Below are positions 1-64,000 of a DNA stretch of 64,000 nucleotides, one piece after another. The stretch is from assembly GCA_014804245.1 (NCBI GenBank), contig JAAVAE010000005.1, positions 1 through 64,000 of the forward strand, given 5' to 3'. Origin of the DNA: Lachnospiraceae bacterium. GTDB taxonomy: Bacteria > Bacillota > Clostridia > Lachnospirales > Lachnospiraceae. The position numbers were made by a program, and so were the translations under genes. The number at the start of each line of letters is the position of its first letter. Within the stretch, counting starts at the first letter, position 1. Below the pieces are notes generated by a model, which did not search any database, had not been told where the DNA came from, and saw only the letters and a list, made by a program, of their open reading frames with translations.

Positions 1-173
1 CAATACCGCCCCATCCCCCGCCGCCTATTCCCGCGTCCCGCACCTGAACCCAAACCTGAATTGCCCCGCCGTTACTCTTCACGGAGGAGTCATTAGTCCT
101 CACAGGATTGCTGTTTATCAGATAGCAAAAACTGCGAACATTATGCCACACTTTACAGGCAACCGATAACGTA

Positions 174-310
174 GCACAGGGCAGGTAAATATACCAAAAG
201 GAGTCCCTATAAAAACGTCAGCGCTTGACGAGGTTCTTTCGAGTCTAGCGTCTGCTACGTTTTTATGGAGCGGGAGCGCGACGACGTTGGTATATTTACC
301 TGCCCTGTGC
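174..310 (+). repeat. Family-1 palindromic element, copy A (137 bp)
   Basis: Perfect 24-bp terminal inverted repeat GCACAGGGCAGGTAAATATACCAA...TTGGTATATTTACCTGCCCTGTGC around a core AAGGAGTCCCTATAAAAACGTCAGCGCTTGACGAGGTTC...ACGTTTTTATGGAGCGGGAGCGCGACGACG. The core recurs at 26342-26478 (reverse complement) and 26614-26750. Confidence 0.9.
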
Positions 311-431
311 GGACTACTGGCTACCCCGTAAAAAGTACCTAACTATCCCACATACAATCCGCATTGCCTTTTGAAGATTTTACTGATAAAATGAGAGAGC
401 AGGCACATATGCAGCACAACCAAAGGAGTCG

Positions 432-626
432 ATGAATATGCCACAAAGGTTTTGTAGTGATTCTAAGAATAGAAAACAGGAAAAGAAACGGATAAAGCAG
501 CAAAGGAAAAGAAGAAAGCGTATCAATTCGAGGATAGAAAGGGCAGTGTCATTTCTTGCTATACTGGTATGTGTTGTTTTTTCTGTTCTGGAGGTATTGG
601 AAGAAAGAAAGGGATCTGAAAGATGA
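432..626 (+). CDS. Small basic protein with a predicted C-terminal hydrophobic segment, overlapping the mtnA start
   Basis: 64-aa ORF, aaaggag SD upstream, ATGA overlap with the following gene at 623; KR-rich N-terminus then [16 protein letters not shown]. Confidence 0.45.
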
Positions 627-1702
627 ATGAGAATATAATAGCGTACGAAACAGTGGATTTGTGCGATAATGACGAATGTGTTATTATCATTGATCAGACA
701 AAACTGCCGGGAAAAATGGAACTGATCCGGCTTTCTACGGCGCAGGAGATATGGGATGCAATTTATCTTTTGAAGGTCCGCGGCGCACCGGCAATCGGTG
801 TGGCGGCAGCTTTTGGTCTTTATGTTTTGGCAAGGCAGATAGCGAAAGACGAGACGGAGTTTGATGCTTTCTATGATAAGTTTATGGAACAGAAGAAATA
901 TCTGGATTCCGCAAGACCGACAGCAGTCAATCTGGCATGGGCGCTGAATCGGATGGACCGGATATGCAGGCAGGCGCACGAGGACGGGAAGAACGTAGCT
1001 GAAATTGTAGAGATACTTGGCGAAGAGGCGCGGGAAATCAAGGAAGAAGATATCCGGGTGTGCAAGTCTATCGGTGAATATGGATTAAGTCTTGTAAAAC
1101 CGGGAGATGGTATTCTTACCCACTGTAATGCGGGACAGCTTGCCACCTGTAAATATGGTACTGCTACAGCGCCGATTTATCTGGGGCAGGAGAGAGGGTA
1201 CAAGTTCCGTGTTTTTGCAGATGAGACAAGGCCTCTTTTGCAGGGAGCAAGACTGACGGCTTATGAGTTAAGCAGTGCCGGAGTGGATGTGACCTTAATC
1301 TGTGATAATATGTCCGGTATGGTCATGAAAAATGGATGGATCAATGCTGTGTTCGTAGGGTGTGACCGGGTGGCGGCCAATGGGGATGTGGCAAACAAGA
1401 TTGGAACCAGTGTGGTGGCTGCGGTGGCAAAACAATATGGCGTACCTTTTTATGTATGTGCACCCACATCTACCATTGATCTGGATACGCCTACAGGAGC
1501 AGAGATTACGATTGAACAGCGTCCGCCGGAAGAGGTAACGGAAATGTGGTATCAAGAACGCATGGCGCCGGAAGGAGTGAAGGTATTTAATCCGGCCTTT
1601 GATGTGACGGATCATGAATTGATTACAGCCATTGTGACGGAGCATGGAATAGCAAGGGCGCCTTTTACAGAATCACTTTTAAAATGCAAAGGGAAGAATT
1701 AA
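623..1702 (+). CDS. mtnA: S-methyl-5-thioribose-1-phosphate isomerase
   Basis: Full-length similarity by eye: [48 protein letters not shown]. Confidence 0.93.
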
Positions 1703-1705
1703 ATA

Positions 1706-1753
1706 AAAAAGAGGTATCCTTTTACAGAAAAACTGTTAGAGGATACCTCTTTA
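1706..1753 (+). terminator. Intrinsic terminator after mtnA
   Basis: AAAGAGGTATCC...GGATACCTCTTT hairpin. Confidence 0.8.
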
Positions 1754-1880
1754 TAGGTTCTGATGCTTCTTATCACCCGTTTAACCTAATACAATACATT
1801 ATGAAATTGCAAGTGGTATAAGCAAGTCATGTATTGTCTGCGGCGCATTGTATATAAGTTATTTGACAGAATAAATTTGT

Positions 1881-3569
1881 TCAAGATTTTAGCTTAAACT
1901 GTCCAACCAATCCTTCAAGGTTATCAGATTGTGCGGACAATTCCTCGCTTGTAGCGGATGTTTCTTGTGCTGCTGCTGAATTATTCTGGATGACTTCAGA
2001 AATTTGTTCTACACCCAGTTCCAGCTGTCTCATAGCGTCTGCCTGAGCATCAGATAATTCACTGATTTCTTTTGTGGAAACTGCCAACATTTTAATCCCT
2101 TCAATAACAGATTCGATTGCGGCAGTAGTTTTTGATGTAATGTCATTTCCATGCTCAATCTCGATAATGGAATTTTCAATTAGTTTCTTTGTATTGATTG
2201 CTGAATTAGCGCTGTCCGATGCCAGCTTGCCGATCTGATCAGCTACAACGGCAAATCCCTTTCCGGCTTCGCCTGCTCTTGCTGCCTCAATAGAAGCGTT
2301 CAGTGACAGGAGATTGGTCTGGGAAGCAATATCTTCAATTTCTGCAATGATATTTGCAATTTGTTTGGAGGTATCATTGATACGCTCCATTGCTGTGTTA
2401 AGAAGCTTGATATCTTCGTTGCTCTTCTCGGCCGCCCGCTCGAATTCTTCTGCATTTTCATGCGAATGCTTGGCTTTTTCTGAACTGTTTACAACTGCTT
2501 CCGTAATATTCTGGATTGTGGCAGTCAGTTCTTCTACGGAGCCTGCCTGATCAGTAGCACCTTCAGCCAATGCCTGTGCACTTTCAGCCATCTGACCGGC
2601 TCCCAGTGCAACCTGTTCAGCAGCTTCATTGATATTTTTCAGTGTGCCGCTTAAAGAAGCAGTAATTGTTTCAAGCGCGTCTGCCAAAGCTTTAAAATCA
2701 CCTCTGAAATCTACGTCTGTAGAAATGTCAAAATTACCTGAGGCAATTTCGCCAAGACCTCTGCTTAATTCATTGATATATAATTTCATGTGTTTAGCAG
2801 CTTCTTTGAAGGCATCTGTCATCTCACCAATCTCGTCGGGATACATTGTTTCAATATCGATGTTCAAATCACCTTGAGCAAGCTTAAGGGATGCTTCTTT
2901 GACATGACTGATAGGCTCTGCAAATAATTTTGCCACATATTTTGAGAACTTTGTTGCTACAATTATAGCCACTAAGGTGACTATAATGATTACAGCGAAG
3001 ATAATAATAGTCTGGAGGTTCAGCGAACTGGAAGCTTTGTTGCCTAATTCCACATTCAAAGCAATCAGTCCCTCCACAGCGGCAGTCAGCTTTTTCAGGG
3101 TTGGTTTGCCTTGGGAAGCCAGAATATCCCGGGCTTCGTCATTTTTATTCTCCATTGCTATTGCCACTACTTCGGTATAGACACCACGGTAGGCGGCAAG
3201 GTTTTCCTCAATGGTGTTAATATATTCCATTTCTTCCGCTGTAGTGCAGTGCTCTTTCATTGCAGAAAATGCTTCATCTGTGAGTTTCTGAGCTTCTGTC
3301 AACTCGGCAACGCATGCCTGCAGGTCAGCTTCCTCCTCAAAAAGAATCAACTCTCGTACAAGAGATGGTTCTTTATTTAGGTATGTACCGAATCTACCAA
3401 TTTCACCTTGGGAAAAACCGTTGGAAACTAAAGCACTGCTATATTCAGCGTTGTGAATAAACAAAAAAATCAAGCCCAGAACGCCTGAGATGCTGGCGAT
3501 GGCTACTACCAAAGTAAAGCAGTATCTAAGCTTTTTTTCTACCTTCATACTTTTTATTTTATTTAACAT
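1881..3569 (-). CDS. Methyl-accepting chemotaxis protein (TM, HAMP, MCP signal domain)
   Basis: Signalling hairpin [37 protein letters not shown]; two TM segments. Confidence 0.95.
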
Positions 3570-3779
3570 AAAATTCTCCTATTCTCCCTATGGAAATAGA
3601 TCTAATCTATTTCTCAGATTTTTCATCTGCGAACAGCTTAAATACAATACTATATTCTTATGTCAAGGTTCGGGTTCTAAAATGATATACCTATTAATAC
3701 GCTATGATAGACATACGACAAAAATAGAGTCTTTTTTATTATACCACTTTGGAAAAAAAAAACAATTAGATTCGCAAAT

Positions 3780-5150
3780 TCAATAGCCAGAAATTTTTAA
3801 TTCTGCTACAATCTGGACATAGGCTTCAATAACGTCAAATCCTTTGTAATCTTCCCTCTTTAAGTCGATCATATCTCCGTGGGAAATGCCCCGTCTGCCT
3901 GTACTTGCAAAAACCTTTTTAAAATTGCCCCATTGCGCCGACTCTATGCTTACAAGTCCGTCGTTTTTCGGGGCTCTGGCAAGGAACATGAGGAGATAGG
4001 GAATGCTTAAAAGATTGTCTCCGAAGGTATGCTTGACATAGGAAGCATAGCTCTGGTAGTAAACATTCGGCGAATCTTTGTATTTTTCATTAAAACGCTC
4101 ACAAAATTCACTGGAAAGCTGCTTGCTGGCATGATAACAGTCCGGGTTTTGATCGCCTAACTTCCTATATGTGCGGTCAAATAAAGAGGAAATAAAGCGA
4201 TAAACCGTATCGGGCAGCCGGTTTAAAATGCTTAAAAGCTCCGAGCCTCTGTGAGGGGTGGATATGGTGGTCAGGGATGCAATCTGATTATCCATGTGTA
4301 AGCCCGAAATCAGATAGCGGGCGTCGAGACCGCCTTTGGAGTGTGCAATGATATTTACCTTGTCGCAGTGATTCTCAAGAAGTACTTTTTCAATTGTCTT
4401 TTTAATGGTCAGGGCATTGTTCTCGATGGTTCCCCATGCTTCCTGGTGACCATAGTAGACGGAGGCGCCGTTGCGCGAAAGTTCTTTTGGAATCCGTCCC
4501 CAGTAATTGAAATACTGGAGATCACGGAAACCGATACCGTGAAGCATGATAATGGGATATCTGGTAGCACAGACATTTGAATCCGCACGGATAAGTCTGT
4601 TTTCAAAACGGAATACTTCCGCGTCATATTCTATTTTCGCTCTTTTGCTTAAGTATTTTGCAGGGATAAGATGAAGGAAGGGGATCCATATAAAGAAGAA
4701 AATCAGAACCCTTTTCCACACACCCAGGCTGCGGCAGGTACATAGGATGCGGATGCAGCCATTCAAAATGAGAAAGTAAAAGAAGAAAAAGGCCAGCACA
4801 GCGTCAAATAAAACGGTAGACGTGCCGCCGCCGGAAAATAGATAAAGGGCATAATTGTATAATTTAAAAAAGTAAAGAAAAGGCTGCGCCAGAATGCCCC
4901 AGAAGCACAGGCGGAAAATTCGTGTTCCGCCGTTCATGATTTTAAGACGGAGGGATGCATGGTTTCTATCCCTATAGGGCATGATGTGCAGGCAGCATAA
5001 GACGACTATGTATATGAGGACGAGCGATAGGGCAGAGGAGGCATATAGGAAGGACCACATATGCTCTATTTCGAGAAATTCATAACACAAGCTATAGATG
5101 AGACTATCCAGCAGATGCAATAAAAGGACAATATGGGGTAAAAATATCAT
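3780..5150 (-). CDS. Membrane-anchored alpha/beta hydrolase (lipase-like)
   Basis: N-terminal TM segments then IIMLHGIGFRD, AHSKGGLDARYLIS nucleophile elbow, TPHRGSE. Confidence 0.8.
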   Translation of the reverse strand: MIFLPHIVLLLHLLDSLIYSLCYEFLEIEHMWSFLYASSALSLVLIYIVVLCCLHIMPYRDRNHASLRLKIMNGGTRIFRLCFWGILAQPFLYFFKLYNYALYLFSGGGTSTVLFDAVLAFFFFYFLILNGCIRILCTCRSLGVWKRVLIFFFIWIPFLHLIPAKYLSKRAKIEYDAEVFRFENRLIRADSNVCATRYPIIMLHGIGFRDLQYFNYWGRIPKELSRNGASVYYGHQEAWGTIENNALTIKKTIEKVLLENHCDKVNIIAHSKGGLDARYLISGLHMDNQIASLTTISTPHRGSELLSILNRLPDTVYRFISSLFDRTYRKLGDQNPDCYHASKQLSSEFCERFNEKYKDSPNVYYQSYASYVKHTFGDNLLSIPYLLMFLARAPKNDGLVSIESAQWGNFKKVFASTGRRGISHGDMIDLKREDYKGFDVIEAYVQIVAELKISGY

Positions 5151-5330
5151 TTTCCGTTCTCTCTTCCTGTTCCACGAATTTTCTTTTGAATTGATTGCTT
5201 TATTTTATCACAATCCGCCTGTAAGAACAAATCCAGAATAACAAGAATCGTCAAATATTCACATGAATGACAATACCGCAAAGATAATTGAAAAGCTATA
5301 ATAAAATCAGCAGGAAGGGAGGTATTTGCG

Positions 5331-7766
5331 ATGCAATATGGGCATTTTGACGATAAGAACAGAGAGTATGTGATTGACAGGATTGATCTTCCGACTTCAT
5401 GGACCAATTATCTGGGGGTGGAGGACACCTGCGTTGTGGTCAACCACACAGCAGGCGGGTACATGTTTTATAAGACGCCTGAGTATCACAGGGTGACGAG
5501 ATTTCGAGGTAACAGCGTTCCGATGGACCGTCCTGGTCATTATGTATATCTGAGAGATTCTGAAAGCGGAGATTACTGGAGCATTTCCTGGCAGCCTGTA
5601 GGAAAGTCCCTAAAGGAGGCCGATTATACCTGCCGCCACGGGCTTTCTTATACCACCTACGAATGCGGATACAGTGATATCAGGGCAAGCCAGACGCTTC
5701 TCGTGCCGATTGGAGATGCTCTGGAATTATGGGATGTAAAAATTAAGAATGAAGGCAAGGTGACGAGAAGTCTGCAGGTGTTTTCATATTGCGAGTTTTC
5801 TTTCCATCATATTATGATAGACAATCAGAATTTCCAGATGAGCATGTACTGTGCGGGGAGCAGCTATGAGGATGGCATCATAGAGCATGATCTTTTTTAT
5901 GAGGAATTTGGATATCAGTATTTTACTATGAGCGAGATGCCGGATGGATTTGACTGTCTGCGTGACAAGTTTCTTGGTCTGTACCATACAGAGGACAATC
6001 CGCAGGCGGTGATTGACGGAAAATGCAGCGGTTCCTTTGAAAAAGGAAATAATCACTGCGGCAGTCTTCAAAAGGATATCGTGCTTGCGCCCGGGGAAGA
6101 AAAGAGAATTATTTTTATTTTAGGAGAGGGAAACCGGGAAGCAGGAAAAAAGGCAAGAGAAAAATACAGTGATTTTAAAGCGGTGGATCATGCGTATGAC
6201 CGGCTTCGCGCTTATTGGGATAAGAAGCTTGGCAAGCTTCAAATCTGTACGCCTAATCAGGGGATGAATACACTGATTAACATATGGACTTTGTATCAGG
6301 CGGAAATCAATGTGATGTTTTCAAGATTTGCTTCTTTTATTGAGGTAGGAGGAAGAACCGGTCTGGGATATCGGGATACGGCGCAAGATGCAATGACGAT
6401 TCCCCATTCTAATCCAGAGAAGTGTAAACAGAGAATTGTGGAACTGCTTAAAGGATTGGTATCATCAGGGTATGGACTGCACTTATTCCAGCCGGAATGG
6501 TTTGAAGATCATAAAAAGGAAAAGCCATTCAAGTCTCCTACGGTCATACCTGAATTTAACAAAGGCAATATGATTCACGGAATAGAAGATGCCTGTTCGG
6601 ATGATGCCCTCTGGCTGGTTTCTGCCATTACAGAATATGTAAAGGAAACGGGTGATATGGACTTTATAGATCAGATAATCACCTATGCAGATGCAGGGGA
6701 AGGAACCGTCTATGAGCATATGACGAGGATCCTGGATTTTTCCGATGAGCAGGTGGGGCAGCAGGGCATCTGTAAAGGGCTCCGGGCAGATTGGAATGAC
6801 TGTCTGAACTTAGGCGGCGGCGAAAGTGCCATGGTGTCATTTCTTCATTATTGGGCAATTCAGAATTTCCTTCAGATTGCTGAATATCTGGGCAGGAAAA
6901 AGGATGTGGAAAAGTATGCTGCTATGGCAGAAAAAGTGAAAAAAGTCTGTGATGAGCAGCTTTGGGACGAAGAGTGGTTCATCAGGGGAATCACCAGAAA
7001 CGGGAAAAAAATAGGAACAAAGAAAGATAAAGAGGGGAAGGTTCATCTGGAGTCCAATGCATGGGCAGTACTATCCGGAGCCGCTGATTTGGAAAAAGGA
7101 ATTAAAGCAATGGACAGCGTAAGAGAATACCTTTTTACTCCTTATGGAATTATGCTCAATGCACCGGCTTATACTGTCCCTGATGATGATATTGGATTTG
7201 TGACAAGAGTCTATCCGGGACTGAAAGAGAATGGAGCCATCTTTTCCCATCCCAACCCATGGGCATGGGCAGCAGAATGCAGGCTTGGAAGAGGTGATCG
7301 GGCAATGGAATATTACGATGCGCTGTGCCCTTATTATCAGAATGACCGGATAGAAGTGAGGGAGGCAGAGCCTTATTCCTATTGTCAGTTTGTGATGGGC
7401 AGAGATCATACAGGATTTGGGAGGGCAAGACATCCTTTTATGACAGGTACAGGCGGATGGGCTTATTTCAGCGCTACGCGGTATATTTTGGGCATCAGAC
7501 CTCAGCTGGATCATCTGGAACTGGACCCCTGTATTCCTGCCGATTGGAAAGGATTTTCGGCTGACAGAGTATGGAGGGGCGCTATGTTCCATATAAGTGT
7601 GGAAAATCCGGACAAAATGATGAAGGGGGTAAAGGAAATCTGGCTGGACGGTCAGAAGGTGGAAAAAATTCCGGCGATGGAAGCCGGATCGGAACATCAG
7701 GTAAGGGTGGTTATCGGAAAGGCAGACATCCAAGGGCAGAATGAAGAGGCGTCAGACCTGGAGTAG
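5331..7766 (+). CDS. GH94 family glycoside phosphorylase, likely N,N'-diacetylchitobiose phosphorylase (cellobiose phosphorylase possible)
   Basis: 811 aa; DRPGHYVYLRDSESGDYWSISWQPVGKSL and EVGGRTGLGYRDTAQDAM, resembling ChbP more than CBP from memory. Confidence 0.8.
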   Translation: MQYGHFDDKNREYVIDRIDLPTSWTNYLGVEDTCVVVNHTAGGYMFYKTPEYHRVTRFRGNSVPMDRPGHYVYLRDSESGDYWSISWQPVGKSLKEADYTCRHGLSYTTYECGYSDIRASQTLLVPIGDALELWDVKIKNEGKVTRSLQVFSYCEFSFHHIMIDNQNFQMSMYCAGSSYEDGIIEHDLFYEEFGYQYFTMSEMPDGFDCLRDKFLGLYHTEDNPQAVIDGKCSGSFEKGNNHCGSLQKDIVLAPGEEKRIIFILGEGNREAGKKAREKYSDFKAVDHAYDRLRAYWDKKLGKLQICTPNQGMNTLINIWTLYQAEINVMFSRFASFIEVGGRTGLGYRDTAQDAMTIPHSNPEKCKQRIVELLKGLVSSGYGLHLFQPEWFEDHKKEKPFKSPTVIPEFNKGNMIHGIEDACSDDALWLVSAITEYVKETGDMDFIDQIITYADAGEGTVYEHMTRILDFSDEQVGQQGICKGLRADWNDCLNLGGGESAMVSFLHYWAIQNFLQIAEYLGRKKDVEKYAAMAEKVKKVCDEQLWDEEWFIRGITRNGKKIGTKKDKEGKVHLESNAWAVLSGAADLEKGIKAMDSVREYLFTPYGIMLNAPAYTVPDDDIGFVTRVYPGLKENGAIFSHPNPWAWAAECRLGRGDRAMEYYDALCPYYQNDRIEVREAEPYSYCQFVMGRDHTGFGRARHPFMTGTGGWAYFSATRYILGIRPQLDHLELDPCIPADWKGFSADRVWRGAMFHISVENPDKMMKGVKEIWLDGQKVEKIPAMEAGSEHQVRVVIGKADIQGQNEEASDLE

Positions 7767-7797
7767 GGAGTAAACAGAACGAATGGAGGAAGAGCGG

Positions 7798-9213
7798 ATG
7801 ATCAAATTTGGTACCGGCGGCTGGAGAGCCGTGATAGGTGATGGGTTTACAAAAGAAAACATTCAGATTCTGGCAAGAGCAGTTGCAGATAAAATGCGTG
7901 CAGAAAAGGTAGAGCAGAAGGGAATCGTGATAGGCTATGACCGAAGGTTTCTTTCTAAAGAAGCCATGCAGTGGGCGGGGCAAGTGTTTGCAAAGGAAGG
8001 GATTACGGCCTACCTGATTAACAAGTCGGCGCCTACACCGCTTGTCATGTTTTATGTGATGAAGCACGAATTCCCCTATGGAATGATGGTGACGGCAAGT
8101 CATAATCCGGCAATATATAACGGAATCAAGGTGTTTACAGCAGGCGGCCGTGATGCGGATGAGGTTCAGACCGCGGAACTTGAAAATTATATCAGAGATC
8201 TTACAGACATTCCGCCGGAAGAAATGGATTATGATGAAGCGGTGGAAAAAGGTCTGATACAGGAAATTTATCCCTTAAACGAGTATCTGGATAACATTAT
8301 AGCAGCAGTGGATATGGACAAAATAAGAAGTGCCGGTCTTAAGGTTGCCCTTGACCCTATGTACGGAGTAAGCGAAACTTCTTTGAAAACCATTCTGCTT
8401 ACAGCAAGATGTGACGTGGAGACAATCCATGAAAGACATGATACCTTGTTTGGAGGAAAGCTGCCAGCTCCCACTGCAATGACACTGCGCACACTGCAGA
8501 ATTATGTGATAGACAAGAAATGTGACATTGGTGTGGCTACAGACGGGGACGCTGACAGAATCGGCGTCGTTGATGATACGGGAAGATTTCTTCATCCAAA
8601 TGATATCCTAGTGCTGCTCTATTATTATCTGGTCAAATATAAAGGATGGAAGGGACCGGTGGTCCGGAATATCTGCACCACCCACATGTTGGATAAGGTG
8701 GCGGAAAAGTTTGGCGAAAAATGTTATGAAGTACCTGTTGGGTTTAAGCATATTTCAGCTAAAATGTATGCCATGGATGCGGTAATTGGAGGAGAATCTT
8801 CCGGCGGACTTACTGTGCGCGGGCATATCAAGGGAAAGGATGGAATTTATGCGGCAGCGCTTCTGGTAGAGATGATTGCCGTCACAGGGAAAAAGTTATC
8901 GGAAATCGTCAAGGACATTGAAGCAGAATGCGGCGCCATATCGATGGAGGAGAGGGATTACAAATTTAATCAGGAAAAGAAGGACACCATTCGTAAAGTA
9001 TTGCTTGAAGATAAGAGGCTTCCCGAACTCCCGTTTAAAATTATGGACATCTCCTATCTGGACGGCAGTAAAGTATACTTTGAGAATGGAGGATGGGTGA
9101 CGGCGAGGTTCTCCGGAACAGAACCGCTCCTTCGCATTTTCTGCGAAATGCCCGAAAAAGAGGACGCGGTCAGAATATGTAAGATTTATGAAGAGTTTCT
9201 GCAGCTCTCATAA
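7798..9213 (+). CDS. Phosphohexomutase family (phosphoglucomutase/phosphoacetylglucosamine mutase-like)
   Basis: MIKFGTGGWRAVIGDGFT, TASHNPAIYNGIK, ATDGDADRIGVVD, FSGTEPLLRIF. Start set at 7798 because GGAGGA lies 7 nt upstream. Confidence 0.9.
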   Translation: MIKFGTGGWRAVIGDGFTKENIQILARAVADKMRAEKVEQKGIVIGYDRRFLSKEAMQWAGQVFAKEGITAYLINKSAPTPLVMFYVMKHEFPYGMMVTASHNPAIYNGIKVFTAGGRDADEVQTAELENYIRDLTDIPPEEMDYDEAVEKGLIQEIYPLNEYLDNIIAAVDMDKIRSAGLKVALDPMYGVSETSLKTILLTARCDVETIHERHDTLFGGKLPAPTAMTLRTLQNYVIDKKCDIGVATDGDADRIGVVDDTGRFLHPNDILVLLYYYLVKYKGWKGPVVRNICTTHMLDKVAEKFGEKCYEVPVGFKHISAKMYAMDAVIGGESSGGLTVRGHIKGKDGIYAAALLVEMIAVTGKKLSEIVKDIEAECGAISMEERDYKFNQEKKDTIRKVLLEDKRLPELPFKIMDISYLDGSKVYFENGGWVTARFSGTEPLLRIFCEMPEKEDAVRICKIYEEFLQLS

Positions 9214-9237
9214 TTAAAAGCAAAGCGAGTATCGTAC

Positions 9238-9274
9238 AGCAGGCAGGGATTGCGAAAAGGAATCCCTGCCTGCT
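9238..9274 (+). terminator. Hairpin terminator after phosphohexomutase
   Basis: AGCAGGCAGGGATT...AATCCCTGCCTGCT, 14-bp perfect stem. Confidence 0.7.
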
Positions 9275-9289
9275 ATACTTATATTATAA

Positions 9290-9314
9290 GGATGGCTGGC
9301 GAAGCGTGACATTC
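9290..9314 (+). repeat. Short stem-loop repeat copy 1
   Basis: GGATGGCTGGCGAAGCGTGACATTC, similar to 36425-36449; flanks ATAAGGATGG and CGTT are also shared. Confidence 0.5.
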
Positions 9315-9347
9315 GTTATATTGTATAAGGAGCAAGGAGGCAGTAAG

Positions 9348-11084
9348 ATGAAGAAAAGGCGGCAGCTAAAATGGAGCATGATCACAATGTTGACGGTAGG
9401 CTGGTTTATTCCCTTGCTTATTTTATCGGTGACGGTCTTCTTTTTTGTGGATTACCAGATTAATAAACAATTGGAAAAAACGATTGTCACGTCGTCAGAC
9501 AAGGTGGTGGAAATCTGCCAGATGCGGATTGATGATGCGGTAGCGGCATCTAAATCGGCCTCCTATCTTCCCACGATCCGGGAATGTTATGGGCGTTATC
9601 TGACAGATCATGATGAAAATAAATTAAAACAGGATGTGGCGCTTTTCCTCACGCAGCAGTACCGGTACAATACCGACATCAATATGACGGCGCTCTATTT
9701 TACCAATGACCCTGAAACAATTTATTACTGTTATACCAATGACAACAGGGTCTCATATACGGCGGTGCAGGCATTCAAAGAAAATGCAAAGGAAACCGTG
9801 CAGCAGCATGCGCCCGGAATTGACACGGATATTGCTTTTCTGACTATTGCAGACAGAGTGTATCTTGTCAGAAACATTATGGACAGCAAGTTTCATGCAT
9901 ATGCAGTGATTGTCATGGAGCTCAATATGGAGAATATTTTAATGGGGCTTGATGGAGTGTGGGGATTTAAAGCAGGCGATGTGTTTGTGGACGGAGTGTC
10001 TATTCTGAATGAGGATGTATCTGATCCATACATAGACGTTTTTCCCCAGCGGATTATGCGCAGCAGTCATTATGAGAGGAATTTGTCAGAAGCCTATGTA
10101 TATAAGAAGGTGGAGAGCAACAGGCATCGGTTTTCCTATATGATTCTTCTGGATTCCTCCGTTATTGTCAGTGAAATGGATACGATTAAATATGTGTTTT
10201 ATCTTTTAATTGGATTTATGGTTCCGCTTATCATGGTCATATTCTGGTTTTTCCATAAACGCGTAAATATGCCGATCAGGCTGCTGCGGAAGGCACATAA
10301 GGAGATTGAAAAGGAAAATTACGGGTATCAGATCAATGTGGATGACAGTGACGAAGAATTTTATGACCTTGGCAATGCTTTTAACAGCATGTCCAATACG
10401 CTGAAAAATCAATTTGAAAAAAACTATTTGGAAGAATTGGCTTTGCGGGACGCCAATATCATGGCATTACAGTCTCAGATCAATCCGCATTTCCTGAATA
10501 ACACGTTGGAAATCATAAATTGGGAAGCAAGACTTACGGGAAATTACAAAGTCAGCAATATGATAGAGGCATTATCCACCATGCTTGAGGCCACCATGAA
10601 CCGGAAAAAGGAGCAGCTTATTCCGTTGGCGGAGGAGCTTGGGTATGTGGAGGCTTATTTGTATATCATTGCTCAGAGGTATGGGGATAATTTTCAGGTG
10701 GAGAAGGAAATCGATGAGAGCCTTCTAAGGGTAAAGGTTCCCAGACTGATCATCCAGCCGATCATTGAAAATGCAGTGGAGCATGGTATGGACATCAGGC
10801 GTAAGGGAAAGATAAAGCTTACTGTGAGGAAAGAAGAACAGATGCTTGTGATAGAGGTGATGGATAACGGGAAACTGACGCGGGAGTCAAGAAGAAAGAT
10901 TGATGAGCTTCTATATGCAGAAAGTACAACAGATACTTCATCGCTCAGTCTAGGCATTCGCAATGTGAATAAAAGACTGAAGATCATTTATGGACAGGAG
11001 TGCGGACTTACCATCAAAAGTAACAAAGATGATCATACGGTGAGTACAATTTTGGTCAAAATAAACAAGGAAGGAGAGCAATAA
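9348..11084 (+). CDS. Sensor histidine kinase, YesM-like
   Basis: HAMP region followed by ALQSQINPHFLNNTLEIINWEA and ATPase IIQPIIENAVEHG; SD aaggagg before ATG 9348. Confidence 0.92.
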   Translation: MKKRRQLKWSMITMLTVGWFIPLLILSVTVFFFVDYQINKQLEKTIVTSSDKVVEICQMRIDDAVAASKSASYLPTIRECYGRYLTDHDENKLKQDVALFLTQQYRYNTDINMTALYFTNDPETIYYCYTNDNRVSYTAVQAFKENAKETVQQHAPGIDTDIAFLTIADRVYLVRNIMDSKFHAYAVIVMELNMENILMGLDGVWGFKAGDVFVDGVSILNEDVSDPYIDVFPQRIMRSSHYERNLSEAYVYKKVESNRHRFSYMILLDSSVIVSEMDTIKYVFYLLIGFMVPLIMVIFWFFHKRVNMPIRLLRKAHKEIEKENYGYQINVDDSDEEFYDLGNAFNSMSNTLKNQFEKNYLEELALRDANIMALQSQINPHFLNNTLEIINWEARLTGNYKVSNMIEALSTMLEATMNRKKEQLIPLAEELGYVEAYLYIIAQRYGDNFQVEKEIDESLLRVKVPRLIIQPIIENAVEHGMDIRRKGKIKLTVRKEEQMLVIEVMDNGKLTRESRRKIDELLYAESTTDTSSLSLGIRNVNKRLKIIYGQECGLTIKSNKDDHTVSTILVKINKEGEQ

Positions 11085-11191
11085 AAGACAAATAATCACA
11101 AGTCTAATCATTAACCTTTGCATCTGGATAATATATTATGGATATAGATGGAACACAAAGATTCTATAATGAAATCCAGGGAGGGAAACAT

Positions 11192-12520
11192 ATGAAAAAA
11201 AGAATATTATCACTCATTTTAGCATCTGCAATGGTATGCTCTTTGGCAGGCTGCGGAAGCAAAGAGACCGGAAACAGTGCAGATCATTCAGTGGAACTTA
11301 ATGTAACTACCACATTTGCAGGTGAAGATGGGAATGCACAGAACTTTAAAACAGCTGTAGATGAATGGTGTAAGCAGACCGGTAACACTGTAGCAGATAC
11401 TTCCGCTACTTCCGATGAAACATTTAAGACACGCGTGATCACAGACTTTGAAACCGGTTCAGAACCGGATGTGCTCTTCTTCTTCAATGGGGCGGATGCA
11501 AACAGTTTCATCGAGGCCGGCAAGGTGGTTTCTATTGATGAGATCAGGGCAGAATTTCCTGACTATGCAGGCAACATGAATGATGATCTGATTGCGGATT
11601 CCCTAGTTGACGGTAAGAAATATGCAGTGCCTGTCAATGGATATTGGGAAGCGATGTTCGTCAATACAGAGGTTCTGGATGCAGCAGGAGTGACACTTCC
11701 CGGTGCAGGCTATACATGGGATCAATTTAAAGAAGATTGTCAGAAGATTAAAGATGCAGGGTACGCACCGATTGCATGCGCACTTGGAAATATTCCTCAT
11801 TACTGGTGGGAATTTTCCATCTTTAACCACACGTCGCCTGAGACACATTTAAATATTCCGGAATCCGTTGACAGTGCTCAGGGAGCAGCATGGGTGGCAG
11901 GTATGGAAGATATCAAGGAGCTGTATGAAGCTGGATTCTTCCCGGAGAACACATTATCCGCAACGGACGATGAAACCTTTGCAATGTTTACAGAAGGCAA
12001 GGCAGCATTTTTGATTGACGGTTCATGGAAAGTCGGCGGTATCGTAAATGCATGCCAGTCCGATCCAGAAGATCCGTCCACATTAGATACAGATAAGCTT
12101 GCGAAATTTGATGTGACATACGTACCCGGCCAGGGAGATAGAAAGGCAACTGATTTAATAGGCGGTCTGTCAATGGGATACTACATCACTAAAAAAGCTT
12201 GGGAAGACCCCGACAAGAAGGCAGCAGCAGTAAGCTTTGTTTCCTACATGACTTCAGATGATATTGTTCCTGTGTTTGCACAGCATACAGCTTCCGCACT
12301 GAAAAATGCGCCGGAAGTAGATGAATCGGCATTCAATCCTTTACAGGTAAAGGCAATGGAGATGATGTCGGGCGTTACTTCCCTGACAGGGGCAGTACAG
12401 GATGTCTTCCAGGGTGACTGCCGAGTTTCCACTTTCGACGGTATGCCGGAAATCGTTACAGGCAGGGTATCGGCAGAGGATGCAGTGGCAGAAGGTCTTG
12501 ATGCATATCATGCACAGTAA
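11192..12520 (+). CDS. Sugar ABC transporter substrate-binding lipoprotein
   Basis: Signal/lipobox MKKRILSLILASAMVCSLAGCGS; SD ggaggg before ATG 11192; family-1 extracellular solute-binding protein pattern. Confidence 0.92.
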   Translation: MKKRILSLILASAMVCSLAGCGSKETGNSADHSVELNVTTTFAGEDGNAQNFKTAVDEWCKQTGNTVADTSATSDETFKTRVITDFETGSEPDVLFFFNGADANSFIEAGKVVSIDEIRAEFPDYAGNMNDDLIADSLVDGKKYAVPVNGYWEAMFVNTEVLDAAGVTLPGAGYTWDQFKEDCQKIKDAGYAPIACALGNIPHYWWEFSIFNHTSPETHLNIPESVDSAQGAAWVAGMEDIKELYEAGFFPENTLSATDDETFAMFTEGKAAFLIDGSWKVGGIVNACQSDPEDPSTLDTDKLAKFDVTYVPGQGDRKATDLIGGLSMGYYITKKAWEDPDKKAAAVSFVSYMTSDDIVPVFAQHTASALKNAPEVDESAFNPLQVKAMEMMSGVTSLTGAVQDVFQGDCRVSTFDGMPEIVTGRVSAEDAVAEGLDAYHAQ

Positions 12521-12552
12521 GATAGAAAAGCAGTAAGTAAGATAGAAAAGAA

Positions 12553-12579
12553 GGACCGGAGGCAGAATGCTTCCGGTCC
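12553..12579 (+). promoter_or_regulatory. Intercistronic hairpin between SBP and permease genes
   Basis: GGACCGGAgGCagaatGCtTCCGGTCC stem without a T-tract, inside the operon. Confidence 0.6.
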
Positions 12580-12603
12580 TCACGATAAGGTAAGGAGGTT
12601 GTT

Positions 12604-13491
12604 ATGGGCGCGAGTATCTACAAAAACAAAAAACCTTTACTTGTTTTCCTGCTTCCGGCATTTCTTTTTATGGCTGTTTATCTGTATTATCCTTTCTTCA
12701 AGAATATCATAAACAGTTTCCAGCAGATTAAAATGTTGGGGCAAGTTGAAGCGCAGTGGAATGATCCATGGTATACAAATTATGTGGAACTGGTACACGA
12801 TCCGGTTGTTCTGACTTCACTTAAAAATACTCTGATCATGATGTTGGTGACAATCGTCGGTCAGGTAGGGATTGCGCTTATTCTGGCACTGCTGGTAGAC
12901 AACATCCGAATGGGGGCAAAGTTTTTCAGGACAGTTTTCTTTTTCCCAATTGTAATTTCAGCTACGGCGCTGGGCTTATTGTTCAACCTGATCTTCCTTT
13001 ATGATAAGGGAATGTTGAATCAGATTCTTGAATCTTTAGGAAAAACCACGCTGACAGACTGGAAGAGTGAAGGGATTGCGCTGGTTACCATGATGCTGCC
13101 GGTTATGTGGCAGTATGTAGGCTTTTATTTTGTAATCATGATTACGGGGCTGAATAATATTTCAGAAGAACTATATGAATCTGCGTCTATTGACGGTGCA
13201 ACAAGATTTCAGAGGGTCAGATATATTTCCCTTCCGCTTCTGCATAATGTGCTATGTACCTGCGTAGTGCTGGCGGTGACGGGTGCCCTTAAGGTATTCG
13301 ATCTTCCGTGGACCATGTTCCCAAAAGGAATGCCTATGAAGACCACTTTTCTCACAGGAACTTATATGTATTACCAGACGATGGAGGCAAAGAATGTGGA
13401 TTATGGTTCGACGCTTGCCATTATGCTTGTAATACTTGGGATTATCACATCCAAGGTAGTACATATGATCTTTAAGGAAAAAGACTATTAA
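12604..13491 (+). CDS. Carbohydrate ABC transporter permease (MalF/UgpA type)
   Basis: EELYESASIDGATRFQRVRYISLPLL EAA-type motif, multiple TM segments. Confidence 0.93.
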   Translation: MGASIYKNKKPLLVFLLPAFLFMAVYLYYPFFKNIINSFQQIKMLGQVEAQWNDPWYTNYVELVHDPVVLTSLKNTLIMMLVTIVGQVGIALILALLVDNIRMGAKFFRTVFFFPIVISATALGLLFNLIFLYDKGMLNQILESLGKTTLTDWKSEGIALVTMMLPVMWQYVGFYFVIMITGLNNISEELYESASIDGATRFQRVRYISLPLLHNVLCTCVVLAVTGALKVFDLPWTMFPKGMPMKTTFLTGTYMYYQTMEAKNVDYGSTLAIMLVILGIITSKVVHMIFKEKDY

Positions 13492-13506
13492 AAGGAGGGG
13501 AATCAG

Positions 13507-14364
13507 ATGAAGAAGAAAAGAGTGAGTATATCATCCATTATCATATATATCCTGCTGATCTTCTGGGCATTGACGACGATTTACCCGATTATCTGGGTCA
13601 TACAGAATTCTTTTAAGGCAAAGGATAAGATTCTGGCAGATTCCTTTTCTATTCCTACAGGTGAATTGTTTACCCTTGCCAATTACAGAAAAGCATTTAA
13701 CAATTTAAATATTCTGGGAGCATATAAGAACAGCATTTTTATTTCAACGTTAGTGGCGCTTTTAGTTGTTATTCTGGCAGGGATGGCATCGTTTGCACTT
13801 GTCAGGTATTCTTTTAAGCTGAAAAAAACTTTACAATCGCTGGTAATGGCTGGTATGATGTTTCCTGTATTTGCTACGGTCATTCCGGTATTTAGCATGG
13901 AGGCCAGGTGGGGAATCGTGAACACCAGCAACTGGTGGCTTACAATGCTGTCGGTTATTTTGCCTCAGGTAGCAGGTAATCTCTCTTTTGCAATCGTGGT
14001 TCTCACAGGATTCATCAAGGGGCTTCCGGTTGAATTGGAGGAGGCAGCATTTATGGAAGGCTGCAATGCATTTCAGATTTTCTTTAAGGTAATCGTACCG
14101 ATTACAAAACCATCCTTTGCAACGGTGGCGATTTTCTCTTTCCTTTGGAGCTATAATGATTTGTTCACACAGATGTTCTATTTGAGGAGACCGGAAATGC
14201 AGGGAATTACCGTACTGCTCAATCGGCTGACTTCACAGGAAGGCACGAACTATGGTCTTATGGCAGCAGCCGTTACCCTTGTGGTGGTGCCGGTGGTAAT
14301 CGTATATATCTTCCTGCAGAAATATATTATTAAAGGCATGACGGCAGGTGCAATCAAGGGTTGA
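13507..14364 (+). CDS. Carbohydrate ABC transporter permease (MalG/UgpE type)
   Basis: VELEEAAFMEGCNAFQIFFKVIVPITKP EAA motif; C-terminal QKYIIKGMTAGAIKG. Confidence 0.93.
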   Translation: MKKKRVSISSIIIYILLIFWALTTIYPIIWVIQNSFKAKDKILADSFSIPTGELFTLANYRKAFNNLNILGAYKNSIFISTLVALLVVILAGMASFALVRYSFKLKKTLQSLVMAGMMFPVFATVIPVFSMEARWGIVNTSNWWLTMLSVILPQVAGNLSFAIVVLTGFIKGLPVELEEAAFMEGCNAFQIFFKVIVPITKPSFATVAIFSFLWSYNDLFTQMFYLRRPEMQGITVLLNRLTSQEGTNYGLMAAAVTLVVVPVVIVYIFLQKYIIKGMTAGAIKG

Positions 14365-14399
14365 CAGCAAGGTGAAGGGGAAGCGAGGCTGGGAAATCT

Positions 14400-15206
14400 A
14401 TGTATAAAGTTGTGATTATTGATGATGAACCGATTATAGTGGAAGGCTTGAGTAAAGGTGTGAACTGGGCAGAAGTCGGCTGTCAGGTAATCGGTACAGC
14501 CTATAGCGGAGAAGAGGGGTTGAAGCTAATCAGGGATGCAAGCCCGGATATTATTTTTTCGGATATCAGGATGCCCTATATGGATGGGCTTACCATGATT
14601 GCTGCCGTTAAGTCGGAATTTCCGGATACGCAGATTGCCATACTTACAGGATACCGGGACTTTGATTATGCCCAAAAAGCAATCAGGCTGGGCGTCACCA
14701 GATTCCTTTTAAAGCCATCAAAGATGGATGAGATAGAAGAAGCACTCTGTGCAATGACAAAGAAGCTGGATGAGGCGGGCGGAGGACGGAAGAAAGAACC
14801 GGAATGGGAAGAACGGTCAGAAAATGCCCCGGAAAATGAGGATGATCATAGAGGACAGCAGGAAGAAGCAGCAGGGGAGTGTGCTGCCAGCAGTTATATT
14901 GTGAAGAATGCAGTTGAATATATAGAAACGCATTATAAAGAGAAACTAAAGCTGTCGGATGTGGCGGATCAGGTCTATGTGAGCCAGTGGCATTTAAGCA
15001 AACTCATGAACCGGTATCTGGATCAGAGTTTTTCGGATATTTTAAATGGAGTGCGTATCAACAAGGCAAAAGAACTATTGAAAGACCCTGCCCTGCGAAT
15101 CGGCGATATTGCGGATGAAGTGGGATTTTTAGATATGGCGCACTTTTCAAGGGTGTTCAAAAAGATTGTGGGGATATCTGCTAATGAATACCGGAATCAT
15201 CTGTAA
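14400..15206 (+). CDS. Response regulator, REC + AraC-type HTH
   Basis: VVIIDDEPIIVEGL..DIIFSDIRMPYMDGL and C-terminal HTH IGDIADEVGFLDMAHFSRVFKKIVGISANEYR. Confidence 0.93.
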   Translation: MYKVVIIDDEPIIVEGLSKGVNWAEVGCQVIGTAYSGEEGLKLIRDASPDIIFSDIRMPYMDGLTMIAAVKSEFPDTQIAILTGYRDFDYAQKAIRLGVTRFLLKPSKMDEIEEALCAMTKKLDEAGGGRKKEPEWEERSENAPENEDDHRGQQEEAAGECAASSYIVKNAVEYIETHYKEKLKLSDVADQVYVSQWHLSKLMNRYLDQSFSDILNGVRINKAKELLKDPALRIGDIADEVGFLDMAHFSRVFKKIVGISANEYRNHL

Positions 15207-15245
15207 AAAATGTTGGTTTTCAAAATTCAGATTGTATTTTCTTTT

Positions 15246-15284
15246 CTTGCCCTTGTGAGCGATTTACAAGGGCAAGTTTATTTT
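15246..15284 (+). terminator. Intrinsic terminator
   Basis: CTTGCCCTTGT...ACAAGGGCAAG followed by TTTATTTT. Confidence 0.85.
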
Positions 15285-15436
15285 GTACTGTTTTAATGAG
15301 TCTTGTCAAATATATTCATTGTGCAAATTCACTAAATTTATTTGACGCTATTTTGCTAATAGTACTAAAGTTACAATTGTTTGAAAATTTATATGGACAA
15401 AGAAAAAGATTAATGATACTATGTAAACAACGAACT

Positions 15437-15472
15437 GGAAACGTTTCCGGTAACGTTACTGGTAACGTTTTC
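15437..15472 (+). promoter_or_regulatory. Three tandem 12-bp palindrome-like boxes upstream of an MCP gene
   Basis: GGAAACGTTTCC-GGTAACGTTACT-GGTAACGTTTTC, exact 12-bp period centred on ACGT. Confidence 0.55.
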
Positions 15473-15551
15473 GAGCACGGCAGATATATGCTGATGCATT
15501 AGTAGGGTAACTATATTCTGGCAGGAAAGGAAAATTAGGAGGAAAGAAAAT

Positions 15552-17030
15552 ATGCAGGTACAATCGATGAAAAATGAGGAAAAGCTTATAAATAATATCA
15601 TGTTTATTTATATTCTGGGCGTAGGAATTGCGGGCTGGGGTTTTGTTATGATTTTATTGAACGGCGGAATACGAGAGTGCATTTTTCTATTGTCCGGCGT
15701 ATTTGCGATTCTGACAAAGGTTTTTGAGAATCAGTTAGGCGGTAAAGCAAAGTATATATATGCCTGTATACCGCCCATCATGGGTGCCGTTACGGTAGCA
15801 TTCTGCGGATCAAGTCCAAGTCCGGGTTATATATGTATAACGCATTACTATTTTGTAACGACATTGTTGTTAGTACCATACTATGAACAAAAGCTGCTTA
15901 AGGTAAGCGCAGCCGTTACTGCTGTGGTAAATGCAGGTATGATGATTGCATTTCCGGCAGGTTTTTTGAAACTCCATAATGTAATTGGATGGATTTTTAC
16001 AGGAATTGTTTATGTGATATTGGTTGCGGCATGTTGCTTTATCAGCTATCGTGCAACTGTGCTGTTCGGCTTGGTGGAAGAAAAAGGGAAAGAAGTAGAA
16101 AAGATTCTGAATTCAGTTGAAGTGTTATCGGAAAGACTGTGCACGGCAGGTTCTTCTCTTTTACAGGTTTCTGAAAATGAAAGTGCATCGGCAGAAGAAT
16201 TGGCGGCGACGAGTGAAGAGTTAGTGAAAAACAGCAATAGGCTCAGTGGAAAAACGGATGAGAGCATGACGAACTTAAGCGAGTTAAAGCAATGGGAAAG
16301 CGTTGTTGCCGATAATGTGGAGCAGGTTGAAACTGCATCTAAGGATTTGCTGAACAAATCAAAAGAAAATGAAAAGCTCTTAAATGATTTACATGCCATC
16401 AACGGGGAAGTATCAGAATCCATGAAGCAGACGACGGATGTGGCACAAAATCTGTCCGATGCAGTGCAGGAAATAGGTGTTACCCTGAAATTAATCAGTG
16501 ATATTTCCTCGTCTACAAACCTGCTTGCATTAAATGCTTCCATTGAAGCGGCAAGAGCGGGTGAGGCAGGAAGAGGATTTGCCGTAGTTGCAACGGAAGT
16601 AGGCAATCTTGCAAACAGTACACAGGAATCACTTCGAGTTGTTGAGTCAGTTATTGAACGGGTACAGCAAAATGTTGAGGAAATTACGAGACAGGTGGAG
16701 GAAAATTCTTCTAAACTGGGCACCCAGAATGAATATTTTTCCAATGTATTTAAGAGTATGCAGGATATGACGTCCTTGCTTAATGTTTCGGTTGATGCAA
16801 TCGGTACATTGGGCGATACTTACAGTAAGCAGGCGACTGTGATTGAAAAGACGGTATCCATCAATCAGGATATTGCCGAAAATATTAAAAATGAGATTGA
16901 CCAGTTTAATTCTATTAATACTATGGCGGAAGGAAATGCAGGCGATACGGCAGAAGTTTCCGCACAGGCAAATGCAATTAATGAGATGGTTGACGAAATG
17001 AACAAACTGTTCCAACATAAAGAATCATAA
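15552..17030 (+). CDS. Methyl-accepting chemotaxis protein
   Basis: N-terminal membrane segments; [37 protein letters not shown]. Confidence 0.94.
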
Positions 17031-17057
17031 CTGGATGGTTATGAGATAACGAACTTT

Positions 17058-17092
17058 TATACTCCTCATGAAAATTCATGGGGAGTATTTTA
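17058..17092 (+). terminator. Intrinsic terminator after MCP
   Basis: ATACTCCtcATGAAaaTTCATggGGAGTAT followed by TTT. Confidence 0.7.
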
Positions 17093-17188
17093 GGTATAGG
17101 AAAATAGTAGACACCAGACTTTAAAAGTAGTAAATTATTGATAAGTGAAAATTTTTAGCGCTGCTTTGCAGGCAGAAAGGAAAATAAG

Positions 17189-17482
17189 ATGGCAAATATC
17201 ATTTCAGATGAAACCATTGAATACGTAGGAATTCTGGCAAAGCTTGAACTTTCAGGCGAAGAAAAAGAGCAGGCCAAAAAAGATATGGGAAGTATGCTGG
17301 ACTATATTGACAAACTGGGAGAACTGGACACGGAGGGCGTGGAGCCTATGTCCCATGTTTTTCCTGTGAAGAATGTATTTCGTGAGGATGTTGTAACTAA
17401 TGGAGATGTACGGGAGGAAATCTTAAAAAATGCCCCCGGCGAAAAGAACGGCATGTTTGTAGTGCCCCGCACATTTGAATAG
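17189..17482 (+). CDS. gatC: Asp-tRNA(Asn)/Glu-tRNA(Gln) amidotransferase subunit C
   Basis: [32 protein letters not shown]; followed by gatA and gatB. Confidence 0.93.
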
Positions 17483-17493
17483 GAGGACGGCAG

Positions 17494-18954
17494 ATGAATA
17501 TACTGGATATGACTGCTGTAAGCCTTGCAGCAGCAATTAAGAACAAAGAAGTGACAGTGAAGGAAGCCACGGAAGCGGTCCTTGCCCAGATTGAAAAGAA
17601 TGAAGATACTTTTCACTGCTATGTGACGGTAGACAGGGAAGGAGCGCTGCGTAAAGCAGAGGAAGTACAGAAAAAAATCGATGCAGGAGAACTTGACGGA
17701 TCCTTAGCGGGCGTACCGGTTGCCATTAAAGACAATATGTGCACCGAGGGGATGCTTACCACCTGTTCCTCAAAGATTCTCGGGAATTTTGTTCCCACAT
17801 TTTCTTCGGAAGCGGTGCTGAATCTGGAAAAAGCAGGTGCAGTGATTTTAGGCAAGACCAATATGGATGAATTTGCCATGGGCTCCACCACGGAGACCTC
17901 CGCCTATGGAGTGACTAAAAACCCATGGAACCCGGAACATGTACCGGGAGGTTCTTCGGGAGGAAGTGCAGCAGCAGTAGCTGCAAATGAATGCTTCTAT
18001 GCCCTTGGTTCGGATACAGGCGGTTCCATCCGTCAGCCCGCATCTTTCTGCGGAGTGGTGGGATTAAAACCCACTTATGGAAGAGTGTCCCGCTATGGAC
18101 TCATTGCCTATGGTTCATCTCTGGACCAGATTGGACCTCTTTGCAAGGACGTGACAGACTGCGCAGCGATTATGGAAATCATCGCCACTCATGATTCTAA
18201 AGATTCCACTTCTGTAGAGAGGGAGGACAGAGATTTTACGTCCGCGCTCGTAGAGGATGTGAAGGGAATGCGGATTGGTATCCCTAAGGATTACTTTGGA
18301 GAAGGTCTTGATCCGGAGGTTAGAAGTGCAGTTCTCAAGGCGGCAGAGGTTTTGAAGGAAAAAGGCGCCATCGTGGAAGAATTTGATTTAAGTCTGGTGG
18401 AATATGCAATTCCTACTTATTATACCATTGCGGCGGCAGAGGCAAGCTCCAATTTGGAACGCTTTGACGGTATCAAATACGGATACCGCACGGAAGAATA
18501 TGAGGGACTTCATAACATGTACAAGAAGTCACGTTCCGAAGGATTCGGTGCCGAAGTAAAGAGAAGAATCATGCTGGGCAGCTTTGTGTTGAGCTCAGGG
18601 TATTATGATGCTTATTATCTGAAAGCGCTGAGGGTGAAAGCACTGATCAAAAAAGCGTTTGACGAGGCATTTGCAAAATATGATGTGATTTTAGGACCGG
18701 TAGCGCCCACTACAGCTCCTAAGTTGGGAGAAAGCTTATCCGATCCCATTAAGATGTATCTGGGAGATATCTATACCATCTCCGTCAATCTGGCAGGTCT
18801 GCCGGGCTTAAGTATGCCCTGCGGTGTGGATTCCAAGGGACTGCCCATTGGACTGCAGCTGATTGGAGACTGCTTTAATGAAAAGAAACTGATTCAGACA
18901 GCCTACACTTACGAAAAGGCAAGAGGGGCATTTGGCAGAAAGGAGGACAAGTAG
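17494..18954 (+). CDS. gatA: Asp-tRNA(Asn)/Glu-tRNA(Gln) amidotransferase subunit A
   Basis: Amidase signature GGSSGGSAAAVAANECFYALGSDTGGSIRQPASFCGVVGLKPTYGRVSRYG. Confidence 0.97.
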   Translation: MNILDMTAVSLAAAIKNKEVTVKEATEAVLAQIEKNEDTFHCYVTVDREGALRKAEEVQKKIDAGELDGSLAGVPVAIKDNMCTEGMLTTCSSKILGNFVPTFSSEAVLNLEKAGAVILGKTNMDEFAMGSTTETSAYGVTKNPWNPEHVPGGSSGGSAAAVAANECFYALGSDTGGSIRQPASFCGVVGLKPTYGRVSRYGLIAYGSSLDQIGPLCKDVTDCAAIMEIIATHDSKDSTSVEREDRDFTSALVEDVKGMRIGIPKDYFGEGLDPEVRSAVLKAAEVLKEKGAIVEEFDLSLVEYAIPTYYTIAAAEASSNLERFDGIKYGYRTEEYEGLHNMYKKSRSEGFGAEVKRRIMLGSFVLSSGYYDAYYLKALRVKALIKKAFDEAFAKYDVILGPVAPTTAPKLGESLSDPIKMYLGDIYTISVNLAGLPGLSMPCGVDSKGLPIGLQLIGDCFNEKKLIQTAYTYEKARGAFGRKEDK

Positions 18955-18955
18955 T

Positions 18956-20386
18956 ATGGCAAAGCAATATGAAACAGTCATTGGACTTGAAGTTCATGTG
19001 GAACTGGCTACGAAGACCAAGATTTTCTGCGGATGTTCCACCGCGTTTGGGGGAGAGCCCAATACTCACACCTGTCCTGTCTGCACCGGCATGCCGGGTT
19101 CTTTGCCCGTATTAAATAAGCAGGTGCTGGAATATGCGGTGGCGGTGGGACTTGCTACCAACTGTACCATTACCCAGTATTGCAAGTTTGACCGTAAAAA
19201 CTATTTTTATCCTGACAACCCGCAGAATTATCAGATTTCTCAGCTTTATCTTCCCATCTGCCGGAACGGTAAGGTAGAGATAGAAACGGAAAGTGGAAAG
19301 AAATTTGTAGAAATCCATGAAATTCACATGGAGGAAGATGCGGGCAAGCTGATTCATGATGAGTGGGATGACTGTTCATTGGTGGACTATAACCGTTCCG
19401 GTGTTCCGTTGATTGAAATCGTGTCAGAGCCGGATATGAGAAGCGCGGAGGAGGTCATTGCTTATCTGGAAAAACTTCGCATGACCATCCAGTACCTTGG
19501 CGCTTCCGACTGCAAGCTGCAGGAAGGCTCCATGCGTGCGGATGTGAATTTATCCATAAGAGAAGTGGGCGCCAAGGAATTCGGCACCCGTACAGAGATG
19601 AAGAATCTGAACTCTTTTAAGGCGATTGCAAGAGCCATTGAAGGAGAGACGGAGCGCCAAATCGACCTTTTGGAATCAGGAGAAAAGGTCATTCAGGAGA
19701 CCAGAAGATGGGATGATAACAAAGGAGAATCCTATGCTATGAGAAGTAAGGAGGATGCTCAGGATTACCGTTACTTCCCAGATCCCGATCTGGTTCCCAT
19801 CGTGCTTGATGATGCCTTCCTTGAAGAAATCCGTGCAAAGCAGCCGGAGTTTCGGGAGGAAAAGATGCTCCGCTACAAAGAGGAATTTGATATTCCGGAA
19901 TACGACATCGAAATCATCACTGGCAGTAAGCATATGGCTGATATTTTCGAGGCAACAGTTGCTCTTGGCAGCCAGCCTAAGAAAGTGTCCAACTGGCTGA
20001 TGGTAGAGACCTTGCGGCTTCTTAAAGAAAACAGTATGGATCCAGAGGATATCCGTTTTTCGCCGGAGAATCTTGCGAAACTGATTTCTCTTACAGACGC
20101 CAAGGCGATTAATAGTTCCGTGGCGAAAGAAGTTTTTGAAGTCATGTTCAAGGAAGATATCGATCCTGAAAAATATGTGGAGGAAAAGGGACTTAAGACG
20201 GTAAATGATGAAGGAGCCTTACGCAAGACGGTAGAGGAAGTCATTGCAAACAATCCCCAGTCGGTTGAGGATTACCGGAATGGTAAAGAAAAGGCAATTG
20301 GATTCCTTGTAGGTCAGACCATGAAGGCGATGAAAGGAAAAGCTGATCCGGGAATGGTGAATCAGCTGCTGAAAGAACTCTTGTAG
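18956..20386 (+). CDS. gatB: Asp-tRNA(Asn)/Glu-tRNA(Gln) amidotransferase subunit B
   Basis: ETVIGLEVHVELATKTKIFCGC, MEEDAGKLIHD; aaggagg SD before ATG 18956. Confidence 0.97.
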   Translation: MAKQYETVIGLEVHVELATKTKIFCGCSTAFGGEPNTHTCPVCTGMPGSLPVLNKQVLEYAVAVGLATNCTITQYCKFDRKNYFYPDNPQNYQISQLYLPICRNGKVEIETESGKKFVEIHEIHMEEDAGKLIHDEWDDCSLVDYNRSGVPLIEIVSEPDMRSAEEVIAYLEKLRMTIQYLGASDCKLQEGSMRADVNLSIREVGAKEFGTRTEMKNLNSFKAIARAIEGETERQIDLLESGEKVIQETRRWDDNKGESYAMRSKEDAQDYRYFPDPDLVPIVLDDAFLEEIRAKQPEFREEKMLRYKEEFDIPEYDIEIITGSKHMADIFEATVALGSQPKKVSNWLMVETLRLLKENSMDPEDIRFSPENLAKLISLTDAKAINSSVAKEVFEVMFKEDIDPEKYVEEKGLKTVNDEGALRKTVEEVIANNPQSVEDYRNGKEKAIGFLVGQTMKAMKGKADPGMVNQLLKELL

Positions 20387-20426
20387 GATAGATAAGAGAG
20401 TAATATAGAGGGCATACACTAAACAG

Positions 20427-20462
20427 AGTGGCAGGAAGCACATTTGGTTTCCTGCCATTCTA
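20427..20462 (+). terminator. Intrinsic terminator after gatB
   Basis: TGGCAGGAA...TTTCCTGCCA hairpin. Confidence 0.7.
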
Positions 20463-20529
20463 TTACAAACGCTGTCTCTTTACAGTAGGAATGTAAAAGA
20501 GAAGAAAAACGTTAGGGGAAAGGAAAATA

Positions 20530-21858
20530 ATGAAAGCAGAAACGAAGATAAGTATAGATAAAATACTGTCAGGTATCGTACTGATTCTGATGTTGATGTT
20601 ATTTTTTGCAGGATGCGGCAGAAAAACGCAGGAAGAAAGCAATGCTGCTGTTATAGACCTTATGGCAGATATTACATCAAATGGGACAGGTGCGGAGAAT
20701 ATAGATCTTAGTCTTATGGAAGAAAGCAGTATCGCGGTTACGGACTTTTCAGTGAAATTGTTTCAGGATAGTCTGAGTGAAAGAGAAAATACATTGATTT
20801 CCCCAATAACAGTTTTATACGCCCTAGCTATGACTGCCAATGGAGCGGAGGGAGAGTCGCTTGCCCAGATGGAGGAAGTGATTGGACTTTCAAGGGAAGA
20901 GATGAATGATTATTTGTATGCCTATAGGAACCAAATGCAGGAGCAAATGGAAGAAAATAACAAATGTACACTGGAGTTTGCCAATTCTATTTGGTTAAAA
21001 GAGGATGAAAATCTCTGGGTAGAGCAGGATTTTCTACAGACCAATGCAGATTATTATGATGCGGATATTTACCAGCTTCCTTTTGATGCTTCGGCGGTTA
21101 AGTCTGTGAATGATTGGGTAAGTGAAAGTACAGATGGGACAATCGATGAGATATTAACTCAAATGCCTGAGAACGCTGTTATGTATTTGATCAGTGCGAC
21201 AATTCTGGATGCCGAGTGGAGTGAGCCTTATGACAGTCATCAGGTTCGTGAAGGGGTGTTTACGAAGGAGGATGGAACCACTTGTCAGGCAGAGTTTATG
21301 TATGAGACAGAATATAATAAGTATTTAAAAGATGATAATGCACAGGGATTTTATAAATACTATGCAGGATATGGGTATGCTTTTGCAGTGCTGCTTCCGG
21401 ATGAAGGAATCAGTGTTTCCGATTATGCTGCCTCTCTTACAGGGGATAAGCTTCACAATATTTTGTCAGACGATGACAAAACTCTTGTGCAGGTGAACAC
21501 GGCAATCCCTAAGTTTGAGACGGCGTATGAAACGGAAATGAGTGATATCCTTAAAGAGATGGGGATGGAAGATGTATTTGACGGCAGCAAAGCAGATTTG
21601 TCGGGGATTGGCTCCTATGCAGAAGCGAGTCTTGCGATAAATCGGCTATTGCATAAAACTTATATTGCAGTTAACGAGCAGGGGACGAAGGCGGGCGCTG
21701 CGGCGGTAGAAGAAGCCTGTGCGGAAGCGGAGGAACCGGAAGAAATGGAAATAAAAACGGTATATCTTGACCGTCCCTTTATTTATATGATCATTGACCG
21801 GAAGTCAAAGGTGCCGGTGTTCATGGGAACCGTGATGGAGGTTCAAAGCCAGTCATAG
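20530..21858 (+). CDS. Serpin family serine protease inhibitor, predicted lipoprotein
   Basis: LMLMLFFAGCGRK lipobox; ENTLISPITVLYALAMTANGAEGES; NEQGTKAGAAA hinge; LDRPFIYMIIDRKSKVPVFMGTV. Confidence 0.93.
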   Translation: MKAETKISIDKILSGIVLILMLMLFFAGCGRKTQEESNAAVIDLMADITSNGTGAENIDLSLMEESSIAVTDFSVKLFQDSLSERENTLISPITVLYALAMTANGAEGESLAQMEEVIGLSREEMNDYLYAYRNQMQEQMEENNKCTLEFANSIWLKEDENLWVEQDFLQTNADYYDADIYQLPFDASAVKSVNDWVSESTDGTIDEILTQMPENAVMYLISATILDAEWSEPYDSHQVREGVFTKEDGTTCQAEFMYETEYNKYLKDDNAQGFYKYYAGYGYAFAVLLPDEGISVSDYAASLTGDKLHNILSDDDKTLVQVNTAIPKFETAYETEMSDILKEMGMEDVFDGSKADLSGIGSYAEASLAINRLLHKTYIAVNEQGTKAGAAAVEEACAEAEEPEEMEIKTVYLDRPFIYMIIDRKSKVPVFMGTVMEVQSQS

Positions 21859-22005
21859 CGGAAGTAAATTTTTCTTGCCATAATAAACGCTCTATGATAC
21901 AATATCCCTCGGCGACAAACAAGTGTCCGCGCAAGAGAAACAAACGGAGACATGTGTTCGCCACAGAGAAACAGGTTGTAAGCAGGTCAATAGAAAGCTG
22001 TATGG

Positions 22006-22452
22006 GTGCAGGTTATGGGAACCAGATATTTTGTGGTGAAGGAACAGGCAGTGCCGGAAGTTCTTTTAAAGGTAGTGGAAGCCAAGAAACTGCTGGACAC
22101 AGGCAGGGTGCACACGGTCAATGAGGCAGCAGACCGGGTGGGTATCAGCCGCAGTTCCTTTTATAAGTACAAGGATGACATATTCCAGTTCCATGAAAAT
22201 TCGCAGGGGACAACGATTACGCTGACCTTTCAGATGGAGGACGAACCGGGGCTTTTGTCGGATGTACTTAAGATCATTGCACAGTTTGGTGCAAATATTC
22301 TGACCATACACCAAAGTATTCCCATCAACGGAGTGGCATCTCTAAGTCTCAGCGTCCAGGTGTTGCCCACTACAGGGAATGTTTCGGAGATGCTTGAGAC
22401 CATGGAGCAGCAAAAAGGCGTCAGGAACGTTAAAATTTTAGCTAAGGAATAA
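22006..22452 (+). CDS. ACT domain-containing regulator upstream of hom (PheB/UPF0735-like)
   Basis: MGTRYFVVKEQAVPEVLLKVVEAK, HTH-like region and ACT domain FQMEDEPGLLSDVLKIIAQFGANILTIHQSIPINGVA. True start may be ATG 22015. Confidence 0.85.
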   Translation: MQVMGTRYFVVKEQAVPEVLLKVVEAKKLLDTGRVHTVNEAADRVGISRSSFYKYKDDIFQFHENSQGTTITLTFQMEDEPGLLSDVLKIIAQFGANILTIHQSIPINGVASLSLSVQVLPTTGNVSEMLETMEQQKGVRNVKILAKE

Positions 22453-22472
22453 AGGTAAAACGCAAGGAGGAA

Positions 22473-23678
22473 ATGAAAATGATTCAGGTAGCGGTAATGG
22501 GTTACGGTACTGTAGGAAGCGGTGTCGTAGAGGTCATCGAAAAAAATAAGGAAGAAATCAATAAGAAATCCGGTGAGGATATCAACATAAAATATATATT
22601 GGATCTGAGAGATTTTCCGGGGGATCCTTATGCAGATAAAGTGGTCCATGATGTAGAACAGATTTTAAATGATCCTGAGATCAAAATTATCTGTGAGACT
22701 ATGGGAGGATTGAAGCCTGCCTATGATTTTACCAAGAGAGCGCTTATGTCGGGAAAGAGCGTTTGTACTTCTAATAAGGAGCTGGTTGCGGCTCATGGGC
22801 CGGAGCTGATACAGATTGCCCATGAAAACAAATGTAATTATCTGTTTGAAGCAAGTGTTGGCGGCGGTATTCCCATCATCCGCCCCTTGAATTATTCACT
22901 GACAGCGGAAAGAATTGATGCAATCACAGGTATTCTGAACGGAACCACTAACTATATTCTCTCTAAAATGGAGAAAGAGGGCGCCGACTTTGAAGATGTC
23001 TTAAAGGAAGCCCAGGAAAAGGGATATGCGGAGAGAAATCCCGAGGCGGATGTGGAAGGCTATGATGCCTGCCGTAAGATTGCCATCCTTTCTTCCCTTA
23101 TGTGCGGTAAGAATGTAAAATATCAGGATATCTATACAGAGGGCATTACGAAGATCACGGCAACAGACTTTGTCTATGCCCATGCAATGGGAAAGACCAT
23201 CAAGCTGCTTGCCCAGAGCAAAGAGGTGGATGGCAGCTTCTATGCCATGGTAGCTCCCTTTATGATCAGCAAATCCCATCCTCTTTATATGGTAAATGAT
23301 GTGTTCAATGCGGTCTGTGTCCACGGCAATATGCTGGGCGATTCTATGTACTACGGAAGAGGCGCTGGTAAGCTGCCCACAGCAAGCGCAGTGGTCTCCG
23401 ACGTGGTGGACTGCGCAAGGCATATCGGCAAGGTCATCATGTGCTTCTGGGACGCGCAGGATGTGGAACTTACGGGAATCGATCAGGCAAGCCGCAGATT
23501 CTTTGTGCGTGTGGCACAGGATAAGGAGAGCCAGGCACTTCAAGTATTTGAGAGCGTCAGCGTAATCGAGGCAGAGGTAGAAGGAGAGTTTGCCTTTGTC
23601 ACAGACGAGATGACAGAAAAAGAATTTAACAAGAAGGCTGAGGAAGTGGGAATCATCAGCCGCATCAGAATAGAATAA
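22473..23678 (+). CDS. hom: Homoserine dehydrogenase
   Basis: VAVMGYGTVGSGVVEVI, SNKELVAAHG, LFEASVGGGIPIIRPL, GILNGTTNYILSKM. Confidence 0.95.
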   Translation: MKMIQVAVMGYGTVGSGVVEVIEKNKEEINKKSGEDINIKYILDLRDFPGDPYADKVVHDVEQILNDPEIKIICETMGGLKPAYDFTKRALMSGKSVCTSNKELVAAHGPELIQIAHENKCNYLFEASVGGGIPIIRPLNYSLTAERIDAITGILNGTTNYILSKMEKEGADFEDVLKEAQEKGYAERNPEADVEGYDACRKIAILSSLMCGKNVKYQDIYTEGITKITATDFVYAHAMGKTIKLLAQSKEVDGSFYAMVAPFMISKSHPLYMVNDVFNAVCVHGNMLGDSMYYGRGAGKLPTASAVVSDVVDCARHIGKVIMCFWDAQDVELTGIDQASRRFFVRVAQDKESQALQVFESVSVIEAEVEGEFAFVTDEMTEKEFNKKAEEVGIISRIRIE

Positions 23679-23733
23679 ATTGGAAAAGCATGTGCAGCAG
23701 ATCTTTGTAAAAGCGGCACAGAAAAGAGGAAAT

Positions 23734-24942
23734 ATGTCAGACAAAAAATATATTGTCGTTCTCGGGGACGGCATGGCAGATGAACCGATTGAGAAACTGG
23801 GAGGAAAAACCCCTCTTGCATATGCAGATACACCGGCTATGGACAGACTCAGCAAGCTGTCGGAGGTGGGGCTTGTGCACACGATTCCGGAAGGAATGAA
23901 ACCGGGGTCGGATACAGCAAATCTTTCCGTTTTGGGGTATGACCCGAAGATTTATTATTCAGGACGTTCCCCTTTGGAGGCACTCAGCATCGGCGTACCC
24001 ATGAAGGAGACGGATGTAGCCCTTCGCTGCAATATCGTTACCCTGTCGGAGGAGGATGTTCCTTTTGAGGAGAGGACGATTATTGACCACAGTTCAGGAG
24101 AAATCAGCACAGAGGATTGTGCCGTCTTGCTTGAGGCGGTAAAAAAAGAGCTGCAGAACGAAACCTATCAGTTTTATGTGGGTACCAGTTATCGTCATTG
24201 TCTGATCTGGAATCAGGGCAGCGTGATTGAATTATCACAGCCTCATGACGTGCTGGGACAGGTAATCGGTCAGTATCTTCCTGACGATGAAAACCTGCTC
24301 TACATGATGAAGAGAAGCTATGAGATTTTAGTGAATCATCCAATTAATATAGAAAGAAAGAAGCAGGGACTTAATCCTGCCAACTGCTGCTGGTTCTGGG
24401 GAGCCGGAACGAAACCCATGCTTTCTTCTTTTCAGGAGAAAACCGGTTTAAAGGGAATGATGGTTTCTGCGGTGGATCTGTTAAAAGGTATTGCAGTGGG
24501 CGCAGGCATGGGTGTGGCAAAGGTAGAGGGTGCAAACGGAGGACTGCACACCAACTATGAAGGAAAGGTGCAGGCAGCCCTTGACGCACTTAAAGGTGAT
24601 TATGATTTCGTCTACATTCACGTAGAGGCGCCAGACGAGATGGGACACCAGGGCAGTGTGGATAGGAAAGTGCAGGCCATTGAATTTCTGGACCAGAGAG
24701 TGATTGAACCTTTGACCCAGGCGTTGGATAGAGATGGGATAAATTACAGGCTTTTGGTGATGCCGGATCATCCCACACCGATCAGAGTAAGGACTCATAC
24801 GGCGGACAGTGTTCCCTATCTTTTGTATGACAGTACAAAGCCTAAAAAGGAAAGCTGGAATTACAATGAAGAGGAAGCTGGAGGCAGCGGAAACTTTGTT
24901 CCGCTGGGGCATACGATAATAGATAAACTTTTTGAAAAGTAA
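23734..24942 (+). CDS. apgM: Cofactor-independent phosphoglycerate mutase, archaeal type (possible homoserine/threonine-pathway role)
   Basis: KYIVVLGDGMADEPIEKLGGKTPLAYADTPAMDRLS; GSDTANLSVLGYDP; IHVEAPDEMGHQG. ATG 23734 preferred over upstream ORF start. Confidence 0.88.
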   Translation: MSDKKYIVVLGDGMADEPIEKLGGKTPLAYADTPAMDRLSKLSEVGLVHTIPEGMKPGSDTANLSVLGYDPKIYYSGRSPLEALSIGVPMKETDVALRCNIVTLSEEDVPFEERTIIDHSSGEISTEDCAVLLEAVKKELQNETYQFYVGTSYRHCLIWNQGSVIELSQPHDVLGQVIGQYLPDDENLLYMMKRSYEILVNHPINIERKKQGLNPANCCWFWGAGTKPMLSSFQEKTGLKGMMVSAVDLLKGIAVGAGMGVAKVEGANGGLHTNYEGKVQAALDALKGDYDFVYIHVEAPDEMGHQGSVDRKVQAIEFLDQRVIEPLTQALDRDGINYRLLVMPDHPTPIRVRTHTADSVPYLLYDSTKPKKESWNYNEEEAGGSGNFVPLGHTIIDKLFEK

Positions 24943-24983
24943 TGACTTGATTATGAATGAAGTTTTATGAGGAGATATTGATT

Positions 24984-26303
24984 ATGAAAAAGGTTGTAAA
25001 ATTTGGCGGCAGTTCCCTTGCCAGTGCAGAGCAGTTTGCAAAAGTAGGGGATATCATTCATGCAGACGCAGAGAGGCGCTATGTGGTTCCTTCTGCACCG
25101 GGCAAGCGGTTTTCTGATGACACCAAGGTTACGGATATGCTTTATGAATGCTATCATCTTGCGGAATCAGGCAAAGACTTCAAAAAAGAGCTTGCTGCAA
25201 TATCTGCCCGTTATCAGGAGATTATAGACGGACTTTCTCTTACCATTTCTTTAAAAGATGAATTTAAGGTCATCGAAAAGAATTTTAAGGAAAAAGCAGG
25301 AGAGAACTATGCAGCATCCAGAGGTGAATATTTAAACGGAATCATCATGGCGGCATATCTGGGATATGAATTTATTGATGCCGCAGAAGTCATCCGCTTT
25401 ACGGATGAGGGAGATTTTGATTCCGAATATACCAATCAGATTTTAGGACAGTGTCTTGATGGGATAGAGCGCGCTGTCATACCTGGATTTTATGGGGCAT
25501 ATGCAGACGGCAGGGTAAAGACCTTTTCAAGAGGCGGCTCTGATATCACCGGTTCTATTGTGGCAAGAGCGATAAAAGCGGATGTGTATGAAAACTGGAC
25601 GGATGTATCCGGTTTCCTTGTTGCCGATCCGAGGATCATTGAAAATCCGCAAGGGATTGAGACCATTACTTATAGAGAACTGAGGGAGCTGTCTTACATG
25701 GGAGCCAGCGTACTTCATGAGGACGCAATCTTCCCGGTGAGAAGAGAGGGAATTCCGATCAACATCCGCAATACCAACAAGCCGGAAGATGAGGGAACCT
25801 GGATCGTGGAGAGCACCTGCCAGAAATCGAAGTACGTCATTACAGGAATCGCGGGAAAGAGAGGTTTCTGCTCCGTCAATATTGAAAAAGCCATGATGAA
25901 TGCGGAAATCGGATTCGGAAGAAAGGTTCTGCAGGCTTTTGAGGATAATGGAATTTCTTTTGAACATGTACCTTCCGGTATTGATACAATGACGGTGTTC
26001 GTCCACCAAGATGAATTTATTGACAAGGAACAGAAAGTCGTATCAGCCATTCATAGACTGGCAGATCCGGACAGCGTGGATATTGAAGCAGATCTTGCTC
26101 TTATAGCGGTAGTGGGACGGGGCATGAAGTCCACCAGAGGAACTGCGGGACGCATCTTCTCCGCCCTTGCACATGTCAATGTCAACGTCAAGATGATCGA
26201 TCAGGGCTCCAGCGAGCTGAACATCATCATCGGAGTTGCCAATGATGATTTCGAGACAGCAATCAAGGCAATTTATGACATTTTCGTGATTGCACAGCTG
26301 TAA
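24984..26303 (+). CDS. lysC: Aspartate kinase
   Basis: MKKVVKFGGSSLASAEQF; TFSRGGSDITGSIVARAIKAD; C-terminal ACT domains. Confidence 0.93.
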   Translation: MKKVVKFGGSSLASAEQFAKVGDIIHADAERRYVVPSAPGKRFSDDTKVTDMLYECYHLAESGKDFKKELAAISARYQEIIDGLSLTISLKDEFKVIEKNFKEKAGENYAASRGEYLNGIIMAAYLGYEFIDAAEVIRFTDEGDFDSEYTNQILGQCLDGIERAVIPGFYGAYADGRVKTFSRGGSDITGSIVARAIKADVYENWTDVSGFLVADPRIIENPQGIETITYRELRELSYMGASVLHEDAIFPVRREGIPINIRNTNKPEDEGTWIVESTCQKSKYVITGIAGKRGFCSVNIEKAMMNAEIGFGRKVLQAFEDNGISFEHVPSGIDTMTVFVHQDEFIDKEQKVVSAIHRLADPDSVDIEADLALIAVVGRGMKSTRGTAGRIFSALAHVNVNVKMIDQGSSELNIIIGVANDDFETAIKAIYDIFVIAQL

Positions 26304-26341
26304 TAATAAGTATGAGTACTTTTTAGGAGTGGCGGGAGTCC

Positions 26342-26478
26342 GCACCGGATAGGTAAATATACCAACGTCGTCGCGCTCCCGCTCCATAAAAACGTAACAG
26401 ACGCTAGGCTCGAAAGAACCTCGCCAAGCGCTGACGTTTTTATAGGGACTCCTTTTGGTATATTAACCTATCCGGTGC
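26342..26478 (-). repeat. Family-1 palindromic element, copy B (137 bp)
   Basis: Reverse complement of copy A core. Arms GCACCGGATAGGTAAATATACCAA / TTGGTATATTAACCTATCCGGTGC (one mismatch); compensatory changes relative to copy A. Confidence 0.9.
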
Positions 26479-26613
26479 TACGCTGCCAGCATCCCGGAAA
26501 GTAATGGATTACATTACATTTACTTCGTTGAGCAGTTCGTAAAGTAAATTCGTAGCCTGCAAGGTATGTATTATGTAGTGCCTGCTAATTTTCATAAGTC
26601 AGCCAGTGCACAG

Positions 26614-26750
26614 CTCTGAGAGGATAAATAATCCATAAGGAGCCCCTAAAAAAGCGTCAGCACTTAGCGAGGTTCCTCACGAGCTTAGTGCCTGTTACGC
26701 TTTTTACGGAGCGAGAGCGCGGCGACGTTGGATTATTTATCCTCTCAGAG
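26614..26750 (+). repeat. Family-1 palindromic element, copy C (137 bp)
   Basis: Perfect 22-bp arms CTCTGAGAGGATAAATAATCCA / TGGATTATTTATCCTCTCAGAG, different in sequence from A and B; shared core AAGGAGCCCCTAAAAAAGCGTCAGCACTTAGCGAGGTTC...GGAGCGAGAGCGCGGCGACG. Confidence 0.9.
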
Positions 26751-26770
26751 CGTCCTGTTTGTAAAACATC

Positions 26771-26809
26771 AGCCTGCCCTTCTAAATAAGTAGAAAGGCA
26801 GGCTTTTTA
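26771..26809 (+). terminator. Intrinsic terminator
   Basis: AGCCTGCCCTTCTA...TAGAAAGGCAGGCTTTTT. Confidence 0.85.
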
Positions 26810-26813
26810 TCAC

Positions 26814-26842
26814 TTGAAAGTTTGTCCAAAATATACTATGAT
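26814..26842 (+). promoter_or_regulatory. Sigma-A-type promoter for 26887 CDS
   Basis: TTGAAA - 17 bp - TATGAT. Confidence 0.7.
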
Positions 26843-26886
26843 TATATAACACACATCTAAACTTTAGGAAGAAAAGGGAAATCAAC

Positions 26887-27381
26887 ATGAATGAAACATA
26901 TGTAGAATGTCTTATAAAAAGAAAAACCCCCACTCATCTGAAGATGCTTAAAATCCTATTAGTCACGCTTACGGTATTCTTTGTGCTGGTAGGATTTCTT
27001 TTGATTCCGGCACTGCTTTTCGGCATCGCTTTTGGAGTGGCTGCTTACTTTATGCATTTGAGTACAGAGCTGGAATATGAATACCTTTATGTGGACAAGG
27101 AACTCACCGTGGATAAGGTCATGGCAAAGACGAAACGTAAAAGGATTGCAGTATTTTCGTTAGATAAAATGGAGATTGTAGCCCCTGTCAATTCATGGCA
27201 CCTTGACAATTATAAGAACAGAAATGACAAGACGGTCGATTACAGTTCCAGAGAAGTAAAACAGCCGGATACCAGGTATGTGTTCTATTATGAAGGCAGG
27301 CAAAAGGTCATATTTGAACCGAATGAGGATTTGATCAAGGCTATGCAGTTTGTAGCACCGAGGAAAGTATTTAAGGACTAA
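26887..27381 (+). CDS. Conserved membrane protein, DUF6106-like
   Basis: 164 aa, two TM segments, upstream of guaB; family name from memory. Confidence 0.65.
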   Translation: MNETYVECLIKRKTPTHLKMLKILLVTLTVFFVLVGFLLIPALLFGIAFGVAAYFMHLSTELEYEYLYVDKELTVDKVMAKTKRKRIAVFSLDKMEIVAPVNSWHLDNYKNRNDKTVDYSSREVKQPDTRYVFYYEGRQKVIFEPNEDLIKAMQFVAPRKVFKD

Positions 27382-27400
27382 GATGGTAGCAATGAAATAA

Positions 27401-28888
<1,488 letters not shown>

Positions 28889-28925
28889 GGAACAGTATTG
28901 GTAGGCAGGAAGGGAGTATCTTGGC

Positions 28926-31640
28926 GTGGGCAATCTGGAAAGTGCTGATAACAGGCAGGATGCAGCGTCGCTGCTGAAAAGTCTTATAGAAGAAAAGACG
29001 TTGGAAAAATGGCAGCAGCATTTTTGCGACGTTACAAATGTATTTATGTGCTGCGTGGATAGCAGCGGGTTTCCGCTTACTGAATTTGGCGGTAAAGAGG
29101 AAGAAAAAGGTAAAATTAAACGAATTATTGACGGGGAGCAGCTGCAGGACATGCTGCTCCGCGTATCTGAAAGCACACTGGAAGATCAGGCAATAGAGAC
29201 GACGGCTTATCCCAATGTACGTCTGGCAGTAATATCTGCTAAGGTTGAGGGAAAGCCGTTCTTAAACTGGCTGGTTTGCGGTGTGCTTTCTGACGCAGAA
29301 GATCTGGAGGAGTATGAGAATCCTCCTCTCGAAGGATTTACGAATTTAATCACAAGGAAACAATTTTCTAAGGTGGTAGATACTTTGAGAAGTGTAACGG
29401 ACACGATGCTCAGATACAGGTATTCTGCTATCAATGCCCAGGAAGAGAGCCGGCGGATCCGATTTTCTGAAAAGGAATTGAGTGAGAATTTAAAGCGAAG
29501 CGAAGCGCTTGCCGAGATCGTACAGTTCCTGGAAAGCGATGAATCCGCAGAAAGCGTCACGCATAAACTGTTAAAGACAGTAGGCGAGTTTTTAAACTTA
29601 AGTGTTGCAGCTCTCTATGGCATGAAAAAAGACAGCGATCATGTGGATTTTATATCCAGGTGGTGTAAGAAGAATGTGATATGGGAGTTTGAAAAGGATG
29701 CAGAGCATAGCGCTCCGGAATTGCTGAAGGCAAAGAAACCTTTTGTTGTATCTCAAAATTCCATGTTGAGCGCGGGCGAAAGAGAGCAGATGCAGATTCT
29801 TGGATTTAAAGCAGTCATTGTCATGCCTGTGGAGATAAAAGGTGCATCTCCCATGTACGTCTGCTTTGGAGAACTGGTCAGAGAGCGAAATTGGAAACTG
29901 GAGGAAATCAGGTTTTTAAGCGACTGTGTGAAAGTCCTGCGCAGTATTTTGACGAGAAGCATTCAGAAAGATTTTCTGCTAAGCACCAATGCTTCCTTGG
30001 AGACAATACTTGACAACGTGGGGAGCAGTGTATATGTAAGAAGTCTGACCACAGGAGAGGTTCTGTTTACCAATAAAAGTATGCGCAATATTTTTGGGCA
30101 GGAATTGAAGGACGGAAGCATAAATGAAATTCTGGATGGCAGTGTTCACAGGGAAAGCGGAAGCAGGGAAATCTACTTCGAAAAAAGGGATTGCTGGTAT
30201 GATTTATATTACATAAGAATGAAGTGGATGGATGGGAGTCCGGCGCTTCTTTGTGCATTATATGATGTTACAGACAAAAAGGTTTTTCAGAAGAAAACAG
30301 AGCAGCAGGCATACACGGATTTCCTTACAGGAATCTATAACCGCATGTGCTGTGAGAGGGATCTTGCCAAGTACATAGATGAGGCTGAGAATAATCTGAC
30401 TCAGGGGGCATTGCTTTATCTTGACTTGGATGATTTTAAACATATCAATGATGGATTGGGACATAAATATGGAGATGTTCTTTTAAAATCGATTTCCCAT
30501 AGTTTTCAAAGCATTGAAGGCATTAAGAACACGTGTTATCGTATGGGCGGCGACGAGTTTGTCATCATCATTCCTCCTGCTCAATACGAAAAACGTGAGA
30601 AGATCATTACGGATATCAGAGAAATATTCATGCGTCCGTGGTTCCTTAAAAATTCCGATTACTATTGCACGATGAGCATGGGAGTTGTGGAGTTTCCTGC
30701 CAAGGGAGAGGCAGTAAATGATTTAATTAAAAAAGCAGATGTAGCCCTGTACGAGGCTAAAAAGAAGGGAAAGAACACAGTCGCCTACTATTCAGACAAT
30801 ATAAAGTCGAAATCCAGCAAACGTCTCGACATGGAAAAAAGTATGCGCGATGCCACTGCAAAGGGATATCAGGGATTTGAGGTATATTATCAGCCGATTA
30901 TCGATATCAGCAAAAAAGAACTTCCCTGCACAGGCGCAGAGGCTCTGATCAGATGGAATAACGCAGAGCTTGGATTTATACCTCCGTCGGAGTTCATTCC
31001 TCTGGCAGAATATCTGGGGCTAATCAATCCTATTGGAAATTTCGTGCTGAAGGAGGCATGCAGCTGTTGCAAGAAATGGAACGATCATGGATATCCTGAT
31101 TATAAGGTGAATGTAAACCTCTCCGTGGTTCAGTTGCTGCAGCCGGATATCGTGGAAAATATTGAGCGTGTGGTGAAAGAAACAGGTATAGCACCGAAAA
31201 ATCTGACGCTGGAAGTGACGGAAAGCCTTGCAATCAATGATATGGAACGCATGCAGGAAATTCTGGACAGCATCAAAAAACTGGGTGTCCGGATTGCACT
31301 GGATGATTTCGGAACCGGTTATTCGTCCTTGAATCATATCAGGGAAATCCCCTTTGATGTGATTAAAGTAGACCGAAGTTTTATTACAGATTTAGAGAGA
31401 GATGAGTATGCCAAATCTTTTATCCGAATGGTAGGAGAATTGGCGGAAGCGATTGGCGTAAACGTCTGCATTGAAGGCGTGGAAACCAAAAAGCAATATG
31501 AAATTCTTTCAGAGATGTGTGTGCTGCTTGCACAGGGATACTATTTTGACCGTCCCATGGATCAAAAGGCATTTGAAAAGAAATACACACCGGATCTTAA
31601 GCGGTCTCCGCAACGGAAACCCCGTTCAAAGCGTCTTTAA
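28926..31640 (+). CDS. PocR-domain sensor with GGDEF and EAL domains
   Basis: N-terminal PocR-like region (CDVTNVFMCCVDSSGFPLTEFGG), MGGDEFVIII, GAEALIRWNN and DDFGTGYSSLNHIREIPFDVIKVDRSF. Confidence 0.9.
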   Translation: MGNLESADNRQDAASLLKSLIEEKTLEKWQQHFCDVTNVFMCCVDSSGFPLTEFGGKEEEKGKIKRIIDGEQLQDMLLRVSESTLEDQAIETTAYPNVRLAVISAKVEGKPFLNWLVCGVLSDAEDLEEYENPPLEGFTNLITRKQFSKVVDTLRSVTDTMLRYRYSAINAQEESRRIRFSEKELSENLKRSEALAEIVQFLESDESAESVTHKLLKTVGEFLNLSVAALYGMKKDSDHVDFISRWCKKNVIWEFEKDAEHSAPELLKAKKPFVVSQNSMLSAGEREQMQILGFKAVIVMPVEIKGASPMYVCFGELVRERNWKLEEIRFLSDCVKVLRSILTRSIQKDFLLSTNASLETILDNVGSSVYVRSLTTGEVLFTNKSMRNIFGQELKDGSINEILDGSVHRESGSREIYFEKRDCWYDLYYIRMKWMDGSPALLCALYDVTDKKVFQKKTEQQAYTDFLTGIYNRMCCERDLAKYIDEAENNLTQGALLYLDLDDFKHINDGLGHKYGDVLLKSISHSFQSIEGIKNTCYRMGGDEFVIIIPPAQYEKREKIITDIREIFMRPWFLKNSDYYCTMSMGVVEFPAKGEAVNDLIKKADVALYEAKKKGKNTVAYYSDNIKSKSSKRLDMEKSMRDATAKGYQGFEVYYQPIIDISKKELPCTGAEALIRWNNAELGFIPPSEFIPLAEYLGLINPIGNFVLKEACSCCKKWNDHGYPDYKVNVNLSVVQLLQPDIVENIERVVKETGIAPKNLTLEVTESLAINDMERMQEILDSIKKLGVRIALDDFGTGYSSLNHIREIPFDVIKVDRSFITDLERDEYAKSFIRMVGELAEAIGVNVCIEGVETKKQYEILSEMCVLLAQGYYFDRPMDQKAFEKKYTPDLKRSPQRKPRSKRL

Positions 31641-31780
31641 ATTCTGCTTTAAAAATTGCGTCCAGTGTGATATCATAACTAGTAGCGTGTTTCCCTGCCG
31701 CATGTGTGCGGTAAGGTAAGAAACTGACTGTAGGAGGTAAGGCTCACTGTCATTGAAAGCAGGCTGGGCTATAGAAGAGC

Positions 31781-33484
31781 ATGAGTGAAAATGAATTGAA
31801 TGTAAATCGTCCAGAGGAAGAGAAAGAAACGGTTTCACGGAATTTTATCGAGCAGATGATTGATAAGGATCTGGCAGAGGGAGTATATGACACAGTGCAT
31901 ACCAGATTTCCGCCTGAACCCAATGGATATCTGCATATAGGACATGCCAAAAGTATTCTTTTGAATTACGGACTTGCCAGAAAATACGGCGGAAAGTTCA
32001 ATATGCGGTTTGATGATACCAATCCTACCAAGGAGAAGACTGAGTTCGTAGAGTCTATTATGGAAGATATCAAGTGGCTGGGAGCAGATTGGGAAGACCG
32101 GCTTTACTTTGCTTCCGATTATTTTGAGCAGATGTATGAAGCAGCAGTGAAGCTGATTCGAAAGGGAAAGGCTTACGTGTCTGAACTTTCTGCGGATGAG
32201 ATGAGAGAATATCGCGGTACACTTACGGAGCCGGGTAAAAATGACCCGAACAGGGATAGGAGCGTAGAAGAAAATCTGGCGCTTTTTGAAAAAATGAAAA
32301 ACGGTGAATTCGCGGATGGAGAGAAGACACTTCGTGCCAAAATCGATATGACCTCACCGAATATCAATATGCGTGATCCGATTATTTATCGTGTTGCTCA
32401 CATGAGCCATCATAATACGGGTGATCAGTGGTGTATTTATCCTATGTATGATTTTGCACATCCCATTGAGGATGCCATTGAGGGAATCACCCATTCTATC
32501 TGCACGCTGGAGTTTGAAGATCACAGACCTCTGTATGACTGGGTGGTAAGAGAACTGGAATATCCCAATCCCCCCAGGCAGATTGAGTTTGCGAAAATGT
32601 ACCTCACCAATGTAGTAACTGGTAAAAGATATATCAAAAAACTGGTGGAAGATGGAATCGTGGATGGCTGGGATGATCCCAGGCTGGTTTCCATCGCAGC
32701 GCTTCGAAGAAGAGGGTTCACACCGGAAGCCATCAAGATGTTCGTAGAGTTATGCGGCGTATCGAAGAGCAATTCTTCAGCAGATTATGCAATGCTGGAG
32801 TATTGCATCAGAGAAGACTTAAAATTAAAACGTCCCCGCATGATGGCAGCCCTTGATCCGGTGAAACTGATCATTGACAATTATCCGGAAGATACCGTGG
32901 AAATGTTGGATGTTGCCAATAACCTTGAAAATGAAGAGATGGGTACCAGACAGGTTCCCTTTGGCAGGGAACTTTATATAGACCGTGAGGACTTTATGGA
33001 GGAACCTCCCAAAAAGTATTTCCGTCTCTTCCCGGGAAACGAAGTGCGTCTTATGAATGCTTATTTTGTGACCTGCACGGGCTGTGTTAAGGATGAAAGC
33101 GGCAAAGTAATAGAGGTACACTGTACTTACGATCCGGAAACAAAATGCGGTACCGGATTTACAGGACGTAAAGTAAAAGGAACGATTCACTGGGTGCCCG
33201 CCAAAGAAGCAATCAAGGCGGAGGTAAGGCTTTATGAGAACATTATCGATGAGGAAAAGGGCGTTTACAATGAGGACGGCAGTCTTAACTTAAATCCCAA
33301 TTCACTCACTGTTTTAAAGGAGTGTTACCTTGAACCGGCATTAAAAGATGCAAAGGCTTATGACAGCTTCCAATTTGTACGTCAGGGATACTTCTGCGTG
33401 GATTCTAAGGACTCTAGGGAAGGTGAACCTGTGTTCAACAGGATTGTATCCTTAAAGAGTTCCTATACGCTGCCTAAAGCATAA
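31781..33484 (+). CDS. glnS: Glutaminyl-tRNA synthetase
   Basis: [23 protein letters not shown] motif; [27 protein letters not shown]. Confidence 0.95.
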
Positions 33485-33538
33485 AAGGGCAGTTTATAAC
33501 ATATTGAATAAGGTATAAGAAAGGGATAGGTATTAGAA

Positions 33539-34399
33539 ATGGCTGGGTTATTATCTGGTTTAGGAAAACTTGGACTTAAGAATCTGGAAAACATGGACTT
33601 GTATGAAGAAGAAAAGAAGGCGGAAGAGCCTGCCGCAAAAGCAGCAGCAGCGGCGCCTGTGGTGCAGGAAGGTGATTTCCTTTTTGACAAAAGCTATGAA
33701 TGTACCATATGCGACGGCAAGATTAAGGCAAGGACAATGAAAGCAGGAAAGGCAAAGCTTTTGCGTGCGGATACGGATCTTCGTCCGGTATATGAGAACA
33801 TCGAGCCGATAAAATATGATGTCATTCTCTGCCCTCATTGCGGGTATGCAGCGATCACCCGTTATTTTAAGGGACTTACTGCATCACAGATGAAAGCAAT
33901 CAAGGAAAACATTTCAGCATCTTTCCAGCCGGTTAAAGAGGAGAAAGAGACATATACTTACGAGGAAGCTGTAGACAGATATAAACTTTGCCTTGCTAAT
34001 GCAATTGTGAAACGTGCGAAAGCCAGCGAGAAAGCATATATCTGTTTGAAGACAGGATGGCTGCTCCGCAGTATGAGGGAAAACCTTGACAAGACAGTGG
34101 AGGATTATGATAAAAAGGCGGCAGAACTCAAGGAGCAGGAGGATGAATTCATCAAAAATGCACTGGAAGGATTTTTGGCGGCAAGACAGTCAGAAAGTTA
34201 TCCTATGTGCGGTATGGACGAAATCACTGTGGAATATCTCATCGCAGCGCTTGCCCTGGAAAGTGAGCAGTTCGATGTCTCTTCACGTATTATTTCAAAT
34301 ATCTTGGTTTCTCCTTCTGCTACCAGCAGGATGAAAGATAAGGCGAGGGATTTGAAGGAAATGCTGATGGCAAAAATGAAGGAGAAAAATGTCAACTAG
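33539..34399 (+). CDS. DUF2225 family protein
   Basis: YECTICDGKIKARTMKAGKAKLLRADTDLRPVYENIEPIKYDVILCPHCGYAA (zinc-finger-like CxxC pairs). Confidence 0.8.
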   Translation: MAGLLSGLGKLGLKNLENMDLYEEEKKAEEPAAKAAAAAPVVQEGDFLFDKSYECTICDGKIKARTMKAGKAKLLRADTDLRPVYENIEPIKYDVILCPHCGYAAITRYFKGLTASQMKAIKENISASFQPVKEEKETYTYEEAVDRYKLCLANAIVKRAKASEKAYICLKTGWLLRSMRENLDKTVEDYDKKAAELKEQEDEFIKNALEGFLAARQSESYPMCGMDEITVEYLIAALALESEQFDVSSRIISNILVSPSATSRMKDKARDLKEMLMAKMKEKNVN

Positions 34400-34401
34400 T
34401 T

Positions 34402-35832
34402 ATGAATGATCTGACGATACAGCTTACAGATACGGGCAGTGCATGTCTGTATCAGCAGATTTATGAGCATATCATAGATGAGATAAGGAAAGGGAAGCTT
34501 CTTGAAGGTGAGAAGCTTCCCTCAACTCGTTCACTGGCAGAATATCTTCAAGTGGCAAGAAGCACGGTAGACTTTGCATATGGACAGTTGGTTGCGGAGG
34601 GCTATGTGGAAGCACGTCCTTGTAAAGGCTATTTTGTGAGCCATGTGGAAGAATTGTTCCATTTCTCTGATGATTGGAAGAAAGAGCCGGATATTGGGGG
34701 AAGTGCGCTAAAGGCTCCTGAAAATGCAAAAATACGATATGACTTTTCGCCCCATGCGATCAGTCTTAAGAATTTTCCCTATGCAACATGGAAAAAAATC
34801 ACCAAAAATATTCTTGTGGATGCAAACAGTGAAATGTTTGCACTTGGAGATGCCCAGGGAGATAAGGAACTCCGTGAGACCATCAGCCGATATCTGCACT
34901 CCTCCAGAGGGGTAAACTGCCAGCCGGACCAGATTATCATTGGAGCGGGAACAGACTACCTGTTCATGTTGCTTGAAAAAATCCTGGGAAGACACGTTCC
35001 TGTGGCGATGGAAAATCCTACTTACAAACGTGCCTACAGTGTCTTTCAGTCATTTGCTTATGAAATCCTGTCAATTCCCATGGACGGAAACGGAATGGAT
35101 GTGGGAGAACTTCGGAAAACCAGAGCCAGGGTTGCTTATGTGATGCCCTCCCACCAGTATCCCACGGGAGTGGTGATGCCCATTGGAAGAAGAATGGAAT
35201 TGCTTAAATGGGCGGGGGAAGAGGAGGAGCGGTATCTGATTGAGGACGATTACGACAGCGAATTCCGTTACAAGGGAAAGCCCATCCCTTCCCTGCAGGC
35301 ATCAGACCGGGCAGGCAGAGTAATTTATATGGGCACCTTTTCAAAATCTATTGCACCGGCAATTCGTGTGGGATATATGGTGCTGCCGCTAAAACTGCTC
35401 CGGATTTATAGAGAAAACTGTGGATTTTATGCTTCTACCGTATCACGGATCGATCAGCGGATTTTAAATGAGTTTATTCGGGATGGGTATTTTGAACGAT
35501 ATCTGAACAAGATGAGAAAAGTATACAGAAACAGGCATGATTTCCTTTTGAATCAGCTTTCACCATTTGAAAAGGAGTTTGCCGTTTCAGGAGAAAATGC
35601 GGGGCTGCATATCCTTCTTAGAAGCAAAAGCCGTATACCGGAGGAAACGCTCATAAAAGCTGCAAAGGAGGCGGGCGTAAAGGTATACGGAATGAAGGAT
35701 GCCTGTATGGGTGAGGGAAACGTAAATACAGCTTTTGCCAATACACTGCTGCTGGGCTACGGGGCATTAGAAGAGCAGGAGCTTATGGAAGGAATCACCT
35801 TATTGAGAAAAGCCTGGGATCCCTATTTGTAG
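34402..35832 (+). CDS. PdxR/MocR family regulator (GntR HTH + class I aminotransferase domain)
   Basis: LYQQIYEHIIDEIRKGKLLEGEKLPSTRSLAEYLQVARSTVDFAYGQL; IEDDYDSEFRY; GTFSKSIAPAIRVGYMVLP. Confidence 0.93.
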   Translation: MNDLTIQLTDTGSACLYQQIYEHIIDEIRKGKLLEGEKLPSTRSLAEYLQVARSTVDFAYGQLVAEGYVEARPCKGYFVSHVEELFHFSDDWKKEPDIGGSALKAPENAKIRYDFSPHAISLKNFPYATWKKITKNILVDANSEMFALGDAQGDKELRETISRYLHSSRGVNCQPDQIIIGAGTDYLFMLLEKILGRHVPVAMENPTYKRAYSVFQSFAYEILSIPMDGNGMDVGELRKTRARVAYVMPSHQYPTGVVMPIGRRMELLKWAGEEEERYLIEDDYDSEFRYKGKPIPSLQASDRAGRVIYMGTFSKSIAPAIRVGYMVLPLKLLRIYRENCGFYASTVSRIDQRILNEFIRDGYFERYLNKMRKVYRNRHDFLLNQLSPFEKEFAVSGENAGLHILLRSKSRIPEETLIKAAKEAGVKVYGMKDACMGEGNVNTAFANTLLLGYGALEEQELMEGITLLRKAWDPYL

Positions 35833-35848
35833 GATATCCCAGGCTTTG
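35809..35848. terminator. Bidirectional terminator overlapping the end of the MocR-type gene
   Basis: AAAGCCTGGGAT...ATATCCCAGGCTTT. Confidence 0.8.
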
Positions 35849-35857
35849 TAATTATAA

Positions 35858-36382
35858 TTATAAATCATCATCAAAAAATTCTTCTACTGTTTCTTCCGGA
35901 GCAGGGGTGTCCTTTTCGGAAGCAGGAGTTTCCGGACTGGCTGTGGAAGCTGCATCGGAAGGCTCAGCAGGAGTCTTGTCATCATCAGCTTCTGTTTCAC
36001 CAGATTCCGCTGCGGTGCTTTTTTCTTTGTTCAGTGCAGTTAAATCAGTAAAATTGGTCTCAGAAGAAGGCTGGGGATCTTTAACGGATTTTACGGTATC
36101 TTTTACCTGCTGTACGGAATCTGCAAGGACTTCCTTTGCCTTGTGGAAGGCCTCAGAGGCAATGGCTTCTGCCTTATCAAGTTGTAAAGAGACATAAGAC
36201 CGTTCCTTGTCATCAGGATCTTCATCAAGGTCTTCGCTGAAATCATCAAAATCGTCATCCGCATCCTCATCGCTTGGTGCGGAAGAAGTTTTATCTTTTG
36301 TTTGTAAGTAGTGATATGCGCCGTAAGCAGCAGCACCGGCTACGGAGGTGAAAAGTAAAAATTTACCAAATTTTTTGGACAT
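35858..36382 (-). CDS. Hypothetical membrane-anchored acidic protein
   Basis: N-terminal KFLLFTSVAGAAAYGAYHYL, long acidic stretch, C-terminus EEFFDDDL. Confidence 0.65.
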   Translation of the reverse strand: MSKKFGKFLLFTSVAGAAAYGAYHYLQTKDKTSSAPSDEDADDDFDDFSEDLDEDPDDKERSYVSLQLDKAEAIASEAFHKAKEVLADSVQQVKDTVKSVKDPQPSSETNFTDLTALNKEKSTAAESGETEADDDKTPAEPSDAASTASPETPASEKDTPAPEETVEEFFDDDL

Positions 36383-36424
36383 AAAAATGCTCCTTTCGGT
36401 TTTTCGTTAACATTTCTAACATAA

Positions 36425-36449
36425 GGATGGAACGCTAAGCGTGACATCC
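36425..36449 (+). repeat. Short stem-loop repeat copy 2
   Basis: GGATG-GA-ACGCT-A-AGCGT-GA-CATCC: stem with tandem GA/GA internal loop; related to 9290-9314. Confidence 0.5.
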
Positions 36450-36553
36450 GTTGTTTAGTAATATATTAATACTATTCTGCGAAATTGAAAAGGGAATATG
36501 TATAAAAAATCCATAAATTTTTGATATTCAGCCACCGAAAACAGGAGGAAAAA

Positions 36554-36643
36554 ATGAATATACCAGATATGGTAGACGAAAAAAAAGTGGGTACAAGTTT
36601 CCCTGAAACGATTGAAGGGAGGGAAAAAATGTGTTATATTTAA
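36554..36643 (+). CDS. Candidate 29-aa small ORF MNIPDMVDEKKVGTSFPETIEGREKMCYI
   Basis: AGGAGG SD 5 nt upstream of ATG, in-frame TAA; below the length cut-off of the supplied ORF track. Confidence 0.4.
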   Translation: MNIPDMVDEKKVGTSFPETIEGREKMCYI

Positions 36644-36707
36644 TTTCGACTCACAAAGTCAACATGGACATTAGGATAAGCTATATTTCGCAACGGAGAG
36701 AAGTTTA

Positions 36708-37310
36708 ATGAATGAAAAGTTTTTTGATCTGAAAAAGGAAAAGCAGGATAGAATGATAAATGCAGCGCTTAAAGTGTTTGCAATGAACGGATACGAGCAT
36801 GCCAGTACGGATGATATTGTAAAGGAAGCGGGAATCAGCAAAGGTCTTCTGTTTCATTACTTTATCAGCAAGCTGGGGCTGTATTCTTTTATTTATGATT
36901 ATAGCGTCAAGTATATCCAGCTTGAACTGTCCACAGGAGTATCGAAGAAAGAAACAGATTATTTCAAGCTGCTCTTACAGATTAAGCAGTCTCAGCTTCA
37001 GGTCATGAAAAACTATCCTTATATGCTGCAGTTCATAAATAAAAGCAGGGAAGAGGATGTAAGTGAGGCGCTTGTGGAGACAGAAGATAAGCGGAATGTC
37101 CTCCCCGAACAATATGCGGAGATTATGGAAAGATCGGACCTTAGCAAGTTTAAGCAGGATGCAGACGTAAAGAAGCTTACCAAAGTGATTGAATATACGG
37201 CAGATGGTCTTATGACGGAGCAGTTTAGGAATGCGTCCTTCCAGCCGGAAATTTATTGCAGGGAAATCGCACAGTATCTTGAGATGATGAAGAAACTCAG
37301 TTATAAATAG
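36708..37310 (+). CDS. TetR/AcrR family transcriptional regulator
   Basis: RMINAALKVFAMNGYEHASTDDIVKEAGISKGLLFHYFISKLGLYSFIYDY. Confidence 0.93.
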   Translation: MNEKFFDLKKEKQDRMINAALKVFAMNGYEHASTDDIVKEAGISKGLLFHYFISKLGLYSFIYDYSVKYIQLELSTGVSKKETDYFKLLLQIKQSQLQVMKNYPYMLQFINKSREEDVSEALVETEDKRNVLPEQYAEIMERSDLSKFKQDADVKKLTKVIEYTADGLMTEQFRNASFQPEIYCREIAQYLEMMKKLSYK

Positions 37311-37347
37311 GAAACAGAACAGTCTACAAGGAAAGCGGGGTGCACAG

Positions 37348-38109
37348 GTGAAAGAAAAACTTTATACGATACCGCTAAACGATGCGGTGAATGCAGATGA
37401 CGAATGTCCTTTCTGCAATATAGAAAGAGCGGTGGAACAGGATATCATAGATTTCGTTCTTGGATCCGGTTCTTCTTATATGGAAAGCGATGTGAGAGAA
37501 GCTACTGATAAAGCCGGTTTTTGCAGGGCGCACTTTAAGAAGATGTTTGATTATGGCAATACCTTGGGAAACGGATGGATTTTAAAGACCCATTATATGC
37601 AGATCAATAAGGAGATGAAGGAACAGTTTAAGAAATTCACACCTTCCAAATCGACGTTTATGGGGAAATTAAAAAAGAACAGTGAAAGGGAAAATCCCAT
37701 TGGCATTTGGGTACAGGAGAAAGAAAAGTCCTGCTATATCTGCAACCGTTTTGCGGAAACCTATGACCGGTACATGGACACTTTTTTCCATATGTATAAA
37801 AAGGACGAAGATTTTAAGAAGCGGATTTTAGGAGGCAAGGGTTTTTGTCTGCATCATTTCGGCGACCTGTGTGAATATGGGGAGAGCCGTATGAATGATA
37901 AAGAAAAAAAGGATTTTTATCCGGCAATGTTTAAGCTGATGGAGAGAAATATGGAAAGGCTTACCGAGGATGTGAGCTGGCTGGTGGAGAAATTCGATTA
38001 TCGGAATAAAGATGCGGATTGGAAGAACTCAAAAGATGCCATTCAAAGAGGCATGCAGAAGCTGAAAGGCGGCTATCCCGCAGATCCGGTTTACAAAATG
38101 AATAAATAA
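37348..38109 (+). CDS. DUF6062-like cysteine-containing protein
   Basis: Two CxxC modules (CPFCNIE, CYICNRF) with matching CRAHF / CLHHFGDL; family name from memory. Confidence 0.65.
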   Translation: MKEKLYTIPLNDAVNADDECPFCNIERAVEQDIIDFVLGSGSSYMESDVREATDKAGFCRAHFKKMFDYGNTLGNGWILKTHYMQINKEMKEQFKKFTPSKSTFMGKLKKNSERENPIGIWVQEKEKSCYICNRFAETYDRYMDTFFHMYKKDEDFKKRILGGKGFCLHHFGDLCEYGESRMNDKEKKDFYPAMFKLMERNMERLTEDVSWLVEKFDYRNKDADWKNSKDAIQRGMQKLKGGYPADPVYKMNK

Positions 38110-38120
38110 CAATTGTTATG

Positions 38121-38150
38121 AAAGAGCAAAGCAGGGGCTTTGCTCTTTTT
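38121..38150. terminator. Bidirectional terminator between convergent genes
   Basis: AAAGAGCAAAGcaggggCTTTGCTCTTT. Confidence 0.8.
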
Positions 38151-38629
38151 CAGATCCACCCCAGGACTTTCCCGATCCAGTAGATAAGTCCTAAAAGCCA
38201 GCTTGTAAAGATACCGTACAGGATGACGGGACCGGCAATTGTAAAGATTTTGCATCCGATACCGAAGACCTGTCCCTCTTTTTTGAATTCTACGGCGGGT
38301 GCCGCCACGGAATTGGCAAATCCGGTGATAGGTACTAAAGCCCCAGCTCCGCCGAATTTAACGATGGAAGGATAAATATTGAATCCGGTTAAAAGGACAC
38401 TGATAAGGACGAGGATCAGGGAGCAGAAACTTCCGGCCATTTCTTTATCCATGCCCATCTGATTTGTCGCAAAATTTAAAAGAACCTGCCCAATCACGCA
38501 TATGATACCGCCGGTGATAAAGGCTTTTAACATCTGGAGATACAGATTGTGGGTAGGGGTAATGGTCTTTACATATTCTTCATATTCTTTTTCAAGCTTT
38601 TGTTTTTCTTCACTTTTGGGTTCAGTCAT
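38150..38629 (-). CDS. spoVAC: Stage V sporulation protein AC
   Basis: KAFITGGIICVIGQ, TGFNIYPSIVKFGGAGALVPITGFANSVAAPAVEFKKEG. Confidence 0.92.
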   Translation of the reverse strand: MTEPKSEEKQKLEKEYEEYVKTITPTHNLYLQMLKAFITGGIICVIGQVLLNFATNQMGMDKEMAGSFCSLILVLISVLLTGFNIYPSIVKFGGAGALVPITGFANSVAAPAVEFKKEGQVFGIGCKIFTIAGPVILYGIFTSWLLGLIYWIGKVLGWI

Positions 38630-38918
38630 AACTTGTCACCTTCCTGAATATTTTATGATAGTTTATGGATTTTGCAAAAAATTATTCGATTTGCTTTGAA
38701 AAGCAAAACAGAATGAAAGGGCGGTTCGGGCATATAAATAGAAATGTAACAAAAATGTAATAGATATGATGCAAAAATGATGCAAGCATCCTTTATAATG
38801 TGATTGTGATCCAGATAAGATATATAGGAATAAAAAACCATTTCATCATCCTTGTACATTCAGGGCGGGGATGATAAAATGAATATCACAAATCAAATGA
38901 TGAGTGCAGGGGAATGTT

Positions 38919-40295
38919 ATGGTCAGTTTTTCCAGCTTAGAATTTCTATTTCGCTTTTTACCAGTGTTTTTAATTTTATATTTTGCTGTGCCGGCTAAGT
39001 ACAGGGAAACGATACTCCTTGTAGGAAGCCTTGTTTTTTATGCCGTGGGAGAACCTGTCTTTATTTTGGTGCTTATCGTAACGACGCTTGTCAATTACAG
39101 TATAGGCATGCAGAGCTGGAAGCTTGGAGAGGGTTTTTCACTGCATGAATGGCAGAAAAATAAGCGGAGAAGATATATGATGCAGGCGATTGCCCTGGAT
39201 GTGGCAGTACTAGTGATTTTTAAGTGTCTTGCGGTTTTTGTTGACAATACCCTGCTTCCTCTCGGCATCAGCTTTTATATTTTTAAGATGATCTCTTTTC
39301 AGGCGGATATGTTCCGCGGGGAGGTGTGGAGTAAACCGAAATTTCAGGATGTAGCAGTCTATTTTACAATGTTTCCCCAGGTGGTGTCCGGTCCCATCAT
39401 GCGGTACCACGAAGGAGAATTTGATCGAAGGAGAACCTATAGCTTTGAGAAGTTCGAGGATGGACTTAAGGTTTTTGTGGCAGGACTTGGCATGAAGGTG
39501 CTCTTGGCAGACCGTCTTGCAATTTTATGGAATGATTTGCAGATGATCGGTTTTCAAAGCATTTCAACTCCGCTGGCATGGCTGGGGGCATTTGCCTATT
39601 CACTTAGGCTATATTTTGATTTTTGGGGCTATTCTCTGATGGCGTCAGGGCTTATGGTGATGTTGGGATTTGATTTTATTGAGAATTTTCATCATCCTTA
39701 TGCGTCAAGGAGTATCTCGGAATTTTACAGAAGATGGCATATGACCTTGGGAAGCTGGTTCAGGGATTATGTATATATTCCCCTTGGAGGGAGTCGATGC
39801 AGACCTAATAGAGTTATCCTGAATCTTGCCGTAGTATGGATTTTGACAGGCATCTGGCATGGTAATGGTGTGAATTACGTTATCTGGGGAGTTGTGCTTG
39901 GACTTTTGATTATTCTGGAAAAAGTGCTTTATGGAAAATTTCTGGGAAAGATACCTGTTTTGGGAAATATTTATGTTCTTGCGGTCATTCCGCTTACATG
40001 GGTGGTATTTGCCATAACAGACTTAAAGCAGCTGGGGATTTACTTTGGGCGGCTGTTTCCGTTCCTGGGGGGAGCCGGTTTAGCAGTAAACCAGCAGGAT
40101 ATCATAAAATATCTACAGGATTACAGTGTTTATTTTATTGCAGGTATTTTACTGTGTATTCCTGCAGTATCCCGCTTCTTTGAAAAACATAAGAAAAATC
40201 CAATCGTTGTACTGCTGTGCGTTATTCTGTTCTGGACATCGATTTATTTCCTTTCCAGTAGTGCGGGGAATCCATTTATGTATTTGAATTTTTAA
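38919..40295 (+). CDS. MBOAT family O-acyltransferase (DltB/AlgI-like)
   Basis: FSSLEFLFRFLPVFLILYFAVP; PQVVSGPIMRYHE; YRRWHMTLGSWFRDYVYIPLGG; TGIWHG. Confidence 0.93.
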   Translation: MVSFSSLEFLFRFLPVFLILYFAVPAKYRETILLVGSLVFYAVGEPVFILVLIVTTLVNYSIGMQSWKLGEGFSLHEWQKNKRRRYMMQAIALDVAVLVIFKCLAVFVDNTLLPLGISFYIFKMISFQADMFRGEVWSKPKFQDVAVYFTMFPQVVSGPIMRYHEGEFDRRRTYSFEKFEDGLKVFVAGLGMKVLLADRLAILWNDLQMIGFQSISTPLAWLGAFAYSLRLYFDFWGYSLMASGLMVMLGFDFIENFHHPYASRSISEFYRRWHMTLGSWFRDYVYIPLGGSRCRPNRVILNLAVVWILTGIWHGNGVNYVIWGVVLGLLIILEKVLYGKFLGKIPVLGNIYVLAVIPLTWVVFAITDLKQLGIYFGRLFPFLGGAGLAVNQQDIIKYLQDYSVYFIAGILLCIPAVSRFFEKHKKNPIVVLLCVILFWTSIYFLSSSAGNPFMYLNF

Positions 40296-40321
40296 GGCAG
40301 TGAAACAGATTGCGGAAAGGC

Positions 40322-41449
40322 ATGGTTTATAAAATGAATTTGATCAAAAAGTGCCCGGTTTTCATATTGATGGTGAGCACGGGACTTATTTTTACAATAA
40401 TCGGAATAATAGGCAGGATGAGTGTTTATGCAGGTCAGGAGTACAATCCTTTAACGACGCCGATCCTTTCGGTTATGTTTACCGGAATGAATGACGGCAT
40501 TTATCCTTGGCAGATTTTCACGGGAGGAGACACCCAGACGATGGCGAAGGGAAATGTGCCAGAGAGTGACCCTGAGGCAGGTATTTCGGAAGCGGGAAAG
40601 GAAGAACCGGAAGAAGAAGGAACCCCAGATGAGGCAGATGTATCTGCGAATGCACTTGTAAAGGAATCATCGGAAACCTCTGTCAATGTATCTGTGTCAT
40701 CGGAAGAAGTTGAGACACTGAATGGGGAAGAAAATGAGGATGAGGGCAAGGCGGAACCATTAGAGAGATTAGAACCGCTCCGGGAGAGCACACAGGAAGA
40801 AGTACAGAAGCATATTTCGGCAGACATATACGGAGACGCAGGTGTTCTCCGGGCAGCAGAATATGAATTTTCAACTGTAGATGAAAGCTATTTTGATGAT
40901 GCGCTGTTTATAGGAGATTCCCGGACGGTGGGACTGCGAAATTATACAGATCTGTCGGAGCATGCTGACTTTTATTGTGAAACTTCTCTCACGATTTATA
41001 AGGTTTTAGAGGAGAATTTTGATGGTCAGGGCACAGTGGAGGAAGCTTTGGAGAATCATGATTACGGTAAGATTTACCTTATGGTAGGCATCAATGAGCT
41101 TGGAAGGGGAACCACGGAAGACTTCATGGCAGAGTATACAAAGGTAGTGGACAGACTGCATGAATTGGAACCTGAGGCAAAGATTTTCGTACAGGGAGTC
41201 ATGCACGTTACCGGTGATAAGAACAGTTCAGATGCCATTTTTAACAACAGCAACATCAATGCAAGAAACAATGCCATTGCAACTTTAGCAGATAATCAGC
41301 AGATCTTTTATATAGATGTCAACGAAGCTGTCTGTGATGAAGAAGGGAATCTGATTTCGGAGTATACGTTTGATCAGATTCATCTGCTCGGAGCATATTG
41401 TGATTTGTGGAAACAGTTTCTGCTCGTTCATGGTGTTGAAGATAAATAA
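40322..41449 (+). CDS. SGNH/GDSL-type hydrolase with N-terminal TM anchor
   Basis: DALFIGDSRTVGL (block I), YLMVGINELGRG (block III), YTFDQIHLLGAYCDLW (catalytic D..H). Confidence 0.8.
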   Translation: MVYKMNLIKKCPVFILMVSTGLIFTIIGIIGRMSVYAGQEYNPLTTPILSVMFTGMNDGIYPWQIFTGGDTQTMAKGNVPESDPEAGISEAGKEEPEEEGTPDEADVSANALVKESSETSVNVSVSSEEVETLNGEENEDEGKAEPLERLEPLRESTQEEVQKHISADIYGDAGVLRAAEYEFSTVDESYFDDALFIGDSRTVGLRNYTDLSEHADFYCETSLTIYKVLEENFDGQGTVEEALENHDYGKIYLMVGINELGRGTTEDFMAEYTKVVDRLHELEPEAKIFVQGVMHVTGDKNSSDAIFNNSNINARNNAIATLADNQQIFYIDVNEAVCDEEGNLISEYTFDQIHLLGAYCDLWKQFLLVHGVEDK

Positions 41450-41464
41450 AATATAAAACGCATA

Positions 41465-41515
41465 AAAATCTCCAGATGAGAAAAACTAACCAAAAGTAAA
41501 TCGTCTGGAGGTTTT
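41465..41515 (+). promoter_or_regulatory. Hairpin sequestering the spoVAD Shine-Dalgarno / terminator-like structure
   Basis: AAAATCTCCAGA (41465-41476) pairs over 12 positions (one G-U) with TCTGGAGGTTTT (41504-41515); GGAGG SD of ATG 41518 lies in the 3' arm. Confidence 0.7.
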
Positions 41516-41517
41516 TT

Positions 41518-42555
41518 ATGGAAACAACGGTTGGAGCAATTTTCGAGCAGGGGCAAAGAAGTATCAAAGTGCCGGTACCTGTTTATATAAGAGCAAGTGC
41601 ATCAGTGGCAGGAACCAAGGAAGGGGAAGGACCTTTTGGAGACTGTTTTGATGTGGTAGGAAAAGATGATAAGTTTGGTTGTGAGACATGGGAGGAGGCG
41701 GAAAGTACCTTGCAGAAGGAGGCGCTTACGCTTGCCATTGGAAAGTCCGGCCTCAAAAATGAGGAAATCAAATATCTGTTTGCTGGCGATCTTCTGGGAC
41801 AATCCATCGCCAGCAGTTTTGGGCTGGGGGCCTTTCAGATTCCGCTGATTGGAATGTATGGAGCCTGTTCCACCTGCGGACTTACAATGTCAATGGCAAC
41901 GGTAATGATTGCAGGAGGAATGGCGGAGCATGCGGCATGCGTCACATCCAGCCATTTTGCCAGCGCGGAGAAGGAATTCCGCTTCCCTTTAGGATATGGA
42001 AACCAAAGACCCCTTTCCGCTACTTGGACGGTTACGGGAAGCGGGGCGTTTATCTTAAGCAGTGTGAAGAGTGAGAAGGACAGGGCGATGATTTCCGGGC
42101 TGACCATAGGGAAAATCGTAGATTTTGGTTTGAAAGATTCCATGAACATGGGCGCCTGCATGGCGCCGGCTGCCTGTGATACCATTTATCATCATCTGAT
42201 GGATTTTGGAAGAACTCCTTCCGATTATGATAAGATCATCACGGGAGATTTGGGAAGTGTAGGACAGAAGGCGCTCTGGGATATGATGCGGGAAAAAGGG
42301 ATGGATATTTCCAAGGTGCATATGGACTGCGGCATGGAAATTTATGATCAAAGTCAGGATGCCCACGCGGGAGGCAGCGGATGCGGATGCAGCGCGGTCA
42401 CTTTGTCTGCTTTTATTTTAAAGCAGCTTGAGGAAGGAAAGTGGAAGAGGGTGCTGTTCGTTCCTACAGGGGCGCTGCTTTCCAAGACAAGCTTTAATGA
42501 GGGGCAGAGCATACCGGGGATTGCACATGGAGTAGAATTAGTAAGTTGTAGGTAA
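41518..42555 (+). CDS. spoVAD: Stage V sporulation protein AD
   Basis: Thiolase-like SpoVAD fold motifs GACSTCGLTMSMATVMIAGG, ITGDLGSVGQ, HAGGSGCGCSA. Confidence 0.95.
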   Translation: METTVGAIFEQGQRSIKVPVPVYIRASASVAGTKEGEGPFGDCFDVVGKDDKFGCETWEEAESTLQKEALTLAIGKSGLKNEEIKYLFAGDLLGQSIASSFGLGAFQIPLIGMYGACSTCGLTMSMATVMIAGGMAEHAACVTSSHFASAEKEFRFPLGYGNQRPLSATWTVTGSGAFILSSVKSEKDRAMISGLTIGKIVDFGLKDSMNMGACMAPAACDTIYHHLMDFGRTPSDYDKIITGDLGSVGQKALWDMMREKGMDISKVHMDCGMEIYDQSQDAHAGGSGCGCSAVTLSAFILKQLEEGKWKRVLFVPTGALLSKTSFNEGQSIPGIAHGVELVSCR

Positions 42556-42578
42556 TGTGTGGGGTATTGGCGAAGCGC

Positions 42579-42902
42579 GCCCTTGGAGATAGCGTGGTGC
42601 GGTGAGAAAGTGGTGGCCGGCTTCCCTGTGGGCTGGCACATTTTATGGTTTCAAGTCTCGTCTTCAAATCGGATTTCACTAGCAGAATGGGCGGAGGTAT
42701 TTCATGGCGGACGGGTCGGAGCCAGTCGGCATCCTGCCTCGAGGCTCCTAGCCCCGCCATCCGTGGCGGGGCTCCCCTGGTATTGAACCATTCTGCAAGT
42801 GAAATTGCCGATTTTCCGCCAGAGCCTTGAAACCATAAAATGTGCCATCCCACAGGGAAGCCGACCACCACTTTCTCACCGCACCCCGCTATCCCCAAGG
42901 GC
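42579..42902 (-). repeat. Family-2 palindromic element, copy 1
   Basis: Arms of ~120 bp (GCCCTTGGAGATAGCGTGGTGCGGTGAGAAAGTGGTGGCCGGC...GTTTCAAG versus its near-perfect reverse complement) around a core matching 52119-52406 in reverse complement. Confidence 0.9.
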
Positions 42903-43017
42903 TGGATTTTCGCTGCCGCAAAGATAATAATGCAACTGTCTAAAGTAACATTTTCTGTTTTCACCTTTACTTTTCGGTTGCTTGCCGGAACTTCTTTGAG
43001 TGTCTTCCGGGTTGGAA

Positions 43018-43340
43018 GGCACCGGCGGAGCAGATATTTCCCTGGGGCGGACAGGATAAAAGTCTATGCCGGGGCCTTATGGGAAGCGATTAGAATGACT
43101 TAACAGCCCTTTCATTTCCCAGCAATCGGCGGACAGTGATGTCATCAAACGCTGCCACGCTTCGCGAGCCAGCTTATTGTGCCGAAGGCGTAATTTGACC
43201 CATGGATGGGGCAATACGCCGTTTGCGTCCGATGCCAATATCTACATAAGGGCTGTTTAGTCATTCTTATCGCTGTACATAGGATCCGAAATAGACTTTT
43301 ATTCTGTCCGCCCCAGGGAAATATCTGCTCCGCCGGTGCC
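43018..43340 (-). repeat. Family-3 palindromic element, copy 1
   Basis: Arms GGCACCGGCGGAGCAGATATTTCCCTGGGGCGGACAG... / ...CTGTCCGCCCCAGGGAAATATCTGCTCCGCCGGTGCC; core matches 51549-52048 in reverse complement. Confidence 0.9.
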
Positions 43341-43475
43341 CCTCTCTCTTACCACAACCCCATCCCATAAGACAACCCAGAACGCTAATAATGATGGAAG
43401 TTGAGCTAGAACTGTGGTATATTGAAAGAGTAAAATTTTGGTTGAAGCTTTGAGAAAGGGAAGAGGAATATTGAA

Positions 43476-44555
43476 GTGAAGAAGATTGTGAAGAGAGTGC
43501 TCCTTGTCCTGCTTGCGGTAGTTGTTTTGTTTGGCGGTTATGCGGCTTATGTCTTTGGCACTTACTACCGGCTGCCGGACAAATTGACGATAGAGGTGAA
43601 GAGAAACGGTGAGAATTCTTATTTTGATGAGGATTTTGCTGTAGTGCCTGGGCGCGCTTATTTTATCATGACATATAATATTGGTTTCGGGGCGTACAGT
43701 AAGGATTACAGCTTTTTCATGGACGGCGGGAAGTCTTCCTGGGGAAAGGATCAGGAGAGCGTCATGGCAGGTGTTTGCGGAATGGGGGAAATCATCAATG
43801 ATGTGAATCCGGATTTTGTCCTTCTGCAGGAGGTAGATATCGATGGCACTCGTTCTTATCATGTGGATCAGTTGGAACTTATGAATCAGTTTATGAAGGG
43901 GTATTACTATGACTTTGCGCAGGATTATGACTCGCCCTTTTTGTTTTTTCCTCCGTGGGAACCTCATGGAGCCAACAAGAGCGGGCTGGTTACTTATTCC
44001 AGAGCGGAGATAACGGATACCATGCGCAGAAGTCTTCCGATTTCTGAATCTTTTAGTAAGCTTGTGGATTTGGACAGATGTTATTCTATTTCGCGTATTC
44101 CCACAGAAAATGGACGGTATCTGTGTATTTATAATGTACATACTTCTGCCTACGGGGGGAGTGATGAAATCAGGCAGGCGCAGCTGTCCATGCTGTATGA
44201 GGACATGGTGTCTGATTATCAAAAAGGAAATTATGTGATCTGCGGCGGCGATTTTAACCACAATTTAAGGAAGGAAGGAGCGGAAGATGCACCTGAGTGG
44301 GCGTATCTCTTTCCGAGGGAGGGACTTCCGGAAGGGTTTCACATGGGGATTGACAGTGCGAAGGATGAGGAGGATATTGCCCACAATACTTGCCGGAGCG
44401 CCGAGACTCCTTATGACGAACAGACGACTTATACTGTTACGTTGGATGGATTTATCGTTTCAAACAATGTAGACGTCAATTTTTATCATCATATGGACTG
44501 GGGATATGAGCTTTCAGACCACGACCCGGTTCTTATGCAGTTCATATTGGAGTAA
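43476..44555 (+). CDS. Endonuclease/exonuclease/phosphatase family protein, membrane-anchored
   Basis: IMTYNIGFGAY, NPDFVLLQEVDIDGTRS, YNVHTSAYGGSDEIRQ, CGGDFNHN, LSDHDPVLMQF. Confidence 0.88.
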   Translation: MKKIVKRVLLVLLAVVVLFGGYAAYVFGTYYRLPDKLTIEVKRNGENSYFDEDFAVVPGRAYFIMTYNIGFGAYSKDYSFFMDGGKSSWGKDQESVMAGVCGMGEIINDVNPDFVLLQEVDIDGTRSYHVDQLELMNQFMKGYYYDFAQDYDSPFLFFPPWEPHGANKSGLVTYSRAEITDTMRRSLPISESFSKLVDLDRCYSISRIPTENGRYLCIYNVHTSAYGGSDEIRQAQLSMLYEDMVSDYQKGNYVICGGDFNHNLRKEGAEDAPEWAYLFPREGLPEGFHMGIDSAKDEEDIAHNTCRSAETPYDEQTTYTVTLDGFIVSNNVDVNFYHHMDWGYELSDHDPVLMQFILE

Positions 44556-44558
44556 AGG

Positions 44559-44691
44559 GTAACTATTCAGTACAGGTCGAAGCATTTACTGCTGAGACCG
44601 TAAGAATTTGATTCAGACATGCAAAATCCCATTGCCGTAGGCAATTTAGGATGGATTTTGCATTGTAACTGTGAAGGTACTGAACAGTTAC
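44559..44691. repeat. Nested inverted-repeat element (~133 bp)
   Basis: Outer GTAACTATTCAGTAC / GTACTGAACAGTTAC (one mismatch); inner ATGCAAAATCC / GGATTTTGCAT with a nested ATTGCC/GGCAAT. Confidence 0.75.
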
Positions 44692-44763
44692 AATAAAGGA
44701 ATATAAATGAATGTAAAAGGTCATACTAGCCTGTAGGTAAGAAAGTGGACAGGGAGGCCTAGG

Positions 44764-45393
44764 ATGGCAAATACAGTGTTATATTTAAAAGCAGAACAAA
44801 ATGCGGAGGTAATGGAAGCACACGTATGTGTGAAGGACATTGCCTCCGTTTATTGTGCGGACAAAAATGTCTGTGCAAAAGCAAAATCCCTGAAAATTCA
44901 TCAATTTCATGAAAAAGAAAAGAAGCGTCAGGTTATAAGTGTACTGAAGGTAATTGAATTGATTGAGAGTGAGTGCCCCGGCGTATCGGTGGAAAATCTG
45001 GGAGAAAATGCAACGTTGATTGAACTTGTCGATGTAAACAGACATAAAGGACCGGTTCAGTGGCTGAAGCTTGTCTTTGTGGCTGTGATTAGTTTTTTCG
45101 GACCAGGATTTACTGTTATGGCATTTCACAATGATATCAGTATCAATAAAATATTTTCGAGGATTTATGAACTGGTTATGGGGTATCCTTCTGATGGCTA
45201 CAGTATTCTGGAGGTGTCCTACTCCATTGGTCTGGCAGTGGGTATCACCTTGTTTTTTAACCATATTGGCGGCAGAAGGATTACAAAGGATCCGACTCCT
45301 ATAGAGGTAGAGATGCGGGTTTATGAAACAGATGTAAATAAAGCGCTCATTGAAACGGCGGATAGGGAGGGAAAGACAATTGATGTTTCTTAA
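44764..45393 (+). CDS. spoVAA: Stage V sporulation protein AA
   Basis: VSVENLGENATLIELV, FFGPGFTVMAFHNDISINKIFSRIYELVMG; followed by spoVAB. Confidence 0.9.
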   Translation: MANTVLYLKAEQNAEVMEAHVCVKDIASVYCADKNVCAKAKSLKIHQFHEKEKKRQVISVLKVIELIESECPGVSVENLGENATLIELVDVNRHKGPVQWLKLVFVAVISFFGPGFTVMAFHNDISINKIFSRIYELVMGYPSDGYSILEVSYSIGLAVGITLFFNHIGGRRITKDPTPIEVEMRVYETDVNKALIETADREGKTIDVS

Positions 45394-45877
45394 ACAGCTT
45401 TTTATGGGAATCTGCGGGCTCAGCTTCGGACTGCTGGCTTCGGCAGGGGTGTTTACCGTATTTGTATCGGTAGGATTGATCCCCAGGTTTGCAGGAAAAA
45501 TGCATGTTGCAAAAAAGGTATTTGTTCTGGAAGAGGCGGTGGTGTTTGGAACAATCGTAGGAGGTTTTTTCAGCGTGTTTTCCGACTATGCGCAGATTGG
45601 CAGCTTTGTTCTGTCCAGGCAGGTCTTTGGGGCAGAAACGGTGCTGGTCTGGAAGTGGCTGGGCAATGCCTTTTTCATTATATGGGGGTTTTTTGCCGGC
45701 ATGTTCGTGGGATGTCTTGCCCTTGCCATTGCGGAGATGCTGAACTCCATTCCCATTTTTTCAAGAAGAATCGGATTTCGGCATGGACTTGGTGTGGCGA
45801 TTGCTGCTGCAGCACTTGGAAAAGTGGCGGGAAGCCTTATTTACTTTGCAGAGGGAATTTTTCTGTCGGGACGATAG
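45383..45877 (+). CDS. spoVAB: Stage V sporulation protein AB
   Basis: LSFGLLASAGVFTVFVSVGLIPRFAGK, GCLALAIAEMLNSIPIFSRR; ATG 45383 overlaps the spoVAA end. Confidence 0.9.
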   Translation: MFLKQLFMGICGLSFGLLASAGVFTVFVSVGLIPRFAGKMHVAKKVFVLEEAVVFGTIVGGFFSVFSDYAQIGSFVLSRQVFGAETVLVWKWLGNAFFIIWGFFAGMFVGCLALAIAEMLNSIPIFSRRIGFRHGLGVAIAAAALGKVAGSLIYFAEGIFLSGR

Positions 45878-45933
45878 AGGGATTGAAAAAATTACCAAAG
45901 ACTATTACAATAGATACGGATGGAGGAATGCAC

Positions 45934-46167
45934 ATGCGAAGGATGGAATTTAAGATGGAGCGTCCCGGTCTTTTGGAAGAAGGGCAGGAAATCACGGTAA
46001 CGGAAGGTGTGCTTCCCAGCAATTACTATTATACCATTGATCCCTCTCTTGCCATGTCAGGAAATTTTCCCTTCAGAGAGAGAATGCTTGCAAGAAAAGG
46101 AAGAGTGATAAGCATTATCGAAAATGAACGGGGATTCTATGTGACGGCGGAGTTTGAGGAAGATTAG
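45934..46167 (+). CDS. Hypothetical 77-aa protein
   Basis: MRRMEFKMERPGLLEEGQEITVTEG...; ggagg SD upstream; the longer ORF call from 45655 overlaps spoVAB and its N-terminus is probably artefactual. Confidence 0.6.
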   Translation: MRRMEFKMERPGLLEEGQEITVTEGVLPSNYYYTIDPSLAMSGNFPFRERMLARKGRVISIIENERGFYVTAEFEED

Positions 46168-46178
46168 AGGAGGAAGTT

Positions 46179-46556
46179 ATGTTAACTAAAGTATCAACAA
46201 CGAAAGCACCTGCAGCCATAGGTCCTTATTCACAAGGCATCATTGCCAACGGTTTTTTGTTTGCATCAGGGCAGATTCCCATCATACCTGAAACAGGGGA
46301 CATCGCTAAAGGAGATATTACCGTACAGGCAAAGCAGGTGATGGAAAATGTAGGAGAAATTTTGAAGGAAGCCGGCACAGATTTTGAGAGCGTGGTGAAG
46401 ACGACCTGTTTCCTTTCAGAAATGTCTGATTTTGTCGCATTCAACAGTGTTTATGAGCAATATTTCACAGGCAGACCGGCAAGAAGCTGCGTTGCGGTGA
46501 AGGAACTTCCAAAGAATGTGCTCTGTGAAGTAGAAGTGATTGCAGTAGTAAAGTAG
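46179..46556 (+). CDS. ridA: RidA family enamine/imine deaminase
   Basis: TKAPAAIGPYSQGIIANGFLFASGQIPI; GRPARSCVAVKELPKNVLCEVEVIAV. Confidence 0.95.
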   Translation: MLTKVSTTKAPAAIGPYSQGIIANGFLFASGQIPIIPETGDIAKGDITVQAKQVMENVGEILKEAGTDFESVVKTTCFLSEMSDFVAFNSVYEQYFTGRPARSCVAVKELPKNVLCEVEVIAVVK

Positions 46557-47060
46557 ATGAACGGGAAAATGAAAAACATCATATTGATAGGAATGCCCGG
46601 TTCGGGGAAGAGTACGGTAGGCGTAGTGCTTGCCAAAAAGCTGGGATATCAGTTTATCGACTCCGACCTGGTGATTCAGGAAAGATGCCGTAAACTGCTT
46701 CACCAACTGATTGATGAGAGAGGTGAAGCAGGTTTTGTCATGCTTGAAAATGAAGTAAATGCGTCTATTCTGGCAGATAGTGCTGTAATTGCAACAGGAG
46801 GAAGCGCCGTTTACGGAGAGGAGGCTATGGCTCATTTTCGGCAAATAGGAAAAATCGTGTATCTGGAGCTTGCTTTTGAGGAATTGGAAAAGCGGTTGGG
46901 AGATCTTCATGAGAGAGGAGTCGTCCTAAAGGAAGGGATGACTTTGAAGGAACTCTATGAAGAGAGAATACCTTTATACGAGAAATATGCGGATATCGTG
47001 GTTCCCTGTACGGGCAGAGATATCCGTGACGTAATGGAAGAAATTGTAAAAAGAATATAA
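46557..47060 (+). CDS. aroK: Shikimate kinase
   Basis: NIILIGMPGSGKSTVGVVLAKKLGYQFIDSDLVIQ; IATGGSAVY. Confidence 0.88.
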   Translation: MNGKMKNIILIGMPGSGKSTVGVVLAKKLGYQFIDSDLVIQERCRKLLHQLIDERGEAGFVMLENEVNASILADSAVIATGGSAVYGEEAMAHFRQIGKIVYLELAFEELEKRLGDLHERGVVLKEGMTLKELYEERIPLYEKYADIVVPCTGRDIRDVMEEIVKRI

Positions 47061-47113
47061 GGGACATTGAAGCAGTATCGCAGATAAAGCCTGCGATATG
47101 CAAGGGGAGATAA

Positions 47114-48022
47114 ATGAAAAAGAAATCTATAAGAAGCAGTCTTTTGTTGCTTTTAGCAGCCACCATCTGGGGGGTGGCTTTTGTGGCGCAAAGTGTGGGG
47201 ATGGATTATATGGGTCCCTTATCCTTTAACGGAGCAAGATTTTTGATGGGCGGTGTGGTGCTCCTGCCGCTGGTCATCGTCCGGAGGAAAAAGGATAAGG
47301 ACAGGCAGATTCCGAGGGCAGGGATGCGTGTTACCCTGACAGGAGGCATTTGTTGCGGACTGGTGCTTGGCATGGCATCTTTGTGTCAGCAGAACGGTAT
47401 CATGTATACAACGGTGGGAAAAGCAGGATTTATTACCACCCTTTACATCATTATAGTGCCTGTTATGGGGATTTTTCTAAGAAAAAAGGTATCTGGAAGA
47501 GTCTGGATCGGCGCAGCGCTTGCAGCGCTTGGGATGTATCTTTTGTGTATGAACGAGAGGCTGGCGCTTAGCAGGGGAGATGCCTATGTGTTTGTGTGTG
47601 CGATTCTTTTTGCTGTACATATCTTGGTAATTGACTATTTTTCGCCCAGAGCGGATGGAGTGGAACTTTCCTGTATTCAGTTTTTTACGGCAGGAATATT
47701 AAGCGGCGTGCTGGCGTTTATGCTTGAAAAGCCGGAAATCGGCAGCTTTATAAATGGAATCATCCCTCTTGCTTATGCAGGAATCATGTCCTGCGGTGTG
47801 GCATATACCTTACAGATCATCGGTCAGAAGGATTTGGATCCTACGGTGGCATCCCTTATTTTATCAATGGAATCGGTTGTCTCTATGTTAGCAGGATGGA
47901 TTATTTTAGGGCAGGCACTTAGCAGAAAAGAATTGCTGGGATGTGCGTTAGTATTTGGGGCGGTTATCTTGGTACAGCTGCCCGATAAAAAAAGAATGGA
48001 ACAGGGAGTACAGGCAGGGTAG
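47114..48022 (+). CDS. DMT superfamily (EamA) transporter
   Basis: LLLLAATIWGVAFVAQSVGMDYMGPLSFNGARF; ten hydrophobic segments. Confidence 0.9.
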   Translation: MKKKSIRSSLLLLLAATIWGVAFVAQSVGMDYMGPLSFNGARFLMGGVVLLPLVIVRRKKDKDRQIPRAGMRVTLTGGICCGLVLGMASLCQQNGIMYTTVGKAGFITTLYIIIVPVMGIFLRKKVSGRVWIGAALAALGMYLLCMNERLALSRGDAYVFVCAILFAVHILVIDYFSPRADGVELSCIQFFTAGILSGVLAFMLEKPEIGSFINGIIPLAYAGIMSCGVAYTLQIIGQKDLDPTVASLILSMESVVSMLAGWIILGQALSRKELLGCALVFGAVILVQLPDKKRMEQGVQAG

Positions 48023-48069
48023 ATTGCAGGATGGCAGTTTATGCAGCCCGTTTCGGAATGGAGGAGAAG

Positions 48070-50373
48070 ATGTATCAAAAATTAAAGGAGTATCGTGTAG
48101 AGGGACAGAGGGTTTATTTTCAATATGAAGGCAGCGCAGCGGGAAAGGAACCCTGCGTGGAGGTGATTTCAGATCATATTTTTAACGTGTTTATTGACTA
48201 TACCGGTATGGGACATCGTTCCAGAGCCATTGAAGGAGAATTAGAGAAGCAATTGAATCAGGGAGAAAGTCCGGAAAATGGAAAACTGGAAAGTGTGTCA
48301 TGGGAGGAATCTGGTGTCATTATCAGGACAAAGTATTTGACTGCAATAGTCGGTGATAATTTTGCGGTGGACTTCTATGATCGTGAGGGAACCCCTTTAA
48401 GCCTTTCCTATAGAGGCAGCAGGAAAAGGAGCGGCGCGCCCAGCCAGGCGGCACTGCAGCTTCTGGCAAAGGAAGGGCATGATGCATCGGGAAGGGCAGC
48501 TTACGACTACAATATACAGGAAGTCAGGAGTCTTGACGGAAAGGACTGCATTTACGGTCTGGGTGATAAAACGGGTGTCCTGAATAAAAGGCACTATGAA
48601 TACGAGATGTGGAATTCAGATATTCCGGATCCTCATGAGGATAATTTTAAGTCTTTGTATAAGAGCATTCCTTTTATGCTTGTATTAAAGGAAAAGGGCG
48701 CTTACGGAATCTTCTTTGACAATCATAATAAAACCTACTTCAATCTGGGAAAAGAATCTGATGCGTACTATGTGTTCGGCGCAGATGCTGGAAATCTGGA
48801 TTATTACTTTATCGGAGGAGAGGGGCTTAAGGAGGTAATATCCGGTTATACATGGCTGACCGGCAGAGCGCCCATACAGCAGCTCTGGACCTTAGGATTT
48901 CATCAATCCAGATGGGGATATGAATCAGAAGAGGAAATCCGCAGCATTGCAGAGGGCATGAAGAAGCATCAACTGCCCTGTGACTGTATTCATTTTGATA
49001 TTGATTATATGGATCATTACAAAGTGTTTACATGGAATCAGGAAACTTATGAAGACGGCGCGAAGGTGATTTCTGATTTTAAAGAGATGGGAATCAAAGC
49101 AGTGACCATTATTGACCCCGGCGTAAAGGTTGAGAAAGATTATTACGTCTATGAAGAGGGGGTTAAAAACGGATACTTTGCAAAGACACCGGAAGGGGAG
49201 ATTTACGTCAATGAAGTGTGGCCGGGAGACGCCGTATATCCTGATTTTGGTAATCCCAAAGTGCGCAGATGGTGGGGAGAGAAGCAAAAATTTCTGATTG
49301 ATATGGGTGTGTCAGGGGTATGGAATGATATGAACGAACCTGCAAGCTTTAGAGGACCGCTGCCGGATGATGTGGTGTTTACGGATGAGGATGTGCAGGC
49401 ACCCCATTCTCAAGTGCATAATATCTACGGTCAAAACATGGCAAAGGCAACCTACGAGGGCTGGAAGGAATTGACCGGTAAGCGTCCTTTCGTGATTACA
49501 AGGGCATGTTATAGCGGTTCTCAGAAATATACCACCGGATGGACCGGTGACAACCACAGCATCTGGTCCCACATCCGTATGGCAATTCCCCAGATGTGCA
49601 ATTTAGGTATGTCCGGCATGAATTTTATAGGGACAGATGTGGGCGGTTTCGGCAGCGATTGTACACCGGAGTTGTTTGCAAGATGGATTCAGCTGGGCTG
49701 TTTTTCACCGCTCTTTAGGGATCACTGCGCACAGGGATGCAGAATGCAGGAACCATGGCAGTTTGGTGAGGAAGTATTAGAGATTAGCAGAAAGTATCTG
49801 AACCTGCGTTATGAACTTTTACCTTATTTATATGATTTGATGCGTGAATGTGAACTTACGGGCATTCCGATGATGCGTCCGCTGGTTCTGGAATATGAAA
49901 GGGATGAAAATGTTAAAAATAGAAATGATGAGTTCATGCTGGGTGACCGGATGCTGATTGCCCCGGTGGTAGAGCAGGGCGCAAGGGAAAAAATGGTTTA
50001 TCTCCCGGAAGGCATCTGGTATGACTATTGGACAGGAGAAAAGAAAGAAGGGAAGTCCTTCTTTGTCAGGACGGCACCTCTTGACTTGTGCCCTATTTAT
50101 GTGAAGGCGGGAGCCGTCATCCCCAAATACCCGGTAAGAATGCATGTTGGAGAGGATAAGGATGAACTTTTGATCTTAGAGGCATATCCCGGAGAAGGAA
50201 GCTATCGGCATTATCAGGATAATGGAGAGGATTTCCAGTATCGCCAGGGGGCTTTCAACGAATATGAAATTAAAAATAGAAACGGACAGGTAGAAGTAGA
50301 AAAGCTGCATGAAGGATATCATGGGTATGGACGAATAGAAATAAGGACAGGGGAAATGATATGGTCAAGGTAA
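48070..50373 (+). CDS. GH31 family alpha-glucosidase
   Basis: CDCIHFDIDYMDHYKVFTWN, GVWNDMNEPASF catalytic motif, WTGDNHSIWSHIRM, GTDVGGFG. Confidence 0.94.
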   Translation: MYQKLKEYRVEGQRVYFQYEGSAAGKEPCVEVISDHIFNVFIDYTGMGHRSRAIEGELEKQLNQGESPENGKLESVSWEESGVIIRTKYLTAIVGDNFAVDFYDREGTPLSLSYRGSRKRSGAPSQAALQLLAKEGHDASGRAAYDYNIQEVRSLDGKDCIYGLGDKTGVLNKRHYEYEMWNSDIPDPHEDNFKSLYKSIPFMLVLKEKGAYGIFFDNHNKTYFNLGKESDAYYVFGADAGNLDYYFIGGEGLKEVISGYTWLTGRAPIQQLWTLGFHQSRWGYESEEEIRSIAEGMKKHQLPCDCIHFDIDYMDHYKVFTWNQETYEDGAKVISDFKEMGIKAVTIIDPGVKVEKDYYVYEEGVKNGYFAKTPEGEIYVNEVWPGDAVYPDFGNPKVRRWWGEKQKFLIDMGVSGVWNDMNEPASFRGPLPDDVVFTDEDVQAPHSQVHNIYGQNMAKATYEGWKELTGKRPFVITRACYSGSQKYTTGWTGDNHSIWSHIRMAIPQMCNLGMSGMNFIGTDVGGFGSDCTPELFARWIQLGCFSPLFRDHCAQGCRMQEPWQFGEEVLEISRKYLNLRYELLPYLYDLMRECELTGIPMMRPLVLEYERDENVKNRNDEFMLGDRMLIAPVVEQGAREKMVYLPEGIWYDYWTGEKKEGKSFFVRTAPLDLCPIYVKAGAVIPKYPVRMHVGEDKDELLILEAYPGEGSYRHYQDNGEDFQYRQGAFNEYEIKNRNGQVEVEKLHEGYHGYGRIEIRTGEMIWSR

Positions 50374-51101
50374 CTTATCTGTATCACAGCGGTTTCGCAG
50401 TGGAACTGGATGAATATGTGCTGATCTTTGATTACAGCACGCCAGAAGACATGATACCTTTTATCCCCAAGGAGAAACAACTGATTCTATTCTTCAGCCA
50501 TAAGCATCAAGACCATTTTCAGCTAAAAACCCTTGAGTGGGCGGAAAATATATCAAAGAACACTTGTTATTTTGCGGGAAATGATATTAAGTTAAATGAA
50601 AAATATCTGGAACGAAAAGGCATTGCACCTGATATTTTATCAAGGATGGTGCGGATGAAGGGCAGCGAGACTTACCAGAATGCCAAAAAAGATTTTAAGG
50701 TTGAAACACTCCGGTCCACAGATCAGGGAGTTGCCTTTCTGGTCAGAATCGGAGATATTTCCATCTACCATGCCGGAGATTTGAATCATTGGTATTGGGA
50801 AGAAGAACCTAAAAGCTGGAATGAGCAGATGAAGAAAGCATATCAAACAGAAATTGATAAAATTGCGGGAAGAGAATTTGATATTGCTTTTGTCGTGCTT
50901 GACCCAAGACTTGAGTCAGGTTATCGTTATGGGATGGACTACTTTTTACAAAAAGTACCAGCCAAAAACATATTCCCCATGCATATGTGGGAAGACTATG
51001 ATGTAATCAAAAGATACAAACAGACCGGAACCGGAAAGCGCTTCGCCGGACGAATCAGAGAAGTTTCGGAGAAAAAGCGTGAGTTTCTTATACAAGTGTG
51101 A
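50361..51101 (+). CDS. MBL fold metallo-hydrolase
   Basis: FFSHKHQDHFQ, IYHAGDLNHWYWEEEP, IFPMHMWEDY. Confidence 0.85.
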   Translation: MVKVTYLYHSGFAVELDEYVLIFDYSTPEDMIPFIPKEKQLILFFSHKHQDHFQLKTLEWAENISKNTCYFAGNDIKLNEKYLERKGIAPDILSRMVRMKGSETYQNAKKDFKVETLRSTDQGVAFLVRIGDISIYHAGDLNHWYWEEEPKSWNEQMKKAYQTEIDKIAGREFDIAFVVLDPRLESGYRYGMDYFLQKVPAKNIFPMHMWEDYDVIKRYKQTGTGKRFAGRIREVSEKKREFLIQV

Positions 51102-51182
51102 TGCGGTATAACTGATGGAAAAATGCGTATAATAATCCATGAAAACAATCCGGCAGAAGGAATGTTGTAAAAATGGAGGACG

Positions 51183-51542
51183 ATGATGGATTATTTTAAT
51201 GCATTCTGGGTAGGAGGGCTGATTTGCGCTCTGGTTCAGATTTTAATGGAAAAGACAAAGATGATGCCCGGTAGAATCATGGTGCTGCTGGTCTGTCTGG
51301 GTGCAATTATCGGTGTGTTCGGCTGGTATCAGTCTTTTGTAGAGTTTGCGGGAGCAGGAGCATCTGTTCCTCTTCTTGGATTTGGTAATGTACTGATGAA
51401 AGGTGTCAAGGAAGCAGTAGACAAGGACGGATTTATGGGATTGTTTTCCGGCGGATTCAAGGCAGGCGCTGTGGGAACTTCGGCGGCCTTGATCTTCGGT
51501 TACCTTGCAAGCCTCATCTTCAACCCCAAAATGAAGAAGTAA
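51183..51542 (+). CDS. spoVAE: Stage V sporulation protein AEb
   Basis: FVEFAGAGASVPLLGFGNVLMKGVKEAVDKDGFMGLFSGGFKAGAVGTSAALIFGYLASLIF. Confidence 0.92.
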   Translation: MMDYFNAFWVGGLICALVQILMEKTKMMPGRIMVLLVCLGAIIGVFGWYQSFVEFAGAGASVPLLGFGNVLMKGVKEAVDKDGFMGLFSGGFKAGAVGTSAALIFGYLASLIFNPKMKK

Positions 51543-51548
51543 GGGGAG

Positions 51549-52048
51549 GGCAAGCCTCATAGTGCGGTCTGACAGCCCTGACGCAGCCTCTGCCCTAGAG
51601 GGTAAGGGTTTAAACAGCAGTCTGGGCGCAGCGTTATTGAGATTCCGGCGGGGCAGCAGCCTCAGGGCAGTTATCCTCCTGCATCAGGTCTGGCAAAAAA
51701 CTGTTTCGAAACCTATGTACAGTGGTAAGAAGGATTAAGCAGCCCTTATGCGGGGACTGGCGCCGGACGCAACCGGCGTATTGACCCATCCATGGGTCAA
51801 ATTACGCCTTCGTCGGACATCCTGTCCGACGATTGCTGTGTACTTAAAGGGCTGCCAAATCCTTCTAACCACTTCCCATAAGGTTCCGGCACAGTTTTTT
51901 GCCAGACTTGATGCAGGAGGATAACTGCCCTGAGGCTGTTGCCCCGCCGGAATCTCAATAACGCTGCGCCCGAACTGCTGTTTGAACCCTTACCCTCTAG
52001 GGCAGAGAGGCTGCGTCAGGGCTGCTAGACCGCACTATGAGGCTTGCC
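51549..52048 (+). repeat. Family-3 palindromic element, copy 2 (500 bp)
   Basis: Arms of ~165 bp (GGCAAGCCTCATAGTGCGGTCT... / ...AGACCGCACTATGAGGCTTGCC, about ten mismatches) around core TATGTACAGTGGTAAGAAGGATTAAGCAGCCCTTATG...GGCGTATTGACCCATCCATGGGTCAAATTACGCC...AAGGGCTG. Confidence 0.9.
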
Positions 52049-52118
52049 GTTGAGGACTCGAGGCTATGATTCTAATTCCAATTCAAATTCAAATTCAGTG
52101 TTTCCTTCCGGCAGGGAG

Positions 52119-52406
52119 AGGGATGGTGGGATGATGAGGGGAAGGGGAGGCGGGGAAGCCGGGGTTAGGGTTTCAGGGCTATAGCGGAAAATCGGAAATT
52201 TCACTTACGGAATGGTACATACCCAGGGGAAAATCGCCATGGAGGGCGATTTTAGGAGCCATAAGGCAGGATGCCGTCTGGCTCCGCCCCGTCCGGTTTG
52301 AAACACCTATATCCATTCCGTTAGTGAAATCCGATTTGAAGATTAGACCTGAAACCCTAACCCCGGCTTCCCCGCCTCCCCTTCCCCTCATCATCCCACC
52401 ATCCCT
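52119..52406 (+). repeat. Family-2 palindromic element, copy 2
   Basis: Arms AGGGATGGTGGGATGATGAGGGGAAGGGGAGGCGGGGAAGCCGGGGTTAGGGTTTCAG and exact reverse complement; core GCGGAAAATCGG..TTTCACTTACGGAATGG..CCATTCCGTTAGTGAAATCCGATTTGAAGA shared with 42579-42902. Confidence 0.9.
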
Positions 52407-52523
52407 ACCCCCCGTCAGAAGACAAACTAAATTACAATGTGATGAAATAACGTGCAGAGACATTCCCATTGTTTCTTTTTTGCCATTGCGCTATACTATA
52501 GAAGGAAAAGGAGTGTATGTGTG

Positions 52524-54347
52524 ATGATACAAGAAAGATTATGTAAACTAAGAAATAGTATGCAGGCGGCTGGGATGGACTGTTATCTGATTCCGACTTC
52601 GGATTATCATGACAGTGAGTATGTCAGCAGTTTTTTTATGGTGAGAAAATATTTCAGTGGATTTACCGGTTCAGCGGGAACCTTGGTGGTGACGAAGGAT
52701 GAGGCGGCTCTTTTTACTGATGGGAGATATTTTATTCAGGCGGCAAAGGAACTTGCGGGTACGGAAATTAAGCTCATGAAAATGGGAGAGCCGGGAGTGC
52801 CTACCATAAGTCAGTATCTTGAAATGGTACTGAAAGAGGGAGAAAAACTGGGATTTGACGGAAGAGTGGTCAAGGCAGACGATGCAAAGAATTATGAAGA
52901 GATTTTGAGCAAAAAGAATGGAAAGATAATCTGGGATAAGGATCTGGCGGAAGAAATCTGGGAGGATCGTCCGGCACTTTTGCACCATCCGGTATCTATT
53001 CTGGAAGAATGCTATAGCGGGGAAAGTGCATCCTCCAAAATAGAGCGTGTGCGGGAGAAAATGAAGGCGGAAGGCGCCGACATGCATATTTTGACTTCGC
53101 TGGATGACATTGCCTGGCTTTTTAATATCCGGGGAAATGATGTGGAAAGTTGTCCGGTAGTGCTGTCCTATGTTGTGGTTACTATGGATGAAGTGCTGCT
53201 TTTTGCAAAGGAAAAGAAGAAACAGGGCAGAAGTGAGAATGACGATGATGAAATCTGGACTAAGGAGCTTTGTCGATATCTTGAGGAAAATGGAGTAGAA
53301 CTTTGCTTTTATGAGGATTTTTATGCGTATGTTTCCCAGATTCGTGGAAAGAAGGTCTTACTCTGCAAAGGGCGTGCAAATTGTAGGCTTTTAAAGGAAC
53401 TTTGTGAAGATGTCACTGTTATTGACAGACCCAATCCTACAACGCTTATGAAGGCGGTCAAAAATCAGACAGAGATGGAAAACTTAAGAAAAGCACATTT
53501 GTGGGACGGAGCAGCGGTCACTCATTTTATGTACTGGCTTAAAAAGAATGTGGGGAAGATATCTATGACAGAAGTGAGCGCTTCCGCATATCAGGAAGGG
53601 CTGCGGGAGACATATGAGCATTTTGTAGAGCCCAGCTTTAGTACTATATGTGCATATGGTCCAAATGGTGCGATAGCACATTACAGCGCAAAGGAGGACG
53701 CCTGCGAGGAAATCCGCCCGGAAGGAATGTTGCTGGTGGACAGCGGCGGACACTATCTGGAGGGCTCCACGGATATTACCAGGACTTTTGTTCTGGGGAG
53801 CGTTTCAAAAGAGATGAAGGAGCACTTTACACTGGTGCTGCGTGCGTTGCTGAATCTTAAAAACGCCAGATTCCTCCATGGATGCAGGGGAGTCAATCTG
53901 GACATTATGGCAAGGCAGGTACTTTGGGAAAAGGGACTGGACTACAAACATGGAACAGGTCATGGTGTTGGTTATTTGCTCAGTGTGCATGAAGGACCTA
54001 ACAGCTTTAGATGGAAACTCCTTCCAGATTATCAGGATAATGCTGTTTTGGAGGAGGGCATGGTAACTACGGATGAACCGGGTATTTATATAGAAGGAAG
54101 CCATGGCATCAGGCTTGAAAACGAACTTCTCTGCAGAAAAGACGAAGCAAATGAGTACGGACAGTTTATGCATTTCGAGGATCTTACCTGCGTGCCTTTT
54201 GATCTTGACGGTGTGGAAGTTTCCCTTCTTACTGATGCGGATAGGAGAAATCTTAACGCTTACCACAAGGAAGTGTTTGAAAAATTAGAGCCTTATTTTG
54301 AAGGTGAAGAACTTGACTGGTTACGGGAAGTTACCAGAGAAATATAG
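52524..54347 (+). CDS. Xaa-Pro aminopeptidase / aminopeptidase P family
   Basis: YLIPTSDYHDSEYV, FTGSAGTLVVTKDEAALFTDGRYFIQA, GTGHGVGYLLSVHEGPNSF; ATG 52524. Confidence 0.93.
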   Translation: MIQERLCKLRNSMQAAGMDCYLIPTSDYHDSEYVSSFFMVRKYFSGFTGSAGTLVVTKDEAALFTDGRYFIQAAKELAGTEIKLMKMGEPGVPTISQYLEMVLKEGEKLGFDGRVVKADDAKNYEEILSKKNGKIIWDKDLAEEIWEDRPALLHHPVSILEECYSGESASSKIERVREKMKAEGADMHILTSLDDIAWLFNIRGNDVESCPVVLSYVVVTMDEVLLFAKEKKKQGRSENDDDEIWTKELCRYLEENGVELCFYEDFYAYVSQIRGKKVLLCKGRANCRLLKELCEDVTVIDRPNPTTLMKAVKNQTEMENLRKAHLWDGAAVTHFMYWLKKNVGKISMTEVSASAYQEGLRETYEHFVEPSFSTICAYGPNGAIAHYSAKEDACEEIRPEGMLLVDSGGHYLEGSTDITRTFVLGSVSKEMKEHFTLVLRALLNLKNARFLHGCRGVNLDIMARQVLWEKGLDYKHGTGHGVGYLLSVHEGPNSFRWKLLPDYQDNAVLEEGMVTTDEPGIYIEGSHGIRLENELLCRKDEANEYGQFMHFEDLTCVPFDLDGVEVSLLTDADRRNLNAYHKEVFEKLEPYFEGEELDWLREVTREI

Positions 54348-54367
54348 AAAACGGGGAAGAAAAACAC

Positions 54368-55177
54368 ATGATACCGAAAGTAAATGCGGATGAAAAAGCA
54401 ATTTTAAAAAATATCACCTGTTTTTCATTGGATATGGACGGAACAATCTATCTGGGAGAAAAGTGGATTGATGGAGCAAAGGATTTTTTGGAGGCTGTGG
54501 AGAAAGCCGGAAAAAGATATGTGTTCCTCACCAATAATTCTTCCAAAAATCCGCAGGCATACGTTGAAAAGCTGGGGAGAATGGGACTTGATGTAGAGGA
54601 GTCCAGAATCGTGACCTCCGGGCAGGCAACAATTGCTTATCTGAAGGAAAATTTTTCGGGAAAGAAGGTTTATCTGCTGGGCAATGAACTTTTGGAAGAG
54701 CAGTTCTTAAAGGAAGGAATTTTACTTGATGAGAAAACGCCGGAGGTGGTGGTGGTGGGCTTTGATACTTCCCTTACCTATGCTAAAATGTGCAGAGTAT
54801 GTGATCTAGTAAGAGAGGGACTGCCCTATATCTCCACGCATCCGGACTATAACTGCCCCACAGAAACCGGATTCATTCCTGATGCTGGGGCGATACATGC
54901 ATTTATCCATGCATCAGCGTTCCGGTATCCGGATCATATCATCGGAAAGCCCAATGGAGATATCATGGATTACCTTGCAGCGCGGGAAGGAGTATTAAAG
55001 AGCGAGACCGCTATGGTGGGGGATCGGCTCTATACAGATGTGGCTGCCGGTGTCAATAATGGTTATACTGGGATTCTGGTATTAAGCGGAGAGGCATGTA
55101 TGAAGGATGTGGAGACATCAGAGGTTATGCCGCATCTCATTTTCACATCGGTTAAGGAGATGATTCCGTTTCTATAA
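54368..55177 (+). CDS. HAD-IIA family hydrolase (NagD-like)
   Basis: FSLDMDGTIYLGEKWIDGA, FLTNNSSKN, GKPNGDIMDYL, MVGDRLYTDVAAGVNNGYTG. Confidence 0.93.
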   Translation: MIPKVNADEKAILKNITCFSLDMDGTIYLGEKWIDGAKDFLEAVEKAGKRYVFLTNNSSKNPQAYVEKLGRMGLDVEESRIVTSGQATIAYLKENFSGKKVYLLGNELLEEQFLKEGILLDEKTPEVVVVGFDTSLTYAKMCRVCDLVREGLPYISTHPDYNCPTETGFIPDAGAIHAFIHASAFRYPDHIIGKPNGDIMDYLAAREGVLKSETAMVGDRLYTDVAAGVNNGYTGILVLSGEACMKDVETSEVMPHLIFTSVKEMIPFL

Positions 55178-55250
55178 AAATAGGTAAGAGCAATTCCAGA
55201 CCTACCCGGTTGTGTAACAGAAGGAAAAGACTTTTTTTGCAGGTCGGATA

Positions 55251-55371
55251 TACTTTACTTAATCTCGTAAAAGTTCAAAGATTAAGTAGAATATAAATGC
55301 AATATTTATTGATTTATCTATGTATTAATGTTAAACTTTACTTAAAATAGTGCAAAATGCAAGATTAAGTG
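55251..55371 (+). promoter_or_regulatory. Repeated TTTACTTAA / AGATTAAGT half-sites upstream of the DUF234 ATPase gene
   Basis: TTTACTTAATCT (55254), AGATTAAGTAGA (55279), CTTTACTTAA (~55335), AAGATTAAGT (55361) in an AT-rich leader. Confidence 0.5.
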
Positions 55372-55388
55372 AAAAATAAGGAGCTAAA

Positions 55389-56810
55389 ATGCTAATAGGC
55401 CGTAAAAAAGAAATAGAATTATTGGATTCCGTATTGCAGGGTGACAAATCTCATTTTGTTGCAGTATATGGGCGAAGGAGAGTTGGGAAAACTTTTTTGA
55501 TCCGGGAATTTTTTGGTTATCGCTTTACATTTCAGCATGCAGGTTTGTCAGAAAGCGGAATGAAGGAGCAATTATTTGCATTTGCTTCCTCCTTAAAAGA
55601 TGCTGGCTGCGCTGTTGCGCGCAAACCGATGAACTGGCTGGAAGCATTTGAAGGACTTAAAGATCTGGTCAGGCAGTCAAATGAGAAAAGGAAGGTAATT
55701 TTTATTGATGAATTGTCTTGGATGGATACACAAAAAAGTGACCTTATGGTGGCCATAGAAAATTTCTGGAATAGCTTTGCGTCAGCAAGAAAAGATGTAA
55801 TACTGATTGTATGTGCTTCGGCTACGTCATGGATGCTGTCCAAAGTGGTTCACAATAAAGGCGGTTTATATAACCGGTTGACAGAGCAGATCCATTTGCA
55901 AACATTCACATTGAAAGAATGTGAGGAATATGTCAAGGCAGCCGGTTTGGCGTTAAACAGAAATCAGATTTTACAGTATTACATGATTTTTGGCGGCGTT
56001 CCATATTACTGGGGTTTTTTAAAGAAAGGTCTAAGTCTGTCGCAAAACATAGACAATATTTTGTTTAAAAAGAATGCACCTTTAAAAGAAGAATTTAAAT
56101 ATTTGTATGCGTCTGCATTTAAACATCCGGCTATATATGTAAAGATAATTGAAACCTTGGGACGTAAGAAGGTTGGAATGACAAGAGAAGAACTGATAGA
56201 AGCTTCAGGCATTTTGAATTCTGGCGACTTGACTGTCAAATTGGAGGAACTGGAGAGTTGTGGCTTTATCAGGCGATATTTTGCCGTGGGGATGAAGAAG
56301 AAAAACGCAGTATATCAATTGATTGATTGCTTTACATTATTTCATTTCAAATTTTTAGAAGAAATTCCTACCGATGGACATTTTTGGTCCAACCAAGTTA
56401 ATACGCCGGTAGTAAATACGTGGATGGGGCTTGCGTTCGAACGGGTCTGCATGGAACATGTAGATCAGATTAAAATGAAGCTGGGGATATCCGGAGTGTT
56501 TACGGAAGTGAATTCATGGTATTGCAAAGCAGATCCAGATAAAGGGATATTCGGTTCACAAATAGATTTATTGATCATTAGAAAAGATCAGGTGATAAAT
56601 TTGTGCGAGATGAAATATTCCGGTTCAGAGTACACCGTAACGGAAAAGGTGGACAGAAGCATTAGGAACAAAATAAACGATTTGGTGCTGTCGACCGGAA
56701 CAAAGTATGCAATTTATCCGACACTGATTACAACTTATGGTCTGGTAGGTAATTCTTATGCAGAAAATATCCAGTCGGTAATTACGCTTGATGATTTATT
56801 TGCAATATAA
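55389..56810 (+). CDS. AAA ATPase with C-terminal DUF234/PD-(D/E)XK-like domain
   Basis: Walker A GRRRVGKTFLI, Walker B KVIFIDELSWMD, C-terminal SQIDLLI...NLCEMKYS (D...ExK). Confidence 0.85.
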   Translation: MLIGRKKEIELLDSVLQGDKSHFVAVYGRRRVGKTFLIREFFGYRFTFQHAGLSESGMKEQLFAFASSLKDAGCAVARKPMNWLEAFEGLKDLVRQSNEKRKVIFIDELSWMDTQKSDLMVAIENFWNSFASARKDVILIVCASATSWMLSKVVHNKGGLYNRLTEQIHLQTFTLKECEEYVKAAGLALNRNQILQYYMIFGGVPYYWGFLKKGLSLSQNIDNILFKKNAPLKEEFKYLYASAFKHPAIYVKIIETLGRKKVGMTREELIEASGILNSGDLTVKLEELESCGFIRRYFAVGMKKKNAVYQLIDCFTLFHFKFLEEIPTDGHFWSNQVNTPVVNTWMGLAFERVCMEHVDQIKMKLGISGVFTEVNSWYCKADPDKGIFGSQIDLLIIRKDQVINLCEMKYSGSEYTVTEKVDRSIRNKINDLVLSTGTKYAIYPTLITTYGLVGNSYAENIQSVITLDDLFAI

Positions 56811-56834
56811 GAAGCAGGCATAGAAAGGTTACAT

Positions 56835-59800
56835 ATGGGATTACAGTTTTATTTTGGGGGATCAGGCGCCGGAAAAAGCCGGCAGCTTCATGAAGACATT
56901 ATAGCATGGGCGGGACGGGAACCGTCCCGTGATTTTTTATTTCTGGTACCGGATCAGTTTACCATGCAGACGCAGGTGGATTTGGTGGGTGCAAGCAGCT
57001 GCGGCGGTATTATGAATATAGATGTGCTCAGCTTTGGGCGTCTGGCACACCGCATTTTTGAGGAAACCGGATATGGGAGCAAACCGGTGCTGGATGATAC
57101 CGGAAAGAGTCTTGTGCTTCGAAAGAGCGCCGCGTCTTTAAAAGAAGAAATGCCTGTTATCGGGAAAAACTTAAATAAGATAGGTTATATTCACGAGGTG
57201 AAATCAGCTATTTCCGAATTTATGCAGTATGGTATCAGCAGCGCGCAGGTCGGAGAACTGGCCGAGTTTGCGAAGGGAAGAGGGGCGCTTTATAGCAAAC
57301 TGAAAGATTTGGAAATCATTTACCGGGGGTTCACGGATTATATACAAGACCGTTTTATCACGACGGAAGAGACTCTGGAACTTTTGACGAGAGCGGTAGG
57401 AAAATCAAAGCTTATTTCGGGCAGTGTGATCATATTTGACGGTTTTACAGGGTTTACGCCTATTCAATACCGGCTGATTCAGGAACTTTTGACGCTGACG
57501 GAACGAGTCATTATTTCGATAACGATTGATATTCGTGAAAATCCGCTCAAAATAGGCGGAGAGCAGGAATTGTTTTACCTGAGCAAGAAGACGGTTTGCG
57601 ATTTGTGTCGTCTGGCGGAGAAAGTACATGTTAAAAGAACGAATGATATTTATATTGAAAACGGACCGTTAGCAAGATTTAAGGACAATAAAGAACTGGC
57701 ACATTTAGAGCAGAATCTTTTCCGGTATCCGGTAAGACCCTATGAGGGAGCAGAATGTGAGAGCATTCACCTGATGGAGGCGCTGCATCCGGCGGATGAA
57801 GTGCGGAAGGTCAGTATATGCATTAAAAAGTTGGTGTTGGAGGAAGGGTACAGCTACAGAGATATTGCTGTAGTCACGGGAGATTTGGAAACCTATGCGG
57901 ATTACTTTGAAAGGGAGGCGCTTGCCTATGATATTCCGGTCTTTCTGGATCGGACCAGAGGTCTTATGCTCAATCCTTTCATTGAATATATCAGAAGTGC
58001 GCTTAAGATCGTTCTCTTTGACTTCTCTTATGAGACGATTTTTCACTATCTGCGGTGCGGGCTTACAGATTTTGCGCCGGAGGAGATCGACAGGCTGGAA
58101 AATTATGTGCTTGCCCGGGGAATCAAGGGAAAGAAAAAATGGAGTCAGGCATTTGTGCGGAAAATGGATGCAAAGGCATCTGCAAAGGAGCAGGAGCAGC
58201 TTCTTTTGCTGGAAGAATTGAATCAGATTAGGGAGCGGTTCATGGATCAGATTTCGCCCCTTCTCCAAAAAAAGGAGAATGCAGGAGAAATGGTGAGAAT
58301 GCTCTATGACTTTATCGTAGCGGGGCGGATTCAGGAGAAACTGGCGGGATATGAGCAATACTTTAGGGAAAATAAGGAACCGGAGCGGGCAAGGGAATAT
58401 GCCCAGATTTACCGGTTGGTAATGGAACTTTTGGAACAGATCATAGGGCTTCTCGAAGATGAACCCATGAGTCTTAAGGAATTCGCGGATATTCTTGATG
58501 CTGGCTTTGGAGAGATTGAGGTAGGTACCATTCCGGGAAGTGTGGATAGAGTGGTAGTGGGGGACATGGAAAGAAGCCGGCTGAAACAGGTGAAGATTTT
58601 ATTCTTTTTGGGGGTTAATGACGGAAATATACCCAAGAGCGGTACCAAGGGGGGCATTATTTCTGATATTGACAGAGAGTTTTTACAGCAGTCCGGGTTT
58701 GAACTGGCACCCACCCCAAGACAGCAGATGTATATCCAGAGGCTCTATCTTTATGCCAATATGACGAAGCCCTCCGGCAGACTGTATCTGTCTTTTTGCC
58801 GGATGAATAGTCAGGGCAAAAGTATACGCCCTTCCTATCTGGTGGAGTTAATGAAAAAAATTTTTCCGCAGATGAAAATAGAAAAAGCGGGTGTTATTCA
58901 TAAGCCTTTTGAGCAGATGATTGGGAAGAAAGATGGGCTGATGTACCTTTCCGAGGGATTTCGGGATTATGCAGCAGGCAGAGAAGGACAGTTAGATGAG
59001 GAAGAGTTAAGTACTTTGTATTGTTTGTACGAAGAGGATGACGTTTACAGGGATTATTTGAGAAAACTGGAAGAGGCGGCATTTGCCGAGTATGTGCACA
59101 AACCTCTTGCAAAGGCAGTGGCGAAGGCTTTGTACGGCAGTATGCTGGAAAATAGTGTGAGCCGTCTGGAAAAATATGCTGCCTGCGCTTATTCACATTT
59201 CCTGCAATATGGTCTGATGCTGAAAGAACGGGAAGAATTCAGCTTTGAACAGGTAGATTTAGGGAATATATTTCACGGTGTCCTAGAAATATTTGCAGGA
59301 AAACTTGCAGAAAATAACCTGACCTGGTTTGACTTTCCGGAAGAGGAGGGAGACAGGCTCCTCAAAGAGGCATTAGAGGCATGCACCATGACCTATGGAG
59401 AGACGGTTCTGTATAGCAGTGCACGTTATGAATACATGATCGAGCGGATGTACAGGATTTTGAAGAGGACCGTGCGGACGTTGAAGGCCCAACTGAAAGA
59501 GGGGGATTTCGTGCCGGACTCTTTTGAAATGTCTTTTTCGAAGGTGGAATCCCTTGAAGCAGTGAATATCTCTCTGTCTGATGCAGAAAGGATGAAATTA
59601 AGGGGAAGGATTGACAGAATTGATACTTGCGAGGATGAGGACCACGTCTATGTGAAAGTAATCGACTACAAATCAGGAAATAGAAAATTTGATTTGGCGG
59701 CTTTGTATTATGGTCTGCAGCTACAGCTTGTGGTTTATATGAATGTTGCTTCGGAAATAACCAAAAAGAAACATCCCGACAAGGAAATTATCCCGGCGGC

Positions 59801-60296
59801 ACTCCTTTATTATCATGTAAGCGATCCTATGATAAAAGCGGAAGGAGAGCTTACTCCGGAAGAAATAAACAGGGAAATTCTAAAGGAACTGCGGACTACC
59901 GGAATTGTCAATGAGGATGAAAAGGTGGTAAGTCTTCTGGATAAAAATTTTACGGATAAGTCCACGGTTGTTCCGGTAGAACGGAAAAAGGATGGCAGTT
60001 TTTCCCTGCGTTCCAGCACCATAGCCAAAGAGGATTATGAAACGGTTTCCAGGTTTGTGAATCATAAAATCAGACAATTCGGAAGGCAGATTCTGGATGG
60101 TAATATCGCGGTGAATCCCTGTGAACAGGGGGGGAGAGAGTCATGTACCTACTGTGCTTATAAGGGTGTATGTGATTTTGAAGAGAAGATTCCGGGCTTT
60201 CATACCCGTATTTTATCCTCACCGCCGGAGGAAGAGTTGCTGAAAAAAATGCAGGAAGAAATTCATGAAGGAAATAATTTCCTGCAAACCGATTAA
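56835..60296 (+). CDS. addB: ATP-dependent helicase/nuclease subunit B
   Basis: LQFYFGGSGAGKSRQLHEDI; nuclease VIDYKSGNRKFDLAALYYGLQLQL; Fe-S cysteines CEQGGRESCTYCAYKGVCDFE. Confidence 0.95.
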   Translation: MGLQFYFGGSGAGKSRQLHEDIIAWAGREPSRDFLFLVPDQFTMQTQVDLVGASSCGGIMNIDVLSFGRLAHRIFEETGYGSKPVLDDTGKSLVLRKSAASLKEEMPVIGKNLNKIGYIHEVKSAISEFMQYGISSAQVGELAEFAKGRGALYSKLKDLEIIYRGFTDYIQDRFITTEETLELLTRAVGKSKLISGSVIIFDGFTGFTPIQYRLIQELLTLTERVIISITIDIRENPLKIGGEQELFYLSKKTVCDLCRLAEKVHVKRTNDIYIENGPLARFKDNKELAHLEQNLFRYPVRPYEGAECESIHLMEALHPADEVRKVSICIKKLVLEEGYSYRDIAVVTGDLETYADYFEREALAYDIPVFLDRTRGLMLNPFIEYIRSALKIVLFDFSYETIFHYLRCGLTDFAPEEIDRLENYVLARGIKGKKKWSQAFVRKMDAKASAKEQEQLLLLEELNQIRERFMDQISPLLQKKENAGEMVRMLYDFIVAGRIQEKLAGYEQYFRENKEPERAREYAQIYRLVMELLEQIIGLLEDEPMSLKEFADILDAGFGEIEVGTIPGSVDRVVVGDMERSRLKQVKILFFLGVNDGNIPKSGTKGGIISDIDREFLQQSGFELAPTPRQQMYIQRLYLYANMTKPSGRLYLSFCRMNSQGKSIRPSYLVELMKKIFPQMKIEKAGVIHKPFEQMIGKKDGLMYLSEGFRDYAAGREGQLDEEELSTLYCLYEEDDVYRDYLRKLEEAAFAEYVHKPLAKAVAKALYGSMLENSVSRLEKYAACAYSHFLQYGLMLKEREEFSFEQVDLGNIFHGVLEIFAGKLAENNLTWFDFPEEEGDRLLKEALEACTMTYGETVLYSSARYEYMIERMYRILKRTVRTLKAQLKEGDFVPDSFEMSFSKVESLEAVNISLSDAERMKLRGRIDRIDTCEDEDHVYVKVIDYKSGNRKFDLAALYYGLQLQLVVYMNVASEITKKKHPDKEIIPAALLYYHVSDPMIKAEGELTPEEINREILKELRTTGIVNEDEKVVSLLDKNFTDKSTVVPVERKKDGSFSLRSSTIAKEDYETVSRFVNHKIRQFGRQILDGNIAVNPCEQGGRESCTYCAYKGVCDFEEKIPGFHTRILSSPPEEELLKKMQEEIHEGNNFLQTD

Positions 60297-60313
60297 AAAG
60301 GAGAAGGTTAAGT

Positions 60314-63300
60314 ATGGCAATGACGTTTACGTCTGAACAGCAAAAGGTAATCGATTTAAGGGATAGAAATATTCTTGTTTCAGCGGCAGCCGGATCAGGA
60401 AAAACAGCTGTTTTGGTTGAGCGTATTATTGGTATGATTACAGACAGGGACCATCCGGTGGATGTGGACCGTCTTCTGGTGGTGACCTTTACCAATGCGG
60501 CGGCGGCAGAGATGCGGGAGAGGATATCTTTGGCAATTGACAGGAAACTGGAGGAAGAGCCGGAGAATATTCACCTGCAAAAACAGGCGTCCCTTCTTCA
60601 CAATGCGCAGATTACCACAATAGACAGCTTTTGCCTCTTTATTATAAGGAACAATTTCAATGATATTGGTCTTGATCCGGGCTTTAGGGTTGCTGATGAA
60701 GGGGAACTGCGGCTTTTAAAACAGGATGTGATGACAGCGCTTTTAGAGGAGAAATATCAGGAGAAAGAGCGGGCATTTACGGATTGTGTGGAATACTTTA
60801 CAGGGGGAAGCAATGACAGGCTTTTGGAGGAATATATAGGGAAATTGTACGAGTTTTCTATGAGCTATCCCTGGCCGGAGGATTGGATCAGTGAATGCAT
60901 GGAAGATTATAAAATATCAGACGTTACTGAATTGGAAGATGCAAAGTGGTGCAAGTATCTGGTCACTTATATTCAAACAATTGTCAGTGAATGTGTGAAT
61001 CATATGGACACGGCAATCCATATTGCAGAGAGACCGGACGGACCTTATATGTATGGAGAGATGCTGGAGGAAGAGAGAGAAATGCTTTCACGTCTTTCGT
61101 CTCTTACGAGCCTTCAGGCATACTATGAAGCTTTCGAGACTGTTTCTTTCGGCAGGCTTTCAACGAAAAAGGATCCTGCTGTCAATCCGGTGTGCAGGGA
61201 AAAGGTAAAAGAACTGAGAGGGGAGATCAAAAAGCAGTTAGAGAATGTGAAGACCTCTTTCTTATCGCTGTCCCCAATGCAGGTGACGGAAAGGATGAAA
61301 AAGGCAGCGCCTAATGTGGAGGAACTTCTTTTGCTGGTGCTTTCTTACAAGGAAAAGCTGGATGAGAGAAAACGTCGTGACAATATTATTGATTTTCATG
61401 ATATGGAGCATTTTGCGCTGAACATTTTGTTGAAAAAGGAGGAGGATGGAAGGCTGCTTCCCGCTCCGGCTGCGTTAGAGTACCGACAATTCTTTGAAGA
61501 AATACTGATTGACGAGTATCAGGACAGTAATCTGGTACAGGAACTTTTACTAAAGAGTATTTCGGGAGAGGAAGAGGGAAGGTTCAATCGGTTTATGGTC
61601 GGAGATGTAAAACAGAGCATCTATCGCTTCCGTTTGGCACGTCCCGAACTTTTTATGGAAAAATACGCCTGTTATTCTAAAGAAGATGGGGAGCGTCAGC
61701 GCATCGATCTCCATAAAAACTTCCGAAGCCGTTCACAGGTGCTTGACAGTGTGAACCGCTTATTTGAACGGATTATGGGCAAAGCACTTGGAGGGGTGGA
61801 GTATGATGAGGAGGCAGCTCTTTATCCGGGGGCTTCTTATGAAGAGGCGGATGCACAATCCTTTGATACAGAGTATTTGATTATTGGTAAAGATCAAGAA
61901 TCGGCTCTTTCGGCAAGGGAACAGGAGGCATCTGTGATTGCAGGAAGAATTCGGGAAATGCACCAGAAGTTTCAGGTAACTGACAAAGAGACCGGGGTGC
62001 TGAGACCTGTCAAATACAGTGATATGGTTATTTTGCTGCGAACAACCGCAGGGTGGGCGGATGAATTTAGAAGTGTATTGGAAAGAGAGGGGATTCCCGC
62101 TTATGTGGCTATGCGTACAGGTTACTTTCAGGCTATAGAAATAAAAGTATTGATGCAGTATCTGAATGTAATTGACAACCCTCTCCAGGATATTCCTCTT
62201 TATGGTACATTGAAATCCTTTTTTGGAGGTTTTACAGAGGAAGAAATCGGGGTGATACGGTCTGCAGATAAGAATATTCCGCTTTATGACTGCCTGACTT
62301 CTTATGAAGGCAGGTTGGAGGAAAAAATACATTCTTTTTTGGAATGCCTTGCTTATTATAGAAGAAAAACGGCTTATACTCCAATTCACAAACTGATACA
62401 GGAAATCCTTGAGGATACGGGATATCTGGATTATGTAACGGCTCGTCCCGGAGGGGAACAGCGCAGAGCCAATGTGGAAATGCTTCTGGTCAGGGCGGCG
62501 TCATTTGAAAACACTAGTTATTATGGATTATTCCACTTCTTGCGCTATGTGGAGCAGCTTGAAAAGTACGAGGTAGACTACGGAGAAGCTGATGTACTGG
62601 ATGAAAATGCAGATGTAGTGCGCATTATGAGTATTCATAAGAGCAAAGGTCTGGAATTCCCGGTTTGTTTCGTGGCAGGTCTTTCTAAAAAGTTTAATAT
62701 GCAGGATATCAGCGGAAGGCTGATTGCGGACGTGGATATGGGGATTGGCGTGGATTACATTGATAGTGATCTGCGGCTTCAAAGCCACACGTTAAAGAAA
62801 AATGTGGTTGCGCTTAAAATGAAGATGGATGCCCTGGGCGAGGAAATGCGGGTACTCTATGTTGCCATGACCAGAGCAAAGGAAAAGTTGATACTGACAG
62901 CTACCGTACCTGACATAGATAAATTTCGGGAAGGAATGGAAAAGGAGAAAGAATTCCGCGCGAAGGGAAGCGAAGAAAGGAAAATCCCTTTTTCTGTCCT
63001 TGCCGGTGCAGGGTGTTATCTTGACTTTGTGGTTCCCTGCCTTGAGGAGGCACAGCTGATTGGTCCGGAAGATTTGTTTTTAAAGGATGTGGAAGAAATT
63101 ATTCGGCAAAGTGACCGAAAGAGACAACTATTCTTGAAAATAGAGTCGGTTAAAAAGGAACATTCAGACAAGATGATTCAGTTGTCAGAGAGACTCTTAA
63201 GGAATTATCCCTACCAGTATTTATCAAATCTTTTTGTAAAAACGACAGTGTCAGAATTAAAGAAAAAGGCGGTTCATGATTTACCAAATCAGTCAATGGA

Positions 63301-63970
63301 CGGATTGGAAGCAGGTTCAAATAATGGGAGGAGTATGGAGCAGGCATTTACAAGGCAGCTGTTTGAGGAACAGGAGGTGGTTCCCTACATACCGTCCTTT
63401 ATCAGCAGTAAAGAAGAGGTTTCCGGAACAGACAGGGGAAGTGCATATCATAAAGCCATGGAATTGCTCGATTTTGAGGCGGTTATGCGGTTTGAAGGCA
63501 GGACGGAAAGAGAAGCAGAAATAAACCGTCAGCTGGATGAATTTGAACGGGAAGAGATGCTTGATGCCAGATGGCGCAAGAGCATTGCAACTTCTAAATT
63601 GGTGCTTTTTTTTGAAAGTACTTTGGCAGCACGTATGGCAAGGGCGGATTCAGAAGGAAAACTGAAAAGAGAGCAGCCTTTTGTAATGGGACTTCCGGCA
63701 AGCAGGCTGGGAGAAGAGTTTCCAGACAGTGAGCAGGTGCTGATACAGGGAATCATTGACGTGTTTTTTGAGGAAGATGGCAAAATTGTGGTGGCGGATT
63801 ACAAAACAGATGCTATTAAAAGGCCAGAGGAACTGGTCTTAAGATATCAGACACAGCTTGATTATTACGAGGAAGCGCTCTCGCGTCTTACCGGCAAAAA
63901 TGTGACGCAGAAAATCATTTATTCATTTGCACTGGGGAAGGAAATCCTTATAACGGATAGCGCCTCTTGA
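60314..63970 (+). CDS. addA: ATP-dependent helicase/nuclease subunit A
   Basis: FTSEQQKVIDLRDRNILVSAAAGSGKTAVLVERI; LIDEYQDSNLVQ; VADYKTDAIKRPEELVLRYQTQLDYYEEAL. Confidence 0.97.
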   Translation: MAMTFTSEQQKVIDLRDRNILVSAAAGSGKTAVLVERIIGMITDRDHPVDVDRLLVVTFTNAAAAEMRERISLAIDRKLEEEPENIHLQKQASLLHNAQITTIDSFCLFIIRNNFNDIGLDPGFRVADEGELRLLKQDVMTALLEEKYQEKERAFTDCVEYFTGGSNDRLLEEYIGKLYEFSMSYPWPEDWISECMEDYKISDVTELEDAKWCKYLVTYIQTIVSECVNHMDTAIHIAERPDGPYMYGEMLEEEREMLSRLSSLTSLQAYYEAFETVSFGRLSTKKDPAVNPVCREKVKELRGEIKKQLENVKTSFLSLSPMQVTERMKKAAPNVEELLLLVLSYKEKLDERKRRDNIIDFHDMEHFALNILLKKEEDGRLLPAPAALEYRQFFEEILIDEYQDSNLVQELLLKSISGEEEGRFNRFMVGDVKQSIYRFRLARPELFMEKYACYSKEDGERQRIDLHKNFRSRSQVLDSVNRLFERIMGKALGGVEYDEEAALYPGASYEEADAQSFDTEYLIIGKDQESALSAREQEASVIAGRIREMHQKFQVTDKETGVLRPVKYSDMVILLRTTAGWADEFRSVLEREGIPAYVAMRTGYFQAIEIKVLMQYLNVIDNPLQDIPLYGTLKSFFGGFTEEEIGVIRSADKNIPLYDCLTSYEGRLEEKIHSFLECLAYYRRKTAYTPIHKLIQEILEDTGYLDYVTARPGGEQRRANVEMLLVRAASFENTSYYGLFHFLRYVEQLEKYEVDYGEADVLDENADVVRIMSIHKSKGLEFPVCFVAGLSKKFNMQDISGRLIADVDMGIGVDYIDSDLRLQSHTLKKNVVALKMKMDALGEEMRVLYVAMTRAKEKLILTATVPDIDKFREGMEKEKEFRAKGSEERKIPFSVLAGAGCYLDFVVPCLEEAQLIGPEDLFLKDVEEIIRQSDRKRQLFLKIESVKKEHSDKMIQLSERLLRNYPYQYLSNLFVKTTVSELKKKAVHDLPNQSMDGLEAGSNNGRSMEQAFTRQLFEEQEVVPYIPSFISSKEEVSGTDRGSAYHKAMELLDFEAVMRFEGRTEREAEINRQLDEFEREEMLDARWRKSIATSKLVLFFESTLAARMARADSEGKLKREQPFVMGLPASRLGEEFPDSEQVLIQGIIDVFFEEDGKIVVADYKTDAIKRPEELVLRYQTQLDYYEEALSRLTGKNVTQKIIYSFALGKEILITDSAS

Positions 63971-64000
63971 CAAATGATGGGAAGAAGTATATTGTTATTT

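Follow-up and report, generated by a model that had tools for sequence, protein, structure and literature searches.

Paired TwoAYGGAY hairpins in a Lachnospiraceae genome as copies of a probable dispersed palindromic DNA repeat

Four long hairpins in two spacers

The window, that is, the whole 64-kb stretch of DNA analyzed (64,000 nucleotides of the source genome, G000), contains four long hairpins in two spacers. Locus A, the spacer after spoVAD, holds the pair 42579-42902 and 43018-43340. Locus B, the spacer after a SpoVAC/SpoVAEB-type gene, holds the pair 51549-52048 and 52114-52411. When the 64 kb were scanned independently for palindromes, with a minimum arm length of 20 bp, the output comprised exactly these four, one short hairpin, and a second repeat in three copies. 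The features are listed below with the family labels of an earlier note on this DNA.

42579-42902, minus strand: locus A "family 2" TwoAYGGAY palindrome, core 42659-42821 (-), arms 42579-42659/42822-42902
42950-43383, no strand: approximately 434-bp stretch that has AAC at either end and includes the family 3 copy; absent from L073 in genome G047, where both flanks align to an empty site
43018-43340, plus strand: locus A "family 3" TwoAYGGAY palindrome, core 43078-43281 (+), arms 43018-43077/43281-43340
51549-52048, minus strand: locus B "family 3" TwoAYGGAY palindrome, core 51714-51880 (-), arms 51549-51714/51881-52048
51774-51832, minus strand: tip hairpins of the locus B family 3 core, about 51810-51832 and 51774-51808, with GGA-bearing loops (Rfam alignment and DNA fold)
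52114-52411, plus strand: locus B "family 2" TwoAYGGAY palindrome, core 52182-52344 (+), arms 52114-52181/52344-52411

The arms of each hairpin are almost fully complementary. They measure 81 bp (94%) in 42579-42902, 60 bp (92%) in 43018-43340, and 68 bp (96%) in 52114-52411, while 51549-52048 has inner arms of 127 bp (51588-51714/51881-52007, 94%) and outer arms of 43 bp (51549-51591/52006-52048, 95%). Single-strand DNA folding of two copies gave z-scores of -39.6 for 51549-52048 and -23.0 for the second. The two family 2 copies are mutually inverted and approximately 80% identical over 196 nt; the two family 3 copies are approximately 70% identical over 243 nt. The four hairpins and the mirror-image order of the two loci reported in the earlier note are real and far beyond chance. 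The spacers between pair members (115 and 65 bp) are unrelated, as that note also stated. Its description of the pairs as "both -" and "both +" captured the mirror image of the loci correctly, but the same-strand pairing within each locus is an artifact of its own family labels. Under a single Rfam model the members of each pair are opposite, with 42659-42821 (-) facing away from 43078-43281 (+) and 51714-51880 (-) from 52182-52344 (+), which makes both pairs divergent.

One Rfam family with two core subtypes

By sequence comparison, families 2 and 3 are two core subtypes of one family, TwoAYGGAY (RF01731), an assignment shown in the core tree. All four elements match the full model (positions 1-168) at 86-120 bits, against a gathering cut-off of 43 bits. 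The scores are 86.4 for 42579-42902, 94.1 for 43018-43340, 120.4 for 51549-52048, and 90.3 for 52114-52411. The model alignments and DNA folds recover the features that define the family, a P1 stem with two hairpins and GGA-bearing terminal loops. The repeat unit spans approximately 300-350 bp, in which a conserved core of about 168 nt, consisting of stem P1 capped by two small hairpins, lies between two long complementary arms. The core at 43078-43281 belongs to a subtype whose first hairpin is approximately 37-40 nt longer (GTGATGTCATCAAACGCTGCCACGCTTCGCG...); this subtype has at least three copies, including 43078-43281 and L047 (C15_13903).

Both hairpins and the P1 stem are common to the TwoAYGGAY RNA model (RF01731; PMC2864571) and all four elements. 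However, the Rfam entry describes a cis-regulatory RNA, whereas the elements found here form a multicopy palindromic DNA repeat, with copy-specific arms beyond the model and without the mispair pattern of an RNA. A search of the open-access literature, where TwoAYGGAY is seldom mentioned, found no description of it as a DNA repeat.

Genomic distribution

G000 contains 49 TwoAYGGAY hits in an assembly of 2.93 Mb (59 contigs, 59.7% complete). Several hits lie at contig ends; the repeats thus probably break the assembly, and 49 is a minimum. Copy number ranges from 0 to 49 per genome across the species of the genus, and scattered other genera across the class have at least several copies each. 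The cultured relative IMSAGC_005 has 7 copies. BLAST returned no match to TwoAYGGAY on plasmids or phages. The copies are intergenic, and in G000 the flanking genes occur in every arrangement (normalized to the element, 16 ++, 14 --, 10 -+, and 2 +-, from heuristic gene calls). This count reveals no fixed position or orientation relative to genes, which makes a fixed cis-regulatory role unlikely.

Divergent pairing

The earlier note interpreted loci A and B as inverted copies of a unit made of families 2 and 3. It proposed that their pairing is not coincidental, that the families move or function together, and that the copies could invert the segment at 43.3-51.5 kb. In a genome-wide adjacency count, clustering as such is confirmed but the family 2-family 3 unit is not. 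Neighboring copies in G000 are less than 1.1 kb apart in ten cases, whereas a rough, simple model based on assumed spacer lengths predicts approximately 0.9 same-spacer pairs. Such gaps number six in G047 (the genome of L073) and four in G048 (the genome of L074). Among the 20 close pairs from the three genomes, 19 are divergent, one is tandem, and none is convergent, although these pairs are partly orthologous between G047 and G000 and therefore not fully independent. For the ten pairs of G000 alone, the corresponding chance is 0.25^10, or about 1e-6. The sole tandem pair is locus B of L073, where the family 3 core is reversed.

Only 4 of 14 family 2 copies have a family 3 neighbor. Most other close pairs are family 3/family 3, and the mix approximates random pairing, with no preference of family 2 for family 3. 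The members also come and go separately. In L073 (G047), the closest relative, the family 2 copy of locus A has a counterpart at the orthologous site, and the family 3 partner is missing. L074 has a family 3 copy at locus A and neither copy at locus B, which in L074 consists of no more than a short spacer. The family 2 copy of locus B is common to L073 and absent from L074. Synteny likewise speaks against inversion of 43.3-51.5 kb, since gene order is collinear in L073, L074, L075, L080, and others. The orientation difference that was found lies inside the palindrome 51549-52048, in place of which L073 holds a different core, reversed. The mirror order of the two loci would fit a composite whose two families travel or act together and whose copies invert the intervening segment, but the separate gain and loss of members, the near-random composition of pairs, and the collinear segment in all relatives examined make it extremely unlikely, and it was rejected. 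The mirror image instead follows from the nearly invariable divergence of close pairs, under which a pair of families 2 and 3 can read only 2(-)3(+) or 3(-)2(+). On the best reading, a single dispersed palindromic repeat accounts for loci A and B, each of which is a pair of neighboring copies placed independently. The genes between more distant divergent pairs were also considered as possible cargo and rejected; by eye, their open reading frames encode ordinary cellular proteins, and no transposase was seen.

Gain, loss, and core replacement

Sixteen G000 copies are absent at orthologous G047 sites with both flanks aligned, and several G047 copies are absent from G000. This comparison relies mostly on two incomplete or draft genomes and leaves site C5_131384 out of the flank search; most cases are unpolarized, so that "absent" includes losses. 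At most of these sites the entire palindrome is the difference. One site, C35_18150, has a clear 8-bp target duplication (AATGAGTG/AATGAGCG), and elsewhere there is no duplication, one of 1-3 bp, or a small deletion. Homology to the empty site extends into the 3' arm alone at five sites. For the family 3 copy of locus A, loss in G047 is a possible explanation, because a copy also occurs at this locus in L074, which is more distantly related.

Cores can also change within persisting arms. At 51549-52048, the outer arms are common to G000 and L073, while the inner arms and core in L073 are of another subfamily. C9_40883 is a second such replacement site, with arms retained and a core of another subfamily. 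At the G000 counterpart (C7:3899) of g47_C20_79880, the arms alone remain around a tiny loop. Two further sites have unusual forms. Locus B of L075 (about 13500-13860) appears by eye to hold a relic palindrome, a family 2 stem with its own arms from which the two tip hairpins are gone. The divergent pair at L045 (G000 C15, 40733 and 41133) corresponds in G047 (C41, 31560) to one hybrid element with no complementary arms, as if the stretch between the two cores had been deleted.

Arm complementarity and concerted change

In G000 and G047, nearly every copy has arms that extend approximately 30-165 bp (mostly 60-100 bp) beyond the core and are about 90-100% complementary within the copy. Arms are mostly unlike between copies, and those of many copies match no other copy. 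Where arms are similar, the match starts at the core and proceeds outward, sometimes along the whole arm at 70-92% identity. The copies therefore lack the conserved terminal inverted repeats expected of a MITE, as their arms diverge outward.

An RNA stem should favor G-U among mispairs. The arms contain 42 G-U and 52 A-C mispairs among 3503 pairs in G000 and 39 of each among 3004 pairs in G047, a combined 81 versus 91 in about 6,500 pairs. By the same method, a TPP riboswitch control from the same genus gave 53 G-U versus 5 A-C (Fisher p 5e-10). The cores have 20 G-U versus 26 A-C mispairs, and their two hairpins have no G-U in approximately 1,100 cells, even with variation at 14 of the 20 pairs. 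Thus, relative to the TPP control, neither arms nor core display the RNA-type covariation in which G-U is tolerated above A-C. In 21 copies from other genera, where the extra arms are shorter, G-U slightly exceeds A-C (17 versus 10, a small sample), and the lack of a G-U excess is accordingly firm only for this genus.

At 15 sites common to G000 and G047, 70 arm pairs have changed on both sides and are still complementary (32 of them by transversions), and 56 have changed on one side. In these counts, as in those of mispairs, related sequences are scored as if independent. A G-U intermediate is not available to double changes by transversion. The concerted arm changes and the lack of a G-U excess over A-C together point to complementarity being kept by DNA-level copying from arm to arm and not by selection on an RNA. 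Two-sided changes would arise most simply if, while DNA is synthesized, one arm served as template for the other. Template switching at hairpins has been documented in general (PMC8794818; PMC8604942), and spacer inversion is a named outcome of it (PMC8604942). Such hairpin maintenance resembles the present case in its multi-base two-sided changes and its spacer (loop) inversion. Unlike the repeat, it is a mutation process and not an element, and in the present genomes it would be at work at dozens of sites each, on arms 60-165 bp long.

Origin and maintenance of the repeat

A structured RNA is an improbable explanation, whether it is the cis-regulator of the Rfam typing or an sRNA that sequesters CsrA through two GGA loops, as proposed in PMC4333381. 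The Rfam entry is cis-regulatory, the loops resemble the CsrA-binding motif (PMC4333381), and csrA is present in 29 of 31 genomes of the genus. However, csrA is present alike at 0 or 49 copies and was not found in G004 (49 copies, 86% complete). The CsrA decoy was rejected because csrA does not track copy number, which was compared with gene families PF01797, PF00078, and PF02599. The missing G-U excess in arms and core, the variable orientation to genes, and the gain and loss of copies between sister species also weigh against an RNA. Even so, the absent RNA signature does not prove that every copy lacks a function as a transcript.

Among DNA repeats, BIMEs are intergenic palindromes with conserved tips that often occur as inverted pairs. 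TwoAYGGAY palindromes share these traits, and G000, G004, G010, and G021 have one Y1 transposase gene each, but a REP/BIME-like system mobilized by a RAYT (IS200-type Y1) transposase is very unlikely. The search for Y1 genes was negative in G015 (98% complete, with 43-45 copies), several Y1-bearing genomes have no TwoAYGGAY copies, and none of eight Y1 loci checked has a TwoAYGGAY copy or related hairpin. The Y1 transposase was rejected as the mobilizer, as it does not correlate with copy number, and unlike REP/BIME elements, TwoAYGGAY units are approximately ten times longer with arms that are not conserved between copies. There is similarly little likelihood of a SINE-like or fold-back element that attaches to the target initially by its 3' end, after which the new strand folds back at its tip and copies the target flank. 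Such copying would give each copy its own arms, as observed, and at the five sites with homology into the 3' arm only, the 5' arm would be an inverted copy of the native flank. However, those sites are equally explained by template switching after insertion or partial deletion in G047, the whole palindrome is absent from the relative at most other sites, and arms are partly common to different copies. High-copy genomes other than G010 have RVT_1 hits, whereas G010 (34 copies, 89% complete) has none, although the gene may have been missed there. With no correlation to copy number among the genomes searched, reverse transcriptase was set aside as a likely mobilizer.

TwoAYGGAY is probably a non-coding, MITE/REP-like dispersed palindromic DNA repeat that would be mobilized in trans as a single strand, maintain its arms by template switching, and land or survive divergently. 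Patchy high copy number, intergenic sites, gain and loss, core replacement, and concerted near-perfect arms without G-U tolerance support this reading; the insertion ends and target duplications, which are inconsistent among sites, count against it. According to predicted folds, the single strand would extrude into a Y-shaped form with the P1 stem and two tip hairpins. A putative mobilizing or cleaving activity supplied in trans would recognize the conserved core as folded single-stranded DNA, and arm-to-arm copying would result from template switches across the hairpin as DNA is synthesized. New copies may land, or survive, preferentially 5' of a copy already in place, such that the two 5' ends face each other, a preference that would give divergent pairs. 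No mobilizing enzyme was found in the genus genomes, where neither the Y1 transposase nor reverse transcriptase correlates with copy number. It seems unlikely that the repeat moves in the form of a folded single strand recognized by its Y-shaped tip, rebuilds its arms by self-templated synthesis after landing, whereby each copy would acquire its own palindromic arms, and relies on an enzyme that steers new copies divergently to the 5' flank of old ones.

The repeat resembles the MITE-like ERIC and Correia/NEMIS elements in being a short, non-coding, dispersed palindrome with presence/absence variation. Unlike them, it has no fixed terminal inverted repeat, as its outer ends differ per copy, and its target duplications were not constant among the sites compared. 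Parvoviral terminal hairpins have a similar tip-on-long-stem shape, a likeness of form only.

TwoAYGGAY, which has been in Rfam for more than 10 years as a cis-regulatory RNA, thus looks like a multicopy palindromic DNA repeat in this genus. Selection on an RNA and copying between DNA arms cannot be told apart by covariation alone; a count of G-U versus A-C mispairs can help and is applicable to other orphan Rfam families. With dozens of 60-165-bp arms per genome, these sister species offer a natural system for studying the tolerance and homogenization of long palindromes in bacteria, and the near-strict divergent pairing is a directly testable rule of insertion or survival.

Other structured elements in and near the window

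A second dispersed hairpin repeat, X, occurs in the window at 170-338, 26316-26482, and 26627-26739, and is probably family 1 of the earlier note. It is approximately 110-170 nt long and has no credible Rfam match; its core is conserved, and its arms, perfect and about 23 bp long, are specific to each copy. Repeat X is also found at L058, L040, L063, L055, L049, L044, L031, L059, L037, and L243. In all three cases where it lies close to a TwoAYGGAY copy (C37_8396, C6_46624, and C57_26493), it is 5' of that copy and in the same orientation. A TPP riboswitch at G000:C5:64014-64126 starts 14 bases beyond the window end.
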